Assembly: GCA_020721445.1 (NCBI GenBank)
Contig: DYMU01000007.1
Location: 1-64,000 of the forward strand
Direction of reading: 5' to 3'
Origin: Gemmobacter nectariphilus
Lineage (GTDB): Bacteria; Pseudomonadota; Alphaproteobacteria; Rhodobacterales; Rhodobacteraceae
Length of the DNA: 64,000 nucleotides
Below the pieces are notes generated by a model. That model was not told where the DNA came from and did no database searches. It saw only the letters and a program-made list of their open reading frames with translations. The position numbers and the translations under genes were made by a program. Shown piece by piece: positions 1 to 64,000 of this stretch. How positions within the stretch are numbered: position 1 is the first letter of the stretch; the number at the start of each line of letters is the position of its first letter.

Positions 1-487
1 GTCCAAGACCCATGATGCGGTGTCACGGGCCAAGACCGAGCTGTGGCACCGCATCCTGACCCACTACCTGCCGCTCTACTTCCCGGAGGCGGACCGGTTC
101 CACCGCAGCTCGCGCACCGACTGGTTCCTGGCCTTCCTCGAGATGTTCCTTTCTCCGCACATGATCAGCGCTATGACCAAGGCGGAGTTCACCAAGGCTG
201 CATGGGAGGTGGTCGGGCGCAAGGTCGAGAAGTCTCTCTTGTTGTCAGACATTTACGAGACGGCGAAGACTTCCGCCGGGCTCCCCGTGTCGCCGGACTC
301 GGACGCCATCCGCATGTTCCGCCTGATAGAAAGCGCCAAGCTCAACGGCCTCGATCCGCAGACCTACATCTCCGACAACCTGGCCCGAATCCACGATCAC
401 ATCGCACCCCGCCTCGCCGAACTGCTCCCGTGGAACCGGAAACCGTTGCCTGCTGGTGCGGAAAACAGGATCGCCGCCTTATACTGA
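1..487 (+). pseudogene. Chimeric transposase remnant: IS110 body joined to IS66 C-terminus
   Basis: The reading frame is open from the window edge, so the 5' end is missing; the GTG at base 20 in the ORF track is not a real start. The first part (to about residue 100 of the listed ORF, near base 320) reads like the DEDD-side region of an IS110-family transposase (SRAKTELWHRILTHYLP, SRTDWFLAFLEMF). From about base 320 the sequence changes to the C-terminal element of an IS66-family transposase (SAKLNGLDPQTYI, LARIHDH, ELLPWN). The two parts share one frame, so this is a fusion of fragments of two unrelated insertion sequences, probably made by a deletion or by one element landing in another. 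No complete element or terminal repeat is visible. It is unlikely to be an active transposase. Family calls are from recall of typical IS110 and IS66 sequences. Confidence 0.7.
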
Positions 488-965
488 CAGTTCTTGCTGA
501 CGTCGTAAACGACGTCCGTAACGACCTCAGTTAGCACAACAGACATTCCGTGACCGTATGCAAGGCGGTGCCAACCGGGCGGTTACGGTCATGAAGCCGC
601 GGTAAGCGCGCCTTTTTCTGGAAAAATGCGCTGTCACAAACCAGGCTTGCGCCCTGACAAAGCCGCGCAGCCAGACCAGCGAGGCCCCGCCGATGCCCCT
701 GCCAATAAGCCGACGACACCCCAGCGGATGGTGCTGACGATAAGATCGACGGCTGGATGCATGAAAATGGGCGACAGGCACTGTCAGAAAAAATAACTTG
801 AGGCGGTTGGTGCTGCTGGTTATCGTTTAGGATATAGAAGTTTTTTGCCTTTGGTTATTTCCAGAACAGCCGCGACATCATCTGCCTGACAGAGATGACG
901 CGGCGTTTTCAAACGCCAAGGCGACCAACGGCAGGTCGATTACTTTAAGGGCGTTCAACCCATTC
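488..965. other. Intergenic stretch between transposase remnant and NRPS-like gene
   Basis: About 480 bases with no ORF that looks protein-like. It is more AT-rich than most of the window, especially 780-880. It probably contains the promoter of the NRPS-like gene, but I could not pick one convincingly. No terminal inverted repeats of a complete insertion sequence were recognised. Confidence 0.4.
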
Positions 966-3900
966 ATGCGCAACGATATCCCGTTTGAAAGGCGCGTAGC
1001 TGCAAGTTCGAATCAAATCCGCTATGTAAAGGCGGAAATGGCCGGTACCGGGACTTACATGATCCCAATGGGCCACCTTGTCCGATCTCGCTTGGATCCG
1101 GACAGGCTACGGGCGGCTGCGACGGCCCTGGTCCTTCGGCACGACGCGCTGCGAACGCGCTTCGAGGTCGCCGACGGCGCGATTTTTGCGCTGGTCTCGT
1201 CAACGCCTCATTTTCGGTTTCATGTACATTTGCTGACTGACCCAAGTCTGGAAGCGTTCCGCAAATGGGCGCTTCCGCTGATCTTTGATCATGTCGATCC
1301 GTGCGACGCCGGCTCGCTTGTCAGGATATTGGTGGCCGACCTCGGGGATTGTTGGCGTTTTACAATTGCCGCACATCACGCAATCACTGACGGCTTTTCC
1401 CGTGGCGTGATGAACCGGGAACTCTTGAAAATCTATGCTGGAGAAGAGCTTCCGCCACCGCGATCATATTACGAATTCGCCTCGGCGCCCAAGGCGATAC
1501 TTACACCCGAAGTCGAGGAATTCGTCGCGTCCCTTCCAAACCCGGCCAGAATAGTCGGAGACAGTATCGGACGCGAAGGACCGAACGATGCAGGGCAAAT
1601 AGCTGAACTTGAGTTTGCAGGGCTTGCAGCGTCCTTGCGATTGCTGGGAAAATCAACCGGCGTTTCCAAGTTTGGCATACTTGCGGCCGTTTATGCGCTT
1701 GGCGTCAGGGGATATTGTGGCGAAGCCGGCGTCTCCAGCTTTTTCCAGTCCGAGGGACGGGCCGCGCTTGGCGCTTCAAACTCGGTTGTTGGCCCATTTT
1801 CCCACACATTGCCCCTTGATCTGACGGTAGACCCGGACCAGACCTTTGCCTCGTTGGCCGCCGGTCTTTCAGAGCGCACAAAAAAGGCAGTTGCGCTGGA
1901 AAATGAACCGCTGCTGGATCAGGTTCTGGCACACGGCAAGGCACCAAGCCTCTCGATCAACATGTTTCCGCCAGCCAGCCGGGTCAGGGCCGGAACCCTC
2001 GACATTGGCCCAAGGGAGTTTCTTGATCGGCGCACAGAGTTCGATTTGAACCTGGTCTGGTCGGAAGACGAAAACGTCATGACCGCGCGCGCCTTTTTTG
2101 ATCGGGCACAGCTTACTGCGGAACGTGCGCATCTCTTTCTGAAGTTTCAGGGCAAGATCCTTGATGCTGCAATGCGTGACCCGCAGTTGAGGTGCCATGA
2201 GATTCTGGAGATTGCCCGCCAAGGGGACGAAGTCGTTCTTCCACAGACCTGTGTTGATCCGGCGCCCACTGGACGACTGCACGATCGGTTTTTCGAGACG
2301 GTCGCGCAGTCGCCAGACATGATTGCCGTGATCACCACGAAAGAGCGGATCACTTATCACGACCTTGCACAGCGCGTTCGGCAGGTCGTGGCAGCCCTTC
2401 GACGGGCGGGGGTCGGTGAAGGTGATCGCGTCGCGATCCTGGCCCAGCGTGACCCCGCTCTCGCTGTTGCCATGCTTGGCGTGTCCGCCAGCGGGGCCTC
2501 TTTTGCCGTGATCGACGCGACCTATCCGGTCGAACGGATCCGATGGATGATCAAGCGACTGGGCGGCCGTTTCCTGATTGAGGCCGGCGCGTCGCTGCCC
2601 GAAGACATTCGAGGTGAAATCACCGTTGTTGCGCCTGACAGCGGGCAGATGCCTGACGGCGCAATCGAAAGCGGCCCGGCACGATCGGAAGCCTGTCACA
2701 TGTTCACCTCTGGCACGACAGGTCAGCCGAAGCTTATCACGCACCCGGACACTACGTTGCAGCGATTTGTGGTGTGGCAGGCCAACATGCTGGACCTGCC
2801 CCAGCGCATCTGCACCGTCATGATGGCTGGTCTGGGGCATGATCCCACACTGCGCGACGTTTTCTTGCCGCTTTCGCACGGCGGAAGGATCGCGATACCC
2901 ACACCTTGCGAGATGGCACAGCCCAAGGCGTTGCGCGCCTTGCTGTTGCGGGCCGAATGCAACGTGGTGCGGTTCAGCCCCACTACCGCCCGACTTCTGA
3001 CGGCGGGAATGGAGAAACCCGAGGGTCTTGGAACATTGCGGGCGATCTTTTGGGGCGGCGAGAGACTTCCGCATTCCGAGGTGCGCAGATGGCAGGGGCT
3101 TACCCCAGCGGCGCGGCAGTTCAACATTTTCGGCACCACGGAAACCCCGCAGGCCTTTCTTTACTATGAAATCGAGCCGTCGGCGAACTGGTCACGGAGT
3201 ATTCCCCTTGGACGCCCCTTGCCGTGGACCGGGGTTCGTCTGGTCGATGATCAGGGCGCGTCGATCGGCAGCGGCGAAGTCGGCGAGATCGTGGCCGAAC
3301 TTGCCGATCCCGTCGCGGGCGTTCAAACGAAGGTCGCACTTGTTGGAACGAAATCTGCTTGTCAGCATTTCACGGGCGATTTGGGTTATCATATGCCTGA
3401 CGGGCAGATCTATTTCGTCGGACGTCGTGATGGCCAGGTGAAAATCAACGGGTTCCGCGTCGAACTTGGCGAGATCGAGGCAACGGCCGAAGCGGTGCAG
3501 GGGGCCGATCGCGCCTATGCGGTGATTTCCGAGGACAGGTTGCTGCTCTTTGTCGAGGCAAGGATGGGCGGGGTCACCGAGCGAAGCCTGAGGGTCGTCC
3601 TTGCCAGAACGCTGCCGGGTTATATGGTGCCTGCACAGATCGTCGTGATCGACAGGTTTCCAAGCAGGCCAAACGGAAAGGTTGACGGGCCAGCGCTACT
3701 GGCCCTGCTACAGTCGCGGGCTGCCATCACAGTGGCCGCTGCCGCCGCACAGCTTCTGGGGCCGGCGGAACAGCTTCTCGCCGAGATATTTTCCAAGCGC
3801 ACGGGTCGCAGCGGGGTTGGCCCGGACGACACACTGGAGGATCTTGGCGCAGACAGCCTGACGACGATCGAGGTCAGGCTTGAGCTGGAAAAAAGCGGTT

Positions 3901-5036
3901 TCGATCTGCCGGATGACTGGCAATTCATGGCGATCTCTGAACTGGCCGGGTTTCGAAAGCCACAAGACAGACCTGTGCGACTGTGGGACCGGCTGCGCGC
4001 GTCCAGCCGCATGGAGATCTTCATCCTCATCCGGGCGCTGGCGATTGTGGCAGTGGTGTTTTTTCATAGCGGATACGGCTGGACCGGAGGGGCCTCGATC
4101 ACGCTTTTTGTTCTGGCAGGGTTTTCTTTTGCGCAACTGCAACTTGTGGCTATCGCGCAGGATGATCACTCGGGGCGGGTGTGGGCTCTGATTGGCCGCC
4201 TGTTTGTGCCGCTTGTGCCGATGACACTTCTCTATCTGGGGATCAACGAATATCGGGGCTTGGAGACCCATCCCGCGTCATTGTTTCTTTACCGCAATCT
4301 TGTCGCTGTGACCGATGCGGTGGTCGTGGGAAAGACGGTTTCTGATATCGGCATGTCATGGCTTTGGTTCCTGCACGTCTATATTCAGGTTTTCGTCTTG
4401 ATCGGGCTGCTGCTAAGTTTCCCGGCCCCGCGTCGGCAATTGCGAACTGACGCTTGGCGCGCCATCATGGCCTTTTTCATCATGGTGGAAGCTGTGGGTC
4501 TGTTGGCGGTGGTCCTGTTTGCCGAAGGGCCACGCGACATGGTTGAAGCCGCGCGGCTGCTTCACCAGTCGCCTGTAGCAATCTTGCCATTCCTTGTGAT
4601 CGGCGCGATCGTCGCTTTGGGCAAAACGAAAAAACGGCGGATCATCAGTCTCGGTACAGCGCTGCTTCATTTTGCGCTTGTCTACGTTCTTTATGCGGAT
4701 CATCGCGAAGTCTGGTGGATCTTTGCGCTCGCCGCCTGCGCGTTTTTCCCACATGTGACATTGCCGGTCGCTGTGGCGCGGCCCGTGATCACCGTCTCGG
4801 CCTACTCGCTGATGATCTATCTGGCACATCCTTTGGCCTACCTTGTATTCTATAAATACTTTGGCGGAGACGGGCTGATTGGCGTTGTCGGCGTGTTCTT
4901 TCAAATCGGCACAGGGATATGCTTGGGCATCGTCGCAAGGCACGTTCTTGGTGTGATCGGGGTCAATCGTCTGTCGAGCCTGCCAGTGACGTTCTTTCCA
5001 TCCCGAAGCCCGGTCCCGTCACTGAAAGAAGGGTGA
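966..5036 (+). CDS. NRPS-like synthetase with C-A-PCP modules fused to a membrane acyltransferase-3 domain
   Basis: A 1356-residue protein. Residues about 1-420 form a condensation domain with the active-site motif HHAITDG at 137-143. Residues about 430-900 form an adenylation domain with TSGTTGQPK at 581-589, NIFGTTE, GDLGYHMPDGQIYFVGR and a terminal NGKVD. Residues about 925-990 are a carrier protein with the phosphopantetheine serine in GADSL at Ser964. From residue about 1015 to the end there are many hydrophobic segments beginning with MEIFILIRALAIVAVVFFH, which resembles the first helix and catalytic His of acyltransferase-3/OpgC-type membrane enzymes. The likely job is to activate an amino or hydroxy acid, load it on the carrier, condense it and pass it to a membrane-bound transferase. 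There is no thioesterase, and no phosphopantetheinyl transferase or MbtH gene nearby. The ribosome site is weak. Flanking IS remnants suggest acquisition. Domain calls are firm; the product is unknown. Confidence 0.85.
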   Translation: MRNDIPFERRVAASSNQIRYVKAEMAGTGTYMIPMGHLVRSRLDPDRLRAAATALVLRHDALRTRFEVADGAIFALVSSTPHFRFHVHLLTDPSLEAFRKWALPLIFDHVDPCDAGSLVRILVADLGDCWRFTIAAHHAITDGFSRGVMNRELLKIYAGEELPPPRSYYEFASAPKAILTPEVEEFVASLPNPARIVGDSIGREGPNDAGQIAELEFAGLAASLRLLGKSTGVSKFGILAAVYALGVRGYCGEAGVSSFFQSEGRAALGASNSVVGPFSHTLPLDLTVDPDQTFASLAAGLSERTKKAVALENEPLLDQVLAHGKAPSLSINMFPPASRVRAGTLDIGPREFLDRRTEFDLNLVWSEDENVMTARAFFDRAQLTAERAHLFLKFQGKILDAAMRDPQLRCHEILEIARQGDEVVLPQTCVDPAPTGRLHDRFFETVAQSPDMIAVITTKERITYHDLAQRVRQVVAALRRAGVGEGDRVAILAQRDPALAVAMLGVSASGASFAVIDATYPVERIRWMIKRLGGRFLIEAGASLPEDIRGEITVVAPDSGQMPDGAIESGPARSEACHMFTSGTTGQPKLITHPDTTLQRFVVWQANMLDLPQRICTVMMAGLGHDPTLRDVFLPLSHGGRIAIPTPCEMAQPKALRALLLRAECNVVRFSPTTARLLTAGMEKPEGLGTLRAIFWGGERLPHSEVRRWQGLTPAARQFNIFGTTETPQAFLYYEIEPSANWSRSIPLGRPLPWTGVRLVDDQGASIGSGEVGEIVAELADPVAGVQTKVALVGTKSACQHFTGDLGYHMPDGQIYFVGRRDGQVKINGFRVELGEIEATAEAVQGADRAYAVISEDRLLLFVEARMGGVTERSLRVVLARTLPGYMVPAQIVVIDRFPSRPNGKVDGPALLALLQSRAAITVAAAAAQLLGPAEQLLAEIFSKRTGRSGVGPDDTLEDLGADSLTTIEVRLELEKSGFDLPDDWQFMAISELAGFRKPQDRPVRLWDRLRASSRMEIFILIRALAIVAVVFFHSGYGWTGGASITLFVLAGFSFAQLQLVAIAQDDHSGRVWALIGRLFVPLVPMTLLYLGINEYRGLETHPASLFLYRNLVAVTDAVVVGKTVSDIGMSWLWFLHVYIQVFVLIGLLLSFPAPRRQLRTDAWRAIMAFFIMVEAVGLLAVVLFAEGPRDMVEAARLLHQSPVAILPFLVIGAIVALGKTKKRRIISLGTALLHFALVYVLYADHREVWWIFALAACAFFPHVTLPVAVARPVITVSAYSLMIYLAHPLAYLVFYKYFGGDGLIGVVGVFFQIGTGICLGIVARHVLGVIGVNRLSSLPVTFFPSRSPVPSLKEG

Positions 5037-5256
5037 AAGACAAGCCATTCTGGTTGAAAGTCCGTGTCTTTGACCGCCGGGGTCAGGTGCCTGTCTGGTT
5101 TCATCGCCAGACCAGGAAGGTGGCGGCGCGGGCGACAGGGGCGGGTTTCAGGCCGGACATGGTGCCATCAGGCTGGACCGGGACAAAAGAACCGGCGGGT
5201 ATCCCGGCCCGACCTGTCCCGCCGTCGCGGAACAGGCGAAGGCATGGATCACATGT

Positions 5257-6276
5257 CTATTGCGCCAGCAATTCTTTCAGCTTGGCGTCGATGAAGCGCA
5301 CGTCATCAGGGTTGGTACCCGGCCCGCCGGCGAAATGGCCCCAGATTGACGGCACCGGCACAAAGTCGACATTCGGCATGTGCGCCACTTCGAACTTGCT
5401 GTCGGCCGGCGGGAAATACAGATCCGTCTCGCCCGGCATGACAAAGGCCTTGGCGGTGATCGCGGCCAAGGCTTTCTTGAAGTCGCCGCCGTAGATGTCG
5501 TTGTCGCTGATGTCGCCGTGTTGCCAGGTCCAGGCCATCGTGATCAGGTTGTTTGCGTCCTTGGGCAGGAAGAACCCTTCCCAGAAGGCAACCAGAAAAT
5601 CCTCGAGCGATGAAAAGCCAAGGGTCTTGAGGTCAAGTTCGGCACGGTAGAAATCCTGCGAAAAGCCCCAGCCTGCATAGACCCGCGCCATGGCGCGCAG
5701 GCCCTTTTCGGGTTTGGATGTGTACCAGCCCTCGGCCCAGGCGCTGTCGGCGCGCAAAGCGGCCTGCACGCCTTCGAGAAAGACAAAGTTGTGGCGCGAA
5801 CATTTCGCCGATCCGCAGAACGGTGCGATCCGTTCCACCATGTCGGGAAACAGCGCGCCCCAATGAAAGGTCTGCAACGCCCCCATCGACCAGCCGGTGA
5901 CCAGCGCCAGCTTTTCGATGCCGAACACCTCGGTCACCAGCCGGTGTTGTGCCATCACGTTGTCATAGGCGGTGACCTTTGGGAAACGCGCGGCGTTGTA
6001 GGGTTCGGGCGTGTTGCTGGGCGACGAGGACAGGCCGTTGCCGAACATGTTGGGAATGATGATGAAATACTTGTCAGGGTCCAGCGCCATGCCCGGCCCG
6101 ATCAGCCATTCGTTTTCATAGTGCTGGCCTGAATACCACGTCGGATAGACGATGGCGTTCGACTTGTCGGCGTTAAGGGTGCCAAAGGTCTTGTAGGCCA
6201 GCTTGGCGTCGCGCAGCGTGGCCCCGCGTTGAAAGCGCATGTCGCCCAGGTCGAAAATCTGGTAATCGGTGGTCAT
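5257..6276 (-). CDS. MetX-family alpha/beta hydrolase
   Basis: A 339-residue protein of the homoserine O-acetyltransferase-like alpha/beta-hydrolase family. The nucleophile elbow is GWSMGALQ, and a downstream GETDLYFPP and SIWGHFAGG supply the probable Asp and His of the triad. The start chosen (ATG at 6276) follows GGAACCGG and begins MTTDYQIFDL; the ORF track runs further upstream only because the frame stays open into the permease gene. It follows the permease gene in the same direction with a gap of about 68 bp, so the two are probably one operon. True MetX proteins act on homoserine. The permease partner and the neighbouring amidase operon suggest instead hydrolysis of an ester or amide that the permease imports, which is inference. 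Confidence 0.8.
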   Translation of the reverse strand: MTTDYQIFDLGDMRFQRGATLRDAKLAYKTFGTLNADKSNAIVYPTWYSGQHYENEWLIGPGMALDPDKYFIIIPNMFGNGLSSSPSNTPEPYNAARFPKVTAYDNVMAQHRLVTEVFGIEKLALVTGWSMGALQTFHWGALFPDMVERIAPFCGSAKCSRHNFVFLEGVQAALRADSAWAEGWYTSKPEKGLRAMARVYAGWGFSQDFYRAELDLKTLGFSSLEDFLVAFWEGFFLPKDANNLITMAWTWQHGDISDNDIYGGDFKKALAAITAKAFVMPGETDLYFPPADSKFEVAHMPNVDFVPVPSIWGHFAGGPGTNPDDVRFIDAKLKELLAQ

Positions 6277-6344
6277 TTCCGGTTCCTTTTGTGCTGTGTG
6301 AATGGGCAGACCGGCACCGGCCGCTCTGCCCCAATTGATCCGGA

Positions 6345-7673
6345 TCAGGCCGCGCGCTCGCTGGTCTTGGCGGCATAGGCAGCAATCGCCGCATAGGCGA
6401 CGCCTGCCGCGATGGCCCCGCAAATTGCGGTCGAAAACTGGGGCGCGTAGGTTTCGACCAGAAAGGCGCAGGCAGAACCGACGGCCCAGGCTGCAAAGGC
6501 CGTTCCGCGCCAATCGGATGTAACCTGCGCGTTGCGGCGCAGAAGGTATTGATCCACCAGGATGATGGCACCGATCGGCGGAACAAGGATGCCCAGCAGC
6601 GACAGCCAGGCGATAAAGAACGCCCAGACGTTCGAAGCTGCAATCACGATGCCGATGGCGCCCAGTACCACGGCCGCCAGCCGCATGTGTGAATTGACGA
6701 TCCGAGACCACCCCGTTGCGGCGTTGTACAGGCAATGAGCGCATACCGAGCTAAGGTTGCAATACAAAAACAGGAACGCCAGCACGCTAAGCAATCCGAT
6801 CTGTTTTGAATTGGCGTAGCCGAACATGTTGTCGGTGCCAAAGGGGTTGGCGTCCGGCACGGCAAGGGCTGCGGTCATGATCCCGCCCACCAGCATGGCG
6901 AACATGTTGGCAAAGGGAAATGCGCTGAAGGTGGCGACAAGCGAGCTGCGGCTGTCTTGCGCCCAGCGGTTGAAGTCGGCTGTCACAGTGCCTGCGTCGA
7001 TGAACAGCGCGATGACCACGGTCAGCCCGACACCCATCGACATCGACGCGATGCCGTTGTTGCCGGGATAGGCGTAGATCGCGGCCCAGCTGGTGGTGCT
7101 GGCGGAATCCGCGACAACCCAAAGGCCCAGCACCACAAAGAAGGGGACCGAGATCAGGCCGATGAAGTGCAGGCCGCGCACACCGATAACCGTGATGCCG
7201 ATATACAGCACACCGGCGATCACCGTCATCAGGGTGTAATTCAGGTCATAGGCGCTGCTGATCAGCGCCCCCGTGATGCCGGTCTGCACCGCATACCAGC
7301 CCAGCAGAAGCGTCGAAAGCAGCCCCGAGGCCAGAATATAACCCTTGCGCCCGAACACGATGCTGGCGATCAGGGCAAAGTTCATGCCCGATCGGGTGCC
7401 CAGAAGGCCAAGCGAGCCAACGTAGACCAGCATGATCAGGTTTCCGATGATCATTGCCGTCAAGGCCGCGCTGAACCCCATGCCAAGCACAAGGATCGAC
7501 CCGGTCATGGCCCCGGTGATGATCATGGGAAAGCCCATCCAGATCATCGAAACGGAAAACATGCTGCGCCGGGCTGACATCGGCACGGGTCGGTGTTCGT
7601 ATTCGTCGCCCAAGGCGTGGTCGAGCGCCGACTCGGCAGGCGGCGCGTCATCAAAACGATCTGTTCGTGTCAT
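6345..7673 (-). CDS. NCS1-family (CodB-like) purine/cytosine-type permease
   Basis: A 442-residue integral membrane protein with about 12 hydrophobic segments. Recognisable NCS1 features include the N-terminal RRSMFSVSMIWMGFPM region and later segments such as GNNGIASMSMGVGL. The family imports cytosine, allantoin, uracil, hydantoins or thiamine precursors with sodium or protons. The gene runs divergently from the amide operon and is followed by a MetX-type hydrolase. Its leader on the minus strand contains an intrinsic terminator overlapped by an ANTAR-type hairpin (see 7771-7828), so expression is probably controlled by antitermination. The ribosome site is weak (GGGTGA before ATG). The substrate cannot be read from sequence; given the context, an amide-like or ureide compound is plausible. 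Confidence 0.85.
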   Translation of the reverse strand: MTRTDRFDDAPPAESALDHALGDEYEHRPVPMSARRSMFSVSMIWMGFPMIITGAMTGSILVLGMGFSAALTAMIIGNLIMLVYVGSLGLLGTRSGMNFALIASIVFGRKGYILASGLLSTLLLGWYAVQTGITGALISSAYDLNYTLMTVIAGVLYIGITVIGVRGLHFIGLISVPFFVVLGLWVVADSASTTSWAAIYAYPGNNGIASMSMGVGLTVVIALFIDAGTVTADFNRWAQDSRSSLVATFSAFPFANMFAMLVGGIMTAALAVPDANPFGTDNMFGYANSKQIGLLSVLAFLFLYCNLSSVCAHCLYNAATGWSRIVNSHMRLAAVVLGAIGIVIAASNVWAFFIAWLSLLGILVPPIGAIILVDQYLLRRNAQVTSDWRGTAFAAWAVGSACAFLVETYAPQFSTAICGAIAAGVAYAAIAAYAAKTSERAA

Positions 7674-7770
7674 GGGTCACCCGTGATGTGAAAGGAATGA
7701 GGAAGATGGAGAGGAGGGGGGAGGGTCCAGCCGACAGGCGGCGCGGCGATGTGCATCGCCACGACCCGAA

Positions 7771-7819
7771 AAAGAAAAACCCCCCGACACGGCGCAATCA
7801 TTGCGTCGAACCGAGGGGC
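7771..7819 (-). terminator. Leader terminator before the NCS1 permease operon
   Basis: Read on the minus strand, GCCCCTCGG pairs with TCGGGGGG around an inner CGCAAT/ATTGCG stem, and the structure is followed by TTTTTCTTTTTC. It lies about 100 nt upstream of the permease start and no minus-strand gene precedes it, so it is a leader attenuator, not the end of another transcript. The base pairing is seen directly; there are internal mismatches between the two stem blocks. Confidence 0.75.
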
Positions 7820-7828
7820 ATCAATGCC
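7817..7828 (-). promoter_or_regulatory. ANTAR-type antiterminator hairpin in the permease leader
   Basis: On the minus strand the sequence is GGC-ATTGAT-GCC, a short hairpin with a six-base loop having A at position 1 and G at position 4, the loop signature of RNAs bound by ANTAR proteins. Its 3' arm is the start of the terminator 5' arm, so forming it would disrupt the terminator. The expected first hairpin is not clear; AGG-CTTTGT-CCT just upstream is a weak candidate. Confidence 0.6.
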
Positions 7829-8209
7829 TTGTAGGACAAAGCCTCGCCATTGAAGCTTTTGCATCGTTAGCGTGACGTAGAGGTAACCAAAAATCAACGA
7901 AATTTTCACGATTTAAACTCACCGGGCGAACCCCGGGAAATCGGGACAAATTCAACATCTTAAGCGGCGCTGGCCGCAGATCGCATGACGCAATGGTCGT
8001 TGAACGCCGGGGGCGTGTCGGTTTGCGAACCTTCCATGCGGTTGCGGGGCCTTGGATTTGATTCGCGGCGCACACTGGTTTGCTGTGGGCCAGCAGACTT
8101 CGCGGTGCATTGCATCTTGGTGAATATTTCACCCAACCGCATGAAAATGAACCATATTTAGAACTTGATTTGTGGGCGCACATGCCGCACCGTTAAAGGA
8201 CGGGCTCGA

Positions 8210-8249
8210 TCAGCACTGACCTGAACCCGATCAAAAAGGCAACGAAGCC
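8210..8249 (+). promoter_or_regulatory. Two-hairpin ANTAR antiterminator element in the amide operon leader
   Basis: The second hairpin (8238-8249) is GGC-AACGAA-GCC, a hexaloop with A at 1 and G at 4. Its 3' arm is shared with the 5' arm of the terminator that follows. A first hairpin candidate (8210-8224) is TCAG-CACTGAC-CTGA, containing ACTGAC. The two are separated by about 13 nt. In the Pseudomonas amidase operon, AmiR, an ANTAR protein, binds the leader RNA and prevents termination; this operon encodes AmiR as its last gene, so the same control is likely. The second hairpin is better supported than the first. Confidence 0.7.
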
Positions 8250-8300
8250 CCTGGAAACCGTGTCACCGCTGACACGATTTCCGGGGGCTTTTTCGTTTTG
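8245..8300 (+). terminator. Leader intrinsic terminator upstream of the amide operon
   Basis: A stem of about 20 base pairs with one mismatch and one wobble runs from AAGCCCCTGGAAA through GTGTCA, loop CCGC, TGACAC, to TTTCCGGGGGCTT, followed by TTTTTCGTTTT. It sits about 60 nt before the ATG of the first gene with no plus-strand gene upstream. It is therefore a leader attenuator controlled by the overlapping ANTAR hairpin. Confidence 0.85.
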
Positions 8301-8357
8301 TCGCGTTGTCGCTGAACAGATCCAGAAAATGATCTCAACCAACATGGAGTGACCCGA

Positions 8358-9602
8358 ATGAGACGTCGCAGTTTTATGAAAGGCCTTGGCGCAACCGGCG
8401 GCCTTGCAATGACCAGCGGGCTTGCTGCACCGGCGCTGTTGTCTGGTGCAGGCCGGGCCTATGCCCAGGGTGGTGAATTGAATGTGGGCCTGCTGTTTTC
8501 GCTGACCGGTGCTGTTGCAGTGGTGGAACGCACGCTGCACGATGCCGCCCTGATGGCGATCGAAGAGATCAATGCCGCTGGCGGCGTTGCGGGCATGCAG
8601 CTCAAGACCTTCATCGAAGATCCGGCTTCCGACCCCGCCACCTATGCCGACCGCGCACGCCGTCTGGTGATCCGCGACAACTGCGTCAGCGTCTTTGGCT
8701 CTTACACCTCGGCCAGCCGCCAGGCGGTGCTGCCGGTGGTGGAACAGCGCAACAACCTGTACTGGTATCCGACGCTGTATGAGGGGCGCGAATGTTCGCG
8801 CAACGTGATGTATGGCGGCGCCGTGCCGAACCAGCAACAGCAGGATTTCGTGCCGTGGCTGACCGAAAACTTTGGCAAGCGCTTCTTCCTGATCGGCAAC
8901 AACTACGTCTATCCGCGCGAGGAAAACAACGTCTGCAAGATGCTTCTGGCCGGTCTGGGCGGCGAGGCGGTGCACGAAGAATATGTGCCGCTGGGTCATT
9001 CCGATTTCAGTTCGGTGATCAACCGCATCCGCACCGAACAACCCGATGTGGTGTTCTGCACGCTGGTGGGTGATTCCGACGTGGCCTTTGCGCGCCAGTA
9101 TCATGCGGCAGGCTTTGATCCGGAAAAGATGCCCTGCGCCAGCCTGACCCGGTCCGAAGTGGAAGTGCAGGCCATCGGTGGCGAGGCGGCCGTTGGTCAC
9201 TTCTCGTCGGCGCCATATTTCATGGGCTATCAGTCGCCCGAAAACGAAAAGTTCGTGCAGGCCTATCTTAGCCGCTATGGCGCCGATCAGGTCACGCACT
9301 TCGTGTCTGAAGCGGCCTATTTCCAAGTCTACCAGTTCAAGGCCGCGGTCGAAAAGCTGGACCCGGCAAACATCACCCCGGCCGCCATTCGCGATGCGGC
9401 CGTTGGTCTGACCACGATGGCACCGCAGGGCGAAGTGTTGATCGACGCCAACCTGCACACCCATCTGTGGCCAAAGATCGCCCGCTGGAAATCTGACGGT
9501 CAGGCCGAAATCCTGGTGCAGTCCGAAGCCCGCGTCGCGCCCGATCCGTACTGGGCCTATGAAGGTGAAACCTGCACCGGCGAAGGTCTGGTGCGCGGCT
9601 GA
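8358..9602 (+). CDS. UrtA/AmiC-like periplasmic substrate-binding protein of amide ABC importer
   Basis: About 414 residues. The N-terminus carries RRRSFMKG followed by a hydrophobic stretch and AYAQ, a twin-arginine signal peptide. The mature part is a type I periplasmic-binding fold of the UrtA/AmiC class (NVGLLFSLTGAVAV, YPTLYEGRECSRNVMYGGA, NNYVYPREENN). The ATG at 8358 is preferred over the GTG at 8349 because GGAG sits 8 nt before it. It is the first gene of the operon and clearly paralogous to the cytoplasmic sensor AmiC encoded downstream, which lacks a signal peptide. It probably delivers a short aliphatic amide or urea-like ligand to the permeases that follow. The ligand is inferred from AmiE in the same operon. 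Confidence 0.88.
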   Translation: MRRRSFMKGLGATGGLAMTSGLAAPALLSGAGRAYAQGGELNVGLLFSLTGAVAVVERTLHDAALMAIEEINAAGGVAGMQLKTFIEDPASDPATYADRARRLVIRDNCVSVFGSYTSASRQAVLPVVEQRNNLYWYPTLYEGRECSRNVMYGGAVPNQQQQDFVPWLTENFGKRFFLIGNNYVYPREENNVCKMLLAGLGGEAVHEEYVPLGHSDFSSVINRIRTEQPDVVFCTLVGDSDVAFARQYHAAGFDPEKMPCASLTRSEVEVQAIGGEAAVGHFSSAPYFMGYQSPENEKFVQAYLSRYGADQVTHFVSEAAYFQVYQFKAAVEKLDPANITPAAIRDAAVGLTTMAPQGEVLIDANLHTHLWPKIARWKSDGQAEILVQSEARVAPDPYWAYEGETCTGEGLVRG

Positions 9603-9645
9603 CCGCGCATCGGTTGACCCTACCCTGAGGCTCCCCGATCTGGGC

Positions 9646-9675
9646 GCGTCTGCACGGCCCCCGTGGGCCAGACGC
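9646..9675 (+). other. Intergenic hairpin between binding protein and permease genes
   Basis: GCGTCT...AGACGC arms enclose GGCCC/GGGCC, with no T-tract after it. Such hairpins after binding-protein genes often stabilise the upstream mRNA and give more binding protein than permease. Only the pairing is seen; the role is inferred. Confidence 0.5.
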
Positions 9676-9723
9676 TGACTGTGCAGCGCGCCCCGTTTTC
9701 GGCAATCAAACAGGACATAGCGA

Positions 9724-10593
9724 ATGGATGCGTTACTGAATCAGGCGTTTGCCGGGCTGAGCATGGCCTCGATCCTGCTGATCGTGGGCCTTGGCCTTGC
9801 CATCATCTACGGGTCGATGGGGGTGATCAATCTGGCGCATGGCGAGTTTGTCATGTTGGGCGCCTATGTGGCCTGGGCGATGCAAACCTTTCTGGGGTTC
9901 AGCATTCTGACCAGTCTGCCGCTGATATTTGTGGTGATTGCCTTCGTTGGCTGGCTGGTGGAACGCGGGGTGGTGCACCGACTGTATCGGCGGCCTCTGG
10001 ATACCATCCTGGCCACCTGGGGCATCGGGATCGTGCTGCAACAACTGGTGCGCATGTTCATCGGGCCAGAGTCGCGATTTGTGGCGACGCCATCGCTGCT
10101 TGAGGGAAACACGGTGATCGGTGCGGTGGTGATGTCGAATTACCGCCTGTTCGTGATCGTGTTTGCGCTGGCCGTGCTGGCGGCGACCTGGGCCTTGATG
10201 ACGCGGACCGAGTTTGGAACCCGGCTGCGCGCCGTCATCCAGAACCGCGAAATCTCGGAATGTTACGGGATCCGGGCCGAAAAGGTTTATGCGATGACCT
10301 TTGCCTATGGGGCGGGGCTGGCCGGGGTGGCGGGTGCGCTTTTGACGCCCCTGGTCAGCACCACACCGTCGATGGGCACCTATCTGGTCGTCGATGCCTT
10401 CCTGGTGGTGATCATCGGCGGCGTGGGCAGCCTGATCGGCACCGCCGTGGCGGCGGCTGCGGTGGGCGAGGCGACGGCGCTGTTTTCCATGCTGATGAAC
10501 GACACGCTGGGCCGCATTGCCGTGCTGCTGGCGATCATCCTTCTGATCCGGTTCCGGCCCAATGGCCTGTTTCCGCAAACCATCCGGCGTTGA
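9724..10593 (+). CDS. LivH/UrtB-type ABC transporter permease
   Basis: A 289-residue hydrophobic protein typical of branched-chain amino acid/urea ABC permeases of the LivH/UrtB class (MDALLNQAFAGLSMASI, IYGSMGVINLAHGEFVMLG, GGVGSLIGTAVAAA). It lacks the long N-terminal extension of true UrtB proteins and is closer to LivH length. It pairs with the LivM/UrtC-type permease that follows with a gap of about 10 bp. It forms the membrane channel for the ligand caught by the upstream binding protein. Confidence 0.88.
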   Translation: MDALLNQAFAGLSMASILLIVGLGLAIIYGSMGVINLAHGEFVMLGAYVAWAMQTFLGFSILTSLPLIFVVIAFVGWLVERGVVHRLYRRPLDTILATWGIGIVLQQLVRMFIGPESRFVATPSLLEGNTVIGAVVMSNYRLFVIVFALAVLAATWALMTRTEFGTRLRAVIQNREISECYGIRAEKVYAMTFAYGAGLAGVAGALLTPLVSTTPSMGTYLVVDAFLVVIIGGVGSLIGTAVAAAAVGEATALFSMLMNDTLGRIAVLLAIILLIRFRPNGLFPQTIRR

Positions 10594-10603
10594 GGTCGAA
10601 AAG

Positions 10604-11689
10604 ATGAACCGCACCAATAAATACGATTTCCTGGGCTACATCGCCTTTGCCGTGATCATCCTTCTGGGCGTGCCGTTTCTTTTGGGGTTCGACGGGTTCG
10701 AGCTGAACACCTTTGCCCGCTACCTTGCGCTGGCAATGGTGGCGATGGCACTGGCGCTGTCGTGGGGCACGGCGGGGCTGCTGAACCTGGGGCAGGCGGC
10801 GACCTTTGGCATCGGGTCTTATGTGATGGCGATGCATCTGAAGCTGGCGGCCTCAACGAACAACCCCGGCGGCATGCCAGATTTCATGGGCTGGACCAAT
10901 GTCGAAAGCCTGCCCTGGTTCTGGCAACCGTTTCATTCGCTGACCGTCACGCTGCTGGCGGGGCTTTTGCTGCCGGCGGCGGTGGCGGGGCTGATGGCCG
11001 CCTTCATGTTCCGCGGTCGGATCACCGGGGTGTTCGTGGCGATCATCACGCTGGCCTTCATGGTGGCGCTGCAACTGGTGTTCATCGAAGAACAGCGGTT
11101 TACAGGTGGACAAAACGGCCTGACCGGGCTGGCCCCGCTGTCCCTGCCGGGATGGACGGTCGATACCTACAGCCTGTCCTTTTATTATCTGGTGGCGGGG
11201 TGTCTGATTGTGGCGCTGCTGCTGGGCATGCTGGTGGTGCGCAGCAAGGTTGGGCTGGTGCTGCGTGCGATCCGCGAGGATGCAAGCCGCGTGCGATATT
11301 TTGGCTATGACGTTGCCTCGTACGAGACGTTCGTGTTCTGCCTGTCGGCGGCGATCGCGGGTTGGGCGGGGATGCTGTATACGCTGGTCCTCGAATTTGC
11401 CTCGCCCACCTACATGAGCGTGTCGTTCAGTCTGGCCATCGTGATCTGGTGCGCGGTCGGCGGGCGCGAGTCGCTGGTCTGGGCCGCCGTCGGGGCCATC
11501 CTGGTGAACCTGGCCGAAGGCCGCCTGTCGGACGTGTTCGTGGAAGGCTGGCTGCTGATCCTGGGACTTGTCTTCATCCTCTTCGTGATCTTTCTGCCGC
11601 GCGGTCTGTATGGCCTGGCGCTGGCCATGGTGGACCGGCTGCGCGGCGCGCCCCGCACCGATGCCACCCTGCCGGTAAAGGAGGGTTGA
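10604..11689 (+). CDS. LivM/UrtC-type ABC transporter permease
   Basis: About 361 residues, with roughly 8-10 membrane segments and family signatures such as GTAGLLNLGQAATFGIGSYV and RYFGYDVASYETFVF. The ATG at 10604 is preferred over the ORF-track start at 10562 because GAGG lies 9 nt upstream and the longer form would overlap the previous gene. It is the second permease of the amide importer. The stop is 3 bp from the next gene start. Confidence 0.88.
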   Translation: MNRTNKYDFLGYIAFAVIILLGVPFLLGFDGFELNTFARYLALAMVAMALALSWGTAGLLNLGQAATFGIGSYVMAMHLKLAASTNNPGGMPDFMGWTNVESLPWFWQPFHSLTVTLLAGLLLPAAVAGLMAAFMFRGRITGVFVAIITLAFMVALQLVFIEEQRFTGGQNGLTGLAPLSLPGWTVDTYSLSFYYLVAGCLIVALLLGMLVVRSKVGLVLRAIREDASRVRYFGYDVASYETFVFCLSAAIAGWAGMLYTLVLEFASPTYMSVSFSLAIVIWCAVGGRESLVWAAVGAILVNLAEGRLSDVFVEGWLLILGLVFILFVIFLPRGLYGLALAMVDRLRGAPRTDATLPVKEG

Positions 11690-11692
11690 GCC

Positions 11693-12421
11693 ATGACCGT
11701 GCTGGATATCCAGAACCTGACCGTGCAGTTCGGCGGCCTGAAGGCTGTCAACGGGCTGAACCTGCAAGTGAAAATGGGCGAGCTGCGCTGTCTTTTGGGC
11801 CCGAATGGGGCGGGCAAATCCACAACTCTTGACCTGATCTGCGGCAAGACCCGTGCGACATCCGGCAAGATCATGTTCGATGGCACCGACATCACCGAAC
11901 TGGCCGAATACCGCCGTGCCCGCTGTGGCATCGGACGCAAGTTTCAGGTGCCGTCGGTTTTCAAGGAACTGACAGTCATAGAGAATATCGAAATCGCCCG
12001 GTCGCGTCGTCCCGGTCTTTGGGCTGCACTTTCCACGTTTCGCACGCCGATCCGCGGGCGGGTCAAGGACGTGCTGGACCGGGTTTCGCTAGTCGAGCAC
12101 ATCGACACAAAGGCAGGCAACCTGTCGCATGGCCAGACCCAGTGGCTGGAGATCGCGATGCTGCTGGCGCAAGACAGCAAGCTGATCTTGATGGATGAAC
12201 CGACCGCCGGGATGACCATTCAGGAAACCCTGAAAACCGCCGAGATCTTCAACAGTCTGCGCGGCGAGCACACGATCATCGTGGTCGAACACGACATGCA
12301 ATTTGTCCGCCAGGTCGCACAGCGCGTCACGGTGATGAACCAGGGCAGCGTTCTGGCCGATGGCTCTATCGCTGAAATCGAGGCCGACGCCCGCGTCAAG
12401 GCCGTTTACCTGGGCCATTAG
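11693..12421 (+). CDS. UrtD/LivG-type ABC transporter ATPase
   Basis: A 242-residue nucleotide-binding subunit. The Walker A is GPNGAGKS, the signature is LSHGQTQWLEIAM and the Walker B is LILMDEP followed by TAGMT. The LSHGQ form and the WLEI stretch are closest to UrtD of urea transporters. It has a good ribosome site (GGAGG). It supplies ATP hydrolysis for the importer together with the next gene. Confidence 0.9.
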   Translation: MTVLDIQNLTVQFGGLKAVNGLNLQVKMGELRCLLGPNGAGKSTTLDLICGKTRATSGKIMFDGTDITELAEYRRARCGIGRKFQVPSVFKELTVIENIEIARSRRPGLWAALSTFRTPIRGRVKDVLDRVSLVEHIDTKAGNLSHGQTQWLEIAMLLAQDSKLILMDEPTAGMTIQETLKTAEIFNSLRGEHTIIVVEHDMQFVRQVAQRVTVMNQGSVLADGSIAEIEADARVKAVYLGH

Positions 12422-12427
12422 GAGTTC

Positions 12428-13126
12428 ATGATGCTGGAGGCAACCAACCTGTATTCCTATTACGGCAAAAGCCCGGTGCTGCAAGATATCGGCTTTCGCG
12501 TGGAAAAGGGGCAGATCCTGACCGTTCTGGGCCGCAATGGGGTGGGCAAGACCACCTTGATGCGAACCTTCATGGGGCTGACCGACCGGATGACCGGGCG
12601 GCTGGTGTTCAACGGAACCGACATCAGCACGATGCGGACCAGCGACCGTGCCATGCTGGGGATCGGCTATATCCCGCAGGGGCGCGAGGTTATTCCGCGC
12701 TTTACCGTGCGCGAGAATATCCTGATGGGGTGCTATGCCCGCCCCGATGGCAAGCGCGAGTTGCCCCAGTTCGTGTTCGAATTGTTTCCGATCCTTAAGG
12801 AATTCATCGATCGGCGCGGTGGCGATCTGTCGGGCGGCCAGCAGCAGCAACTTGCGTTTGCGCGGGCGCTGGCGATGGACCCAAAGCTGTTGATCCTGGA
12901 CGAGCCGACCGAAGGCATCCAGCCCAACATCGTGGCCCAGATCCACGACGTGATCATCCGGCTGAACCGCGAGATGGGCATAACCATCGTGGTGGTCGAA
13001 CAGAACGTGCCCTTTGCCCGCCGCGTGTCTGACCGGTTTCTGGTGATTGACAAGGGACGCGTCGCGCTGACCGGGGCCGGGGCCGACCTGACCGATGAAG
13101 TTGCCGAAGGCCACCTGACATTCTGA
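12428..13126 (+). CDS. UrtE/LivF-type ABC transporter ATPase
   Basis: A 232-residue nucleotide-binding subunit with Walker [20 protein letters not shown], signature [15 protein letters not shown] and Walker B LLILDEP, followed by the IQPNIV stretch typical of UrtE. There are two adjacent ATG codons (12428 and 12431); the second is better spaced from GGAG. It completes a five-component importer immediately before amiE. Confidence 0.9.
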
Positions 13127-13178
13127 CCTTTCCACCCGTCCGCCCAAGGCGGCGATCTTTCACCCAAAGGAGACGAAC

Positions 13179-14222
13179 ATGAGACATGGAGACATTTCCA
13201 GCAGCCCGACAACCGTGGGCGTCGCTGTCGTGAACTACAAGATGCCGCGCCTGCATACAAAGGCCGAAGTACTTGAAAATGCACAGAAAATAGCCGATAT
13301 GGTGGTGGGGATGAAACAGGGCCTGCCGGGAATGGATCTGGTGATCTTTCCCGAATACAGCACCCAGGGCATCATGTATGACAACAAGGAGATGTTCGAT
13401 ACCGCCGCCGTGATCCCGGGCGACGAGACCGAAATCTTTGCCCGCGCCTGCCGCAAGGCCAACACCTGGGGCGTGTTTTCCATCACCGGCGAACGGCACG
13501 AGGAACACCCGCGCAAGAACCCCTACAACACCCTGATCCTGATGAACAACAAGGGCGAGATCGTCCAGAAGTATCGCAAGATCATTCCGTGGTGCCCGAT
13601 CGAAGGCTGGTGCCCGGGCGGCGAGACCTATGTCTCGGAAGGGCCAAAGGGGCTGAAGGTCAGCCTGATCATCTGCGACGACGGCAACTATCCCGAAATC
13701 TGGCGCGACTGCGCGATGAAGGGGGCCGAACTGATCGTGCGTTGCCAAGGCTATATGTATCCGGCCAAGGATCAGCAGGTGATCATGGCCAAGGCAATGG
13801 CCTGGGCCAACAACACCTATGTTGCGGTGGCGAACGCGACCGGGTTTGATGGTGTTTACAGCTATTTCGGCCATTCCGCGATCATCGGCTTTGACGGGCG
13901 CACCTTGGGCGAATGTGGCGAAGAGGAAATGGGCATCCAGTATGCGCAGCTTTCCATTCCGGAAATCCGCGATGCCCGCGCCAATGACCAGTCGCAAAAC
14001 CACCTCTTCAAGCTGTTGCACCGTGGCTATACGGGCGTGCATGCGTCGGGTGACGGCGATCTGGGCGTGGCTGATTGCCCGTTCGAGTTTTATCGCAACT
14101 GGGTCAACGACGCCCAGAAAACCCGCGAACAGGTTGAGGCGATCACCCGCACCACGGTGGGTGTGGCCTCTTGTCCGGTCGGCAATCTGCCCACCGGTGC
14201 CAAGGAAAAAGAAGCCGAATGA
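13179..14222 (+). CDS. amiE: Aliphatic amidase AmiE
   Basis: A 347-residue nitrilase-superfamily enzyme that closely follows Pseudomonas aeruginosa AmiE from the first residues (MRHGDISSS). It hydrolyses short aliphatic amides such as acetamide and propionamide to the acid and ammonia in the cytoplasm. The catalytic triad is present: Glu59 in FPEYS, Lys134 in the YRKIIPW region and Cys166 in IICDDGN. The start has a strong AAAGGAG site. It sits between the ABC importer and AmiB/AmiC/AmiR, so the operon imports an amide, hydrolyses it and senses it. Identity is recognised from memory of the AmiE sequence and length. Confidence 0.95.
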
Positions 14223-14282
14223 CCAAAGGCCGCATCCGGGGCGGCGGCCCTGGATGCGGCACCCCAGAAACAAGGTGACTTG

Positions 14283-15455
14283 ATGCCGTTTTTGAATGAC
14301 ATGCTCGAACAGACCGACCGGCAGAGGCGTCAGCAAAAGGCGCTGGAGGCTGAGAACCTGAGCCCGGATGATGTACTGGGCGCGCATATGTCGGCGCGCG
14401 GCATCGACAGCCGCTTCGGGTTCGACATCGACGTGATCGAGCGGCATCTGCGAAGCGAGATCGTCGGGCAGGACGCGGCGGTGGACAGCGTGATTGACAT
14501 GCTGCGGATTGTGCGCGCCGACATCGCCGACCCGCGCCGCCCGCTTTACACCAGCCTTCTGCTGGGCCCGACGGGTGTGGGCAAGACAGAACTGGTCCGC
14601 ATGCTGGCGCGCGCGCTGCATGGTGATGCAGATGCAATGTGTCGGGTGGATATGAACACCCTGTCGCAGGAACATTACGCCGCCGCCATCACCGGCGCGC
14701 CGCCCGGCTATGTCGGGTCAAAGGAAGGGCGCACCATCCTGGATCAGGAAAAGATCGAGGGCAGTCTGGGCCGCCCCGGCATCGTTTTGTTTGATGAATT
14801 GGAAAAGGCCAGCCCCGAGGTTGTGTTGGCGCTGTTGAACATCTTTGACAACGGAATCTTGACCGTGGCCTCGGGTGAGCGGACCTATTCGTTCCGCAAT
14901 GCCATCATCTTCATGACATCGAATCTGGGCGCAGAACGCCTGCGGCGCGAGGCCGAAGCCGCCACACGCCCGCTGCGGCGGATGTTTCCGATCACCGCCG
15001 CCACGCGCAAAAGTCGGCTGACCGGTATTGCGCAGGCTGCTCTGCTCTCGCGCTTTCCGCCCGAGTTCGTCAACCGGATCGACCATGTCGAGGTGTTCAA
15101 CTGGATAGAGCCACATGTTGTGCAGGCGCTGATCGGACTTGAGGTGGAAAAGCTGAACCGGCGCATCCTCAAGCACAATTGCCGGATCACGCTGGCACCC
15201 GACATGGCCGAATTGGTGGCGCGCGATGGGTTTGACCGGCAGTTCGGCGCCCGGTCTCTGCGCCGTTCAGTGCGCAAGCATGTGGAGATTCCGTTTGCGC
15301 ATTTCTTGCTGACCGATTTCGCACAGACCGGTTTATCCCGGGAAGGGACGCGGGAAAATCAGCTTGTGGCAGGAATGCGAACCTTTACTGTCGCAGTTGC
15401 ATCGGGAGGAGCACGCATCACGGAAGACAGGGATGCCGAAAAGGACACGCCATGA
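14283..15455 (+). CDS. amiB: AmiB-like AAA+ ATPase (Clp-type)
   Basis: About 390 residues. It resembles the second AAA+ module of ClpA/ClpB: Walker A GPTGVGKT near residue 96, a pore-loop region GAPPGYVGSKEG, Walker B IVLFDELEKA, sensor region IIFMTSNLGAE, and a C-terminal FPPEFVNRID followed by a small C-terminal domain. In the Pseudomonas amidase operon the gene after amiE (amiB) encodes a Clp-related ATPase with no clear role; position and size match. ATG at 14283 follows AAGGTG. The stop overlaps the start of amiC (ATGA). It may act as a chaperone for amidase or transporter assembly, which is speculative. Confidence 0.82.
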   Translation: MPFLNDMLEQTDRQRRQQKALEAENLSPDDVLGAHMSARGIDSRFGFDIDVIERHLRSEIVGQDAAVDSVIDMLRIVRADIADPRRPLYTSLLLGPTGVGKTELVRMLARALHGDADAMCRVDMNTLSQEHYAAAITGAPPGYVGSKEGRTILDQEKIEGSLGRPGIVLFDELEKASPEVVLALLNIFDNGILTVASGERTYSFRNAIIFMTSNLGAERLRREAEAATRPLRRMFPITAATRKSRLTGIAQAALLSRFPPEFVNRIDHVEVFNWIEPHVVQALIGLEVEKLNRRILKHNCRITLAPDMAELVARDGFDRQFGARSLRRSVRKHVEIPFAHFLLTDFAQTGLSREGTRENQLVAGMRTFTVAVASGGARITEDRDAEKDTP

Positions 15456-16663
15456 CACGACCCACCACTGACAGCGTCTGGCGAATCGGAATCCTGTTTT
15501 CCTCGACCGGAACCACGTCTGTGATCGAAAAATCGCAGCGCAATGGGGTGCTTCTGGCGATTGACGAGATCAACGCGGCCGGCGGGGTGAATGGCAGGGT
15601 GATCGAACCCGTCTCTTATGACCCCGGGTCGGTGCCAAAGGAATACGGGCGGTTGGCCGAACGGCTGATTGCCGAGGATCAGGTCAGCGTCATCATCGGC
15701 TGTTACATGTCGTCGGCGCGCAAACAGGTGCTGCCGGTGATCGAACGGCGCAATGCCCTGTTCTTTTATCCGACGCTGTATGAGGGGTTCGAGTATTCGC
15801 CCAACGTGATCTATGGCGGGGCCACGCCGAACCAGAACTCGGTGCCGCTGGCGCTCTATCTGATGGAAAACTACGGCAAGAACTTTTACTTCGTCGGGTC
15901 GGATTACATCTATCCGCGCGAATCCAACCGGGTAATGCGCAATATCGTGCGTCAGGGTGGCGGCGCCGTGGTGGGTGAACGCTATCTGCCGATCGACGCA
16001 GGTGCGGATGACATTCAGGTCGTGCTGGATGAAATAGCGGCAAAACAGCCAGATGTGATCTTTTCCACCGTGGTGGGCGAAGGCACGGTGAAACTGTATC
16101 GCGCCTATCATGCGGCGGGCAATGATGCGCGACGGGTGCCGATTGCCAGCCTGACCACGAACGAGGCCGAGATCCTGGAAATCGGCCCCGAGGCGGCCGC
16201 CGGGCACATCACCGCCGCCCCCTATTTCCGCACCATCCGATCCGTCGAAAATGACCGGTTTCTGGCCAGTTATACCCGTCTTTTCGGGTCCAGCAGCGCC
16301 GTCACCAGTTGCTGCGAAGCCGCGTATTTCCAGACCCATATGTTTGCGCTTGCGCTTGGGCGGACCAACTCGCTTGATACCGGGCAGTTGCGCGAAACCT
16401 TGCTTGGGGCGACATTCGAGGCACCGCAGGGCGTGGTCAAGATCGACCCTGACAACAACCATACCTATCTGCAATCGCGCATCGCCAAGGTGAACGACGT
16501 CGGCGAATTCATTGTCGAGCGCGAACTGATCCGGCCGATCAAGCCGGACCCTTATCTGGTCAACCCTGATCTGAATGATCGCAATTTCAAACTTATGGTC
16601 ACAGCCACGTCCGATTACCCGCAAGCGCCCGCGTCACCTCTGGCTGGGCGCAGACCGGGATGA
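15452..16663 (+). CDS. amiC: AmiC amide sensor and negative regulator
   Basis: A 403-residue type I periplasmic-binding fold without a signal peptide, so it is cytoplasmic. Its N-terminus (WRIGILFSSTGTTSVIEKS) and the segments YPTLYEGFEYSPNVIYGGA and GSDYIYPRESNR match AmiC. In Pseudomonas, AmiC holds AmiR inactive and releases it when acetamide binds. It is translationally coupled to amiB and followed about 30 bp later by amiR. It resembles the transported binding protein at the start of the same operon, so transport and sensing use related proteins. Confidence 0.9.
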   Translation: MTRPTTDSVWRIGILFSSTGTTSVIEKSQRNGVLLAIDEINAAGGVNGRVIEPVSYDPGSVPKEYGRLAERLIAEDQVSVIIGCYMSSARKQVLPVIERRNALFFYPTLYEGFEYSPNVIYGGATPNQNSVPLALYLMENYGKNFYFVGSDYIYPRESNRVMRNIVRQGGGAVVGERYLPIDAGADDIQVVLDEIAAKQPDVIFSTVVGEGTVKLYRAYHAAGNDARRVPIASLTTNEAEILEIGPEAAAGHITAAPYFRTIRSVENDRFLASYTRLFGSSSAVTSCCEAAYFQTHMFALALGRTNSLDTGQLRETLLGATFEAPQGVVKIDPDNNHTYLQSRIAKVNDVGEFIVERELIRPIKPDPYLVNPDLNDRNFKLMVTATSDYPQAPASPLAGRRPG

Positions 16664-16692
16664 CAGGCGCCGAAGCTGCGGGGTGATCTGCC

Positions 16693-17298
16693 ATGACAGA
16701 CTTGATCAACGATCTGCGCAGTCTGAATGTGCTGGTTCTTCACCGTCGTGATGCCGACTGTGATGATCTGGTGCAGCAGATCAGCCGGATCGGATGCAAT
16801 GTCGAGACGGTCTGGCCACTTCCCGAGACACTGCCGACCAATGTCGATGTGGTGTTTGTCGAGATCAAGGAATCGGTTCCGCCGGGCATGCAGAGGCTGT
16901 TTCAGGATGGGGCGATGACCCGCCCGACGCTGATCGGCATCATCGGATACGAAAACCCGTCCGTGCTGTTGGGTCTGCTGGATCTGAACGTCCAGACGGT
17001 ACTGAGCAAACCCTTGCGCGCCTTCGGGGTGATGAGCAGCATTCTGATGGCCCGGCGGATCTGGCGGCAACGCCGCGAGGATCTGACGAACCTTGAAAAG
17101 CTGCGCCTCAAGCTGGAAAACATCCAGATCGTGACCGAGGCAAAGTTCATCCTGATGCGGCACCACGGCATCAACGAAAGCGAGGCATACAAGGTCATTC
17201 GCACCCATGCGATGTCGCGCCGGACATCGACCAGAGAAATCGCCAATGCGATCATCAATGCAGATGGGCTGTTGAACAATTTTCAGCTCAAGAAATGA
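16693..17298 (+). CDS. amiR: AmiR ANTAR-domain antiterminator
   Basis: A 201-residue protein. The N-terminal half is a degenerate receiver-like domain, the middle is a coiled coil (NLEKLRLKLENIQIVTEAK), and the C-terminal part is an ANTAR RNA-binding domain (MRHHGINESEAYKVIRTHAM, TSTREIANAII). AmiR binds hairpins in the leader mRNA and stops terminator formation. A matching hairpin-terminator pair lies at 8210-8300 before the first gene of this operon, and a second at 7771-7828 before the divergent permease operon. It is the last gene; no AmiS-type channel gene follows. Confidence 0.92.
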   Translation: MTDLINDLRSLNVLVLHRRDADCDDLVQQISRIGCNVETVWPLPETLPTNVDVVFVEIKESVPPGMQRLFQDGAMTRPTLIGIIGYENPSVLLGLLDLNVQTVLSKPLRAFGVMSSILMARRIWRQRREDLTNLEKLRLKLENIQIVTEAKFILMRHHGINESEAYKVIRTHAMSRRTSTREIANAIINADGLLNNFQLKK

Positions 17299-17763
17299 AG
17301 AATGGCGCGGTGGTCGATGCCGGCAAAGGTCATTTCGACCGGGCCGCCCATTCTGCGCGGGCGTCCTTGATCGACAGGAACAGTCGCCCCGGATCGTCAG
17401 TGCCGATTTCGGCAAACCACAGGGCCATCTAGAACGCGTGGCGACCGTCAAAGGGCGCGTCCTTCAACACATCCATAACAACCGCGTCGGTGAAGGCCCT
17501 CAGCGACGACCACTTCGAGACCCACCCCGACGAGATACTGAACTGCGGTTCACAAGGGTGACACAGACGTGCTGTTCGGCGTCGGGGCCGATCAGGTGCT
17601 GGAGACGTTTCAGGACGCCGCCGACCGGGCAGTGGAATTGCCGTACGCCGCCGCCGCAGAAGCGCGAACCGAGTTCACCGAGATCGCAGCCAAGGGTCGG
17701 GGGCCAAGGGTCGGGTGACGGGGTGATGTCAGTCAGCCACAAGGAAACGAAAGGACGGAGGCC
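17299..17763. other. Decayed stretch between amiR and SDR pseudogene
   Basis: No intact gene. On the minus strand near 17330-17440 the translation MALWFAEIGTDDPGRLFLS followed by KDARAEWAARS looks protein-like but is cut by stops on both sides. On the plus strand near 17560-17710 the run DVLFGVGADQVLETFQ continues for about 45 residues in an interrupted frame. These look like remnants of one or two deleted genes. I cannot name their families. Confidence 0.45.
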
Positions 17764-18134
17764 ATGAACCAACCTGCCGGCAAGACCGCCATCGTGACCG
17801 GGGGCGCCATCTGCATCGGCCACGCCTGTGTGCAGCGCATGGCCGAGGACGGCGCGCAGGTAGCGACCTTCGACGTGCTGGAGGCCGAGGGGAAGGCCTT
17901 GGCCGTGAACCCGATCCACCGGGCAGGGATATGGACGCCGATGGTGGAAAACCACCTGCCCGCCACCGCCCCGATCTGGAGGCAGCAAAGGCCGGAGCCG
18001 GGCGCGCCCATCCCATCGGCACCATGGGAGAGAACGATGACATCGCCGGGGCGGTGGGGTGGCTGGCCTCGGATGCGGCCAAATTCGTGACCGGTATCGA
18101 GATCGTCATCGAAGGTGGCTATACTGCGCGATGA
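17764..18134 (+). pseudogene. Internally deleted, frameshifted short-chain dehydrogenase
   Basis: The frame starts with a good GGAGG site and an SDR N-terminus (GKTAIVTGGAICIGHACVQRM, cofactor loop). After about residue 45 it jumps to the SDR C-terminal region (NPIHRAGIWTPMVE), so the central catalytic part with the Ser and YxxxK is absent. A frameshift then places the normal SDR ending ([28 protein letters not shown]) in another frame up to 18134. A normal SDR has about 250 residues; only about 120 remain. It lies directly before the P-type ATPase gene and its end overlaps the ORF-track start of that gene. Confidence 0.75.
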
Positions 18135-20737
18135 TGATCCTGATCAACCCACACGCCACCCCCGCCGCCGACTGCCTTGCCGATCTTGGTACAAGGCCCG
18201 ATGGCCTCACCGCCGCCGAGGCCAGACGGCGGCTGGCCAAACATGGGCCAAACCGCCTGCCGGAAGTGCGGGCGCGCGGGCCGGTGGTCCGCTTCCTGCG
18301 GCAGTTCCACAATGTGCTGATCTATGTGCTGATCGGGGCGGCGGTGGTGACGGGTGCCCTACAGCACTGGGTCGATACCGGCGTGATCCTGGCCGTGGTG
18401 CTGGCGAACGCAATCATCGGCTTCATCCAAGAGGGCAAGGCCGAGGCGGCGATGGCGGCGATCCGGGGGATGCTTGCGCCGAAGGCCGCCGTGTTGCGCG
18501 GCGGGAACCGGGTGACGCTGGACGGGGCCGATCTTGTGCCCGGCGACATCGTGCTGCTGGAGGCGGGCGACAAGGTGCCGGCCGACCTGCGGGTGCTGGA
18601 GGCGCGCGGGCTGGCCGCGCAAGAGGCGATCCTGACCGGCGAGTCAGTGCCGGTACAAAAGGGCCAGACCCCGGTCGCCACCGATGCCGCCCTTGGCGAC
18701 CGCCGATCAATGCTCTGGTCGGGCACGCTGGTCACCCAAGGCACAGCGCGCGGGCTGGTGGTGGCGACGGGCACGGGCACCGAGATCGGGCGCATCGGCG
18801 GGCTTCTGGCGGGGGTGGAACAGTTGACCACCCCGCTGGTCGCACAGATCGACCATTTCGCGCGCTGGCTGTCGTTCCTGATCGTGCTGGTGGCGGCTTT
18901 GCTGTTGGCTTGGGCCTACTTTGTGGGCCACATGCCGTTTGCCGATCTTTTCATGGCTGTGGTCGGCGTCGCCGTGGCCGCGATCCCCGAGGGACTGCCC
19001 GCGGTGATGACGATCACGCTGGCCATCGGCGTGCAGGCGATGGCGCGGCGCAATGCCATCGTCCGCCGTCTGCCGGCAATCGAGGCGATCGGCTCGGTCT
19101 CGGTCATCTGCACCGACAAGACCGGCACCTTGACCCGCAACGAAATGGTGGTGGCCGCCGCCGAGACAGCGGAAGGCACCTTCGCCATCAATGGCGAGGG
19201 GTATGCGCCAGAAGGCGCCATCTTCCCGGCTGGTGACCTCGCACGGCTCGCCCGGGCGGCGGCGCTGTGCAATGATGCCGCCATTCAAAGCAAGGACGGG
19301 GTCTGGACGGTCGAAGGCGACCCGATGGAAGGGGCACTTCTGGCCTTTGCGGGAAAGGTCGGCGGCGATCCCGGCCAGCGGCGGCTGGACGCCATCCCTT
19401 TTGACAGCCGCCAAAGTTTCATGGCTGTGCTGACCGAGGGGCCGCAGGGACGCGTGACCCATGTGAAGGGGGCGCCGGAAAGCGTGCTGCGGATGTGCGG
19501 CGGCATCGACATGCATCATTGGCAAGGCCGGGCCGAGGCGCTGGCGCTGCGCGGTCTGCGCGTGCTGGCGCTGGCCGAACGACCCGAGACGGGCGACCGG
19601 ATCGACGCAGCCTCGCTTGACGGCGGGCTGACCTTGCTTGGCCTCGTCGGCCTGATCGACCCGCCGCGCCCCGAGGCGATTGCTGCCGTGGCCGAATGCC
19701 GGGCGGCAGGCATTCGCGTGAAGATGATCACGGGCGACCATGCCGGAACCGCCGCCGCCATCGCACGTCAGATCGGGCTGGAAAACCCCGACCACGTGCT
19801 GACCGGCCATGACCTTGACAAGCTGGACGACGCGCAACTTGCGCTGGAGGTGGTCGGCACCAACGTCTTTGCCCGGACCAGTCCTGAACACAAGCTGCGC
19901 CTCGTGACAGCGTTGCAGTCACAGGGTCTGTCGGTGGCGATGACCGGCGACGGGGTAAACGACGCGCCTGCCCTGAAGCGGGCCGATGCGGGCATCGCGA
20001 TGGGCCTGAAGGGCTCGGAGGCCGCCAAGGAAGCCGCCAGCCTTGTTCTTGCGGACGACAATTTTGCCACCATTGTTGCCGCAGTCCGCCAAGGGCGGAC
20101 CGTCTACGACAACCTCCAAAAGGTGATCAGCTTCGAGTTGCCCACCAACGCCGGCGAGTCCATTGTCATCGTGTTGGCCCTGCTGCTGGGCCTTGCCCTG
20201 CCGGTGACAGCGGTCCAGATTTTGTGGATCAACCTGATTACCGGCATCACGCTTTCCATTGCGCTGGCCTTCGAGCCTACCGAGGCAGCGACAATGGCCC
20301 GCCCGCCGAGGCACCGGGATGCGCCAATTCTTTCCGGAGAACTGGTCTGGCATGTGATCCTGGTGTCGCTGCTGTTTCTCGCAGCGGTCTTCGGCATCTT
20401 CACCTATGCCATCGACAAGGGCTACCCGCTGGCGCTGGCACAGACCATGGCGATGAACACAATTGTGGTGCTGGAGATTTTCCACCTCTTCTTCATCCGC
20501 AACATCCACGGCACCTCGCTGACCTGGGCCGCCGTGCGCGGGACCCGGGTGGTCTGGACCGTGGTTGCCATCATCACCGGCGCGCAGTTTGCTGTCACAT
20601 ACCTTGCGCCTTTGCAGGCCGTGCTGGGAACTGCTCCGGTCCCGGCATTCGACGGCTTGTTGATCGTCGGCATCGGTGCGACCTTCTTTGCACTGATCGA
20701 AATCGAGAAGCAGATCAGATTGGGGTTGAGATCATGA
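18131..20737 (+). CDS. P2A-like cation-transporting P-type ATPase
   Basis: About 868 residues. The phosphorylation motif is DKTGTLT with Asp near 329, the actuator loop is [10 protein letters not shown], the M4 motif is PEGLP and the hinge is [21 protein letters not shown]. About ten membrane segments are visible, with a C-terminal set of six. The N-terminal domain ([20 protein letters not shown]) is the cation ATPase N-domain. PEGLP is typical of P2A Ca2+-type pumps, but bacterial members of this class may move other cations. The start at 18131 ([11 protein letters not shown]) is chosen over the longer frame, which reads back into the SDR pseudogene. The stop overlaps the next start (ATGA). 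Confidence 0.88.
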
Positions 20738-22539
20738 CAAGACCACCAAGAAGCAAGCCGCCTCCCGCACCCATTCTTGCCGCTGCCGAACCATTGGCGC
20801 AGTTGCCCGCCATCGTGCCACCTCTGCCACAAGACCACCCGCACAACACCCTTGACCGGGCGGCACACGGCACCTTGGCAAAGCTAAGCGGCGGGGTGTC
20901 GCCGCATGCCTTCATTGAGGCCTGGAGCGACTGGGCGCAGCATCTGGTGCGCTCGCCCGGCCGCCAGATAGAACTGGCCGAGCATATGCAGCACAACCTT
21001 CTGAAGGTCATCGCGCTTGCCACCAACCCGGGCAGTGAGCCGCCTTTTGCGCCAAAGCCCTATGACAGGCGCTTTGCCCATTCAGGCTGGCAGACCTTTC
21101 CGTTCCAGCTTTGGCAACAGGGGTTTCTGGCCGCGCAGGACTGGTGGGACCATGCCACCGAACCGATGCGTGGCTTGCGGCCCGAGGATGCCGAGCGCAC
21201 CCGATTTCTGGCGCGCCAGACGCTGGACGTGCTGTCGCCATCGAACCAGCCACTTCTTAATCCCGAGATCATCGCCGAGACGCTGAAATCCGGCGGCCGC
21301 AACCTGACCGAAGGTGCTGCACATTTCGCGCAGAACGCGATCAAGACCCTGACGAACCGGCATGATCCGCCCCCCGAAGGCTACCGGATCGGAACCGATC
21401 TGGCCTGCACGCCGGGGCAGGTGGTCTTTCGCAACGATCTGATGGAACTGATCCAGTACACGCCGCAGACGCCGCAGGTTCACGCGCGGCCGATCCTGAT
21501 CGTTCCGGCCTGGATCATGAAATACTACGTCCTCGACCTCTCGCCCGAAAACTCGATGGTGCGCTACCTTGTCGAGCAGGGCTTTACCGTCTTCATGATC
21601 TCGTGGATCAACCCAAGGGCCGAGCATCGCCACCTGTCGCTGGAGGATTACCGCAAACACGGCGTCCTTGCGGCGCTGGACGCAGTGACAAAGATCGTGC
21701 CCGACGCCGGGGTTCATGCCGTCGGCTATTGCCTTGGGGGCACGATCCTGGCGATCGCCGCGGCGACCATGGCGCGCGACCGCGATGACCGGCTGGCCTC
21801 TGTCACGCTGATGGCCGCTCAGGTCGATTTCGCCGAAGCGGGCGAGCTGCTGCTGTTTCTCGACGAAAGCCAGATCGCATTCCTTGAAGACCTGATGTGG
21901 GCACAGGGATACCTCGACCGCCCCCAGATGGCCCGCGCCTTTGCCGCCATCCGGTCCGAAGACCTGATCTGGACCCGCGCCGTCCATCGCTACTTCCTGG
22001 GGCGCGAGGACGTGCCGACCGACATCGGTGTCTGGCTTTCGGACACAACACGGATGCCGGCGCGGATGCATTCGCAATATCTGCGTGCACTGTTTCTGGA
22101 AAACCGGCTGACGGCGGGGCGCTTTGCGGTCGAGGGCAAGGTCATCGCACTCAAGGACCTGTCGGTGCCGCTTTTCGTCGTGGCGACCGAGACTGACCAC
22201 ATCGCGCCTTGGCGGTCGGTCTACAAGACCCAGCTGTTCACCGACTGTGACCTTACCTTCGTGCTTACGAAGGGCGGGCACAACACTGGCATCCTCAGCG
22301 AGCCGGGGCACAAGGGCCGGCACTACCGCATTTTGCACCGCCCCGCCGGGGCGCTCTACCTCGGACCCGACGGCTGGCTGGCCCAAGCTTCGCCGAAGGT
22401 CGGGTCGTGGTGGCCGGCCTGGTCGGACTGGCTGGCGACACGGGGGGGCGGCCTTGCGGCGCCGCCGACCTTGGGCGCCCCGCGCCGCGGGTTTCCACAG
22501 CTGGGCGCCGCGCCCGGCACTTATGTTCTGCAAGATTGA
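20734..22539 (+). CDS. PHA synthase-like alpha/beta hydrolase
   Basis: About 602 residues, the length of class I polyhydroxyalkanoate synthases. The lipase-like box is GYCLGG with the nucleophile Cys near residue 332. Further family features are PAWIMKYYVLDLSPENSMVRYL, MISWINPRAEHRHLSL, an Asp in TETDHIAPW and a His in TKGGHNTGI. It would polymerise hydroxyacyl-CoA in the cytoplasm or act as a related poly-beta-hydroxybutyrate polymerase-family enzyme. It is coupled to the P-type ATPase (ATGA overlap), and the decayed SDR upstream may once have been a matching reductase. The ORF track extends it 170 residues too far upstream. Confidence 0.85.
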   Translation: MTRPPRSKPPPAPILAAAEPLAQLPAIVPPLPQDHPHNTLDRAAHGTLAKLSGGVSPHAFIEAWSDWAQHLVRSPGRQIELAEHMQHNLLKVIALATNPGSEPPFAPKPYDRRFAHSGWQTFPFQLWQQGFLAAQDWWDHATEPMRGLRPEDAERTRFLARQTLDVLSPSNQPLLNPEIIAETLKSGGRNLTEGAAHFAQNAIKTLTNRHDPPPEGYRIGTDLACTPGQVVFRNDLMELIQYTPQTPQVHARPILIVPAWIMKYYVLDLSPENSMVRYLVEQGFTVFMISWINPRAEHRHLSLEDYRKHGVLAALDAVTKIVPDAGVHAVGYCLGGTILAIAAATMARDRDDRLASVTLMAAQVDFAEAGELLLFLDESQIAFLEDLMWAQGYLDRPQMARAFAAIRSEDLIWTRAVHRYFLGREDVPTDIGVWLSDTTRMPARMHSQYLRALFLENRLTAGRFAVEGKVIALKDLSVPLFVVATETDHIAPWRSVYKTQLFTDCDLTFVLTKGGHNTGILSEPGHKGRHYRILHRPAGALYLGPDGWLAQASPKVGSWWPAWSDWLATRGGGLAAPPTLGAPRRGFPQLGAAPGTYVLQD

Positions 22540-22599
22540 AGCCACACCCTCGTCTTGGTCATTCATCAGGAATATTCTGGCCCTTGAAGATGGCCGCTT

Positions 22600-22990
22600 G
22601 GCCAGCAACGGCCGTGTCAGCTGACGCTGCGGCGCAGCGAAAAGCCCGCGCAGCGGGTCGGCTATGGTGCCGGGCGTCGCCCAGTCCGCCTGTTCGGCCA
22701 CGCGGCGTTCGGTCAGGCTGTGGACCTTGCCTTCCAGCGTGGCGGTGCCATGGGGCACCTTGACCCGGATGTTTTGCAGGTCGAGTTCGGCCTGCAGCTT
22801 GAGCGCCTTCATGAGTCGGTCCCGGATATCGGCGGGGCTGGCCTTGGGCGCGATCAGGATCGCATTCGTGACACCCTTTACCCCGGCCATGTCCCGAATT
22901 GCGCGTGCGGCAGCGTCGGGTTGGTAATTCCACTCTGCCGTGCCGGAGAACGACGCCGCCTTGCCGATGCAAAGCTGACCCGGCCCGGCG
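22600..22990 (-). pseudogene. Fragment of a BON-domain protein
   Basis: On the minus strand the translation runs SGTAEWNYQPDAAARAIRD then MAGVKGVTNAILIAP and later GTATLEGKVHSLTERRVAEQ, which is the BON (OsmY-type) fold found in multi-domain stress proteins. There is no plausible start or signal peptide upstream, and after ADWATPG the expected C-terminal strand is replaced by unrelated sequence. This is best read as an internal or C-terminal piece of a decayed gene. Boundaries are approximate. Confidence 0.6.
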
Positions 22991-23028
22991 GCAACGCGCC
23001 ATGGCGCTGTCGCCAGAACGGGTTGCGG

Positions 23029-24135
23029 TCAAAGCCGCTGTCCGGTCTTGGCATCGAACAGCTTGGCCCGGTCCATTTCGACCTCGAACCGAAAGGTCGA
23101 ACCACCCGGTCGCGCGTCTTTGGGTCGGACCCGGGCGATCAGGTCCTGCCCGCCAATCTCGAAGACGATCATGGTGTCGGGGCCGGTCGGCTCATCCACC
23201 ACGACGGGGCGTTCAAAGACAAAGCGGTCGGGGCCGGGAAGTTCAGTGCCTGCGGCAAAAATCGTCTCTGGGCGCAGGCCAAGGACGACAGCGCGGCCTT
23301 CGGACCCGGCCACGCGCCCCGCGATCCGGTTGGGCAGTGGAAAGCGGATCTGGGTTGCCCCTTCACCGCAAAGAACCGCCATGCCGCCGTCACGGACCAA
23401 GTATCCCCCCAGCATGTTCATCGGCGGCGAGCCCATGAACCCTGCCACGAACAGATCGACCGGGTCTTCATAGACCGTCGCCGGATCTGCAAACTGGCGG
23501 ATCTGTCCTTCGTCCATCACCGCGATGCGCGAGGCCAGCGTCATCGCTTCGATCTGGTCGTGGGTGACATAAACCACCGTCTTGCCAAGGCGCCGGTGCA
23601 GTTTCTTGATCTCGGTTCGCATCTCGATCCGCAGCTTGGCGTCAAGGTTCGACAGCGGTTCATCGAACAGGAAAACCTCAGGTTTTCTGACCAGCGCACG
23701 ACCCATCGCGACCCGCTGTCGCTGGCCGCCCGAAAGTTGGCCGGGCTTGCGGTCGAGAAGGTGGTCGATCTGTAAAAGCCCCGCGAATTCTGCCAGCGCC
23801 GCCGCCTGCGCCGCCTTCGGCACGCGGCGCGTTTCCATCCCGAAGGTGATGTTGTCGCGCACGGTCTTGGTCGGGTACAGCGCGTAGGACTGAATGACCA
23901 TCGCGATATCGCGGTCGCGCGGCGGGATGTCGTTGACGCGGCGGTCGCCGATCCTGATCTCGCCGGTGCTGATCGTCTCCAGCCCCGCGATCAGGTTTAG
24001 AAGCGTGGACTTGCCGCAGCCTGACGGGCCGACCAGGACAACGAACTCACCCTCTGTGATTTCAAGATCGATGCCCTTGATCTCCTCGGTCGCCCCGAAG
24101 TTCTTGCGCACCCCTTTCAGCGTGATCCCGGCCAT
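23029..24135 (-). CDS. MalK/UgpC-family sugar ABC transporter ATPase
   Basis: A 368-residue nucleotide-binding subunit of carbohydrate importers. It has Walker [11 protein letters not shown]-loop region VIQSYALYP, signature [15 protein letters not shown], Walker [14 protein letters not shown] and the C-terminal TOBE-like regulatory domain (GGYLVRDGG onward) typical of MalK/UgpC. It is the last gene of a minus-strand cluster of binding protein, two permeases and ATPase. Confidence 0.9.
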
Positions 24136-24138
24136 CCG

Positions 24139-25026
24139 TTATCCCTTCACCGCACCGGCAGAAAGACCGCGCACGAACCAGGCACCGGCCACCACATAGA
24201 CGGCAAGTGTCGGCAAGGCCGCGATGATGGCGGCAGCCATGTCGACGTTGTATTCCTTTACACCAGTCGAGGTGTTGACGACGTTGTTCAACGCCACCGT
24301 CACCGGGTTGCTTTCGCCCACGGTGAAGGCGATGCCAAACAGGAAGTCGTTCCAGATCTGGGTGAACTGCCAGATCACGGTCACCACGATTGCCGGGATC
24401 GACATCGGCAGGACGATGCGGAAGAAGATGCCAAAGAACCCCGCGCCGTCAATCTGCGCCGCCTGCACGATGCCGTTGGAAACGCCGATGAAGAAGTTGC
24501 GAAAGAAAAGAGTGGTGAAGGCGAGACCATAGATTGTGTGCACGAAAACGAGACCGGGGATCGTGCCCGCCAGCCCCAATTCGCCAAGCGTCCGGGCCAT
24601 GGGCAACAGGATCACCTGAAACGGGATGAAGGCGCCAAACAGCATCAGCGCAAAGATCGTGTCAGCGCCGCGAACGCGCCACTTGGTCAGGGCATAGCCG
24701 TTCAGCGCGCCAAGGAAGGTCGAGATCAGGACCGCTGGCACCACCATCAGCACCGAGTTGACGAAATAGGGCTGAAGCCCATTGCAGCGCACGCCGACGC
24801 AGGCCGAACGCCACGCCTTGGCCCAAGCTTCGGTGTTGATCGCACGGGGTGGTGCCAGAAGCGTGCCCTCGCGGATTTCGGCCAGCGATTTCAGCGAGGT
24901 GGAGACCATCACGAACAGCGGCACAAGGTAATAGACACAAAACAGGCCCAGCACGGCAAACAGCAGCACCCGCTGAAGGGTTCGCGCCCAGCCCTTCGGT
25001 CTGACGATGCCCGATACCTGCTTCAT
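24139..25026 (-). CDS. MalG-type sugar ABC transporter permease
   Basis: A 295-residue permease with six predicted membrane segments. The EAA-like loop includes AAQIDGAGFFGIFFRIVLPMSIPA, typical of MalG/UgpE subunits of carbohydrate ABC importers. Its start overlaps the stop of the preceding permease by ATGA, and the ATPase follows 3 bp later. Confidence 0.9.
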   Translation of the reverse strand: MKQVSGIVRPKGWARTLQRVLLFAVLGLFCVYYLVPLFVMVSTSLKSLAEIREGTLLAPPRAINTEAWAKAWRSACVGVRCNGLQPYFVNSVLMVVPAVLISTFLGALNGYALTKWRVRGADTIFALMLFGAFIPFQVILLPMARTLGELGLAGTIPGLVFVHTIYGLAFTTLFFRNFFIGVSNGIVQAAQIDGAGFFGIFFRIVLPMSIPAIVVTVIWQFTQIWNDFLFGIAFTVGESNPVTVALNNVVNTSTGVKEYNVDMAAAIIAALPTLAVYVVAGAWFVRGLSAGAVKG

Positions 25027-25901
25027 GTCCGTCGAAGCTCGGAATAGAGATAGGGCACGATGATCGCGATCACGGTCATCAACATCATCACCGCACTGGC
25101 GGCGGCAAGGCCCAGTTCGCTGCGTTGAAAGGCAAAGGAATACATGAATGTGGCCGGCATGTCGGTGGCATAGCCGGGCCCACCCCCGGTCAGCGCCACC
25201 ACCAGATCGAAGCTTTTGATCGCAAGGTGGCTGAGGATGATCACCACCGACATCAGCACCGGCCGCATCATCGGCAGCACGATCCGCATGTAGGTGCGCA
25301 AGGGGCTTGCACCGTCGATCGCGGCGGCCTTCAGCAGCTCATCATCCACCGACCGCAGCCCGGCCAGAAACAGCGCCATCGCGTAGCCTGAGGATTGCCA
25401 GACCCCGGCGATGACCACGGTATAGATCGCATAGTCGGGGTTCACCAACCAATCGAAGCGGAAGCCCTCAAGGCCCGCCTGATGCATCACCCGCTCGATC
25501 CCGAGGCCGGGGTTCAGGATCCATTTCCACACCGTGCCCGTGACCACGAACGACAGCGCCATCGGGTAAAGGTAGATCGTGCGGATTACGCCTTCTATGC
25601 GGATGCGCTGGTCCAGAAGGATGGCCAACAGCATGCCGATCATCAGGCATAAAACCACGAACAGCAGCCAGAAGATCACCAGATTGGACAGCGCCACGTG
25701 CCAGCGCGGGGTGCTCCACAGCCGTTCATATTGCAGCAGTCCGGCAAGATCATAGTTCGGCAACACGCGTGAACGGGTGAACGAAATCCAGACGGTCCAG
25801 AGAATGAAGCCGTAGACGAAGATCAGGCTCGCGGCGAACAGCGGCGAAACCACGATCAGCGGCAGTCGCTTTTCCAGCGCGCGTCCGAACCTGCTGCCCA
25901 T
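25023..25901 (-). CDS. MalF-type sugar ABC transporter permease
   Basis: About 292 residues with six membrane segments and the EAA loop KAAAIDGASPLRTYMRIVLP. It is the MalF/UgpA partner of the next permease. The ATG at 25901 (MGSRFGRALEK) has a GGGGAAGG site; the longer ORF-track start adds a glycine- and proline-rich tail with no such site. Confidence 0.88.
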   Translation of the reverse strand: MGSRFGRALEKRLPLIVVSPLFAASLIFVYGFILWTVWISFTRSRVLPNYDLAGLLQYERLWSTPRWHVALSNLVIFWLLFVVLCLMIGMLLAILLDQRIRIEGVIRTIYLYPMALSFVVTGTVWKWILNPGLGIERVMHQAGLEGFRFDWLVNPDYAIYTVVIAGVWQSSGYAMALFLAGLRSVDDELLKAAAIDGASPLRTYMRIVLPMMRPVLMSVVIILSHLAIKSFDLVVALTGGGPGYATDMPATFMYSFAFQRSELGLAAASAVMMLMTVIAIIVPYLYSELRRT

Positions 25902-25960
25902 GCCGCCTTCCCCCCGCCCGTGAAGCCCCGGGGCCGCTGGACGGCCCCGGGACATGGCCA

Positions 25961-27214
25961 TCACATCGCCCGCGCGATTGCGTCGGCCAGTGCAGTCGTT
26001 GCGTCCTGAGACGACATGTCGGAGTTGAAGAAGTTGGTCACCACGTCCAGAATCTCGCCGCGGACCGATCGCGAGATGGCCATCTCGTGCGCCACCGAGG
26101 GGACAAGCGCACCCACCTGTGCCGCCTTCAAAAGATCCTCATGCGACCGCTTGGCGCAATCGTCAAAGTCATCCAGCGGCACGTCGGTCCGTGCCGGGAT
26201 CGACCCCTTGGCCAGATTGAAGGTTTTCTGGAATGCTGGCGACATGATCAGGCTGGCCAGCACCTGCTGGCCTTTCAGGTTTTCATCCCCTGCGACCTTG
26301 AAGAAGGTGAAGCTGTCCGAATTCAGCACAAAACCGTCGCCCGGTGTGGGAATGCAGTAGAAGTCCTTGCCCGGCACCAGACCTGCAGCAAGGAATTCAC
26401 CCTTGGCCCAGTCGCCCATGATCTGAAAACCCGCCTCGCCCCGGATCACCATGGCCGTGGCAAGGTTCCAGTCGCGCCCGGAAAAGCCGTCATCAACAAA
26501 CCCCCGCAGGACACGAAGCTGATCAAAGGCGGCGACCATGGTTTCCGAGGCCCGCGCCTCAGGGTCAAGGTCAACCAGCGCCTTGCGGTAAAAGTCAGCC
26601 CCGCCGACACCCAGCACCACATCCTCGAAAATCGTTGCATCCTGCCAAGGCTGACCACCGTGGGCCAGTGCCACCAGACCTGCCGCCTCAAGCTTTTCGG
26701 CTGCGGCGTTGAACGCCTCCCATGTGGTCGGCATTTCGGTGATGCCAGCCTTTTCAAGCGCCACAGGGCTGGCCCAGATCCAGTCCACCCGGTGAATGTT
26801 CACCGGTGCCGCGACGTAATTGCCGTCGTACTTCATGATCTCGGCCAAGACGGGCGGCAGAACGCCATCCCAATTTTCAGCCGCAGCCACGGCCTGCACG
26901 TCATTCAGCGCCCCCTCGGTCGCCCATTCCTGAATGCCGGGGCCTTTCAGCTGAACGGCGGTCGGCGGATTGCCTGCCACCACACGCGCCCGCAGCGCTG
27001 TCATCGCGGCGTCGCCGCCGCCCCCGGCAATCGGGGAGTCAATCCAAGTGCCCCCCTGCGCCTCGAAAGCGCTCTTCATCTCTCCCACAGCCTTGGCCTC
27101 GCCGCCAGAGGTTCACCAGTGCAGGACTTCGACAGTGCCCTCGGCCAAAGCGCCGCCTGCGCAGACACTGCCGAACAACGCAGCAACCACGCTCAGTCTA
27201 TGAAACCTTGTCAT
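25961..27214 (-). pseudogene. Sugar ABC transporter substrate-binding protein with in-frame TGA
   Basis: The full frame begins at ATG 27214 after GGGAGAG with a clear signal peptide (MTRFHRLSVVAALFGSVCAG, then GALAEG). Codon 34 (27113-27115) is TGA directly after LHW, where family members usually have a second Trp (HWWTSGGEAKAV). The rest of the frame is intact to 25961 and has the features of an extracellular solute-binding protein family 1 (WIDSPIAGGGGDAAM, FQIMGDWAKGEF). The ORF track shows only the part from a GTG at 27088, which lacks a signal peptide and would not reach the periplasm. One G-to-A change explains the stop. It may be a true nonsense mutation or a sequencing error. The permeases and ATPase downstream are intact. 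Confidence 0.8.
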
Positions 27215-27665
27215 TGCTCTCTCCCTTCAAAGCCGCCGCACGGCCCGCGCGTTTTCCCCGAACCATCGTCGGGTCGGAAAATGGTGGCAGCCGTCCGCGC
27301 GGTCTGGTCGCGACTCTCTCGCCTTTCGCAAGTTGACCTAACTCCTGGTGCCTTCAGGTCGCATTGACGACCGTCAACGGCCTGCGGCACGGCACAGCCC
27401 TGCAAAAAGCGCAGGATGTGCTTGTGGATGATCTGGCCACGGAAATCCCCGCGCTTTGCGTGTCCGAGCCGCAGCGGACCCGCAGCAGTGCGGTCATCCG
27501 CGCAAGGCTGTGGGCCATCGCGCCGCGGTCAAGGGCCGCATGGTGATGCGGCTTGGCGGCTGGCGGTGTTGGCGCTGGAGAGGCAATCACGGCCGGAAGG
27601 TGCCGCACGCTTTCCGACACAGAAGACGGCGAACGCTGACGGGGGCGAACGGGCGGGTCTTCAGG
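27215..27665. other. Intergenic stretch between sugar-binding protein and ftsH
   Basis: About 450 bases. It contains one FNR-type site (27364-27377) but no gene that I can support. The 60-residue plus-strand ORF at 27364 is arginine-rich, has no recognisable family and its first codons overlap the site. It may hold decayed sequence. Confidence 0.4.
27364..27377. promoter_or_regulatory. FNR/FixK-type site
   Basis: TTGACGACCGTCAA is a perfect inverted repeat of the TTGAC-N4-GTCAA form. It is about 150 bp upstream of the sugar-binding protein gene on the minus strand. No intact plus-strand gene follows at class II distance, so its target is unclear and may have been lost. Confidence 0.5.
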
Positions 27666-29483
27666 TCATGCGGCGGTTGCCGCCTGCGGTCTGAGCGGCG
27701 GAAATTCTGCCGGGGTGATCGTCTCGCGCTCCATCAGCAGCTTTGCCCCGGCGGCCAGATCGGCGTGGCAGGCTTTCAGCAGCGTGATCGCCCGTTCAAA
27801 TGCCGTGTTCAAAAGACCGCGCACGGCAAGATCGACCTCGCGCGCCGTGGCTTCGGAATGGTCGCGCGGGGTAAAGCTGACATGGTCCTCGCCAAGATAG
27901 CCGCCGCGGTCCTGTTCCAGAACCGCCTGACCAAGCGTCTCATGCATGCCGAAGCGGGTGACGATCTGGCGGGCGATGTCGGTCGCGCGGACCAGATCGT
28001 CAGCGGCCCCGGTCGACACCTCGGCAAACCGGATCTGTTCCGCCGCGCGCCCGGCCATCAGCATGACCATGCGGTTTTCCAGTTCCGTCCGGGTGATCAG
28101 GAAACGGTCCTCGGTTGGCCGGGTCAGGGTATAGCCAAGCGCCCCGATGGTCCGTGGAATGATCGACACCTTGTACACCGGATCGGCACCCGGCAACCGT
28201 GCCGCCGCCAGCGCATGCCCCATTTCGTGCCACGCGACGGTCTCGCGCTCGCGCGGGTTCAGCAGCCGTCCCTTGCGTTCCATCCCTGCCACCACCCGTT
28301 CCAGCGCCGATGTGATGTCGGTCATGCCCACCGCCTTGGCGCCGCGTCTTGTGGCATGGATCGTGGCTTCGTTCACCAGATTTGCCAGTTCTGCGCCGGT
28401 GAAACCCGGGGTCAGACCGGCCGCCGCATCGACATCGAGGGCGGGATCGACCTTCACCTTGCGCAGATGGACGCGCAGGATCGCCGCGCGGCCAGTCTTG
28501 TCGGGGCGGTCCACCACGACTTGCCGGTCGAAACGCCCCGCCCGCATCAGCGCCGGGTCAAGGATTTCGGGCCGGTTGGTCGCGGCCAGCAGCACGATCC
28601 CTTCGCGCGGGTCAAAGCCGTCGAGCTCGGCCAGAAGCTGGTTCAGCGTCTGCTCCTTTTCATCATGCCCACCACCAAAGCCGCCAATGCCCCGGCGGCG
28701 GCCAAGCGCATCCAGTTCGTCGATGAAGATGATACAGGGCGCGGCCTTGCGGGCCTGATCAAACAGATCGCGCACGCGGGCCGCGCCGACGCCCACGAAC
28801 ATCTCGACAAACTCGCTGCCCGAGATCGAGAAGAACGGCACCCCAGCCTCGCCCGCTATGGCGCGGGCAAACAGCGTCTTGCCGGTGCCGGGTGGGCCGG
28901 TCAGCAGGATGCCTTTCGGGATATGCGCGCCAAGACGGCCGAACTTCTTCGGCTCTTTCAGGAAATCGACGATCTCCTTCAGCTCGGCCTTGGCTTCCTC
29001 GACCCCCGCCACGTCTTCGAAGGTGACGCCGGTGTCCCGCTCGACATAGACCTTGGCGCGCGACTTGCCGACGCTCATCATCCCACCCAGACCCTGCTTG
29101 TCGATGGCACCGCGCAGGAAAAAACTCCACAGCGCGAAGATCAGGATCATTGGCACCACCCAAGACAGGATGGCGGCAAGGAAGGTGTTCTGCACCGTGC
29201 CGTCGAATTCCGTGCCCGCCTGTTCCAGCCGGGCGGTCAGGTCCGGTGGCACGATGTTGGTGATGAAATGCGTGTTGCCGTCGACCGGATCACGGTAGCG
29301 GCCCTCGATCTCTTCGGCCCGCACTGTGACCGACGCGATCTTGCCCGCTTCAAGGTGTTCAAGGAACGTGCTGTAGGGAATGCGTTCAGTGACCGAGGCC
29401 TGCGACAGCCAGGATTGCACCAGAAGCAGGCCGAAAAAGGCCGCAACGAAGTACCACACGTGAATCTGCTGTTTGTTGTCCAT
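27666..29483 (-). CDS. ftsH: FtsH-type ATP-dependent membrane zinc protease
   Basis: A 605-residue protein. It has an N-terminal membrane segment, a periplasmic domain, a second membrane segment ([20 protein letters not shown]), then an AAA+ domain with Walker A GPPGTGKT near residue 193, Walker [17 protein letters not shown], and the zinc-protease motif HEMGH near residue 417. It degrades membrane and regulatory proteins. Being at the end of an acetyl-CoA/ACP operon, it is probably a second, stress-specific copy and not the housekeeping one. It follows the acyl carrier protein gene with a gap of about 30 bp. Confidence 0.93.
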
Positions 29484-29513
29484 CTAAGCGTCCTGCTAAA
29501 GTGCGGCGCAGTT

Positions 29514-29774
29514 TCAGGCTCGGTTTCCGGCGGCCAACATCTCGGCAAGATAGGTGACGGCTTTCGCCGGAGTGGCAAGCCGAGGGTAATCGGTCTCTGG
29601 AATCGGCAGACCGAAACGCTTGTGCAGCGCACTGACGAGGTTCAGGAAATCCATCGAGTCAAGGCCGAGGTCAGTCTGCATGTGATCGTCGTCGCCAATG
29701 GTCGCGGCGTCAAGGTCCGGCGCGACAGCGGTCAGATCGGTGATGAAGGCGGCGCGAAGGTCGGTCGGGGTCAT
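29514..29774 (-). CDS. Acyl carrier protein
   Basis: An 86-residue acidic protein with the phosphopantetheine site LGLDSMDFLNLV. It is coupled to the E2 gene upstream (ATGA overlap). A dedicated carrier protein after pyruvate-dehydrogenase-like genes is unusual and suggests that acyl groups made by this operon are loaded on it. The ending differs from housekeeping AcpP, which fits a special role. Confidence 0.88.
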   Translation of the reverse strand: MTPTDLRAAFITDLTAVAPDLDAATIGDDDHMQTDLGLDSMDFLNLVSALHKRFGLPIPETDYPRLATPAKAVTYLAEMLAAGNRA

Positions 29775-30967
29775 GGGATTGCGGGCTCCTGCAAGAGACG
29801 GTCAATTTCGGACAGAAACATCGCGCCGCGGCGGCCGTCGCTGACCCGGTGATCGGCGGCAAGGCTGACGGTCACCGCAAGGCGCGGCTGAACGGTGCCG
29901 ACATGGACCATGGGTTTCAGACGCGGCGCGCCAAAGCCGACCAGCGCCACCTGCGGCGGGTAGATTACCCCGATCAGGGCATCCACGCCGGTTTCGCCAA
30001 GCGAGGAGATCGTGATCGTGCCTTGCGTGATCTCGCTGTTGCGCAAGCGCCCGGCCCGGGTGCGGGCGACGATGTCGCGCATGGCCTGCATGATGGCGTC
30101 GGGGTCCATTACCTGCGCCTCCAGGATCGCCGGCGCGATCAGCCCGCCGCCCCGCATCGCAATGGCAAGCCCGCAATGGATGACTGCGGAGGGGGTATAG
30201 GGATGAGCCTCATGGCGGCCATTCAGTTCGGGCACTTTGGCCAGTGCCTTCACGGTGGCGTGGACAAGAAGCGCACCCATCAGCAGCCGTTGGTCCGGCG
30301 TGCGACCGGCGTTAAGGGCGGCAAGCCGGTCTTGCGCCGACTGTAGATCAATCTCATGCGTCAGGTAATAATGCGGAATCTCTCGCTTGGCACGGGTCAT
30401 GGCGGCGGCAATGGCGCGGCGCATCTCGGCCATGTCCAGGCCGGGCTTGCCCTTCGGGCCGCCTTGCGCGACAGGCGTCGGTGCGGTCGAGACATGGCGC
30501 TCGACATCGGACAGAAGGATCGCGCCACCCGGACCCGAACCCGCAACCGCCCTAAGCCCGATCCCCAGCTCGACCGCGCGCGCCCGTGCGGCGGGCGAGG
30601 CAAGGACGGTGTCACCGATGGCCGCGGGTGCCGGAACGGCGGGCGGCGGAACGGGGGGTGGCGGCGCGGCAATGCAGGGCGCTGCAACAGCAGGCGCGGC
30701 TTGCACCGCGGGCGCGCTGACCCCCACATCCTCTGCCGCACCCAACCGTGCCAGCGGCGCGCCAACAGGCAGCGTCTGGCCCGGTTCGGCCAGCAACGCG
30801 CCAATCTCGCCCGCCTCGAAGATCTCGATCTCGATCGCGCCCTTCTGGGTCTCGACGACCGCGACGATATCGCCCTTGGCCACCTTGTCGCCGGGCCCTA
30901 CCAGCCATTCGACCAGCTTGCCTTCCTCCATGTCCGCGCCAAGCGACGGCATTGTGAAGACGCTCAT
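29771..30967 (-). CDS. Dihydrolipoamide acyltransferase (E2) of a 2-oxoacid dehydrogenase
   Basis: A 398-residue protein with a lipoyl domain ([19 protein letters not shown], Lys in ETQKG), an Ala/Pro-rich linker, an E3-binding domain ([27 protein letters not shown]) and a catalytic domain ending with DHRVSDG. It transfers the acyl group made by E1 to CoA. Start and stop overlap the neighbouring genes. No E3 gene is in the operon, so E3 must come from elsewhere. Confidence 0.9.
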
Positions 30968-32955
30968 GGCCTCACCCCCGGCAGGGCCTTCACGGCAGCG
31001 ATGATATCGGCGACCTGCGGCAAGGCGGCGGTTTCAAGGTGCTTCGGATAAGGCACCGGTACCTCGGCGGAACAGACCCGGGCCACCGGCGCGTCCAGAT
31101 GCCAGAAGCAGGCCTCTTGCACCCGCGCGGCAATCTCGGCCGACAGCGATCCGGTGCGCCAGCCCTCGTCCACCACCACAGCGCGATGGGTGCGCGAAAC
31201 CGATGCCATGATCGTCGCGTCATCCAAGGGGCGCAGCGAGCGAAGGTCGATCACCTCGGCCTCGATCCCGTCCTTTGCCAGTGCCTCGGCGGCCTCCAGT
31301 GCCTTCCACAGCGAGTAGGACCATGCGATCAGCGTCACGTCGCGCCCGGCCCGTCGGATCATCGCGCGGTCGATGTCCACCGCGCCTGCGTTCCCGGCGA
31401 TCTTGCCAGTCATGTTGTAAAGCATGACATGTTCCAGAATGATCACCGGGTCGGGGTCGGCCAGCGCGGTCGCCAACATGCCCCGCGCGTCTTCCAGCGT
31501 GGCGGGGGCAACGACGCGCAGGCCGGGGATGTGGGCAAAGAACGCCTCCAGAGAATGAGAGTGCTGCGCCGCCAGTTGCCGCCCCGCCCCGGTCGCCATG
31601 CGGATCACCAGCGGCACGCCGAACTGTCCTGCGGACATATGCCGGATCGTGGCGGCGGTGTTCAAAATCTGGTCCAGCGCCAGAAGCGAAAAGTTGACGG
31701 TCATGATCTCGACGATCGGGCGCATTCCCACCAGCGCCGCACCGATTCCGGCCCCGGTGAAGGCGGATTCGGACAGCGGCGTGTCGCGGATGCGGTCGGG
31801 GCCGAACTCTTTCAAAAGCCCCATCGAGACCGCATAACAGCCACCATAGGCGCCGATATCCTCGCCCATAATGAACACGCGATCATCGCGCAGTAGCGCT
31901 TCGGTGATCGCGGCGCGGCAGCAGTCGCGATAGGTGCTGTCCGACAAAGTGTCGGGCGGCAAGGCTTCGGGCGCGGCGGGCCGGGTCTCGGCGACCACAT
32001 GGCGCAACAGGTCCGACGTCTGCTCCCACGGGGCCTGTTCGCTTGCGGCGACGGCGTTGCGAAGCTGCGCTTCGACCTCGGCTTCAATGGCGTCAACCTC
32101 GGCCTTATGCATCAGGTTGTTGGCCAGAAGCCAGCCTTGAAACCGGGTGATGGGCGAGCGTTTGCGCCATTCCGCGACCTCGGCCTTGTCGCGATACTTC
32201 TCGGCGTCGAACATCGAATGCGGCCGGGTGCGATAGGTTCGGCATTCCAGAAACCGGGGGCCGCCGCCCGTACGGATTTCCTCAACCAGACGGTGCGCGG
32301 CGGCTTCGACCGCGACCACATCGTTTCCATCAACGCTTTCGGCAGGCATGCCGTAGCTGGCGGCGCGAGGCACGAAATCGGTGTTGGCCTGCACGCGCGC
32401 AACTGCCGAACCCATAGCATAAAGATTGTTTTCCAGCACAAAGAGCACCGGCAGTTTCCAAAGTGCGGCTAGGTTCATCGCTTCGTGAAATTCACCTTCC
32501 GCCAGCGCGCCATCGCCGAAAAAGCAGGCCGTCACCCGGTCTTTACCCTGCATCTTGTCGCCAAGGCCAAGGCCCACCGCCAGCGGCAGGCCACCCCCCA
32601 CAATGGCGTTGCCGCCGTAAAGATTGGTCTCGGCGTCAAACAGATGCATCGACCCGCCACGCCCGCCCGCGCAGCCGGTGGCCTTGCCGTACATCTCGGC
32701 CAGCGCCGATTCCATGCTCATGCCGCGGGCCAGCGCATGGCCATGCTCGCGGTAGGTCGAAACCACACGGTCGCGCTGCTCCAGCGCCGCCGAAACGCCA
32801 ACGGCCACCGCCTCTTCGCCATCGTAAAGATGCAGGAAACCGCGGATCTTTTCCTGCGTATAAAGCTCGAAGCATTTTTCCTCAAATCTGCGGATGCGGA
32901 TCATGCCACGCAACAGGTCGCTGACATGGGCGTGGCTCAGCTTCACCTTGCTCAT
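30964..32955 (-). CDS. Fused alpha-beta E1 component of pyruvate/acetoin-type dehydrogenase
   Basis: A 663-residue protein. Residues about 1-310 are the alpha part with the thiamine diphosphate motif [20 protein letters not shown]...NN. Residues about 345-663 are the beta part ([39 protein letters not shown]). Most bacterial E1 alpha and beta subunits of this class are separate genes, so this is a fused form. It decarboxylates pyruvate or acetoin and passes the acyl group to E2. It overlaps both neighbours, so the four metabolic genes form one tightly coupled unit. Confidence 0.9.
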
Positions 32956-34673
32956 CGTCCATCCCCTTCCAGTGTGGACAGATCGCCTTCGGGCAGCCCA
33001 AGCTCACGGGCGCGCAAAAGCCGCCGCATGATCTTGCCGGACCGTGTGCGGGGCAGGCTGTCACGAAAGACGATCTCGCGGGGCGAAACGGCGGGGCCGA
33101 GGCGCTTTCTGGCATGGCCGCGCAATTCGCGTTCCAGCGCCTCGCCCGCCGTGAACCCGGCCTTGAGGGTGACGAAGGCCTTGACCACCTCGCCCGCCGT
33201 TTCATCCGGGATGCCGATCACGGCGGCCTCGGCAACCGCAGGGTGCTCAATCAGCGCGCTTTCCACCTCGAACGGGCCGATTAGATGGCCAGAGGACTTG
33301 ATCAGATCATCGGCACGACCGACAAACCAGAAATACCCATCACTGTCGCGCATCGCGAGATCGCCCGTCAGATACCAGCCGCCGACAAAGCATTTGGCGT
33401 AGCGCTCGGGCTGGCCCAGATAGGCCCGCATCATCGAGGGCCAGCCGGGGCGAAGCGCCAGTTCGCCGATCTGTCCGGCGGCGGCTTCCTTCACCGTTCC
33501 GTCCTCGCGGGTCACAATGCCAGCCTCGACACCGGGCAAAGTCTTGCCCATGGCACCCGGTTTGATGTCCATGTCGGCGGTATTGGCGATCATGATGCCG
33601 CCGGTTTCGGACTGCCACCAGTTGTCATGGAACGGCAGGCCAAAGACCGATTGCCCCCAGATCACGCATTCGGCGTTCAAGGGTTCGCCCACCGATGCCA
33701 GAAACCGCAAAGCCGAGAAATCGTGCCCCTTGGTCGCCTCGTTCCCTGCCCGCATCATCATCCGGATCGCGGTTGGAGCGGTGTACCAGACCTGCACCTT
33801 TTCTCGCTCAAGGATGGAATACCAGCGTTCCAGGTCGAAGTCGGCCTCGTCGACCACCATGGTCACCCGGTTGCACAAGGGCGAGATGACGCCATAGCTC
33901 ATTCCCGTGACCCAGCCGGGATCGGCGGTGCACCAGTAGATGTCGCCGGGCCGCAGGTCGAGTGCCAGACGCCCGGTTTCGGCGTGGGCAACCACCGCCT
34001 CATGCACATGCACGACGCCTTTTGGCAGCCCGGTGGTGCCAGAGGTGAAATGCAACAGCGCCATGTCCTCGGGCATTGTCCTTACGGTGTCAAAACGCGG
34101 GGCCGCCGCCGCCATCGCAGGACCAAGGGCGACGCAGCCGTCAGGGGCCGCATCGCCAATGATCAGGACAAGCCTTAGCGCGGGCATTTGCGCCCGCCAC
34201 TCGGCAACCTTGCGGCGATAATTCGCTTCGGTGGTGACAAGAACGCTGGCCCCGCCGATCTCCATCCGGGCGCGGACGGGTTCGGGGCCGAACGCGGCGA
34301 AGAGCGGGCTGACAACGACGCCTGCCTTCATGGCACCCAGCGTGGCCACGTAAAGCGCGGGTACCCGGCCCGAAAGAAGGTACAGCCGCTCTCCTGCATC
34401 GATGCCATGTGCGCGCAGCACATTTGCAAACCGTGCAGCATCGGCGGCCAATTCGGCGTAGCTCAACACCTGCCGCTCGCCTTCCCGGCCCAGCCAGATC
34501 AGCGCTGCTTGTGACCCATGACCCGCTGCAACATGCCGGTCCACGGCCTCATGCGCGATGTTCAGCCCGCCATCGGGCAAGCCTTTCAGCCGCGCCCGGG
34601 CTGCGTCCCAGCCGGTGGCAAGCGAAAGGGTGTCAGAGTGTGCAACTGGTTTCCGTATCACTGCGTGAGTCAT
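32952..34673 (-). CDS. AMP-forming acetyl-CoA synthetase-like enzyme
   Basis: About 573 residues, similar in length to Bacillus AcsA. It has the ANL motifs [37 protein letters not shown] and a C-terminal SGKIMRR with the conserved Lys. It activates acetate or a short acyl group to the acyl-CoA. It is the first gene of the minus-strand unit acs-E1-E2-ACP-ftsH. The second ATG (34673) is best spaced from the GGGGGA site. Two FNR-type sites lie in the divergent promoter region. Confidence 0.88.
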
Positions 34674-34783
34674 CATTCCCCCAAGGCAACAAGTCCTACG
34701 CCGTTGCGCGAGAATCGACGTGCCTTCACAGGCAGCGACTCGGCAGACACCAAGCAGTGTTGGCAGTCGGACGGTGCCTGTCG

Positions 34784-34797
34784 TTGACGCAGGTCAT
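34784..34797. promoter_or_regulatory. FNR-type site (acs side)
   Basis: TTGACGCAGGTCAT matches the consensus except for the last base. It is centred about 117 bp upstream of the acs-like start on the minus strand, compatible with a class II promoter and a UTR of about 75 nt. Confidence 0.5.
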
Positions 34798-34840
34798 GCC
34801 TGGTCAATTGCGCCTGCAGGGGTCTGGCCCGCTCTGTCAC

Positions 34841-34854
34841 TTGATGGCCGTCAA
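34841..34854. promoter_or_regulatory. FNR-type site (lipoprotein side)
   Basis: TTGATGGCCGTCAA matches TTGAT-N4-(A/G)TCAA. A class II promoter here would start transcripts near 34889, leaving about 38 nt before the small lipoprotein start. Confidence 0.65.
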
Positions 34855-34926
34855 TGAAAGGCGGGCAATTCTGCGGGACGATTCAAGTGGTCGGGTCGAC
34901 CTTTTCAGCGAGCGGGGAGCAGTGAA

Positions 34927-35082
34927 ATGAAACAACTTTTGCAGATTGCGCTTGCCATGATCGTGCTTGGCATCTCCGGTTGTGCCGATGACAAGTATCC
35001 GGTCAGTGGCGAGACCTGCTCTCCGGGTGATCCGGTCCAGACGCTTGGTGGCCAAGACTGTTCGGTGGCACCGACCCTTTGA
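34927..35082 (+). CDS. Small predicted lipoprotein (51 residues)
   Basis: This gene is below the length cut-off of the ORF track. ATG follows GGGGAGC at good spacing. The N-terminus MKQLLQIALAMIVLGISGC is a lipoprotein signal with a lipobox ending in ISGC at Cys19. The mature part has two more Cys residues (GETCSPG, GQDCSV) that could form a disulfide. It is preceded by an FNR-type site. I do not recognise a family. Confidence 0.7.
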   Translation: MKQLLQIALAMIVLGISGCADDKYPVSGETCSPGDPVQTLGGQDCSVAPTL

Positions 35083-35431
35083 CGTCGCAAGGCGGGGGGC
35101 GGGCCTTTGCCAGCCATCCTGCGGGAAGTGTGCCGTTCATTTCCAGAAAATGACTTCAGGTTCCGTCGTAGCGGATCGGTGCGACGGACGAACGGGCCGC
35201 TTCTCCTTTCGCCCGCGATCATTGGCCGGGCTTCGCGCGGGCCCGGTTCTTAAGTCGCTGGACCGATAAGATCGCACCGCACAGCCTTTGGATGCCAAAG
35301 CCCGACCGTTGCCGGAAGCGCGCCCGTGTTGATCTTGCCCACGACATTGTCTTGACAGGGATCAATGCGGCTTCTGACAGACCTGCCGTAAATTCAAGAC
35401 GTGGAAAATCGGCTGGGAGCACGTAACCCGG
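35083..35431. other. Intergenic stretch with FNR site
   Basis: About 350 bases. A GC-rich hairpin CCGGGC/GCCCGG at about 35224-35245 could end the lipoprotein transcript, but the T-run is poor. The FNR-type site at 35352 serves the next gene. No other gene seen. Confidence 0.4.
35352..35365. promoter_or_regulatory. FNR-type site before host-attachment-type gene
   Basis: TTGACAGGGATCAA matches the FNR/FixK consensus. A class II start near 35400 leaves about 32 nt to the ATG at 35432. Confidence 0.7.
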
Positions 35432-35902
35432 ATGAAAAGTGATCAATCAAAAACATGGGCTGTGGCCTTGAACGGTGCGCGCTGTCGCATCCTGCGCGGG
35501 GTGTCCCGCAGGGGTGAGGGCGTGCCTGCGGAACTGGTCCTGCGATCTGAATCGCGCAACCTGCGCGACATCATGTCGGACAAGCCAGGGCGGTCATTCG
35601 CGTCGGCCGGGGGCGGTCGGCGCTCGGCGATGGAATATGCCAGCGATCCTCTGGCCGAAGACCAGCGGGAATTCATCCGCCAGATCATCGCCCTGCTGGA
35701 AAGCCACCGACGCGCAGGCGATTTTGACAAGCTGGCCATCTTCGCGGAGCATGACATGCTGGGTCAATTGCGTCAGATGCTGCCTCAGACACTGGCTGAT
35801 CTTGTGATCCACGAGGTGCCGAAGAACCTTCTGCATCTTTCGGCACAAGAGTTGGCAGAGGCGGTTTCAAGCGGGTTGCCGGATGGCCCCAACATTTCCT
35901 GA
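35432..35902 (+). CDS. Host attachment protein-type (RF1-like domain) protein
   Basis: A 156-residue protein that begins TWAVALNGARCRILRGV, ends with a segment around VIHEVPKNLLHLSAQEL and looks like the family annotated as protein required for attachment to host cells (bacterial archaeo-eukaryotic release factor-like domain). The biochemical role is not known. It is common in FNR- or stress-controlled clusters of alphaproteobacteria. It overlaps the next gene by about 20 bp, so the two are co-expressed. Confidence 0.8.
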   Translation: MKSDQSKTWAVALNGARCRILRGVSRRGEGVPAELVLRSESRNLRDIMSDKPGRSFASAGGGRRSAMEYASDPLAEDQREFIRQIIALLESHRRAGDFDKLAIFAEHDMLGQLRQMLPQTLADLVIHEVPKNLLHLSAQELAEAVSSGLPDGPNIS

Positions 35903-36557
35903 CCGACGGGCGGCGGGGCGCGTGCTGGCGCGCGCGCTTATGCATCTTGCCGGGCCCGATACCGTCGTTCTGGGTCTGCCACGGGGTGGACTGCCGGTTG
36001 CCGACGAAGTGGCACGGGGTCTGAAAGCTGCTCTGGACATCGTTCTTGTGCGCAAGATCGGTATGCCGGGAAACCCGGAATTGGCCTTGGGGGCCATCGC
36101 GGGGCCAGAGGGCAAGACCCAGGTCCTCAACTCTGAATTGGCAAGCCTTTATGGTATTGATGCCGCCACGGTCGAGGCACAGGCCGCGCCGGAACGTGCG
36201 GAACTGCTGCGCCGCCGCAAGCTTTGGGGCGCGCGGTTGCAGCCGGGGGCACTGAAAGGCAAGGTGGTGATCCTTGTCGATGACGGCATCGCCACAGGGG
36301 CCACCATGCGGGCGGCTATTGCGGCGGTCCGGGCCGATCATCCCCTTCGCGTTGTGGTCGCCACTCCGGTCGCCGCCCCCGAGACACTTGACCAGATATC
36401 GCGGCTTGCCGACGACGTGGTCTGCCTGTCCGCGCCAACCGATTTTTCTGCGGTAGGCCGGCATTACGCCAGCTTTCCCCAACTCGGCGACGAGGACGTG
36501 CGCGCCATCCTTGCCGCAGCAGGGTCAGCACCCGCGCCAACCGGGCAGGTGTCCTGA
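35883..36557 (+). CDS. Phosphoribosyltransferase-family protein
   Basis: A 224-residue protein with the PRPP-binding motif VVILVDDGIATGATM and an N-terminal hood-like region (VVLGLPRGGLPVADEVARGL). It is of the class often found next to stress genes. The substrate is unknown. It overlaps the host-attachment-type gene and probably shares its FNR-controlled promoter. Confidence 0.85.
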   Translation: MAPTFPDRRAAGRVLARALMHLAGPDTVVLGLPRGGLPVADEVARGLKAALDIVLVRKIGMPGNPELALGAIAGPEGKTQVLNSELASLYGIDAATVEAQAAPERAELLRRRKLWGARLQPGALKGKVVILVDDGIATGATMRAAIAAVRADHPLRVVVATPVAAPETLDQISRLADDVVCLSAPTDFSAVGRHYASFPQLGDEDVRAILAAAGSAPAPTGQVS

Positions 36558-36740
36558 CGGGCGCATGGCTTCGGTCAGACCGTTCTGCGCCCGTGCAGGC
36601 CATTTCTTTGGGGTGCGCAGAGAGGGATCTCGCAGATGATCCAGCGCCAGCAGCGCCCGCGTGATCAGGCGGAACATGGCATAGGTCGCCTGAAGCTGGT
36701 CCGAGGGGGGCGCGAAACCTGCATCAGTCAGTGCCCGCAT
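36525..36740 (-). CDS. Small hypothetical protein downstream of cfa
   Basis: A 71-residue frame starting MRALTDAGFAPPSDQLQAT, about 17 bp after the stop of the cfa fragment on the same strand. It has an ordinary globular composition (helical, MFRLITRALLALDHL). It overlaps the end of the phosphoribosyltransferase gene on the other strand by 33 bp. I do not recognise a family, and it may be a remnant. Confidence 0.4.
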   Translation of the reverse strand: MRALTDAGFAPPSDQLQATYAMFRLITRALLALDHLRDPSLRTPKKWPARAQNGLTEAMRPSGHLPGWRGC

Positions 36741-36756
36741 CAGGCAATCGCCAAGA

Positions 36757-37677
36757 TCAGGCCAACCTAGCCTGCGCCAGCCGTTGCTGCGGATGCGCAT
36801 AAAGGTAGTCACGGGTGATCGGCACGGCATCCGGCCTGCGGCACAACTGGAATTGGAACACATCTTGCGGGCCATGTCGGAAGGTCTGCTCGCAGGCTGC
36901 CAGATAATAGCGCCACATGCGGACGAACCGCGCGTCCTTCAGGGTGGCTGCCACCTCCGCCTTGGCGCTGAAGCGGTCGAACCAGCAGCGCAGTGTCATG
37001 GCATAGTGCAGGCGGAGGCACTCGATGTCCCCGATCCGCAGACCAGTATCCTGAATCACTTCGGACACTTCGGACAGCGACGGCACATAGCCGCCGGGGA
37101 AGATGTACTTCGCAATCCAGGGATTTGTCGCACGTGGCGGTGCGGTGCGCCCGATGGTGTGGATCAGCGCTACGCCATCCTCGGCCAGACGGTCGCGGAC
37201 GACGTTGAAGAAGGTGCCGAAGTTCGGAGCGCCCACATGTTCGAACATGCCGACCGACACGATCCGGTCGAACTGCCCGCCCATGGCCCGGTAGTCCATC
37301 AGCTCGAATGACACCCGGTCCGCCAGACCTGCCGCTTTCGCGCGGTCGCGGGCGACGGCCAGTTGTTCTTGCGACAGGGTAATGCCGGTCACCTGTTCTC
37401 CATGTTCGCGGGCCAGCGTCAGGGCAAGCCCACCCCAGCCGCAACCGATCTCAAGGACGCGCATTCCCGTAGCAATCAACAGCTTGCGGGCGATATGGGC
37501 CTTCTTTGCGACCTGCGCCATATCAAGCGAAACGCCCTCCTCGGCGAAATAGGCGCAGGAATACTGCCGGTCGGCATCCAGAAAAAGATCATAGATCGCG
37601 GGCGTCAGATCGTAATGATGTGCCACGTTGCGGCGGGCCCCGGCTTCGCGGTTCGATTGGTCCGTGCGTCGCCGGAT
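36757..37677 (-). pseudogene. cfa: Cyclopropane-fatty-acyl-phospholipid synthase, 5' end cut off by IS21
   Basis: About 305 residues of the SAM-dependent catalytic domain remain: ARRNVAHHYDL, DRQYSCAYF, VLEIGCGWGGLALTLA (SAM-binding), GGYVPSLSEV. The enzyme adds a methylene bridge to unsaturated membrane fatty acids. Full-length proteins have about 400 residues; roughly the first 110 are missing. The frame reads from the IS21 end, where the ORF track starts at a TTG inside the IS terminal repeat. The promoter and start are lost, so it is probably silent unless read from the IS. Confidence 0.8.
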
Positions 37678-37802
37678 TGTCAACCGGCACGCAAAACTGA
37701 CCCCTTATCGGCGCGCAAAATTGACCCCTTGAGGCTGTTGAGATCAGGGCCTGAGCCGACGGAACTGATCACAGAGTGGAGGCGGGTCAGGCCCTGATCG
37801 GG

Positions 37803-38531
37803 TCAGGCGCGGTGCTTGAAGCGCCAGGACTCGTTGCCGGTTTCGACGATCTCGCAATGGTGGGTCAGGCGGTCGAGAAGCGCTGTAGTCATCTTTGCGT
37901 CGCCGAACACGGTCGGCCATTCGCCGAAGGCGAGGTTGGTGGTGACGATGATGGAGGTGCGTTCGTAGAGACGGCTGATGAGGTGGAAGAGCAGCTGTCC
38001 GCCGGATTGCGCGAAGGGCAGATAGCCGAGTTCATCGAGGATGACGAAGTCGAGGCGGGTCATGTAATCGGCCAGCCGTCCCTGTTTGCCGCCGCGGGTC
38101 TCGGTCTCCAGCCGGTTCACCAGATCGACGACGTTGTAGAAGCGGCCACGGGTGCCATTGCGGATGAGCGCACGGGCAATGGCGATGGCGAGATGGGTCT
38201 TGCCGGTGCCAGTGCCGCCGATGAGGACGACATTGCGCTGGTCTGCGACGAAGCTGCCGGTGGCCAGTTCCCGAACCAGCCCCTCATTGATCGGCGTGCC
38301 GGTGAAGTCGAACGCATCGATGTCCTTGGCCAGCGGCAGTTTGGCGACGGTCATCTGGTAGCGGATCGATCTGGCCTGCTTCTCCGCGATCTCGGATTGC
38401 AGCAGGTCACCGACGATGCGGGGCGGTTCGTGCTGGCGTTTGATGCCGCTGGCCATGACCTCGTCATAGGCGCTGCGCATCCCGTAGAGCTTGAGGCTGC
38501 CCATCAGGTCTAAGATTTGGGTGCGTTCCAT
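37803..38531 (-). CDS. istB: IstB ATP-binding transposition helper
   Basis: About 242 residues of the IstB/DnaC-like AAA+ ATPase with Walker [12 protein letters not shown] and Walker [13 protein letters not shown]. It directs target choice and activates IstA. ATG at 38531 ([18 protein letters not shown]) is preferred over the longer ORF-track start. It overlaps the end of istA, as usual in IS21 elements. Confidence 0.93.
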
Positions 38532-40032
38532 GTCGGCTGGTCCTCCTGAGGCTGTCATAGCGAGCGCAATCGGCCACGGGTTCGTGGGTCAGGCGCAGCG
38601 CGGTGGGGGTGAGTAGAAGTGGCGGCGGGGTTGGGTCACGTCGTCGGGCAAGGATGTTGATGACGACCGGCGCGGAATGGACACCCTGATCCAGCGCCTC
38701 GCGGCAGGCCGCCTCAACGGCTTGCAACCCATCATCGCGAACACAGGTCAGGATCTGCACCATCTGCCGGTCGCCATCATCGCTGCCGCGCAACTTGCGC
38801 CGGATCGCAGCCATGGCGGGTGGGAGCACCCAGTCCTTGAACGGAGCGCCGTTGCGCAGCGCGCCGGGTTTGCGTGCCAGAACAGGCACATAGTGCCACG
38901 GATCATAGACCGTTTGGCCCCGACCAAAGACGCGGGCATGTTCGCCGACCACCACGCCATCCTGCCGAAGAACAATCCGGTCGGCATAGGCATGCACATC
39001 GACAGGCCGACCGACCGCCGTGGCCATGACGGAATACTTGTTGTTGTCGAACCGGACCGTGCAGGTCTTCGATACCGAGGCGGGCACGCTGTGGAAGCCG
39101 TCGAAGGGGCCGACATAGGGCACGAGATGCGGCCGTTCCGCCTCGAACATCTCCCAGATCGTCTTGTCGGTCTGTTCGGGATGGCGGTGCGCCTTGGCAT
39201 AGGCCACGCATTTGTCCATTAGCCAGGCGTTCAGCTCTTCCAGGCTTTTGACCCGCAGCCGCGGTGTGAAGAACCGCTCCCGCACCAGCCCGACCTGGTT
39301 CTCAACCTGTCCCTTCTCCCAGCCCGAGGCTGGAGTGCAGGCCACCGGCTGCACCAGATAGTGGCTGCACATCTGCAGGAAACGGCGGTTGTAGTGCCGC
39401 TCCTTGCCGGTGAACACCGCCTCGACCGCCGTCTTCATGTTATCGTAGATCCCGCGCGTGCAGGCGCCCCGGAAGAAGGCGAAGGCCCGGTCATGGGCAT
39501 CAAAAACCATCTCCTGGCTCTCGCGCATATAGGCCCGGACGAACATCATCCGGCTGTGGCAAAGCCGGACATGGGCCACCTTCACGGTGACCGTCACGCC
39601 CGACATCAGGATGACCTCGTGGCTCCAGTCGAACTGATAGGCTTCGCCCGGCGCATAGTAGAGCGGCACATAGGCCTCGGCCGTCGCCGCCCCGCGGTTC
39701 TGCGACCAGGCTTTGGCAAATCGGCGCACAGCATCATAGCCGCCCTCGTAGCCCAGCCCGCGCAGTTCCTCGAAGATCCGGATCAGCGTCAGCCGCTCCC
39801 GTGAAGGCTTGCCAGCGTTGGCCGACAGGAACTGTTCCAACTGCCCCTGCCACGGCCCGATCCGCGGCAACGGCTGGTTGGTTCGTTCATAACTGAAGTC
39901 CGTTTCGTTCGACCGCACGATCTTGCGCACCGTATTGCGCGACAGATGCAGTTCCCGAGAGATCTTCTTCATCGACCAGCCTTCGACATGGAAGGCCAGA
40001 CGAACCTGCGAAATCGTGTCCACCCGCTTCAA
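38464..40032 (-). CDS. istA: IstA transposase
   Basis: A 522-residue transposase with an N-terminal helix-turn-helix ([19 protein letters not shown]) and an RNase-H-like integrase core ([16 protein letters not shown] with the first Asp; [24 protein letters not shown] with the Glu). It cuts and joins the element ends. It appears intact, so the element could still move. Confidence 0.93.
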
Positions 40033-40150
40033 CTCCCCCTCCGTTCGCTGCCCTGCAACGAACGGTCTGACAGAACTCCAGGGGGGTCAAAATTCCACGC
40101 CGATTACCCCGCCAAAGGGGTCAAAATTGCATGCTTAAACACACTGCGGA

Positions 40151-40906
40151 ATGCCATGTGGCAAGGCAATGGTCTATGGTGATGCAAGTCATCGCGAAGA
40201 GCGGTCCCCGGACAGTGAAGTGCTGTCGGGCGGCGCAAAAAGCCACGATGTCTGGTTCATCAGATCGGGCATACTGCGCCTGCAACGTCATGCCTACGAT
40301 GGTCGCCGCCAGATCCTGTCGCTGTTCTTTCCCGGCGAGATCGTCGGCTTTGACGGCGAGTTCCGCGAGGGCGTAGCCGTCGAGGCCGCAACACAAAGCG
40401 GTCTGTGCCGAATTGATCGCCGCTGGTTCAACAGGATGGTGGATCAAAACGACAATCTGCGGGCCGAGCTTTTGCGCCAGAAACAGAATCAGCTTGACAG
40501 GTTACATTGGCTGACTTGGTCGCTTGGCGCGCTTGCACCAGAAGAGCGGCTTTGCGCCTTTCTCGCGCTGTCCAGCCAGTTCATGCCCTATCAGCCACTT
40601 CCCGACGGCACCGGGGTTCTGTCGATGCATCTGCCAAGAAGGGACATCGCCGATCTTCTGGGCACCACCGTGGAATCGATCAGCAGGATCGTTCACAAGC
40701 TGGCCGATACCGGGATCATCGAGATCAGGGATCCGGCGCATTTCCGGTTTCTGGATCTGCCCAAGCTGATCGCATTGGGAAAGATCGACGGGCATTTCGA
40801 CAGAATGGCCGTCGGCCTTGCCAGACGACGCGGACAGCTGGAACGCCTGATCGCAGGGGGGCCAAGAAGTCTGTCTGCTGCTGCGGCCGGTGGCCGGACA
40901 CGTTGA
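40151..40906 (+). CDS. Crp/Fnr-family regulator, probably 5'-truncated by IS21
   Basis: A 251-residue frame with a cyclic-nucleotide-binding-like fold (VWFIRSGILRLQRHAYDGRRQIL) and a C-terminal Crp-type helix-turn-helix (RRDIADLLGTTVESISRIVHKL). The recognition helix carries ExxSR, the FNR-type readout of TTGAT-N4-ATCAA. The effector domain begins unusually late: the sensor motif is reached at about residue 36, while FNR proteins have 20-30 more residues before it with cluster-binding Cys. The frame is open right back to the IS21 edge 10 bp upstream, with only a weak ribosome site. It therefore seems to have lost its original start. It may still be expressed from an IS-derived promoter but would lack any N-terminal Fe-S cluster. 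Confidence 0.8.
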   Translation: MPCGKAMVYGDASHREERSPDSEVLSGGAKSHDVWFIRSGILRLQRHAYDGRRQILSLFFPGEIVGFDGEFREGVAVEAATQSGLCRIDRRWFNRMVDQNDNLRAELLRQKQNQLDRLHWLTWSLGALAPEERLCAFLALSSQFMPYQPLPDGTGVLSMHLPRRDIADLLGTTVESISRIVHKLADTGIIEIRDPAHFRFLDLPKLIALGKIDGHFDRMAVGLARRRGQLERLIAGGPRSLSAAAAGGRTR

Positions 40907-40916
40907 CGGCGGTCAA
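40903..40916. promoter_or_regulatory. FNR-type site before hsp20
   Basis: TTGACGGCGGTCAA overlaps the stop codon of the crp/fnr gene. A class II start near 40951 leaves about 31 nt to the hsp20 ATG. Confidence 0.7.
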
Positions 40917-40981
40917 TGATCCGCTGGCGCGCGTTGATAACCTTCGCCCATCCGTAACCTGCCTAGAGGAGGAACTGGGAT

Positions 40982-41515
40982 ATGACCGCGAAGAAGACCG
41001 CAATTGAAGTAAAGCGCGAGCCCGCGCGCGAGGTTGTGGCTTCGGCGCAGGACTGGGAACCGATCCGGTCGTTGCGCCAGCAGATCGACCGTCTGTTTGC
41101 CGATTTCGACTGGCCCGACCTTGGCCGTTCCTGGCCGCACAGGGCCGCCATGTTGCCCCAGACATGGCCTGACTTCGGCGCCGCCGTGCCGCCGGTGGAC
41201 CTTGTCGAGCGCAATGGCGGATACGAGCTGCAAGCCGAATTGCCCGGCCTGACCGAGAACCAGATCGAGGTGAAGCTGGCCAATGGCATCCTCTCGATCA
41301 AGGGCGAGAAATCGTCCGAACGCATCGAGGATGAAGGTGACTATCACCTGCGCGAACGCAGCTTCGGCGCGTTCCAGCGCTCTTTCCGGGTGCCGGCGAA
41401 CGTCGATGCAGACAAGATCGAGGCAAAGTTCGACAAGGGCGTGCTGAAGGTCAGCCTGCCCAAGACCGCCGGCGCAATTCAGGAAGAGCGCAAGATCGAC
41501 GTCAAAGCTGCCTAG
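40982..41515 (+). CDS. Hsp20/alpha-crystallin small heat-shock protein
   Basis: A 177-residue protein with an alpha-crystallin domain in the C-terminal half (VDLVERNGGYELQAELPGL, GILSIKGEKS, FDKGVLKVSLPK). It is an ATP-independent chaperone that holds unfolded proteins. The AGGAGGAA site before ATG is strong. An FNR-type site lies at the expected distance upstream. It converges with the APH/ATPase gene and overlaps its last codons. Confidence 0.92.
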   Translation: MTAKKTAIEVKREPAREVVASAQDWEPIRSLRQQIDRLFADFDWPDLGRSWPHRAAMLPQTWPDFGAAVPPVDLVERNGGYELQAELPGLTENQIEVKLANGILSIKGEKSSERIEDEGDYHLRERSFGAFQRSFRVPANVDADKIEAKFDKGVLKVSLPKTAGAIQEERKIDVKAA

Positions 41516-43082
41516 GCAAGTCTGTCCCGTCCCCAACAGAGCCTAGGACGCTTTCAAGGGCCACGCGCGCTGTGGCCCTTGTTTTTTGTCTGGTGCCCGC
41601 GGCATCGAGGGTCGTCCAGTGCGGTGGAGGCACAGTGGCACCCGCCAAGTCGCGCTGGGCGCGCACCACTTTCGCATCCGCATCGGACGCATCCCCCTGA
41701 CGCGCTGTCACCCGTTCCAGCAGAACCCTCTCCGGCGCGGTCAGCCAAAGGCCATGGAAGGCAACGCCCGCGCGCGAGGCAAGCTCCCGGGCGGCGAGGC
41801 GATGGCTCTCATCCAGAAACGTGCCATCGAGGACGACACTTTTGCCCGCACCCAGCAGCGTCGCGGCCCGGGCAAACATCCGGTCATAGATCGCGCCGCG
41901 CGCGGTGGGCGCGTAATCCACACGGCTTGCGGCACTTTTGCGTTCGGTGTCGGTGCGCAGATGCACTGCCCCCGGACAGGGGCCGATCTCTGGCGCCAGA
42001 TCACGCGACAGAACCGTCTTGCCGGTGCCCGACATCCCGCCCACCGCGATCAGCGCCGCCGTTGTCGCGTCCAGATATGCGACGGCCTGCCGAAGATAAA
42101 GCCGTGCGTCTTCGGCCGAGGCACCGACCCGGCCTGTCGCCTCGTCCGTCTGCAACAGCACCATTGCCCGAATGGCGGCGCGCACGGACATGAACAAGGG
42201 CAACGCGGCAAGCCCTGCATCCTCGGGCCCCATCTGCCCGCCCCCCGTTGCGGCCAGAAGATACGAAGTCATCGCAATGTTGGCCTGCCGCCCAAGCCCG
42301 CGATGGCACAGATCCATCAGAAGGAACGCCAGATCGTACAGCACGTCGCAGGTGGCAAGCCGCTCGTCGAACTCCAGCGCGTCAAACAGCACCGGTTGCC
42401 CGTCGATCAGCAACAGATTGCGCAGGTGCAGGTCGCCATGCACCCGCCTGACGTGGCCCAGCGCCGCGCGGTCCTGCAAGGTGGCCGCCAGGATAGACAA
42501 TTGGTGCCGCGACCGATCCAGAAAGGCCCCCACCAGCCCGTCACCGACCAAGGGGGCCAGCGGGGTCAGCACGCGCCCCAACTCGTCAAGAATGTCACGG
42601 ATCAGATCATCACCCCGGTCTTGCAGCACCGGGCAGCCGGCATGAAACCGCTGCACCGCCTGACCCAGCACCTCGGCCACAGGATCGGTCAGCCGACCAC
42701 TGGCCGCGACCGCTGTCATTTCGCACTCGGCGGCAAAGCGATGCATCCGCAAGACCCATTCCACCGGTGGCCCGTTGCCGTTGAACTCCAGCCCCCCATC
42801 TGCACTCCGCGTCACCGGCACGACATCACGATAGATGATCGGGGCGGCTTGGCTGTTCAGCGCCAACTCTCGCTTCAGCAGGGCGCGCCGCAGGTCCGGC
42901 GTGGACTGGTCCAGATAGTCATAGCGGACTGCCCGCTTCATCTTCAGTGCCACGTCGCGGCCCAGAAACACATGCGCACAATGGGTCTGGACATGATCAA
43001 CAGGGCCACCGCCCAAGAACGCCCCTCCGGTCGTCAGAAAGCGGATCACTGCCGTCTGATCTGGATCTGTCATTCCATTCAT
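41502..43082 (-). CDS. Bifunctional APH-kinase-like/AAA ATPase protein
   Basis: A 526-residue protein. The N-terminal 330 residues resemble an aminoglycoside phosphotransferase-type kinase (VHGDLHLRNLLLIDGQPVLFDALEF, catalytic Asp in HGDLH). The C-terminal 180 residues are a P-loop zeta-toxin/gluconate-kinase-like ATPase (GGMSGTGKTVLSRDLA). Such fusions are widespread in stress clusters of proteobacteria; the substrate is unknown. A FNR-type site lies about 65-80 bp upstream. The 3' end overlaps hsp20 by 14 bp. Confidence 0.82.
   Translation of the reverse strand: MNGMTDPDQTAVIRFLTTGGAFLGGGPVDHVQTHCAHVFLGRDVALKMKRAVRYDYLDQSTPDLRRALLKRELALNSQAAPIIYRDVVPVTRSADGGLEFNGNGPPVEWVLRMHRFAAECEMTAVAASGRLTDPVAEVLGQAVQRFHAGCPVLQDRGDDLIRDILDELGRVLTPLAPLVGDGLVGAFLDRSRHQLSILAATLQDRAALGHVRRVHGDLHLRNLLLIDGQPVLFDALEFDERLATCDVLYDLAFLLMDLCHRGLGRQANIAMTSYLLAATGGGQMGPEDAGLAALPLFMSVRAAIRAMVLLQTDEATGRVGASAEDARLYLRQAVAYLDATTAALIAVGGMSGTGKTVLSRDLAPEIGPCPGAVHLRTDTERKSAASRVDYAPTARGAIYDRMFARAATLLGAGKSVVLDGTFLDESHRLAARELASRAGVAFHGLWLTAPERVLLERVTARQGDASDADAKVVRAQRDLAGATVPPPHWTTLDAAGTRQKTRATARVALESVLGSVGDGTDLPRQL
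41555..41590 (+). terminator. Intrinsic terminator after hsp20
   Basis: AAGGGCCAC-GCGCGCT-GTGGCCCTT followed by GTTTTTTG is a strong hairpin with a T-run. It lies inside the last codons of the convergent APH/ATPase gene, so one sequence serves both as terminator and as coding sequence. Confidence 0.85.
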
Positions 43083-43146
43083 CTTCGCCTAACAACCCCA
43101 CCTTCGCTGAAATACCCACTCTTCCATCATGCGCGCCTGCTTTGCG

Positions 43147-43160
43147 TTGATGATGGTCAA
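43147..43160. promoter_or_regulatory. FNR-type site before the APH/ATPase gene
   Basis: TTGATGATGGTCAA. For the minus strand a class II start near 43112 leaves about 30 nt to the ATG at 43082. Confidence 0.7.
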
Positions 43161-43211
43161 ACGGATCATCCGACGCATCAGATCAATCGCCTGCCGCTTA
43201 GGTGCTGCCTT

Positions 43212-45608
43212 CTAGACCCGCACCAAGGGCGTCTCTGCGGCGGCGACATGGCGTTTCACCGCAACGAAGCTGTCCGGGGTGACCGAGATCGAATCGATCC
43301 CGGCCTTGACCAGCAGGCGGGCAAAGGCGGGGTCGTTCGACGGGGCCTGCCCGCAAAGGCCGACCTTGGCCCCGGCCTTGTGGGCGCGGGCAATCAGGCT
43401 TTCGATCATCCACAGGACAGCGGGATCGGATTCGTCGAAAAGATCGGCCAGATCCTCGGCGTCGCGGTCGATGCCAAGGGTCAGCTGGGTCAGGTCGTTC
43501 GACCCGATGGAAAAGCCGTCAAAGCGGCTGGCGAAATCCTCGGCCAGGATCACATTCGCAGGTATCTCGCCCATGACATAGACCTGCAACCCGTCCTTGC
43601 CACGTTTCAGCCCGTGCTTGGCCATGGTGGCCAGCACAAGGTCGGCCTCTTTCGGGCTGCGGCAGAACGGGATCATCACGACCACATTGTCAAAACCCAT
43701 CTCGTTGCGCAGCCGGCAGATCGCCCTGCATTCCAGCGCAAAGCCCGCCTCGTAGCGCGGCGAGTAATAGCGCGAGGCGCCGCGAAAGCCGATCATCGGG
43801 TTTTCCTCATGCGGCTCGAACTCGCGCCCGCCCAAAAGCTCGGCATATTCGTTGGTCTTGAAATCGCTCATCCGCACGATCACCGGGCGCGGATAGGCGA
43901 CCGCAGCTATCTGCGACAGGCCGCGCGCCAGACCATCGACGAAATACGCGGTCTTGTCGGCAAAGCCCCGGGTCAGTTCGGCAATCTCGGCCTTGGCCGC
44001 CTGATCCTTCAGGCTGTCGAAGTGGACCAGCGCCATCGGATGAACCTTCAGCGCGTTGTTGACCACGAACTCCATCCGGGCAAGGCCGACGCCGTCAAAC
44101 GGCAGCCGCCACCAGCGGAACGCGGCCGAGGGGTTGGCAAGGTTGAGCATGATCTTGGTGCGCGTCTGCGGCAGGTCGTCCAGCCGCAGAACCTCGCTGG
44201 TGAATTCGGCGATACCTTCATGGATCACGCCTTCATCGCCCCCCACGCAAGAGACGGTCACCTCTTGTTCGTCATGCAGGACATGCGTGGCGTTGCCGGT
44301 GCCGACGATGGCTGGCAGGCCCAGTTCGCGGCTGACAATGGCGGCGTGGCTGGTGCGGCCGCCATGGTCGGTCACGATGGCCGAGGCGCGCTTCATGATC
44401 GGCACCCAGTCGGGGTCGGTGGTGCCCGTCACCAGAATAGAGCCGTCGACGAACTGGTCGATCTGATGCGCGGATTCGATGATGCTGACCCGGCCGGTGG
44501 CGACCGCCGAGCCGACGCTAAGGCCTTTCAGCAGCACTTTCCCGGCCTTCTGGACGCTGTAGGACTTGATCGCCCCGGTATCGGCGCGCGATTGCACGGT
44601 TTCGGGCCGGGCCTGAACAATGAACAACTCGCCCGTATCGCCGTCGCGCGCCCATTCCATGTCCATCGGCAGGCCATAGTGCGCCTCGATGGTCACGGCC
44701 ATGCGGGCAAGGTCAAGGATTTCGGCGTCCGACAGGACAAAGGCCGCGCGTTCGGCCTTGGAGGTGGGGACGTTCTTTGTCTCGCCACTGGCGCTGCCAG
44801 CATAGATCATCTTGATCTGTTTCGAGCCGAGCGATTTCTTGACGATGGGGGTCAGGGATGTCTTGGCAAGGAAGGGCTTGTAGACTTCGTATTCGTCGGG
44901 GTTGACCGCGCCCTGCACGACGTTTTCGCCCAGCCCCCAAGCCGCCGTGATCAGCGCAACCTTGTCAAAGCCGCTTTCAGTGTCGATGGAAAACATCACG
45001 CCCGCACCACCGGTATCGGACCGCACCATGCGCTGCACGCCAATCGACAAGGCGACCTTGGAATGACCAAACCCCTGCAACTGGCGGTAGGTGATGGCCC
45101 GGTCGGTGAACAGCGACGCATAGCAGCGCCGACACGCCGCGAGGACCGCCTTTTCGCCGCGCACGTTCAGGTAGGTTTCCTGTTGGCCGGCAAAACTGGC
45201 ATCCGGAAGATCCTCGGCGGTGGCCGATGACCGGACAGCGACCGGCAGCTCACTCATCCCGGCCCTGCGCGACAACTCGCGGTAGGCGCCAAGGATGTCG
45301 GCCTCGATGTCCTTCGGCCAATCGCCGTGCAGGATCATTGCGCGCACCTGCGCGCCGGCATCGTGCAGCGTGATTTTATGATCTTGCCACTGCGCGATCA
45401 CATCGTCGATCCGTGCCTCAAGGTGATTGGCGGTCAGGTAGGCGCGGTAGGCATCGGCGGTGGTCGCAAATCCACCGGGAACCTTGATGCCCTTCTTGCC
45501 CAATTGCCGGACCATCTCTCCCAGCGAGCTGTTCTTGCCCCCAACCAAGGCAACATCGCCGCGCGACAGATCTTCGAACCACAGGACGTTGACAGGTTTC
45601 TTCGGCAT
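43212..45608 (-). CDS. ppsA: Phosphoenolpyruvate synthase
   Basis: A 798-residue PEP synthase. It starts MPKKPVNVLWFEDLSRGDV after AAGGAGAG; the longer ORF-track start is not needed. The ATP-grasp part (SSATAEDLPDASFAGQQETY) is followed by the phospho-His domain GGRTSHAAIVSRELGLPAIV with His near 421 and a C-terminal PEP-binding TIM barrel (GFSIGSNDLTQLTLGIDRD). It makes PEP from pyruvate and ATP for gluconeogenesis. An FNR-type site lies upstream. Confidence 0.93.
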   Translation of the reverse strand: MPKKPVNVLWFEDLSRGDVALVGGKNSSLGEMVRQLGKKGIKVPGGFATTADAYRAYLTANHLEARIDDVIAQWQDHKITLHDAGAQVRAMILHGDWPKDIEADILGAYRELSRRAGMSELPVAVRSSATAEDLPDASFAGQQETYLNVRGEKAVLAACRRCYASLFTDRAITYRQLQGFGHSKVALSIGVQRMVRSDTGGAGVMFSIDTESGFDKVALITAAWGLGENVVQGAVNPDEYEVYKPFLAKTSLTPIVKKSLGSKQIKMIYAGSASGETKNVPTSKAERAAFVLSDAEILDLARMAVTIEAHYGLPMDMEWARDGDTGELFIVQARPETVQSRADTGAIKSYSVQKAGKVLLKGLSVGSAVATGRVSIIESAHQIDQFVDGSILVTGTTDPDWVPIMKRASAIVTDHGGRTSHAAIVSRELGLPAIVGTGNATHVLHDEQEVTVSCVGGDEGVIHEGIAEFTSEVLRLDDLPQTRTKIMLNLANPSAAFRWWRLPFDGVGLARMEFVVNNALKVHPMALVHFDSLKDQAAKAEIAELTRGFADKTAYFVDGLARGLSQIAAVAYPRPVIVRMSDFKTNEYAELLGGREFEPHEENPMIGFRGASRYYSPRYEAGFALECRAICRLRNEMGFDNVVVMIPFCRSPKEADLVLATMAKHGLKRGKDGLQVYVMGEIPANVILAEDFASRFDGFSIGSNDLTQLTLGIDRDAEDLADLFDESDPAVLWMIESLIARAHKAGAKVGLCGQAPSNDPAFARLLVKAGIDSISVTPDSFVAVKRHVAAAETPLVRV

Positions 45609-45672
45609 CGCGCTCTCCTTCCGGGCGGGAACACTGCACGCAAAAGCATGCGCCTTCTTTTCGGACCCGGTC

Positions 45673-45686
45673 TTGACCGGCATCAA
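45673..45686. promoter_or_regulatory. FNR-type site in the ppsA/small ORF divergent promoter
   Basis: TTGACCGGCATCAA. For ppsA a class II start near 45638 leaves about 30 nt to the ATG. In the other direction a start near 45721 would be 13 nt before the small ORF. Confidence 0.7.
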
Positions 45687-45733
45687 GGCGATCAGGGAAA
45701 TCCCGTGGTCTCATCGAAAATCAGCAAAAAGAC

Positions 45734-45889
45734 ATGGAGGCCAAGATAGCCAAGACGGACATCCTGCATCTTATGCAACGGGTCAAGGCTGCCTTGGCGC
45801 TGGATGACGCGATGCTGGCCGAGGCGGCGGGTGCCGTGCGGCGGGTGTTTCCGTCGATACCCGATCATGCAGAAGGTGGCGCCCAGTAA
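45734..45889 (+). CDS. Small hypothetical protein (51 residues)
   Basis: Below the ORF-track cut-off. It starts MEAKIAKTDILHLMQRVKAA and is helical, with mixed charge and no signal. The ribosome site is weak. It lies just downstream of the FNR-type site shared with ppsA and ends 54 bp before the RcnR-type gene. No family is recognised. Confidence rests on composition and position only. Confidence 0.45.
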   Translation: MEAKIAKTDILHLMQRVKAALALDDAMLAEAAGAVRRVFPSIPDHAEGGAQ

Positions 45890-45914
45890 AATGTGCCGTT
45901 CTTGTTTCTTGCGT

Positions 45915-45933
45915 TATCCCCCCTAGGGGCTTA
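45915..45933. promoter_or_regulatory. Probable RcnR/CsoR-type operator
   Basis: TATCCCCCCTAGGGGCTTA contains the perfect palindrome CCCCTAGGGG inside a C/G tract. RcnR-type regulators bind G/C tracts flanked by short AT-rich inverted repeats. It lies 11 bp before the start of the regulator gene, so autoregulation is likely. Confidence 0.6.
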
Positions 45934-45943
45934 CGGCTTGGAT

Positions 45944-46201
45944 ATGACAGAACCTCATGCACATGCAAGCCACCCTGCCATTGCCACCCGGCTGAAACGT
46001 GCCGAGGGGCACTTGCGCCGTGTGATCGGAATGATCGAGGAGGGGCGGCCTTGCCTTGACCTTGCCACGCAACTGCATGCCGTCGAGCGTGCGGTGGCCG
46101 AGGCGAAGCGGGTGCTGATCCACGACCATATCGACCATTGTGTGACCACAGGAGGTGCGCACGATCTGGCCGAGATCAAATCCCTGACAAAGCTGCTTTA
46201 G
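45944..46201 (+). CDS. RcnR/CsoR-family metal-responsive repressor
   Basis: About 85 residues of the all-helical CsoR/RcnR/FrmR family (MTEPHAHASHPAIATRLKRA, GHLRRVIGMIEEGRPC, HIDHCV). The N-terminal His cluster and the Cys in GRPC are candidate metal ligands, and His at several positions points to nickel/cobalt rather than copper. The ATG at 45944 is preferred; the ORF-track start adds a hydrophobic run that includes the operator. It is followed without a gap by an exporter with a His-rich tail. Confidence 0.85.
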   Translation: MTEPHAHASHPAIATRLKRAEGHLRRVIGMIEEGRPCLDLATQLHAVERAVAEAKRVLIHDHIDHCVTTGGAHDLAEIKSLTKLL

Positions 46202-47509
46202 ATGCTGGGAACCCTGCGCAATCCGACCTTTCGCCACCTGTTCGCCGCGCAGATCGTGGCACTGGTCGGCACCGGGCTTGCCACCGTCGCGCTGGGGCTG
46301 CTGGCCTGGCAACTGGCAGGTGACAACGCAGGTGCGGTGCTGGGCACGGCGCTGGCCATCAAGATGGTGGCCTATGTCACGCTGGCCCCGGTGGCGGCGG
46401 CAATTGCCGAACGCCTGCCACGTCGGGGCTTTCTGGTGGCGCTGGACCTGATCCGCGCAGGCGTGATCGCCTGCCTGCCCTTCGTCGATCAGGTCTGGCA
46501 GATCTATGTGCTGATCTTTTTCCTTCAGGCGGCCTCGGCGGGTTTTACCCCGGCGTTTCAGGCGGTCATCCCCGATGTGCTGAAGGACGAGGGCGACTAT
46601 ACCAACGCCCTGTCGCTGCTGCGGCTGGCCGAGGATCTGGAGCAACTCGCCTCGCCCATGATCGCGGCGCTGCTGTTGACCGTGGTCAGCTTTCCGGTGC
46701 TGTTTGCAGGCACGGTGGTGGGGTTTGTCGCATCCGCCCTGCTGGTGGTGACAGCGCATCTGCCAGATCGGGTGCGTGCCGATAACAGCCATTTCCGGGC
46801 CGACGTGACCAAAGGGGTTCGCATCTACACCCGCACCCCCCGCCTGCGCGGGTTGATGGTGATGGAGGCTGCGGTCGCCGCCGCCGGGGCGATGGTCTAT
46901 GTCAACACGGTGGTTCTTGTGCAGGCACGGCTGGGTCTGGGTGAACAGGCCGTCGCACTGGCCTTTGCCGGTTTTGGCGCGGGGTCGATGCTGGCGGCGT
47001 TTATGCTGCCGCGCATCCTTGACCGGTTGGAGGATCGCCCGGTGATGATCGGCGGCGCGGCGCTGATGGTGGCGGGCGTGGCGCTGGTGCCGCTGGTGGG
47101 CAGCCTTGCCGCGCTGATTGCCCTTTGGGCCATCATCGGCTTTGGTTTTTCGCTGACGCAAACCCCCATTGGGCGGATCATCAACCGATCCGCGCGCGAA
47201 GCCGACCGGGGTGCCGTCTTTGCCGCGCAATTTGCGCTGTCGCACGCCTGTTGGCTGGTGACCTATCCGCTGGCAGGCTGGATCGGCGCCGGGGCGGGGC
47301 TAGGCGTCGCCGCACTTGTCCTTGCCGGGATCGGCGCGCTTGGGCTTGTGGCCGTGCTGCGCATCTGGCCTGCACAGGATGCCAGCGAACTGGCCCATGA
47401 TCACCCCGACCTGCCACCTGACCACCCGCATCTGGCCGAACACGGGCCCCATCACGCCCATAGCTTCGTGATCGACGACCTGCACCGCCGCTGGCCGCGC
47501 GCGGCCTGA
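46202..47509 (+). CDS. NreB-like MFS metal exporter with His-rich C-terminus
   Basis: A 435-residue MFS transporter with about 12 membrane segments (MLGTLRNPTFRHLFAAQIVA). The last 40 residues are rich in His (ELAHDHPDLPPDHPHLAE, HGPHHAHS), as in NreB-type nickel exporters. It starts one base after the stop of the RcnR-type gene, so repressor and exporter form one operon for nickel/cobalt efflux. Metal identity is inferred. Confidence 0.82.
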   Translation: MLGTLRNPTFRHLFAAQIVALVGTGLATVALGLLAWQLAGDNAGAVLGTALAIKMVAYVTLAPVAAAIAERLPRRGFLVALDLIRAGVIACLPFVDQVWQIYVLIFFLQAASAGFTPAFQAVIPDVLKDEGDYTNALSLLRLAEDLEQLASPMIAALLLTVVSFPVLFAGTVVGFVASALLVVTAHLPDRVRADNSHFRADVTKGVRIYTRTPRLRGLMVMEAAVAAAGAMVYVNTVVLVQARLGLGEQAVALAFAGFGAGSMLAAFMLPRILDRLEDRPVMIGGAALMVAGVALVPLVGSLAALIALWAIIGFGFSLTQTPIGRIINRSAREADRGAVFAAQFALSHACWLVTYPLAGWIGAGAGLGVAALVLAGIGALGLVAVLRIWPAQDASELAHDHPDLPPDHPHLAEHGPHHAHSFVIDDLHRRWPRAA

Positions 47510-47515
47510 TCCGCC

Positions 47516-47941
47516 CTATTTGCCGAAATCGGCCATGGTGATCCCGCCGTGGCCGTTCTTGTCCAGCTTGGCAAACCAGCGGTCAGCCCCGGACAGGAAC
47601 TCGGCCTCGGACACGCGCCCGTCACTGTCTTGATCGCTGGCGGCCAGACCCATGGCATCGGCCACCTTTTGCATCTGGGCGCGTTCCGGGCCTTGATAGG
47701 CGTCGACATCATTCTGGCGGGCCTCGTCGAACATCACATACTCGGTCGCGTCGATGAACCCATCGTCGTTGGCGTCAAAGGTGACAAAGACGCTGCTGCG
47801 CATTTCGCGCAGTTCTTCGACGGTTGCGGTGCCATTGCCGTTCAGATCCCAGTTGGCAAGAAACTGATCCCCCGGCGTTGTCTGGGCGAACAGGGCGGTG
47901 GCAGACAGAAGAAGTGCGGCTGTGGTCACACGCAGGATCAT
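47516..47941 (-). CDS. Secreted EF-hand calcium-binding protein
   Basis: A 141-residue protein with a signal peptide (MILRVTTAALLLSATALFAQ) and several EF-hand loops (DLNGNGTATVEE, DANDDGFIDATE, DQDSDGRVSEAE, DKNGHGGITMAD). It is probably a periplasmic Ca2+-binding protein. It lies next to a cytochrome b561 gene and a second EF-hand gene on the same strand. Confidence 0.85.
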   Translation of the reverse strand: MILRVTTAALLLSATALFAQTTPGDQFLANWDLNGNGTATVEELREMRSSVFVTFDANDDGFIDATEYVMFDEARQNDVDAYQGPERAQMQKVADAMGLAASDQDSDGRVSEAEFLSGADRWFAKLDKNGHGGITMADFGK

Positions 47942-48058
47942 GGGAAGTATTCCTTTTCAGAAGGGGCTGTGCCCGTTGGAGAGGGAGCGCCGCCTGTCGG
48001 TGCAAAGAACCGAAGTCCGTAGGCATTGAGCAGGCGACGCAAGGGGCGACAGTCGATG

Positions 48059-48562
48059 TCAGTGTGCCGGACGGATCATCCGCGCCAATACGTTGTTTTT
48101 CAGCACGATCTTGTGGAAGGGCACGGCCAGCACGTGCAGCGCGACCAAGGCCAGCAGAACCACCTTCAGCACATTGTGCACCTGCGCCGCAGCGGTGACA
48201 TCGCCGAACCAGGCCAGTGATCCCGATACCGACATCAGCGCCAGCACGGCATAGAACGCCCAATGCGCGAAATGGCTGAGGGTCTTCAGCGGGGCAGGCT
48301 CATTCTCGGGCTGCAGCGGCACGCCGCGCTTCAGGCGCAGCACCAGGCGCCACAGGACGAAGGCAAGGATCAGCGCGCCACCGGCCACATGGGCAAGGAT
48401 CAGCGGATCAAAAGCGAAGTCTTGCCCGGCGCGAATGGCCTCCCATGCGCCCGAGATCGAGTCCTTGAAGATATATTGCCCGGCAACAAGGGCGGCGACG
48501 GCCCAGTGCAGGCCGATTTGAGTGCGTGAGTAACCGGTTGGATGTGTCATGGTTTTGTCCAT
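48059..48562 (-). CDS. Cytochrome b561
   Basis: About 167 residues with four membrane segments. His residues in IGLHWAVAALVAG, ILAHVAG, FAHWAFYAVLAL and VALHVLAVPFHKIV match the di-heme ligands of bacterial cytochrome b561. It moves electrons between the quinone pool and a periplasmic partner. The start is not certain; ATG codons at 48562 and 48550 are both possible. Confidence 0.88.
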   Translation of the reverse strand: MDKTMTHPTGYSRTQIGLHWAVAALVAGQYIFKDSISGAWEAIRAGQDFAFDPLILAHVAGGALILAFVLWRLVLRLKRGVPLQPENEPAPLKTLSHFAHWAFYAVLALMSVSGSLAWFGDVTAAAQVHNVLKVVLLALVALHVLAVPFHKIVLKNNVLARMIRPAH

Positions 48563-48607
48563 CAATGTGTCTGGCGGACGCAGGTCACGCCCGCCAGTGA
48601 GGCTTGA

Positions 48608-49125
48608 TTACGGCTGGACCGGTTGGGTCACGGGGATATCGGTCAGCCGACCCATCCGCGCCATCATCTTGACCGGGAAGGTCATCTGCTCGGCGCTGAT
48701 TACGTTGTCGCCGTCATCGTCCAGCATGGCGAAGGGCCGCGCCGCCATCGACTTGGTCACTTCGGCAAACAGCGCGCCAAACTCGGCTTCCGACAGGGTG
48801 CCGGATTTGTCGGCGTCATGGGCGGTCAGCAGCGCGGTGACACCCGCCTCGGCTTCGGCGGCGGTGACCCTGCCATCCTTGTCGGCGTCAAAGGATTGCA
48901 ACACCGGGTTGTCGGCCAGACCCGCCATGCCCATCGGTCCGCCATGCCCATCGGTCCGCCATGCCGCATATCAGCACGCCCCATGTCATTGTGCCCCATC
49001 ATTGGGCCCGGCCCCCAGCCGCCCATGCCCCAGGGTCCACCCCCCGCGATGGCCGGAATGGAAGCCGCGCCAATCACCGCCACGGCGGCGACAGCACCAA
49101 GCGTCAGGATCGTTTTGCGTTTCAT
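48608..49125 (-). pseudogene. Secreted EF-hand protein frameshifted by a 17-bp tandem duplication
   Basis: The 5' part starts MKRKTILTLGAVAAVAV, a signal peptide, followed by a Gly/Met/His-rich stretch (GGWGPGPMMGHNDMGRADM). At 48924-48965 a 17-bp unit is present twice plus a partial copy, shifting the frame. The 3' part (MAGLADNPVLQSFDADKDGR, HDADKSGTLSEAEF, DDDGDNVISAEQ) carries three EF-hand loops in another frame. Removing one 17-bp unit restores one continuous protein of about 167 residues. As it stands, the EF-hand part could be made only from an internal start, without a signal peptide. Confidence 0.8.
48924..48965. repeat. 17-bp tandem repeat, 2.5 copies, in EF-hand gene
   Basis: The unit is GCCATGCCCATCGGTCC, present at 48924-48940 and 48941-48957, followed by the first 8 bases again. 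Because 17 is not a multiple of three, each gain or loss shifts the frame. Confidence 0.9.
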
Positions 49126-49217
49126 GATCTTACCTCATCAGGTTTGTTTCGATGAGGCCAAGATGGCGGGGCTTTGTCGCCCGTTCATGCCAGACCGGGG
49201 CCTGAATTGTATCGGTC

Positions 49218-49242
49218 TGTCGCAAGGACCGGCTTTGCGACA
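49218..49242. promoter_or_regulatory. Perfect 8-bp inverted repeat upstream of response regulator
   Basis: TGTCGCAA-N9-TTGCGACA lies 54 bp before the response regulator start and about 95 bp before the divergent EF-hand gene. It is a plausible operator for both, perhaps bound by this response regulator. No T-run follows, so it is not a terminator. Confidence 0.55.
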
Positions 49243-49295
49243 CAGCGATACGCAAATCCTGCGCCTTTTTTTCAGGCCGGGGCTTTGAAGGGCAG

Positions 49296-50003
49296 ATGAC
49301 AGACACAGCCCCCCATATCCTTGTGGTCGATGACCACCGCGACATCCGTGACGCCGTCACGCGCTATCTGGAAAAGAACGGCATGCGGGCCACGCCTGCG
49401 CGCGACACGGTTGAAATGGACGCGGCCCTGAAGGCCGGGCGGTTCGATCTGATCGTGCTGGATGTGATGATGCCGGGCGAGGACGGCCTGTCTGCCGCAG
49501 AGGGGCCACCGATCCTGATGCTCAGTGCGCTGGCCGAAGAAACCGACCGCATCGTGGGGCTTGAAATCGGGGCCGATGATTATCTGGTCAAGCCGTTCAA
49601 CCCGCGTGAACTTCTGGCCCGGATCAAGGCGATCCTGCGCCGGGCCGACCGGCCCGAACCGATGGCGGGCAGTCTTGGTGGCCGCAAGCTGGGGTTTGCC
49701 GGTTGGGTGCTGGACACCGACACCCGCGCGCTGACCCATGAAGAAGGGCGCCAGGCGCTGCTGACCACAGCAGAGTTCAAGCTGCTGACGGCGTTTCTGG
49801 AACGCCCGCGCTTTGTTCTGTCGCGCGATCAGCTGCTGGACATCACCAGAGGACGGACGGCCGAGGTCTTTGACCGCACCATCGACAATCAGGTCAGCCG
49901 GTTGCGCCGCAAGATCGAAACCGATGCCACCCAGCCAAAGATCATCGCAACCATTCGGGCGGGGGGCTACAGCCTTGCCGCCGATGTGTGGGCGATAGGC
50001 TGA
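49296..50003 (+). CDS. OmpR-family response regulator
   Basis: A 235-residue regulator with a receiver domain (HILVVDDHRDIRDAV, phospho-acceptor Asp in IVLDVMMPGEDG, KPFNPRELLARI) and a winged-helix DNA-binding domain (DRTIDNQVSRLRRKIE, IRAGGYSLA). The stretch between MMPGEDGLS and PPILMLSA is about 7-9 residues shorter than usual, removing much of helix 3 of the receiver. A GAAGGGCAG site precedes the ATG. The kinase gene overlaps its stop. Confidence 0.88.
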   Translation: MTDTAPHILVVDDHRDIRDAVTRYLEKNGMRATPARDTVEMDAALKAGRFDLIVLDVMMPGEDGLSAAEGPPILMLSALAEETDRIVGLEIGADDYLVKPFNPRELLARIKAILRRADRPEPMAGSLGGRKLGFAGWVLDTDTRALTHEEGRQALLTTAEFKLLTAFLERPRFVLSRDQLLDITRGRTAEVFDRTIDNQVSRLRRKIETDATQPKIIATIRAGGYSLAADVWAIG

Positions 50004-51379
50004 TGCGACTGGCACCGCGCAGCTTGACCGGGCAGTTGGGGCTGCTGATCCTTGCCGCCTTCGTTGCGGCCCAGATCATCAGCCTTTGGCTGTTTGCCGA
50101 CGAACGCGGGCGCACCTTGCAACATGCCTTGCGGCGCGAAACCGTGCAGCGCAGCGCCGCTGTGGTTCTGGCGCTTGAAGCCGCGCCAGCGATAGGGCGT
50201 GCCGACATTCTGGCGGTAGCGCAATCCGATCATGCTGACTTTGCTTTGGCATCGCAGCCGCTGGTCGCAAGCAGCGATCCGGTGCCATCGCAAACCGGTG
50301 CCCTTGTTGAAAGCCTGCTGCCCGCCCCGCGCGACCTGCGCATCGCGGAAATCGGCATTTCCCAAAGTGATGGCCGCCCGATGACCCCGCCGCCGCCCTT
50401 GGTCTGGGTGCGCGACCGGATGCTTGCCGCGGGGATAGCGCCCCTTGAATTGCGCCTGTCCATCGCCCTTGACGATGGCACCTGGCTGAACGTCACCGCG
50501 CGCAACGACAGGCCGGATGCCCGGCTGCCGCCAGCCATCCTTGGCACCATCCTCTTGTCGCTTGCCCTGATCATGGCCGCGCTTTGGTTTGGCCTGCGCC
50601 GGATCATCGGCCCGTTGCAGCGGCTGTCTGCGGCGGCCGAGGATTTCGGGATTGATGGCGTGGCCCCGCCGATGCCCACAGGTGGCCCGTCCGAGGTGCA
50701 GGCCTTGTCGGACGCCCTGACCCGGATGCAGGCGCGACTGTCGGGCATGATTGCCGACCGCACGCGGATGCTGGCGGCCCTTGGCCACGACCTGCGCTCG
50801 CCGATCACGGCATTGCGGCTGCGCGCCGAGATGGTGGACGACGACGAGACGCGCGAGCGCATGGTCGCCTCGCTGGACGAGATGCGTGACATGGTCGAGG
50901 CGACACTGGCCTATGCGCGCGGGGTTTCGGTCGATCAACCCGCCGAGGCAACCGACCTGGCGGCCCTGTTGACCGAATTGGTGGCCGAACTTGGCGAGAC
51001 CGGCCCGGCCATCGCAGTCATGCCGATGGACCCGCTAAGCCTTGCCCTACGCCGCACGCCGATCCGCCGGGCGCTGCGCAACCTGCTGGAAAACGCCCAA
51101 CGCTACGGCAAAAGCGTTCAAGTCAGCCTGCATCAGACACCAAAGACCATCGAAATCCGCATCGACGACCATGGCCCCGATATCCCGGAGGCCGACCTTG
51201 ACCGCGTGTTCGATCCGTTCACGCGGCTTGAAACGTCTCGTTCCCGCGATACTGGCGGCATAGGCCTTGGCCTGCCGATTGCCCGCGCCATTTTGCGCGC
51301 CCACGGCGGTGATGTACGGCTGATCAACCGGTCCGAAGGCGGGCTAAGGGCCATCGTGTGCCTGCCCAGACAGGGCTGA
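50003..51379 (+). CDS. Sensor histidine kinase
   Basis: About 458 residues: a first membrane segment (LGLLILAAFVAAQIISLWLF), a periplasmic sensor domain, a second membrane segment (LGTILLSLALIMAALWF), HAMP, an H-box LAALGHDLRSPITALRLRAE, and an ATPase domain with NLLENAQRYG, and GGIGLGLPIARAI. The start ATG overlaps the regulator stop (TGATG), so the pair is translated together. The ligand is unknown; neighbouring EF-hand and cytochrome b561 genes are candidate targets. Confidence 0.9.
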   Translation: MRLAPRSLTGQLGLLILAAFVAAQIISLWLFADERGRTLQHALRRETVQRSAAVVLALEAAPAIGRADILAVAQSDHADFALASQPLVASSDPVPSQTGALVESLLPAPRDLRIAEIGISQSDGRPMTPPPPLVWVRDRMLAAGIAPLELRLSIALDDGTWLNVTARNDRPDARLPPAILGTILLSLALIMAALWFGLRRIIGPLQRLSAAAEDFGIDGVAPPMPTGGPSEVQALSDALTRMQARLSGMIADRTRMLAALGHDLRSPITALRLRAEMVDDDETRERMVASLDEMRDMVEATLAYARGVSVDQPAEATDLAALLTELVAELGETGPAIAVMPMDPLSLALRRTPIRRALRNLLENAQRYGKSVQVSLHQTPKTIEIRIDDHGPDIPEADLDRVFDPFTRLETSRSRDTGGIGLGLPIARAILRAHGGDVRLINRSEGGLRAIVCLPRQG

Positions 51380-51867
51380 CGCCAGCCGAAGAAAGCCCAT
51401 CGCTGCAACCGGGGTTGCGGTGTCAGTGGATCAGACGTGCTGGCAAAAGGGATCGTCTGCTGTGGGTTCGTTCAGAATATGATCGGTTTTTCTGATATCG
51501 AACATGAGACACGCAAATTCAGCGGCACGCCCGTGCGTGATCACGCAGGACAACGTCTTCGCTTAGCACCCGGACGATGACGGCACCGTCCAGCAACGCC
51601 TCGACCACCCGCACGCCTCTGTCGGATCAATGGCCCCCTCCGCGCCGTCTCGGCCGTGGTTTGGACTGGCCGTTCGCCGCCATCGCGGTGTTCCATCGCC
51701 AGCCGCACCGCGCGCTCGCGGAACGCAGGTGATCACGGCTTTGCGGTCTTCTTCTTTTGTGCAGGTTCCCTATCGGGCAATTCTCCGAGAGTTTTGCCCT
51801 CGGGCAAATCCCGGGCGGTTCAGTGTTCCCACAGCGCTTCTGTGTCATGGCGCGTCTGGGGCGGCGC
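51380..51867. other. Intergenic stretch after histidine kinase
   Basis: About 490 bases with no ORF I can support. On the minus strand near 51760-51850 a short protein-like piece (ARDLPEGKTLGELPDREPA) is visible but broken by a stop, suggesting gene decay. No terminal repeats seen. Confidence 0.4.
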
Positions 51868-53658
51868 TTACCGTGTCCAGCTTTGTGCCACCAGATGCCC
51901 GCCACCGATGTCTTGCAAGACAACAGGCGCAGGACCAGATCCTGCGGGGTAGAGCGGGCTTGGAATATCGCCTGACAGCCGAACGCCCGGCGGGCGGATA
52001 TGGGCCGGGTCCGGCACCGGAACCGCCTCGATCAGGCGTTGGGTGTAGGGATGCTGCGGGTTGCTGAACACCTGTGCGCGGCTGCCCATTTCGACGATCT
52101 GGCCAAGATACATGACCGCCACACGATCTGAAATGTTGTCGACCACGGCCATGTCGTGGCTGATGAACAAGTAGGCCAGCCCCAGCTCCTGCTGCAATTC
52201 GCGCAACAGGTTCAGCACGCGGGCCTGAACGCTGACATCCAGCGCCGACACGCTTTCATCGGCGATGATCAGGTCGGGCTTCAAGGCAAGGGCACGGGCA
52301 ATGCAGATCCGTTGACGCTGACCGCCCGAAAACTCGTGCGGGTAGCGATCCAGCTGATCGTTCGACAGTCCGACGCGCCGCATCAGATCGGCCGCGGCAT
52401 TGCGCCGGTCATCCGGGGTGCCGATGTCATGGATCAGCAAGGGTTCGGCGATCAGGTCGCCAGCGGTCTTGCGCGGGTTCAGCGCCGCCATCGGGTCTTG
52501 AAACACCATCTGCACCCGGCGACGGACCGCCTTCATCTGATCGCGGTTCAGGCCCGACAGGGTTTGCCCCGCCAGCGTTATGCTGCCCTGATGCGGCACC
52601 AGCCCCACCATGGCCTTGGCAATGGTTGATTTTCCGCAGCCCGACTCGCCCACCAGCGCGAATGTCTCGCCACGGCGAATGTCAAAGCTGACCTTCTCGA
52701 CCGCATGAACCTGCTGCACGGTGCGGCCAAACAGACCGCCCTTCAGCGGGAAACGCACGATCACATCTTGCAGCCGGGCCACCGGCGGGGCGGTGGTGGG
52801 TTCAGGGCGTTCGATGCGCTGGCCCATGCGCGGAACGGCGGCCAAGAGGTCGCGGGTGTAGGCTTTCGCCGGGGCCTTGAACAGGCTGCCGACCGGGGCC
52901 TGTTCGACCATCGCGCCGGATTTCATGACGATCACGCGATCGGCCATTTCGGCGACAACACCCATGTCATGCGTGATCAGGATGATGGCGGTGCCCAGAT
53001 CGCGCTGCAAATCGCGCAAAAGGTCCAGAACTTCGCGCTGCACCGTCACGTCCAGCGCTGTGGTCGGCTCATCGGCGATCAGCACCTCGGGGCGCAGGGC
53101 CAGGGCCATGGCAATCATCACGCGCTGCCGCATGCCGCCAGACAATTCGTGCGGATATTGCGCCATCCGCCGCTTCGGATGCGACAGCCTGACCGATGTC
53201 AGGGCCGCAAGCGCCGCAGTCTGCGCCGCGCTGGGGCTGACGTCCTGATGCGCGCAGATTGCCTCGATCAACTGGGTGCCGATGGTCAGAACCGGGTTCA
53301 GGCTGGACATCGGTTCCTGAAAGATCATCGCGATGCGATCGCCACGGATCCGGCGCATTTGCGCTTCGGGAAGGGCGGTCAGGTCGGTTGCACCAAGGCG
53401 GATGCGACCGGCGGTCGCCCGGACGGCCGGAAACGGCAAAAGCCCCATGATGGCCAGCGAGGTCAGCGATTTGCCCGACCCGCTTTCCCCCGCGATCGCC
53501 AGGGTTTCGCCCCGGTTCACATGGAACGACAGATCCCGCACAAGCGGGCGCAAACCGTGTTCGGTCCGCACGGAAACCGTCAGCCCTTCGACCGACAGGA
53601 CAGGCAGCGCGTCCGGGGCCGCGACAGCCCCGGACAATGGTGCAGCGGCCACGGTCAT
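51868..53658 (-). CDS. Fused DppD-DppF-type dipeptide ABC transporter ATPase
   Basis: A 596-residue protein with two complete nucleotide-binding domains. The first has Walker A GESGSGKS, signature LSGGMRQRVMIAMAL and Walker B VLIADEPTTALD; the second has GESGCGKS, FSGGQRQRICIARAL and LIIADESVSALD. These correspond to DppD and DppF, usually separate genes. It energises the two permeases upstream. Its start overlaps the amidase stop (ATGA). It is the last gene of the second amide operon. Confidence 0.9.
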   Translation of the reverse strand: MTVAAAPLSGAVAAPDALPVLSVEGLTVSVRTEHGLRPLVRDLSFHVNRGETLAIAGESGSGKSLTSLAIMGLLPFPAVRATAGRIRLGATDLTALPEAQMRRIRGDRIAMIFQEPMSSLNPVLTIGTQLIEAICAHQDVSPSAAQTAALAALTSVRLSHPKRRMAQYPHELSGGMRQRVMIAMALALRPEVLIADEPTTALDVTVQREVLDLLRDLQRDLGTAIILITHDMGVVAEMADRVIVMKSGAMVEQAPVGSLFKAPAKAYTRDLLAAVPRMGQRIERPEPTTAPPVARLQDVIVRFPLKGGLFGRTVQQVHAVEKVSFDIRRGETFALVGESGCGKSTIAKAMVGLVPHQGSITLAGQTLSGLNRDQMKAVRRRVQMVFQDPMAALNPRKTAGDLIAEPLLIHDIGTPDDRRNAAADLMRRVGLSNDQLDRYPHEFSGGQRQRICIARALALKPDLIIADESVSALDVSVQARVLNLLRELQQELGLAYLFISHDMAVVDNISDRVAVMYLGQIVEMGSRAQVFSNPQHPYTQRLIEAVPVPDPAHIRPPGVRLSGDIPSPLYPAGSGPAPVVLQDIGGGHLVAQSWTR

Positions 53659-54614
53659 TCGAACACGCAGCGCGGGAAGTAAAAGCTGACCACCCAGTTC
53701 GGCATGTCGACGATCTCGGAAATCCGCAGATCGCCACAGGTGGACACCAGCATATAGGCATCGACCGCCGCCATGCCGCGCTGCGCACAGAGCAGATCCA
53801 CCATTCCCGCCACCGCATCGCGGCTGGCGGTCATCAGGTCGGGTCCGATGCCGGTGGTTACCTCATAGCCCTTGGCGTCCAGATGGCGTGTTACCGGGCC
53901 CGGCGTGGTGAAGCGCGGGGTTTTCAGGTTGGCACCCTTCACCAGATCCAGCGTCAGCACCACATCCATCGGCGATTCGATGGCAGTGCCGCAAACCTCG
54001 CCATCGCCTTGCGCAGCGTGGGTATCGCCCACGCTGAACAGGGCACCTTCCACCTCGACCGGAAGGTAAAGTGTCACCCCGGCATTCAGATCGCGGATAT
54101 CAAGGTTGCCGCCAACCCGGCGGGGCGGCACCACGGAATGCAGCCCGCTTTCGGCCTGCGCATTGCCGATGGTTCCGGCAAACGGCTTCAGCGGCACCCG
54201 GCCTTCGCGGCCGAACAGCGCCGGGTCCATCGACGTGGTGTCGTAGGTCCAGACATGCAGCGCCGGGTCTGGAAACTGGTCGGCAAGCAAGCCAAAGCCG
54301 GGGATGTTCGCGGTCCAGCCAAAGCCGCGGCCATTGAAAGGCCGTGGGGCAAAGCTGTCGATGGTGATCTTGATCGCATCGCCGGGCATTGCCCCTTCGA
54401 CATAGATCGGCCCCGACACCGGGTTGATCTTGCCAAAGTCAAGCGTGGCAACATCGGCCACCGTGGACGACGGGCCAAGCTGGCCCGCCGAGGAATCATG
54501 ACAGTGAAACAGGATCGTTGATCCGGGTTCGGCGCGCAGCGCCGGGGGCAGGGAATTGTCCCACCCGAAATGATGCTGCGCGCCGTGGATCGTGTAGTTG
54601 CAGGCTTTGCACAT
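53655..54614 (-). CDS. fmdA: Acetamidase/formamidase (FmdA/AmdA family)
   Basis: A 319-residue protein of the acetamidase/formamidase family (HFGWDNSLPPALRAEPGS, GPIYVEGAMPGDAIKITI, GTIGNAQAESG, GDTHAAQGDGEVCGTAIE). Such enzymes hydrolyse formamide or acetamide to the acid and ammonia. It is unrelated in fold to AmiE. It is coupled to the peptide-type transporter and lies in an operon led by AmiC-like and AmiR-like genes, so an amide is the probable inducer and substrate. Confidence 0.9.
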   Translation of the reverse strand: MCKACNYTIHGAQHHFGWDNSLPPALRAEPGSTILFHCHDSSAGQLGPSSTVADVATLDFGKINPVSGPIYVEGAMPGDAIKITIDSFAPRPFNGRGFGWTANIPGFGLLADQFPDPALHVWTYDTTSMDPALFGREGRVPLKPFAGTIGNAQAESGLHSVVPPRRVGGNLDIRDLNAGVTLYLPVEVEGALFSVGDTHAAQGDGEVCGTAIESPMDVVLTLDLVKGANLKTPRFTTPGPVTRHLDAKGYEVTTGIGPDLMTASRDAVAGMVDLLCAQRGMAAVDAYMLVSTCGDLRISEIVDMPNWVVSFYFPRCVFE

Positions 54615-54615
54615 G

Positions 54616-56226
54616 TTACTTCACATAAACATAGTCATAGTTGACCGGGATCGACACGGGATCGACGTAAAGCGCATCATCGCCGCCCATGCGTTCGGAC
54701 TTCATCGTGTAACGCTCTTCGTTGAAAACCGGCACCCAAGGGGCCTGTTCCATCACGCCGGTGTAAACCTCGGACCACAGCGCCAGACGGTCTGCGGCAC
54801 GGGCGGGGTCTGACAGGCTGTCGGCGGCGGTTGCCTTGGCATCCAGGGCCGCATCGCAGAACTTGGACCAGTTCCAGCCGCCTTCGCCCGCGCCGGCACA
54901 GCCAAGGATCGGGCCGTAGAAGTTGGACGGATCGGGGAAGTCCGCGATCCATGCCATGCCGCCCGACCAGATCATCGGCGCATTTCCGGCACCACCGGCC
55001 TCGATCACGTTGGCTTGCGCCAGCGACTGGATATTGGCCTTGACCCCGATGGCCGCCAGATCCTGCTGGATGGCCTGAGCAATGCGCGGGTTCGGATCGG
55101 TGTTCATGACATACAGATCGGTTTCAAACCCGTCGGCAAGCCCGGCTTGCGCCAACAGCGCCTTGGCACCGTCAATGTCATAGGCATAGCCCGCGTAACC
55201 TTCGGTATAGCCGGGCATTGTCGGAGGCAGCGGTTGTGTGGCCGGAACCGCACGCCCGTTGATGATCTGGGTGATGCGATCCTTGTTAATGGCCATATTC
55301 ACGGCCTTGCGCACCTCCAGCTTGTCGAACGGGGCTTGCGTCACGTTCAGCGTGATATAGCCGGTGTGCAGTTGTCCACCCTGCACCACGCGGGCGGCCT
55401 GCGCCGGGTCTGCCATCACTTCCATGAACTTGGCCGGGGGAATGCCGTCGCCGGGCACATCGACTTCGCCGTTTTGCAACCGCAACAGGGCGACGACAGG
55501 CTCTTGCCCGACCTCGAACACGACCTGAACCAGATAGGGCACGCCGGCACGCCAGTAATCGGCGTTCTTTTCGAACACCAACCGCTGACCAAGCGTCCAG
55601 TCTGCCAGCTTGAAGGCCCCGGTTCCCACCGGCATCTTGCCGAAGTCTGCGCCCGCCGCATCCACCGCTTCTTTCGGCACGACCGAAGCGAAGTTCAGCG
55701 CCATGACATGCAGGAAGGTTGCATCCGGCCGGGAAAGGGTGATCCTGACCGTCAGGGGATCAACCACTTCAACCCCCGAAAGCCCACCGGCCCCCGCGGC
55801 ATCAAACCCGGCGATGGCGGCAAAGAACCCCGCACCGGGTGACTGGGTTTCGGGGTTGGTGACGCGGTCCAGCGAGTATTTCACATCGTCCGCCGTCATC
55901 GCGCGGCCGTTGTGGAACTTGACCCCGGCGCGCAGCTTGAAGGTGTAGACCAGACCATCGGGCGAGATGTCATACGACTCGGCCAGACCGGGGCGCAGTT
56001 CGGTGGTGCCCGGCACGTAGTCCATCATCCCGTCAAACAGCGATTTGATCATCGACCAGTTCTGCCAGTCATAGCCGATCGCAGGGTCCAGCGTGGCCAC
56101 GTCATCCTTGTAGGTGACAGTGATCGACCCGCCGGCCTTGGCGTTCGGGTCGGGCGTGTAATCCTGCGCCATGGCGGGCAGCGCCAGCGTCAGCACAAGG
56201 GCGGTAGAGGCAAGCCATTTTGTCAT
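54616..56226 (-). CDS. Dipeptide/oligopeptide-type ABC substrate-binding protein
   Basis: About 536 residues of the SBP family 5 (DppA/OppA). It has a signal peptide (MTKWLASTALVLTLALPAMAQ) and typical segments (GLVYTFKLRAGVKFHNG, FDKLEVRKAVNMAINKDRI). The AGGAG site supports the ATG at 56226; the ORF track starts about 160 codons too early. The ligand is probably a peptide-like amide; the linked amidase suggests this. Confidence 0.9.
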   Translation of the reverse strand: MTKWLASTALVLTLALPAMAQDYTPDPNAKAGGSITVTYKDDVATLDPAIGYDWQNWSMIKSLFDGMMDYVPGTTELRPGLAESYDISPDGLVYTFKLRAGVKFHNGRAMTADDVKYSLDRVTNPETQSPGAGFFAAIAGFDAAGAGGLSGVEVVDPLTVRITLSRPDATFLHVMALNFASVVPKEAVDAAGADFGKMPVGTGAFKLADWTLGQRLVFEKNADYWRAGVPYLVQVVFEVGQEPVVALLRLQNGEVDVPGDGIPPAKFMEVMADPAQAARVVQGGQLHTGYITLNVTQAPFDKLEVRKAVNMAINKDRITQIINGRAVPATQPLPPTMPGYTEGYAGYAYDIDGAKALLAQAGLADGFETDLYVMNTDPNPRIAQAIQQDLAAIGVKANIQSLAQANVIEAGGAGNAPMIWSGGMAWIADFPDPSNFYGPILGCAGAGEGGWNWSKFCDAALDAKATAADSLSDPARAADRLALWSEVYTGVMEQAPWVPVFNEERYTMKSERMGGDDALYVDPVSIPVNYDYVYVK

Positions 56227-56264
56227 TGTGTCTCTCTCCTGTTGCGGGTGGTTTGTTGCCCGGA

Positions 56265-57185
56265 TCAGCGAAGGCGGATCCGAGGGTCGATGAAAGGGGC
56301 GATAAGATCGGCAAGCAGATTGCCGATGACGATTGCAAGGGCAGAAACCAGCGTCACCCCCATGATGATGGGAATGTCGACGCGCTGGATCGCCTGCCAT
56401 GCCAGTTGCCCGATGCCGGGCCAGCCAAAGACGCTTTCCACGACGACGATGCCGCCCATGAAGATGCCGATGTCGATGCCGATCATGGCGATGATCGGCA
56501 AGACGGCATTGGGCAGGGCATGGCGCAGAACAACGCGCGCGCGGCCAAGGCCCTTGGCGCGGGCGGTGCGGATATAGTCGGCGCGCAGAACCTCGATCAT
56601 TGAAGACCGCATCATGCGCGAATACCACCCCGACCCAAGGATCCCCAGCGTCAGCGCCGGCAGCACCAGATGCGCCGCCGTGCCATAGCCGCCAATGGGA
56701 AACCACCCCAGCTTGACCGCAAAGACATACAGCATCAGCAGGCTGACCACGAATTGCGGCGCCGAGACGGTGACGAAAGACATCATCATCAGCACCTGAT
56801 CGCCCAGACGGCCCCGCATCAGGGCGGCGGCGATGCCCATGCTCAGCCCCAGCACCAGTTCAGCCGAGATCCCGGCCATCATCAGCAACAAGGTGGCCGG
56901 AAGCCGCGACAGGATCAGATCCACCACCTCGGTCTTTTGCAGATAGCTGCGCCCCAGATCGCCTTGAACCAGCGCCAGCAGATACCGGCCGTATTGCACG
57001 ACAAAGGGCTGATCCAACCCAAGCTGCTGGCGGATGTTTTCCACTGTCTGCGCGGTGGCGGCCCGTCCGGCAATCTGGCGCACCGGATCGGCGGGCAGGA
57101 CATAAAGCAGCACGAAGGTAATGAAACTGACGCCCAGCAGGATCAGCGCGGATTGCATCAGGCGGCGAAACAGGAAAGCGGCCAT
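56265..57185 (-). CDS. DppB-type ABC permease
   Basis: A 306-residue permease (MAAFLFRRLMQSALILLGVS) with about six membrane segments and the EAA-type loop TARAKGLGRARVVLRHALPN. It is the DppB partner of the preceding DppC gene (1 bp gap). The ORF-track start 111 codons upstream lies within dppC and is not used. Confidence 0.9.
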   Translation of the reverse strand: MAAFLFRRLMQSALILLGVSFITFVLLYVLPADPVRQIAGRAATAQTVENIRQQLGLDQPFVVQYGRYLLALVQGDLGRSYLQKTEVVDLILSRLPATLLLMMAGISAELVLGLSMGIAAALMRGRLGDQVLMMMSFVTVSAPQFVVSLLMLYVFAVKLGWFPIGGYGTAAHLVLPALTLGILGSGWYSRMMRSSMIEVLRADYIRTARAKGLGRARVVLRHALPNAVLPIIAMIGIDIGIFMGGIVVVESVFGWPGIGQLAWQAIQRVDIPIIMGVTLVSALAIVIGNLLADLIAPFIDPRIRLR

Positions 57186-57186
57186 G

Positions 57187-58071
57187 TCAGTCGCGCCCCC
57201 GCTGCGTCGGGTCCAGCACATCGCGCAGCGCATCGCCCACCAGATTGAACGCCAAAGCCAGCAGGATGATCGCCGCCCCCGGCAGGAACACCAGCCAAGG
57301 TGCCGCCTGAAAATAGGTCTGGTTCTCGAAAATGATGTTGCCCCAACTGGGGGTGGGCGGCTGCACCCCGACGCCAAGAAAGGACAGCGTCGCCTCCAGC
57401 AGCACGGTCGTCGAGATCCCCAAGGTGCCCCAGACGATGATCGTGGGCACCAGATGCGGCAGGATGTGGTGAAACAGGATGCGCCCGGTGCCAGCCCCCA
57501 GCGTGCGTTCGGCGGCAATGAAATCGCGTTCCACCAGCGATGTGGTTTCGGTGTAGATCACCCGCGCTGCCTGCACCCAGTTTACCAGCGCAATCACAAG
57601 GGCGACAATCCACAGCGATGGCTTGAAGATCGCGGCAAGGCAGATGGCCAGCAGCAGGGCGGGAAACGCCATCATCAGATCGGTAAAGCGCATCAGCACC
57701 GCCCCGATCCAGCCTCGGAAAAACCCGGCCGTCAGGCCAACCAGCGTGCCGATGGTCAAGGCCAGACTGTTGGCCACCACCCCGATCACCAGCGAGGTCT
57801 GCGCGCCATAAAGGATCCGGCTGAACAGGTCGCGGCCCAAAAGATCGGTCCCCAGAATGAACCGCGCATCCGGTGGCAGGGGCGCGCCTTCCAGCGTCAG
57901 CCCGTCAAAATGCTGTTCTTGCGGCGCAAAGGGCGCGATCCATGGCGCGAACACCGCCCCCGCCACCACGACCGCGATCAGCGCAAGCCCGAACAGCGCC
58001 AGCTTGCGCTGCATCAGCCGTCGCAACGCCGATTTCGGGCGGGGGTTGAGGTCAGCCGTCGTGTCTGCCAT
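57187..58071 (-). CDS. DppC-type ABC permease
   Basis: A 294-residue permease with DppC/OppC features (FILGTDLLGRDLFSRILYGA, AAERTLGAGTGRILFHHILP, LEATLSFLGVGVQPPTPSWG). Its start lies 20 bp inside the end of the AmiR-like gene, so the regulator and transporter are translationally linked. Confidence 0.9.
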   Translation of the reverse strand: MADTTADLNPRPKSALRRLMQRKLALFGLALIAVVVAGAVFAPWIAPFAPQEQHFDGLTLEGAPLPPDARFILGTDLLGRDLFSRILYGAQTSLVIGVVANSLALTIGTLVGLTAGFFRGWIGAVLMRFTDLMMAFPALLLAICLAAIFKPSLWIVALVIALVNWVQAARVIYTETTSLVERDFIAAERTLGAGTGRILFHHILPHLVPTIIVWGTLGISTTVLLEATLSFLGVGVQPPTPSWGNIIFENQTYFQAAPWLVFLPGAAIILLALAFNLVGDALRDVLDPTQRGRD

Positions 58072-58672
58072 CGCGTGCCTTTCGTCCTGACGGATTGGTG
58101 TCATCGCGGCTGGCGACGATACGCGCCGCGGCATCCTCAAAGCTGATCCGCCAAGCCATCGCCATCTGGCGCAGTTGGGCATAGGCGTCTTCTTCGGTCT
58201 TGCCGCGCGCCGCCAGCAGGGTTACCGCGCGCACCACGGTCTGGCGTCCGTCAAGCCGGCGCTTCAGATCGGCAATTTCGGCAAACAATGCCCTTTGCGT
58301 GTCAAACGCATCGCGCGCAATCAGCAGGGCGGAATAGGCCCCGTTGTCGCCCACGGGTTTCAGAAGTTGCGCATGCGCCCCGGCGCGCAACGACCATTCG
58401 ATCCGTCCCGGCGCTTCTGACCCGATCAGGGCAACCATGGGCATGGGGGGCTGGCCCTCGGACCAGGGGAACATCCCGTCATGGCCCATATCGGCATCGA
58501 AGAACACATAGTCGGCCCCGATCGCCTGTGGCCCGAGTTCTGGCCAGGCTTCGGTGACTTGCAGACCAATGGCCATCAATTGCCGGGTCAGGGCATGGAC
58601 GATGGGGTGGGGGCGATGCAGGATCATGGCCTGCGCGCCGCCAAGGTCGGGAATGCGGATTGGTCGCCTCAT
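58052..58672 (-). CDS. AmiR-like ANTAR-domain antiterminator (second copy)
   Basis: A 206-residue protein with a degenerate receiver-like N-terminus, a coiled-coil (FAEIADLKRRLDGRQTVVRA) and a C-terminal ANTAR domain (LLAARGKTEEDAYAQLRQMA, ISFEDAAARIV). It shares layout with AmiR at 16693 but not close sequence. Its likely target is the leader terminator at 59782-59827. The start overlaps the stop of the AmiC-like gene (ATGA). Confidence 0.85.
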   Translation of the reverse strand: MRRPIRIPDLGGAQAMILHRPHPIVHALTRQLMAIGLQVTEAWPELGPQAIGADYVFFDADMGHDGMFPWSEGQPPMPMVALIGSEAPGRIEWSLRAGAHAQLLKPVGDNGAYSALLIARDAFDTQRALFAEIADLKRRLDGRQTVVRAVTLLAARGKTEEDAYAQLRQMAMAWRISFEDAAARIVASRDDTNPSGRKARDGRHDG

Positions 58673-59760
58673 GACACCACCCGCAAATGCGCGACGCCAC
58701 AGGTCTGCGGCGTCCGGGTCAGATAGGGATCGCCCGCAACGCCATTGCGTTGATGTATCACCCGGAACATCCCGCTTTCCACCCGCGCGATGATCGCGGG
58801 CAGCACGGTGTGATGCGTCTTGGGGTCGATGATCCCGCCCGGCATCCGATCGTCAGACAAAAGCTGTGACAACCCAAGGTCTTCGGCGCCGGGCCGCCCG
58901 GCCAACAGCCGGGCCAGTTCGCGCACCGCGGTAAAGGCCGCCGCCTCGTGTGACGATCCAAAACCCGCCCCACCCGGCCAGCCTGTGACACCCCGGAAAT
59001 ACGGACCAGCCGCGACCAGACCTTCGGCGGCAGCGCCAATCGCGGGAAGTTCACATTCGGTCAGGTTGCACGACAGCACCGGGCAATTCCACGGCTGGAA
59101 ACGGCTGTCATCCTGACCAAGTTGGCGATAGGCCGCCAGAAACTCATAGGACGACGGGCCGATCAGGGAATTCAGGATGAAATTCGGCTTGGCCAGCCGG
59201 ATCTCGTCGATCATCCGGCCCACATCGCGCGACCCGATCGGCAGATAGCGTTCGCCCGCGATGTCGCCGCCGGCCTGCATGATCCGTTCGCGGGCCAGAC
59301 GGTTCAGCTCCCACCCCCAGATGTAATTCGACCCGGTCAGATAGGCCCGGCGGCCATGGCTTGGCAGCACCCAATCCAGCAAGGGCAGCAAGTGCTGGTT
59401 AGGGCAGGCATGGGTATAGACGACATGGTCAGACGCCTCGAACCCCTCGTAAGGCACGGCATACCATAGCGTCCCCCCATGCCGTTCCAGCGTCGGGATC
59501 ACCTCTTTGCGGCTTGAGGATGTGACGCAGCCGATCACATGGCGGGCTGAGGTATCACGCAGGATTTCTTCGCACAGCGGGCCATACAAATCGACATTGC
59601 CGCCCGGATCACGTTCGACAGGCACAAAGGACAGATCAAGGTCCGGGTCGGCATTCAATTGCGCGATGGCGGCCAAGGCACCTGACCGGCATGCCTCGGA
59701 GATCAGGGAATAACTGCCTGATCGCGAATAGAGCAGACCGATTTCGATACGCCGCTTCAT
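58669..59760 (-). CDS. AmiC-like ligand sensor (second copy)
   Basis: About 363 residues of the AmiC/UrtA type I binding fold without a signal peptide (MKRRIEIGLLYSRSGSYSLI, YAVPYEGFEASDHVVYTHACP, GSNYIWGWELNR). It probably holds the next gene product inactive until an amide binds. The start ATG at 59760 is chosen because upstream codons run into the leader terminator; MGSGS five codons earlier is an alternative. Confidence 0.85.
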   Translation of the reverse strand: MKRRIEIGLLYSRSGSYSLISEACRSGALAAIAQLNADPDLDLSFVPVERDPGGNVDLYGPLCEEILRDTSARHVIGCVTSSSRKEVIPTLERHGGTLWYAVPYEGFEASDHVVYTHACPNQHLLPLLDWVLPSHGRRAYLTGSNYIWGWELNRLARERIMQAGGDIAGERYLPIGSRDVGRMIDEIRLAKPNFILNSLIGPSSYEFLAAYRQLGQDDSRFQPWNCPVLSCNLTECELPAIGAAAEGLVAAGPYFRGVTGWPGGAGFGSSHEAAAFTAVRELARLLAGRPGAEDLGLSQLLSDDRMPGGIIDPKTHHTVLPAIIARVESGMFRVIHQRNGVAGDPYLTRTPQTCGVAHLRVVS

Positions 59761-59781
59761 AGATCCGGACCCCATTGAACC

Positions 59782-59827
59782 AAAACACCCCGAAGCAGTG
59801 TCCGCAGACCTGCATTCGGGGCGTGTT
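59782..59827 (-). terminator. Leader terminator before the second amide operon
   Basis: On the minus strand ACGCCCCGAA and GCAG pair with CTGC and TTCGGGGTGT around an 11-base loop, followed by TTTTGGTTC. It lies 22 nt before the AmiC-like ATG with no minus-strand gene upstream, so it is a leader attenuator. Confidence 0.75.
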
Positions 59828-59831
59828 TGCC
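59820..59831 (-). promoter_or_regulatory. ANTAR-type hairpin overlapping the leader terminator
   Basis: On the minus strand the sequence is GGC-AAACAC-GCC, the same form and the same relation to the terminator as in the other two leaders. The loop has A at position 1 but C at position 4, so it is a weaker match. A first hairpin was not found. Confidence 0.45.
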
Positions 59832-60126
59832 GCGTTTTTTGATTTTCCAGAGCCTGATTGTTACTTTGATTTTCGACCAGATCAAAGTGCCATTCATCCG
59901 TTTGCCAGCGCATCGGCCCGGAATCCCCCGGCTTTCGATGCAGATGCCTGTTTTTTGGACGATCCTGTTCGATCCAGACCGCCTCTGGTGCCGGTTTTTG
60001 CATCCGCCCAAGCTTACGGTGATCCAGGTTGCGGCGCGGACGAAGCGGCGCATAGCAGCAATATCGGTATCCGTGCGTCGTCAGGAAGGTATGCTATGAT
60101 GCAGGCTTGATGGACAGGAGATGCCG

Positions 60127-60519
60127 ATGGCTGCGCTTCCCTTTGACAGTGACCGAGTCGAGGACCTCGTGCTGCGGTTTAACGCGGTGATGGCCAAGGA
60201 GGGGACCGTTACGCCCGACCTTGGCGGCAATGCGTCCGATGACGAGGTGGCGGTGACCTTGCAGGAAACCGAGGGTGATCTGAGTCGCGACGAGATCACC
60301 CAAGAGATTGAGAGCATGAATGACGAGCAGAAGGATGCGCTGGTCGCGTTGTTCTGGATCGGTCGCGGCGATGCAGAGCCGCAGGAATGGGAAGCCACCA
60401 AAGCGCTCGCCCGGCAACAACACGAAGGGCTGGTCAGCCGCTATCTGCTGGGCAAGCCGATGGTGGGTGAATACCTGACCGAAGGTTTGCAGAAGATGCT
60501 GGAGTACGGCGTCGACTGA
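60127..60519 (+). CDS. DUF3775-type protein
   Basis: About 130 acidic residues (SDRVEDLVLRFNAVMAKEGT, MNDEQKDALVALFWIGRGDA, VSRYLLGKPMVGEYL) matching the small DUF3775 family of proteobacteria. The function is unknown. The ATG at 60127 has AGGAG at 6 nt; the ATG at 60121 is too close. It diverges from the second amide operon. Confidence 0.78.
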   Translation: MAALPFDSDRVEDLVLRFNAVMAKEGTVTPDLGGNASDDEVAVTLQETEGDLSRDEITQEIESMNDEQKDALVALFWIGRGDAEPQEWEATKALARQQHEGLVSRYLLGKPMVGEYLTEGLQKMLEYGVD

Positions 60520-60848
60520 CCGGACCACCTGCCCGATCCCTTGCGCAGCTTGGCGACAGGCGGCGGCGCCTGGGTCGTGCCTGCCCCGACCGGCGCCATG
60601 ATGGCCGCCATTTCGCCGTTCGCACGTGCCGCAATCGCGCCGATCCTGACGCCTGCGTTCAGCCGGATCAAAGCCCGGCTGGGGCTTGGGCGGCGCATGG
60701 AAAGCAGGCCCGCCGACAGGCCGGTTTTGCCAAGACGGTTTCTGTGCGTTTTCGTCGACTTGATTAACCGATATGCGATATATCAGATTTACGATGGTCG
60801 CCCCCCGGCAGGTTGGAAAGGTGGGCTGCTTCACAGGAAGGATTGAAG
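60520..60848. other. Intergenic stretch before UspA gene
   Basis: About 330 bases. The 101-residue ORF at 60541 has an odd composition and no family I recognise. An AT-rich part near 60770-60800 may hold the UspA promoter; no FNR-type site was found there. Confidence 0.4.
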
Positions 60849-61703
60849 ATGCTCGCAAAGATTCTGGTCCCCGTGCGCGGCGATGGCATGGGCAAGACGG
60901 TCATCGCCCATGCGGCGGTTCTGGCGCATCGGCACAAGGCGCATATTATCGTCGCCCACTGTCGCCTGAACCCACAAGACATGATGCCCCACGGAATTCC
61001 GCTTCCGGCCTTTGCGCGCCAAACGATTCTGTCGCAGGCGGCACAACTGGCCGATCAGGAAGAGACGGCCCTGCGCGCGTCCCTTCACGTTTTTGCGGCC
61101 GATCTTGACCTTGTCGAGACCGACAAACCCGATGGCACCCATGCGACGGTTGAATTCATCGAGGAATTCGGCACCATGGCGGATGTGATCAAGCACAACG
61201 GGCGGCTGGCCGACCTGGTCGTGGTGGCCAAGCCGAACCGTGATCGCAACCTTGGCACCAATTCGCTGAAGTCGGGACTTTTCCAGACCGGGCGGCCGAT
61301 CCTGATGTGCCCCCCCCGAGCCGAGGTCGCAGGCGATTTTGCAGCACATCTGGCCGTCGCCTGGAACGGGTCACTTGAGGCGGCACGAACCGTCGCGCTG
61401 ACGCTGGATCTGGTGGCAGCGGCGGAAAAGGTGACGATACTGGCCGTGGGGCGCGGACAGCCACATGGGGCGTCGCCCGAAGAACTGCTTGACTACTATC
61501 GGCTGCGCGGGATCAGTGCCGAGATTTGCCGCTTTGAGGCCCGCACCCCCGGTCTGGCACTGCTGAAGAAAACCAAGGAAATCGGGGCAGGTGTTCTGGT
61601 TATGGGGGCTTATGGGCAAAGCCACGAGCGCGAGACACTTTTTGGCGGCAACACGCAGACCGTCGTGGACAAGGCCGATGTCCTTGTCGTGATGGCACAT
61701 TAA
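60849..61703 (+). CDS. UspA-family universal stress protein (two-domain)
   Basis: About 284 residues with two Usp domains (MLAKILVPVRGDGMGKTVIA; second half FAAHLAVAWNGSLEAARTVA) and a C-terminal VMGAYGQSHERETLFGG, the nucleotide-binding signature. ATG at 60849 follows AGGAAGG. Tandem UspA proteins are induced in starvation or low oxygen. It sits apart from the main stress island. Confidence 0.9.
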   Translation: MLAKILVPVRGDGMGKTVIAHAAVLAHRHKAHIIVAHCRLNPQDMMPHGIPLPAFARQTILSQAAQLADQEETALRASLHVFAADLDLVETDKPDGTHATVEFIEEFGTMADVIKHNGRLADLVVVAKPNRDRNLGTNSLKSGLFQTGRPILMCPPRAEVAGDFAAHLAVAWNGSLEAARTVALTLDLVAAAEKVTILAVGRGQPHGASPEELLDYYRLRGISAEICRFEARTPGLALLKKTKEIGAGVLVMGAYGQSHERETLFGGNTQTVVDKADVLVVMAH

Positions 61704-61824
61704 AAGATGTTTCCTGCACGCAACAAAAGATTGCCGGAAAAGAAAAATTGCTAATATAGTGTCGCACAGAGAGGTTCTGTCCACGCAGACGGTGCCCCGG
61801 TTCCACCACGGAGGAGAAAGTCTT

Positions 61825-62796
61825 ATGTTGATCACCAAGCGCGCATTCTTGACCTTGTCCTGCGCGGCCATCGCCGCGACCAACCCGGGCCTTGCCCTGG
61901 CACAGGAATGGCAACCCCGGCGTCCGATTGATTTTGTCATCATGGCAGGCCCCGGTGGCGGTGCCGACCAGATCGCCCGGTTCATCCAGTCGGTCGCAGA
62001 GAAAATGGATCTGTCACGGCGGCCCCTCGTGCCCAACAACAAGGGTGGCGGTTCGGGTGCCGAGGCACTGCTGCATGTCAGTGCTGCCAGCGATCCTGAC
62101 CACACCATCCTTGTGACGCTGAACTCTTTCTTCACCACGCCGCTGCGGCAAGACAATCTGGGGATCGACATCCAGACCTTCACGCCCATTGCGATGATGG
62201 GGGTCGATCCGTTCGTGCTGTGGGTTCATGCCAAGTCCGGCATCACGACCGTGGACCAGTTCGTGGAAAAGGCCCGCGCGATGAACGGCGAATTTGTCAT
62301 GGGCGGAACCGGGACGGGACAGGAAGACAGCATCGTGATCGCGTTTCTGTCCGGCGCCTATGATCTGAAGATCAAATACATTCCTTATGACGGCGGTGGG
62401 GCAGTGGCCCGCGATCTGGCCGGTCAGCAGGTGATGGCGACCGTGAACAACCCGGCCGAGGCCAAGGGGTTCTACGAGGCGGGCGACTTCGTTCCGCTGC
62501 TGGCCTTTTCGGATGAACGCCTTATGGCCTTTCCCGATGTGCCGACGATCCGCGAGTTGGGGCACGACTTTTCCTACTACAACCAGCGCGCCGTGGTCGG
62601 TGCGCCGGGCATGTCGGAAGAGGCCGCAGAATACTATCGTTCGGTCTTTACCAAGATCTACGAAAGCGAAGATTGGCAGGGCTACCTTGCCTCGGAAAGC
62701 CTGTCACCGCTGTGGATGAACGCCGACGAGCAGCGTGCCTATTGGGCGAAAGAAGTCGAAAGCCATCGCGCGCTGCTGGCCGCGCTGGACAGCTGA
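61825..62796 (+). CDS. TctC/Bug-type tricarboxylate-binding protein
   Basis: About 323 residues with a signal peptide (ITKRAFLTLSCAAIAATNPG, then ALAQE) and features of the Bug/TctC family (DFVIMAGPGGGADQIAR, PLVPNNKGGGSGAEAL, YIPYDGGGAVARDLAG). It captures a carboxylate for the TctB/TctA permease that follows. The ATG at 61825 has GGAGGAG upstream. Confidence 0.9.
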   Translation: MLITKRAFLTLSCAAIAATNPGLALAQEWQPRRPIDFVIMAGPGGGADQIARFIQSVAEKMDLSRRPLVPNNKGGGSGAEALLHVSAASDPDHTILVTLNSFFTTPLRQDNLGIDIQTFTPIAMMGVDPFVLWVHAKSGITTVDQFVEKARAMNGEFVMGGTGTGQEDSIVIAFLSGAYDLKIKYIPYDGGGAVARDLAGQQVMATVNNPAEAKGFYEAGDFVPLLAFSDERLMAFPDVPTIRELGHDFSYYNQRAVVGAPGMSEEAAEYYRSVFTKIYESEDWQGYLASESLSPLWMNADEQRAYWAKEVESHRALLAALDS

Positions 62797-62834
62797 CCCG
62801 CCGATGATCCGGATCTGAACGGCAGGGGACTTCA

Positions 62835-63338
62835 ATGCGCTACGGCGAAATCGTGACTGCGGGCGTCCTGGCGCTCTTCTCGATCTATCTCATGTGGAAG
62901 AGCGCCGACCTGCCGATCGGCTATATCGAGGGCAAGGGTCCGGGGGGCGGTGCCTGGCCGTTCTGGCTTTCGGCAATCATGCTGCTCTCTTGTATCGCCG
63001 TCATGATCAAATGGGTGCGTGGGACAAGCCCGCTGTCGCAGTCTGACGAACCGTTTCTGGATGGTCATGGCTGGCGGATGCTGGGGCTGGTCGGCGGCGG
63101 GCTGGTCGGCTTTGTGGCGCTGATAGCGGTCATTTCGATGTATGGCGCGATCGCTGTCTTCCTGCTGTATTACCTAAGGTTTCTGGGTCGGCATTCCTGG
63201 GCGTTAAGCATCGGGCTGTCGATTGCCACGCCGATCCTGTTTTTCTTCTTCTTTGAAGGGGCGATGCGGATCACCATGCCAACCGGCCTGCCGTTCACGG
63301 ACCCGGTGTTCGATTTTCTTTACGAAATCATCTACTAG
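62835..63338 (+). CDS. TctB-type small membrane subunit
   Basis: A 167-residue protein with four membrane segments (ITCTYP unlike; GAWPFWLSAIMLLSCIAVMI and GAIAVFLLYYLRFLG are visible). It matches the TctB family in size, topology and position between TctC and TctA. Confidence 0.85.
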   Translation: MRYGEIVTAGVLALFSIYLMWKSADLPIGYIEGKGPGGGAWPFWLSAIMLLSCIAVMIKWVRGTSPLSQSDEPFLDGHGWRMLGLVGGGLVGFVALIAVISMYGAIAVFLLYYLRFLGRHSWALSIGLSIATPILFFFFFEGAMRITMPTGLPFTDPVFDFLYEIIY

Positions 63339-63350
63339 GCGGTGTCTGCG

Positions 63351-64000
63351 ATGGAAATACTCTCGCTTCTTGGCAGCGGCATGTTGCTTGCCGTGCAACC
63401 TCTGAACCTGCTGTTGATCCTGTTGGGCGTTACGGTGGGCCTTTTCATCGGGGCAATGCCGGGGCTGGGGTCGGTCAACGGGGTCGCGATCCTGTTGCCG
63501 ATCACCTTTCTGGTTCCGCCCACAGGGGCGATCATCTTTCTGGCGGCGATCTATTACGGCGCCATGTATGGTGGGGCGATCTCGTCGATCACGCTTGGCA
63601 TTCCGGGGGCGTCGACGGCGGTCGCCACGACGTTTGACGGCAGGCCCCTTGCTCGGCAGGGCCGGGCCAGCCTTGCGCTGGTGACGGCGGCCTTGGCATC
63701 TTTCGTAGGGGGCAGCGTGGCCAACGTCATCTTCACGCTGTTCGCGCCGGTTCTGGCCAGTGTCGCACTGTCGTTCGGGCCGCCCGAAATCTTTGCCCTG
63801 ATGTTGCTGGCTTTTGCCACCTTTGTGGGTCTGGGCGGCGATGACATTGCCAAGACGATCTTTTCCATCTGTTTCGGGCTGGTTCTGGGGGCTGTCGGAT
63901 TCGATCAGATCTCGGGCGCACCGCGCCTTGTGCTGTTCGACATCACCGGATTTTTGCAGGGCATCGGCTTTCTGGTGCTTGCCATCGGCGTCTATGGCAT
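63351..64000 (+). CDS. TctA-type large permease subunit, 3' end outside window
   Basis: The frame runs open to the window end (216 codons), which is why the ORF track omits it. It starts MEILSLLGSGMLLAVQPLN and has the TctA glycine-rich region (GAMPGLGSVNGVAILLP, YYGAMYGGAISSITLGIPG). It forms the main channel of the tripartite tricarboxylate transporter. Full-length proteins have about 500 residues. Confidence 0.92.
   Translation, partial: MEILSLLGSGMLLAVQPLNLLLILLGVTVGLFIGAMPGLGSVNGVAILLPITFLVPPTGAIIFLAAIYYGAMYGGAISSITLGIPGASTAVATTFDGRPLARQGRASLALVTAALASFVGGSVANVIFTLFAPVLASVALSFGPPEIFALMLLAFATFVGLGGDDIAKTIFSICFGLVLGAVGFDQISGAPRLVLFDITGFLQGIGFLVLAIGVYG

Follow-up and report, generated by a model that had tools for sequence, protein, structure and literature searches.

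Two kinds of event or locus are among the closest known counterparts of the locus presented here. Duplications made by slippage in penA of Burkholderia thailandensis arose from a template that is bordered by a direct repeat (PMC4169377). At the contingency loci of Neisseria, Haemophilus and Campylobacter, the copy number of a coding repeat sets the reading frame, and a locus counts as phase variable when changes in both directions occur above a rate that is detectable without selection (PMC11868660). In the window (the whole stretch of 64,000 nucleotides of Gemmobacter nectariphilus DNA analysed here), a gene for a secreted EF-hand protein is interrupted by a 17-bp tandem duplication. We consider it likely that this is a recent slippage frameshift that inactivated an accessory gene within a decaying module; reversion at low frequency would be possible, but the array would not be an evolved switch.

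A 17-bp tandem duplication splits an EF-hand gene

The duplication and the reading frames around it are as follows.

48608..49125, minus strand: EF-hand protein gene of 518 nt, frame broken; intact relatives have single open frames of 167-191 codons
48826..49125, minus strand: truncated ORF of 99 aa, comprising a signal peptide and a Met/Gly/His-rich linker, then an out-of-frame tail to the stop
48608..48934, minus strand: out-of-frame EF-hand half, 108 aa counted from an internal ATG inside the repeat, with three EF loops
48922..48965, no strand assigned: 17-bp tandem array, 2.6 perfect copies, 44 bp

The 17-bp unit, CCGCCATGCCCATCGGT, is present in two exact full copies (48922-48938 and 48939-48955) and a third, partial copy of 10 nt, so that the array has a period of 17 with 100% matches. 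Its score of 88 is the highest among the 38 tandem arrays in the window; the second-best score belongs to an imperfect 24-bp tandem repeat of 1.9 copies at 37685-37730. Because the unit lies in a coding region and its length is not divisible by 3, the frame is shifted at 48922-48965. On the minus strand, the array separates the signal-peptide and linker frame, which starts at 49125, from the frame with three EF-hands, which ends at 48608. The initial annotation had described exactly this, an exact 17-bp duplication shifting the frame between signal peptide and EF-hands, and both the event and the span given for it (48608-49125) are borne out by the two exact copies and the split frames.

The ATG frame at 49125 begins MKRKTILTLGAVAAVAVIGAASIPAIAGGGPWG and meets a stop at 48826 after 99 aa; a profile search with this truncated product returned no match. 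The EF-hand half contains no further stop codon and scores above the Pfam EF-hand gathering cut-offs of several models (PF00036, 40.8 bits vs a cut-off of 25.4). Two more specific assignments for it were rejected. Similarity to the XopAW-type effector (NCBIfam NF041410) reached 34.9 bits against a cut-off of 120, reflecting generic EF-hand similarity only, and similarity to lanmodulin (NCBIfam NF053806) reached 29.9 bits against a cut-off of 135. Searches for Sigma-70-type promoters and terminators found none in the region.

The duplication is absent from intact orthologues

Orthologues were found in Ciceribacter (77% identity), in Defluviimonas (75%) and on a Shinella plasmid (78%), as well as in Limibaculum, Shinella pollutisoli, Xanthobacter, a Cypionkella bin, a Paracoccus aminophilus plasmid and two members of the window's family. 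The intact orthologues, at 58-78% identity, each encode in one frame a signal peptide, a Met/Gly/His-rich linker of variable length and three EF-hands. A check for a single copy in related strains, named with the initial annotation as part of what would refute its reading, was run on these relatives, and every intact one carries a single copy at the site of the window's duplication. The 17-bp tract was present in none of the orthologues compared, and is neither conserved nor variable in copy number there. Since no intact orthologue has more than a single copy or an interrupted frame, the comparison indicates that the duplication is derived and private to the window's assembly.

The signal peptide lies in the EF-hand frame at 58 of 61 distinct homologue loci, a count that comes from an automatic check and includes the Cypionkella copy, whose upstream sequence is unrelated. 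The three exceptions are the window, a Xanthobacter copy with a stop and a frameshift, and the P. aminophilus copy, which has lost its N-terminus. The N-terminus is lost from both the Cypionkella and the P. aminophilus copies, each by a different lesion. These differing lesions look like repeated loss of a dispensable gene and not like a conserved switch. It should also be noted that in Xanthobacter autotrophicus AM3 (L064/L100, L097) the internal stop and the signal-peptide frameshift lie in one copy, and an intact paralogue is present on another contig.

Among 15 congeners, no orthologue above 46% identity was found; the homologues there are distant (about 40% identity) and have different linkers, and the congeners were set aside as a source of informative comparisons. 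Orthologues were rare in the sampled families, occurring in 2 of 397 genomes of the window's family and 2 of 349 of Ciceribacter's family, and the loci of two relatives are on plasmids. This rarity indicates that the module is accessory and patchily distributed, and that it probably moves horizontally.

Origin of the duplication

In the single-copy form of the window's coding sequence, GGCATGGCGG forms a 10-nt direct repeat with a spacing of exactly 17 nt. The second copy lengthens the match at offset 17 to 27 nt. A 10-nt repeat at this spacing is, as a predicted substrate, a textbook slippage template. The array also shows the features of a de novo tandem duplication mediated by direct repeats, as it has two units, is bordered by a short direct repeat and is absent from relatives. 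The linkers of intact relatives contain direct repeats of 9-15 nt as well, all spaced by multiples of 3, as is expected where the frame is under selection.

We propose that the locus began as a single-copy accessory gene for a secreted EF-hand protein with a Met/Gly/His linker. Replication would then have slipped between the 10-nt repeats, copying the unit once. The resulting 17-bp duplication would break the frame and leave a truncated, presumably non-functional product, and the EF-hand half, having no signal peptide, would not be exported. The whole regulator/EF-hand/cytochrome-b561 module would be in the course of being lost in this strain, and rare reversion is conceivable, as for any short tandem duplication.

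The array exceeds chance expectation

For comparison, perfect arrays were collected from 433,564 bases of the same genome, comprising the window, the remainder of its contig and parts of three other contigs. Only two had a period of 17: the gene-breaking array and one that is intergenic and unrelated to it. With the exception of one 10-bp array, which sits in a reading frame that stays open, the remaining perfect arrays of this sample with a period of at least 10 had periods that were divisible by 3 or were multiples of the intergenic array. The array at 48922-48965 is the only perfect tandem duplication that breaks a gene in the 434-kb sample. Ten Markov-simulated samples contained no array above period 15, and chance does not account for the array.

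We also considered whether the array belongs to a genome-wide family of such repeats. This was rejected: the 27-nt core has no second occurrence in the genome when up to 2 mismatches are allowed, and the other 17-bp array is intergenic and unrelated in sequence. That second array (GGGAAAAGCCAAGGCTG, 4.5 perfect copies; L093 4958-5034, contig C48:34958-35034) lies between genes that resemble those for the substrate-binding protein and the permease of a urea transporter. As a candidate for copy-number variation, it is preferable to the array of the EF-hand gene.

The surrounding module carries further private changes

The broken gene is flanked by the following features.

49296..50003, plus strand: response regulator of OmpR type, its receiver domain shortened by an in-frame deletion of 6 residues
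49988..51379, plus strand: sensor histidine kinase, intact
49209..49251, no strand assigned: inverted repeat between the divergent genes, 17-nt arms with 2 mismatches in the window
48059..48565, minus strand: cytochrome b561-type gene, intact, downstream of the EF-hand gene; adjacency conserved in relatives
47516..47941, minus strand: second small secreted-type EF-hand protein, intact

Shinella has the same gene order, namely histidine kinase, response regulator, divergent EF-hand gene and cytochrome b561. Strong conservation extends to the intergenic region, whose inverted repeat consists of GTATCSGTCTGTCGCA and the complement. In Defluviimonas, Ciceribacter and Shinella the inverted repeat is perfect, with 16-nt arms 9-11 nt apart and a compensated change, and it is probably the operator of the response regulator. 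Set against these three closest relatives, the two mismatches of the window's repeat are in keeping with decay of the module. A literature search on EF-hand/cytochrome b561 modules returned nothing specific. Two observations concern the neighbourhood. In the Defluviimonas bin (L060 5381-5877), the cytochrome b561 gene beside the intact EF-hand gene gives matches in two frames, which points either to a broken frame or to an error in the bin. In the window, the plus-strand region 45893-47509 encodes a CsoR-type metal-sensing repressor (Pfam Trns_repr_metal) and, after it, an MFS transporter whose C-terminus is rich in His; their position near two secreted EF-hand genes suggests a metal-response setting.

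The deletion in the response regulator removes 18 bp after GLSAA, at the third helix, and retains the phosphorylation-site residues. It was found in none of 13 aligned homologues, all of which are full length there. The response regulator may tolerate the loss of these six residues. In the EF-hand half, position 12 of the third EF loop is Q in the window alone and E in all other homologues. This substitution (E83Q) affects a calcium ligand and is the window's sole change at 28 otherwise invariant EF-domain positions. Since the other, intact relatives have 0-6 unique EF changes, one altered ligand provides thin evidence of relaxed constraint. The dN/dS of the EF-hand half is 0.10-0.20, compared with 0.13 between intact relatives; such a low value, like that of intact pairs, argues that the break is recent. 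Comparisons with the signal peptide of the Ciceribacter locus (L059), which had been taken one codon out of register, were left out. Each private change is by itself weak evidence of decay, the regulator deletion being the strongest. Together, such changes in the neighbourhood of a frame break that is likewise private suggest decay of the module, and the receiver-domain deletion in the divergent regulator makes it probable that the module is being lost.

Alternatives to a slippage frameshift

The initial annotation had offered a reversible switch and a recent mutation side by side. The mutation is favoured by the single copy in intact relatives, the slippage template and the further private lesions; nothing positive emerged for the switch.

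Phase variation would mean that the 17-bp array changes copy number often enough to toggle the secreted EF-hand protein within a population, which we regard as unlikely. The unit length (not a multiple of 3), the location in the N-terminal part, the perfect copies and the preservation of the rest of the gene, with the low dN/dS of its EF-hand half, are all as expected for such a locus, and a perfect array followed by an EF-hand half that is free of further stops would also fit a switch in its OFF state. Furthermore, reversion rates of 9e-7 to 3.6e-5 under selection are on record for two-copy duplications in a coding region (PMC4169377), and M. tuberculosis populations show internal variation in promoter repeats of about 50 bp with 2-3 copies (PMC12817950). 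However, 2.6 copies are too few for hypermutability, the array occurs in no relative, and the lesions of the other damaged homologues lie elsewhere and are of different kinds. The altered regulator and EF calcium ligand are likewise at odds with a switch. Phase variation also needs detectable rates in both directions (PMC11868660), and here the duplicating direction would depend on the 10-nt repeat only. Given rates of ~1e-6 to 4e-5 under selection for the reversion of two-copy duplications elsewhere (PMC4169377), a slow return to one copy needs no evolved function to be plausible. A slower version, in which the two-copy out-of-frame duplication acts as a reversible switch, slippage at the linker repeats making and removing OFF alleles and the population keeping both, appears very doubtful to us.

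It is quite improbable that the duplication is an assembly or sequencing artefact and that the true gene is single-copy. The sequence does come from one draft assembly of 53 contigs, but ordinary reads span a 44-bp array, and assembly errors are expected to collapse copies and not to add them (argued in PMC12817950). When six other genes of the window (51.9-58.7 kb) were compared with their Rhodobacter and Paracoccus plasmid relatives, none had a broken frame, and this counts against an assembly that is faulty in general. The private changes in the same module also make real decay more plausible.

The reading that the EF-hand half is made on its own in the cytoplasm, starting at the internal ATG at 48934, has very little chance of being correct: the 108-aa frame does begin with an ATG and shows conservation, but by eye no good ribosome-binding site precedes that ATG, and relatives export the EF-hand domain. 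In principle, ribosomal frameshifting could join the two half-frames, but programmed frameshifting was rejected, as the interval in which both frames are open (48934 to 48828) contains no visible slippery run, and local DNA folding is no better than that of shuffles (z -0.17).

Comparison with known systems

Our sequence comparisons gave no evidence for a built-in on/off switch. The locus cleanly illustrates how a low-complexity linker can provide short direct repeats from which an inactivating duplication arises, here within a module that is gained and lost among alphaproteobacteria. Should reads show mixed copy numbers, switching by repeats would extend to arrays of two copies with a long unit in bacteria that are not pathogens. 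The module, with its divergent two-component pair, conserved inverted repeat and secreted EF-hand protein, is the more useful by-product.

The nearest relatives of the locus, on the Shinella plasmid (L073) and in Ciceribacter (L059) and Defluviimonas (L060), share its gene order and intergenic inverted repeat, and their EF-hand halves are 75-78% identical to that of the window. Their EF-hand genes are intact, whereas that of the window is frame-broken and accompanied by a regulator with a 6-residue deletion. The array resembles the contingency loci of Neisseria, Haemophilus and Campylobacter in being a coding repeat with a unit length not divisible by 3, which lets copy number set the frame (PMC11868660). 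Unlike them, it has only 2.6 copies, is conserved in no relative, and is not known to vary in copy number or to switch. The penA duplications of B. thailandensis (TR1-TR11) likewise consist of two units in a coding region, with a short bordering direct repeat in TR1-TR3, and the 17-bp unit falls within their range of lengths, 9-60 bp (PMC4169377). The penA units are multiples of 3 and altered activity under drug selection (PMC4169377), whereas the 17-bp unit destroys the frame under no known selection. Like the penA duplications, the array would be expected to revert via slippage or recombination (PMC4169377).
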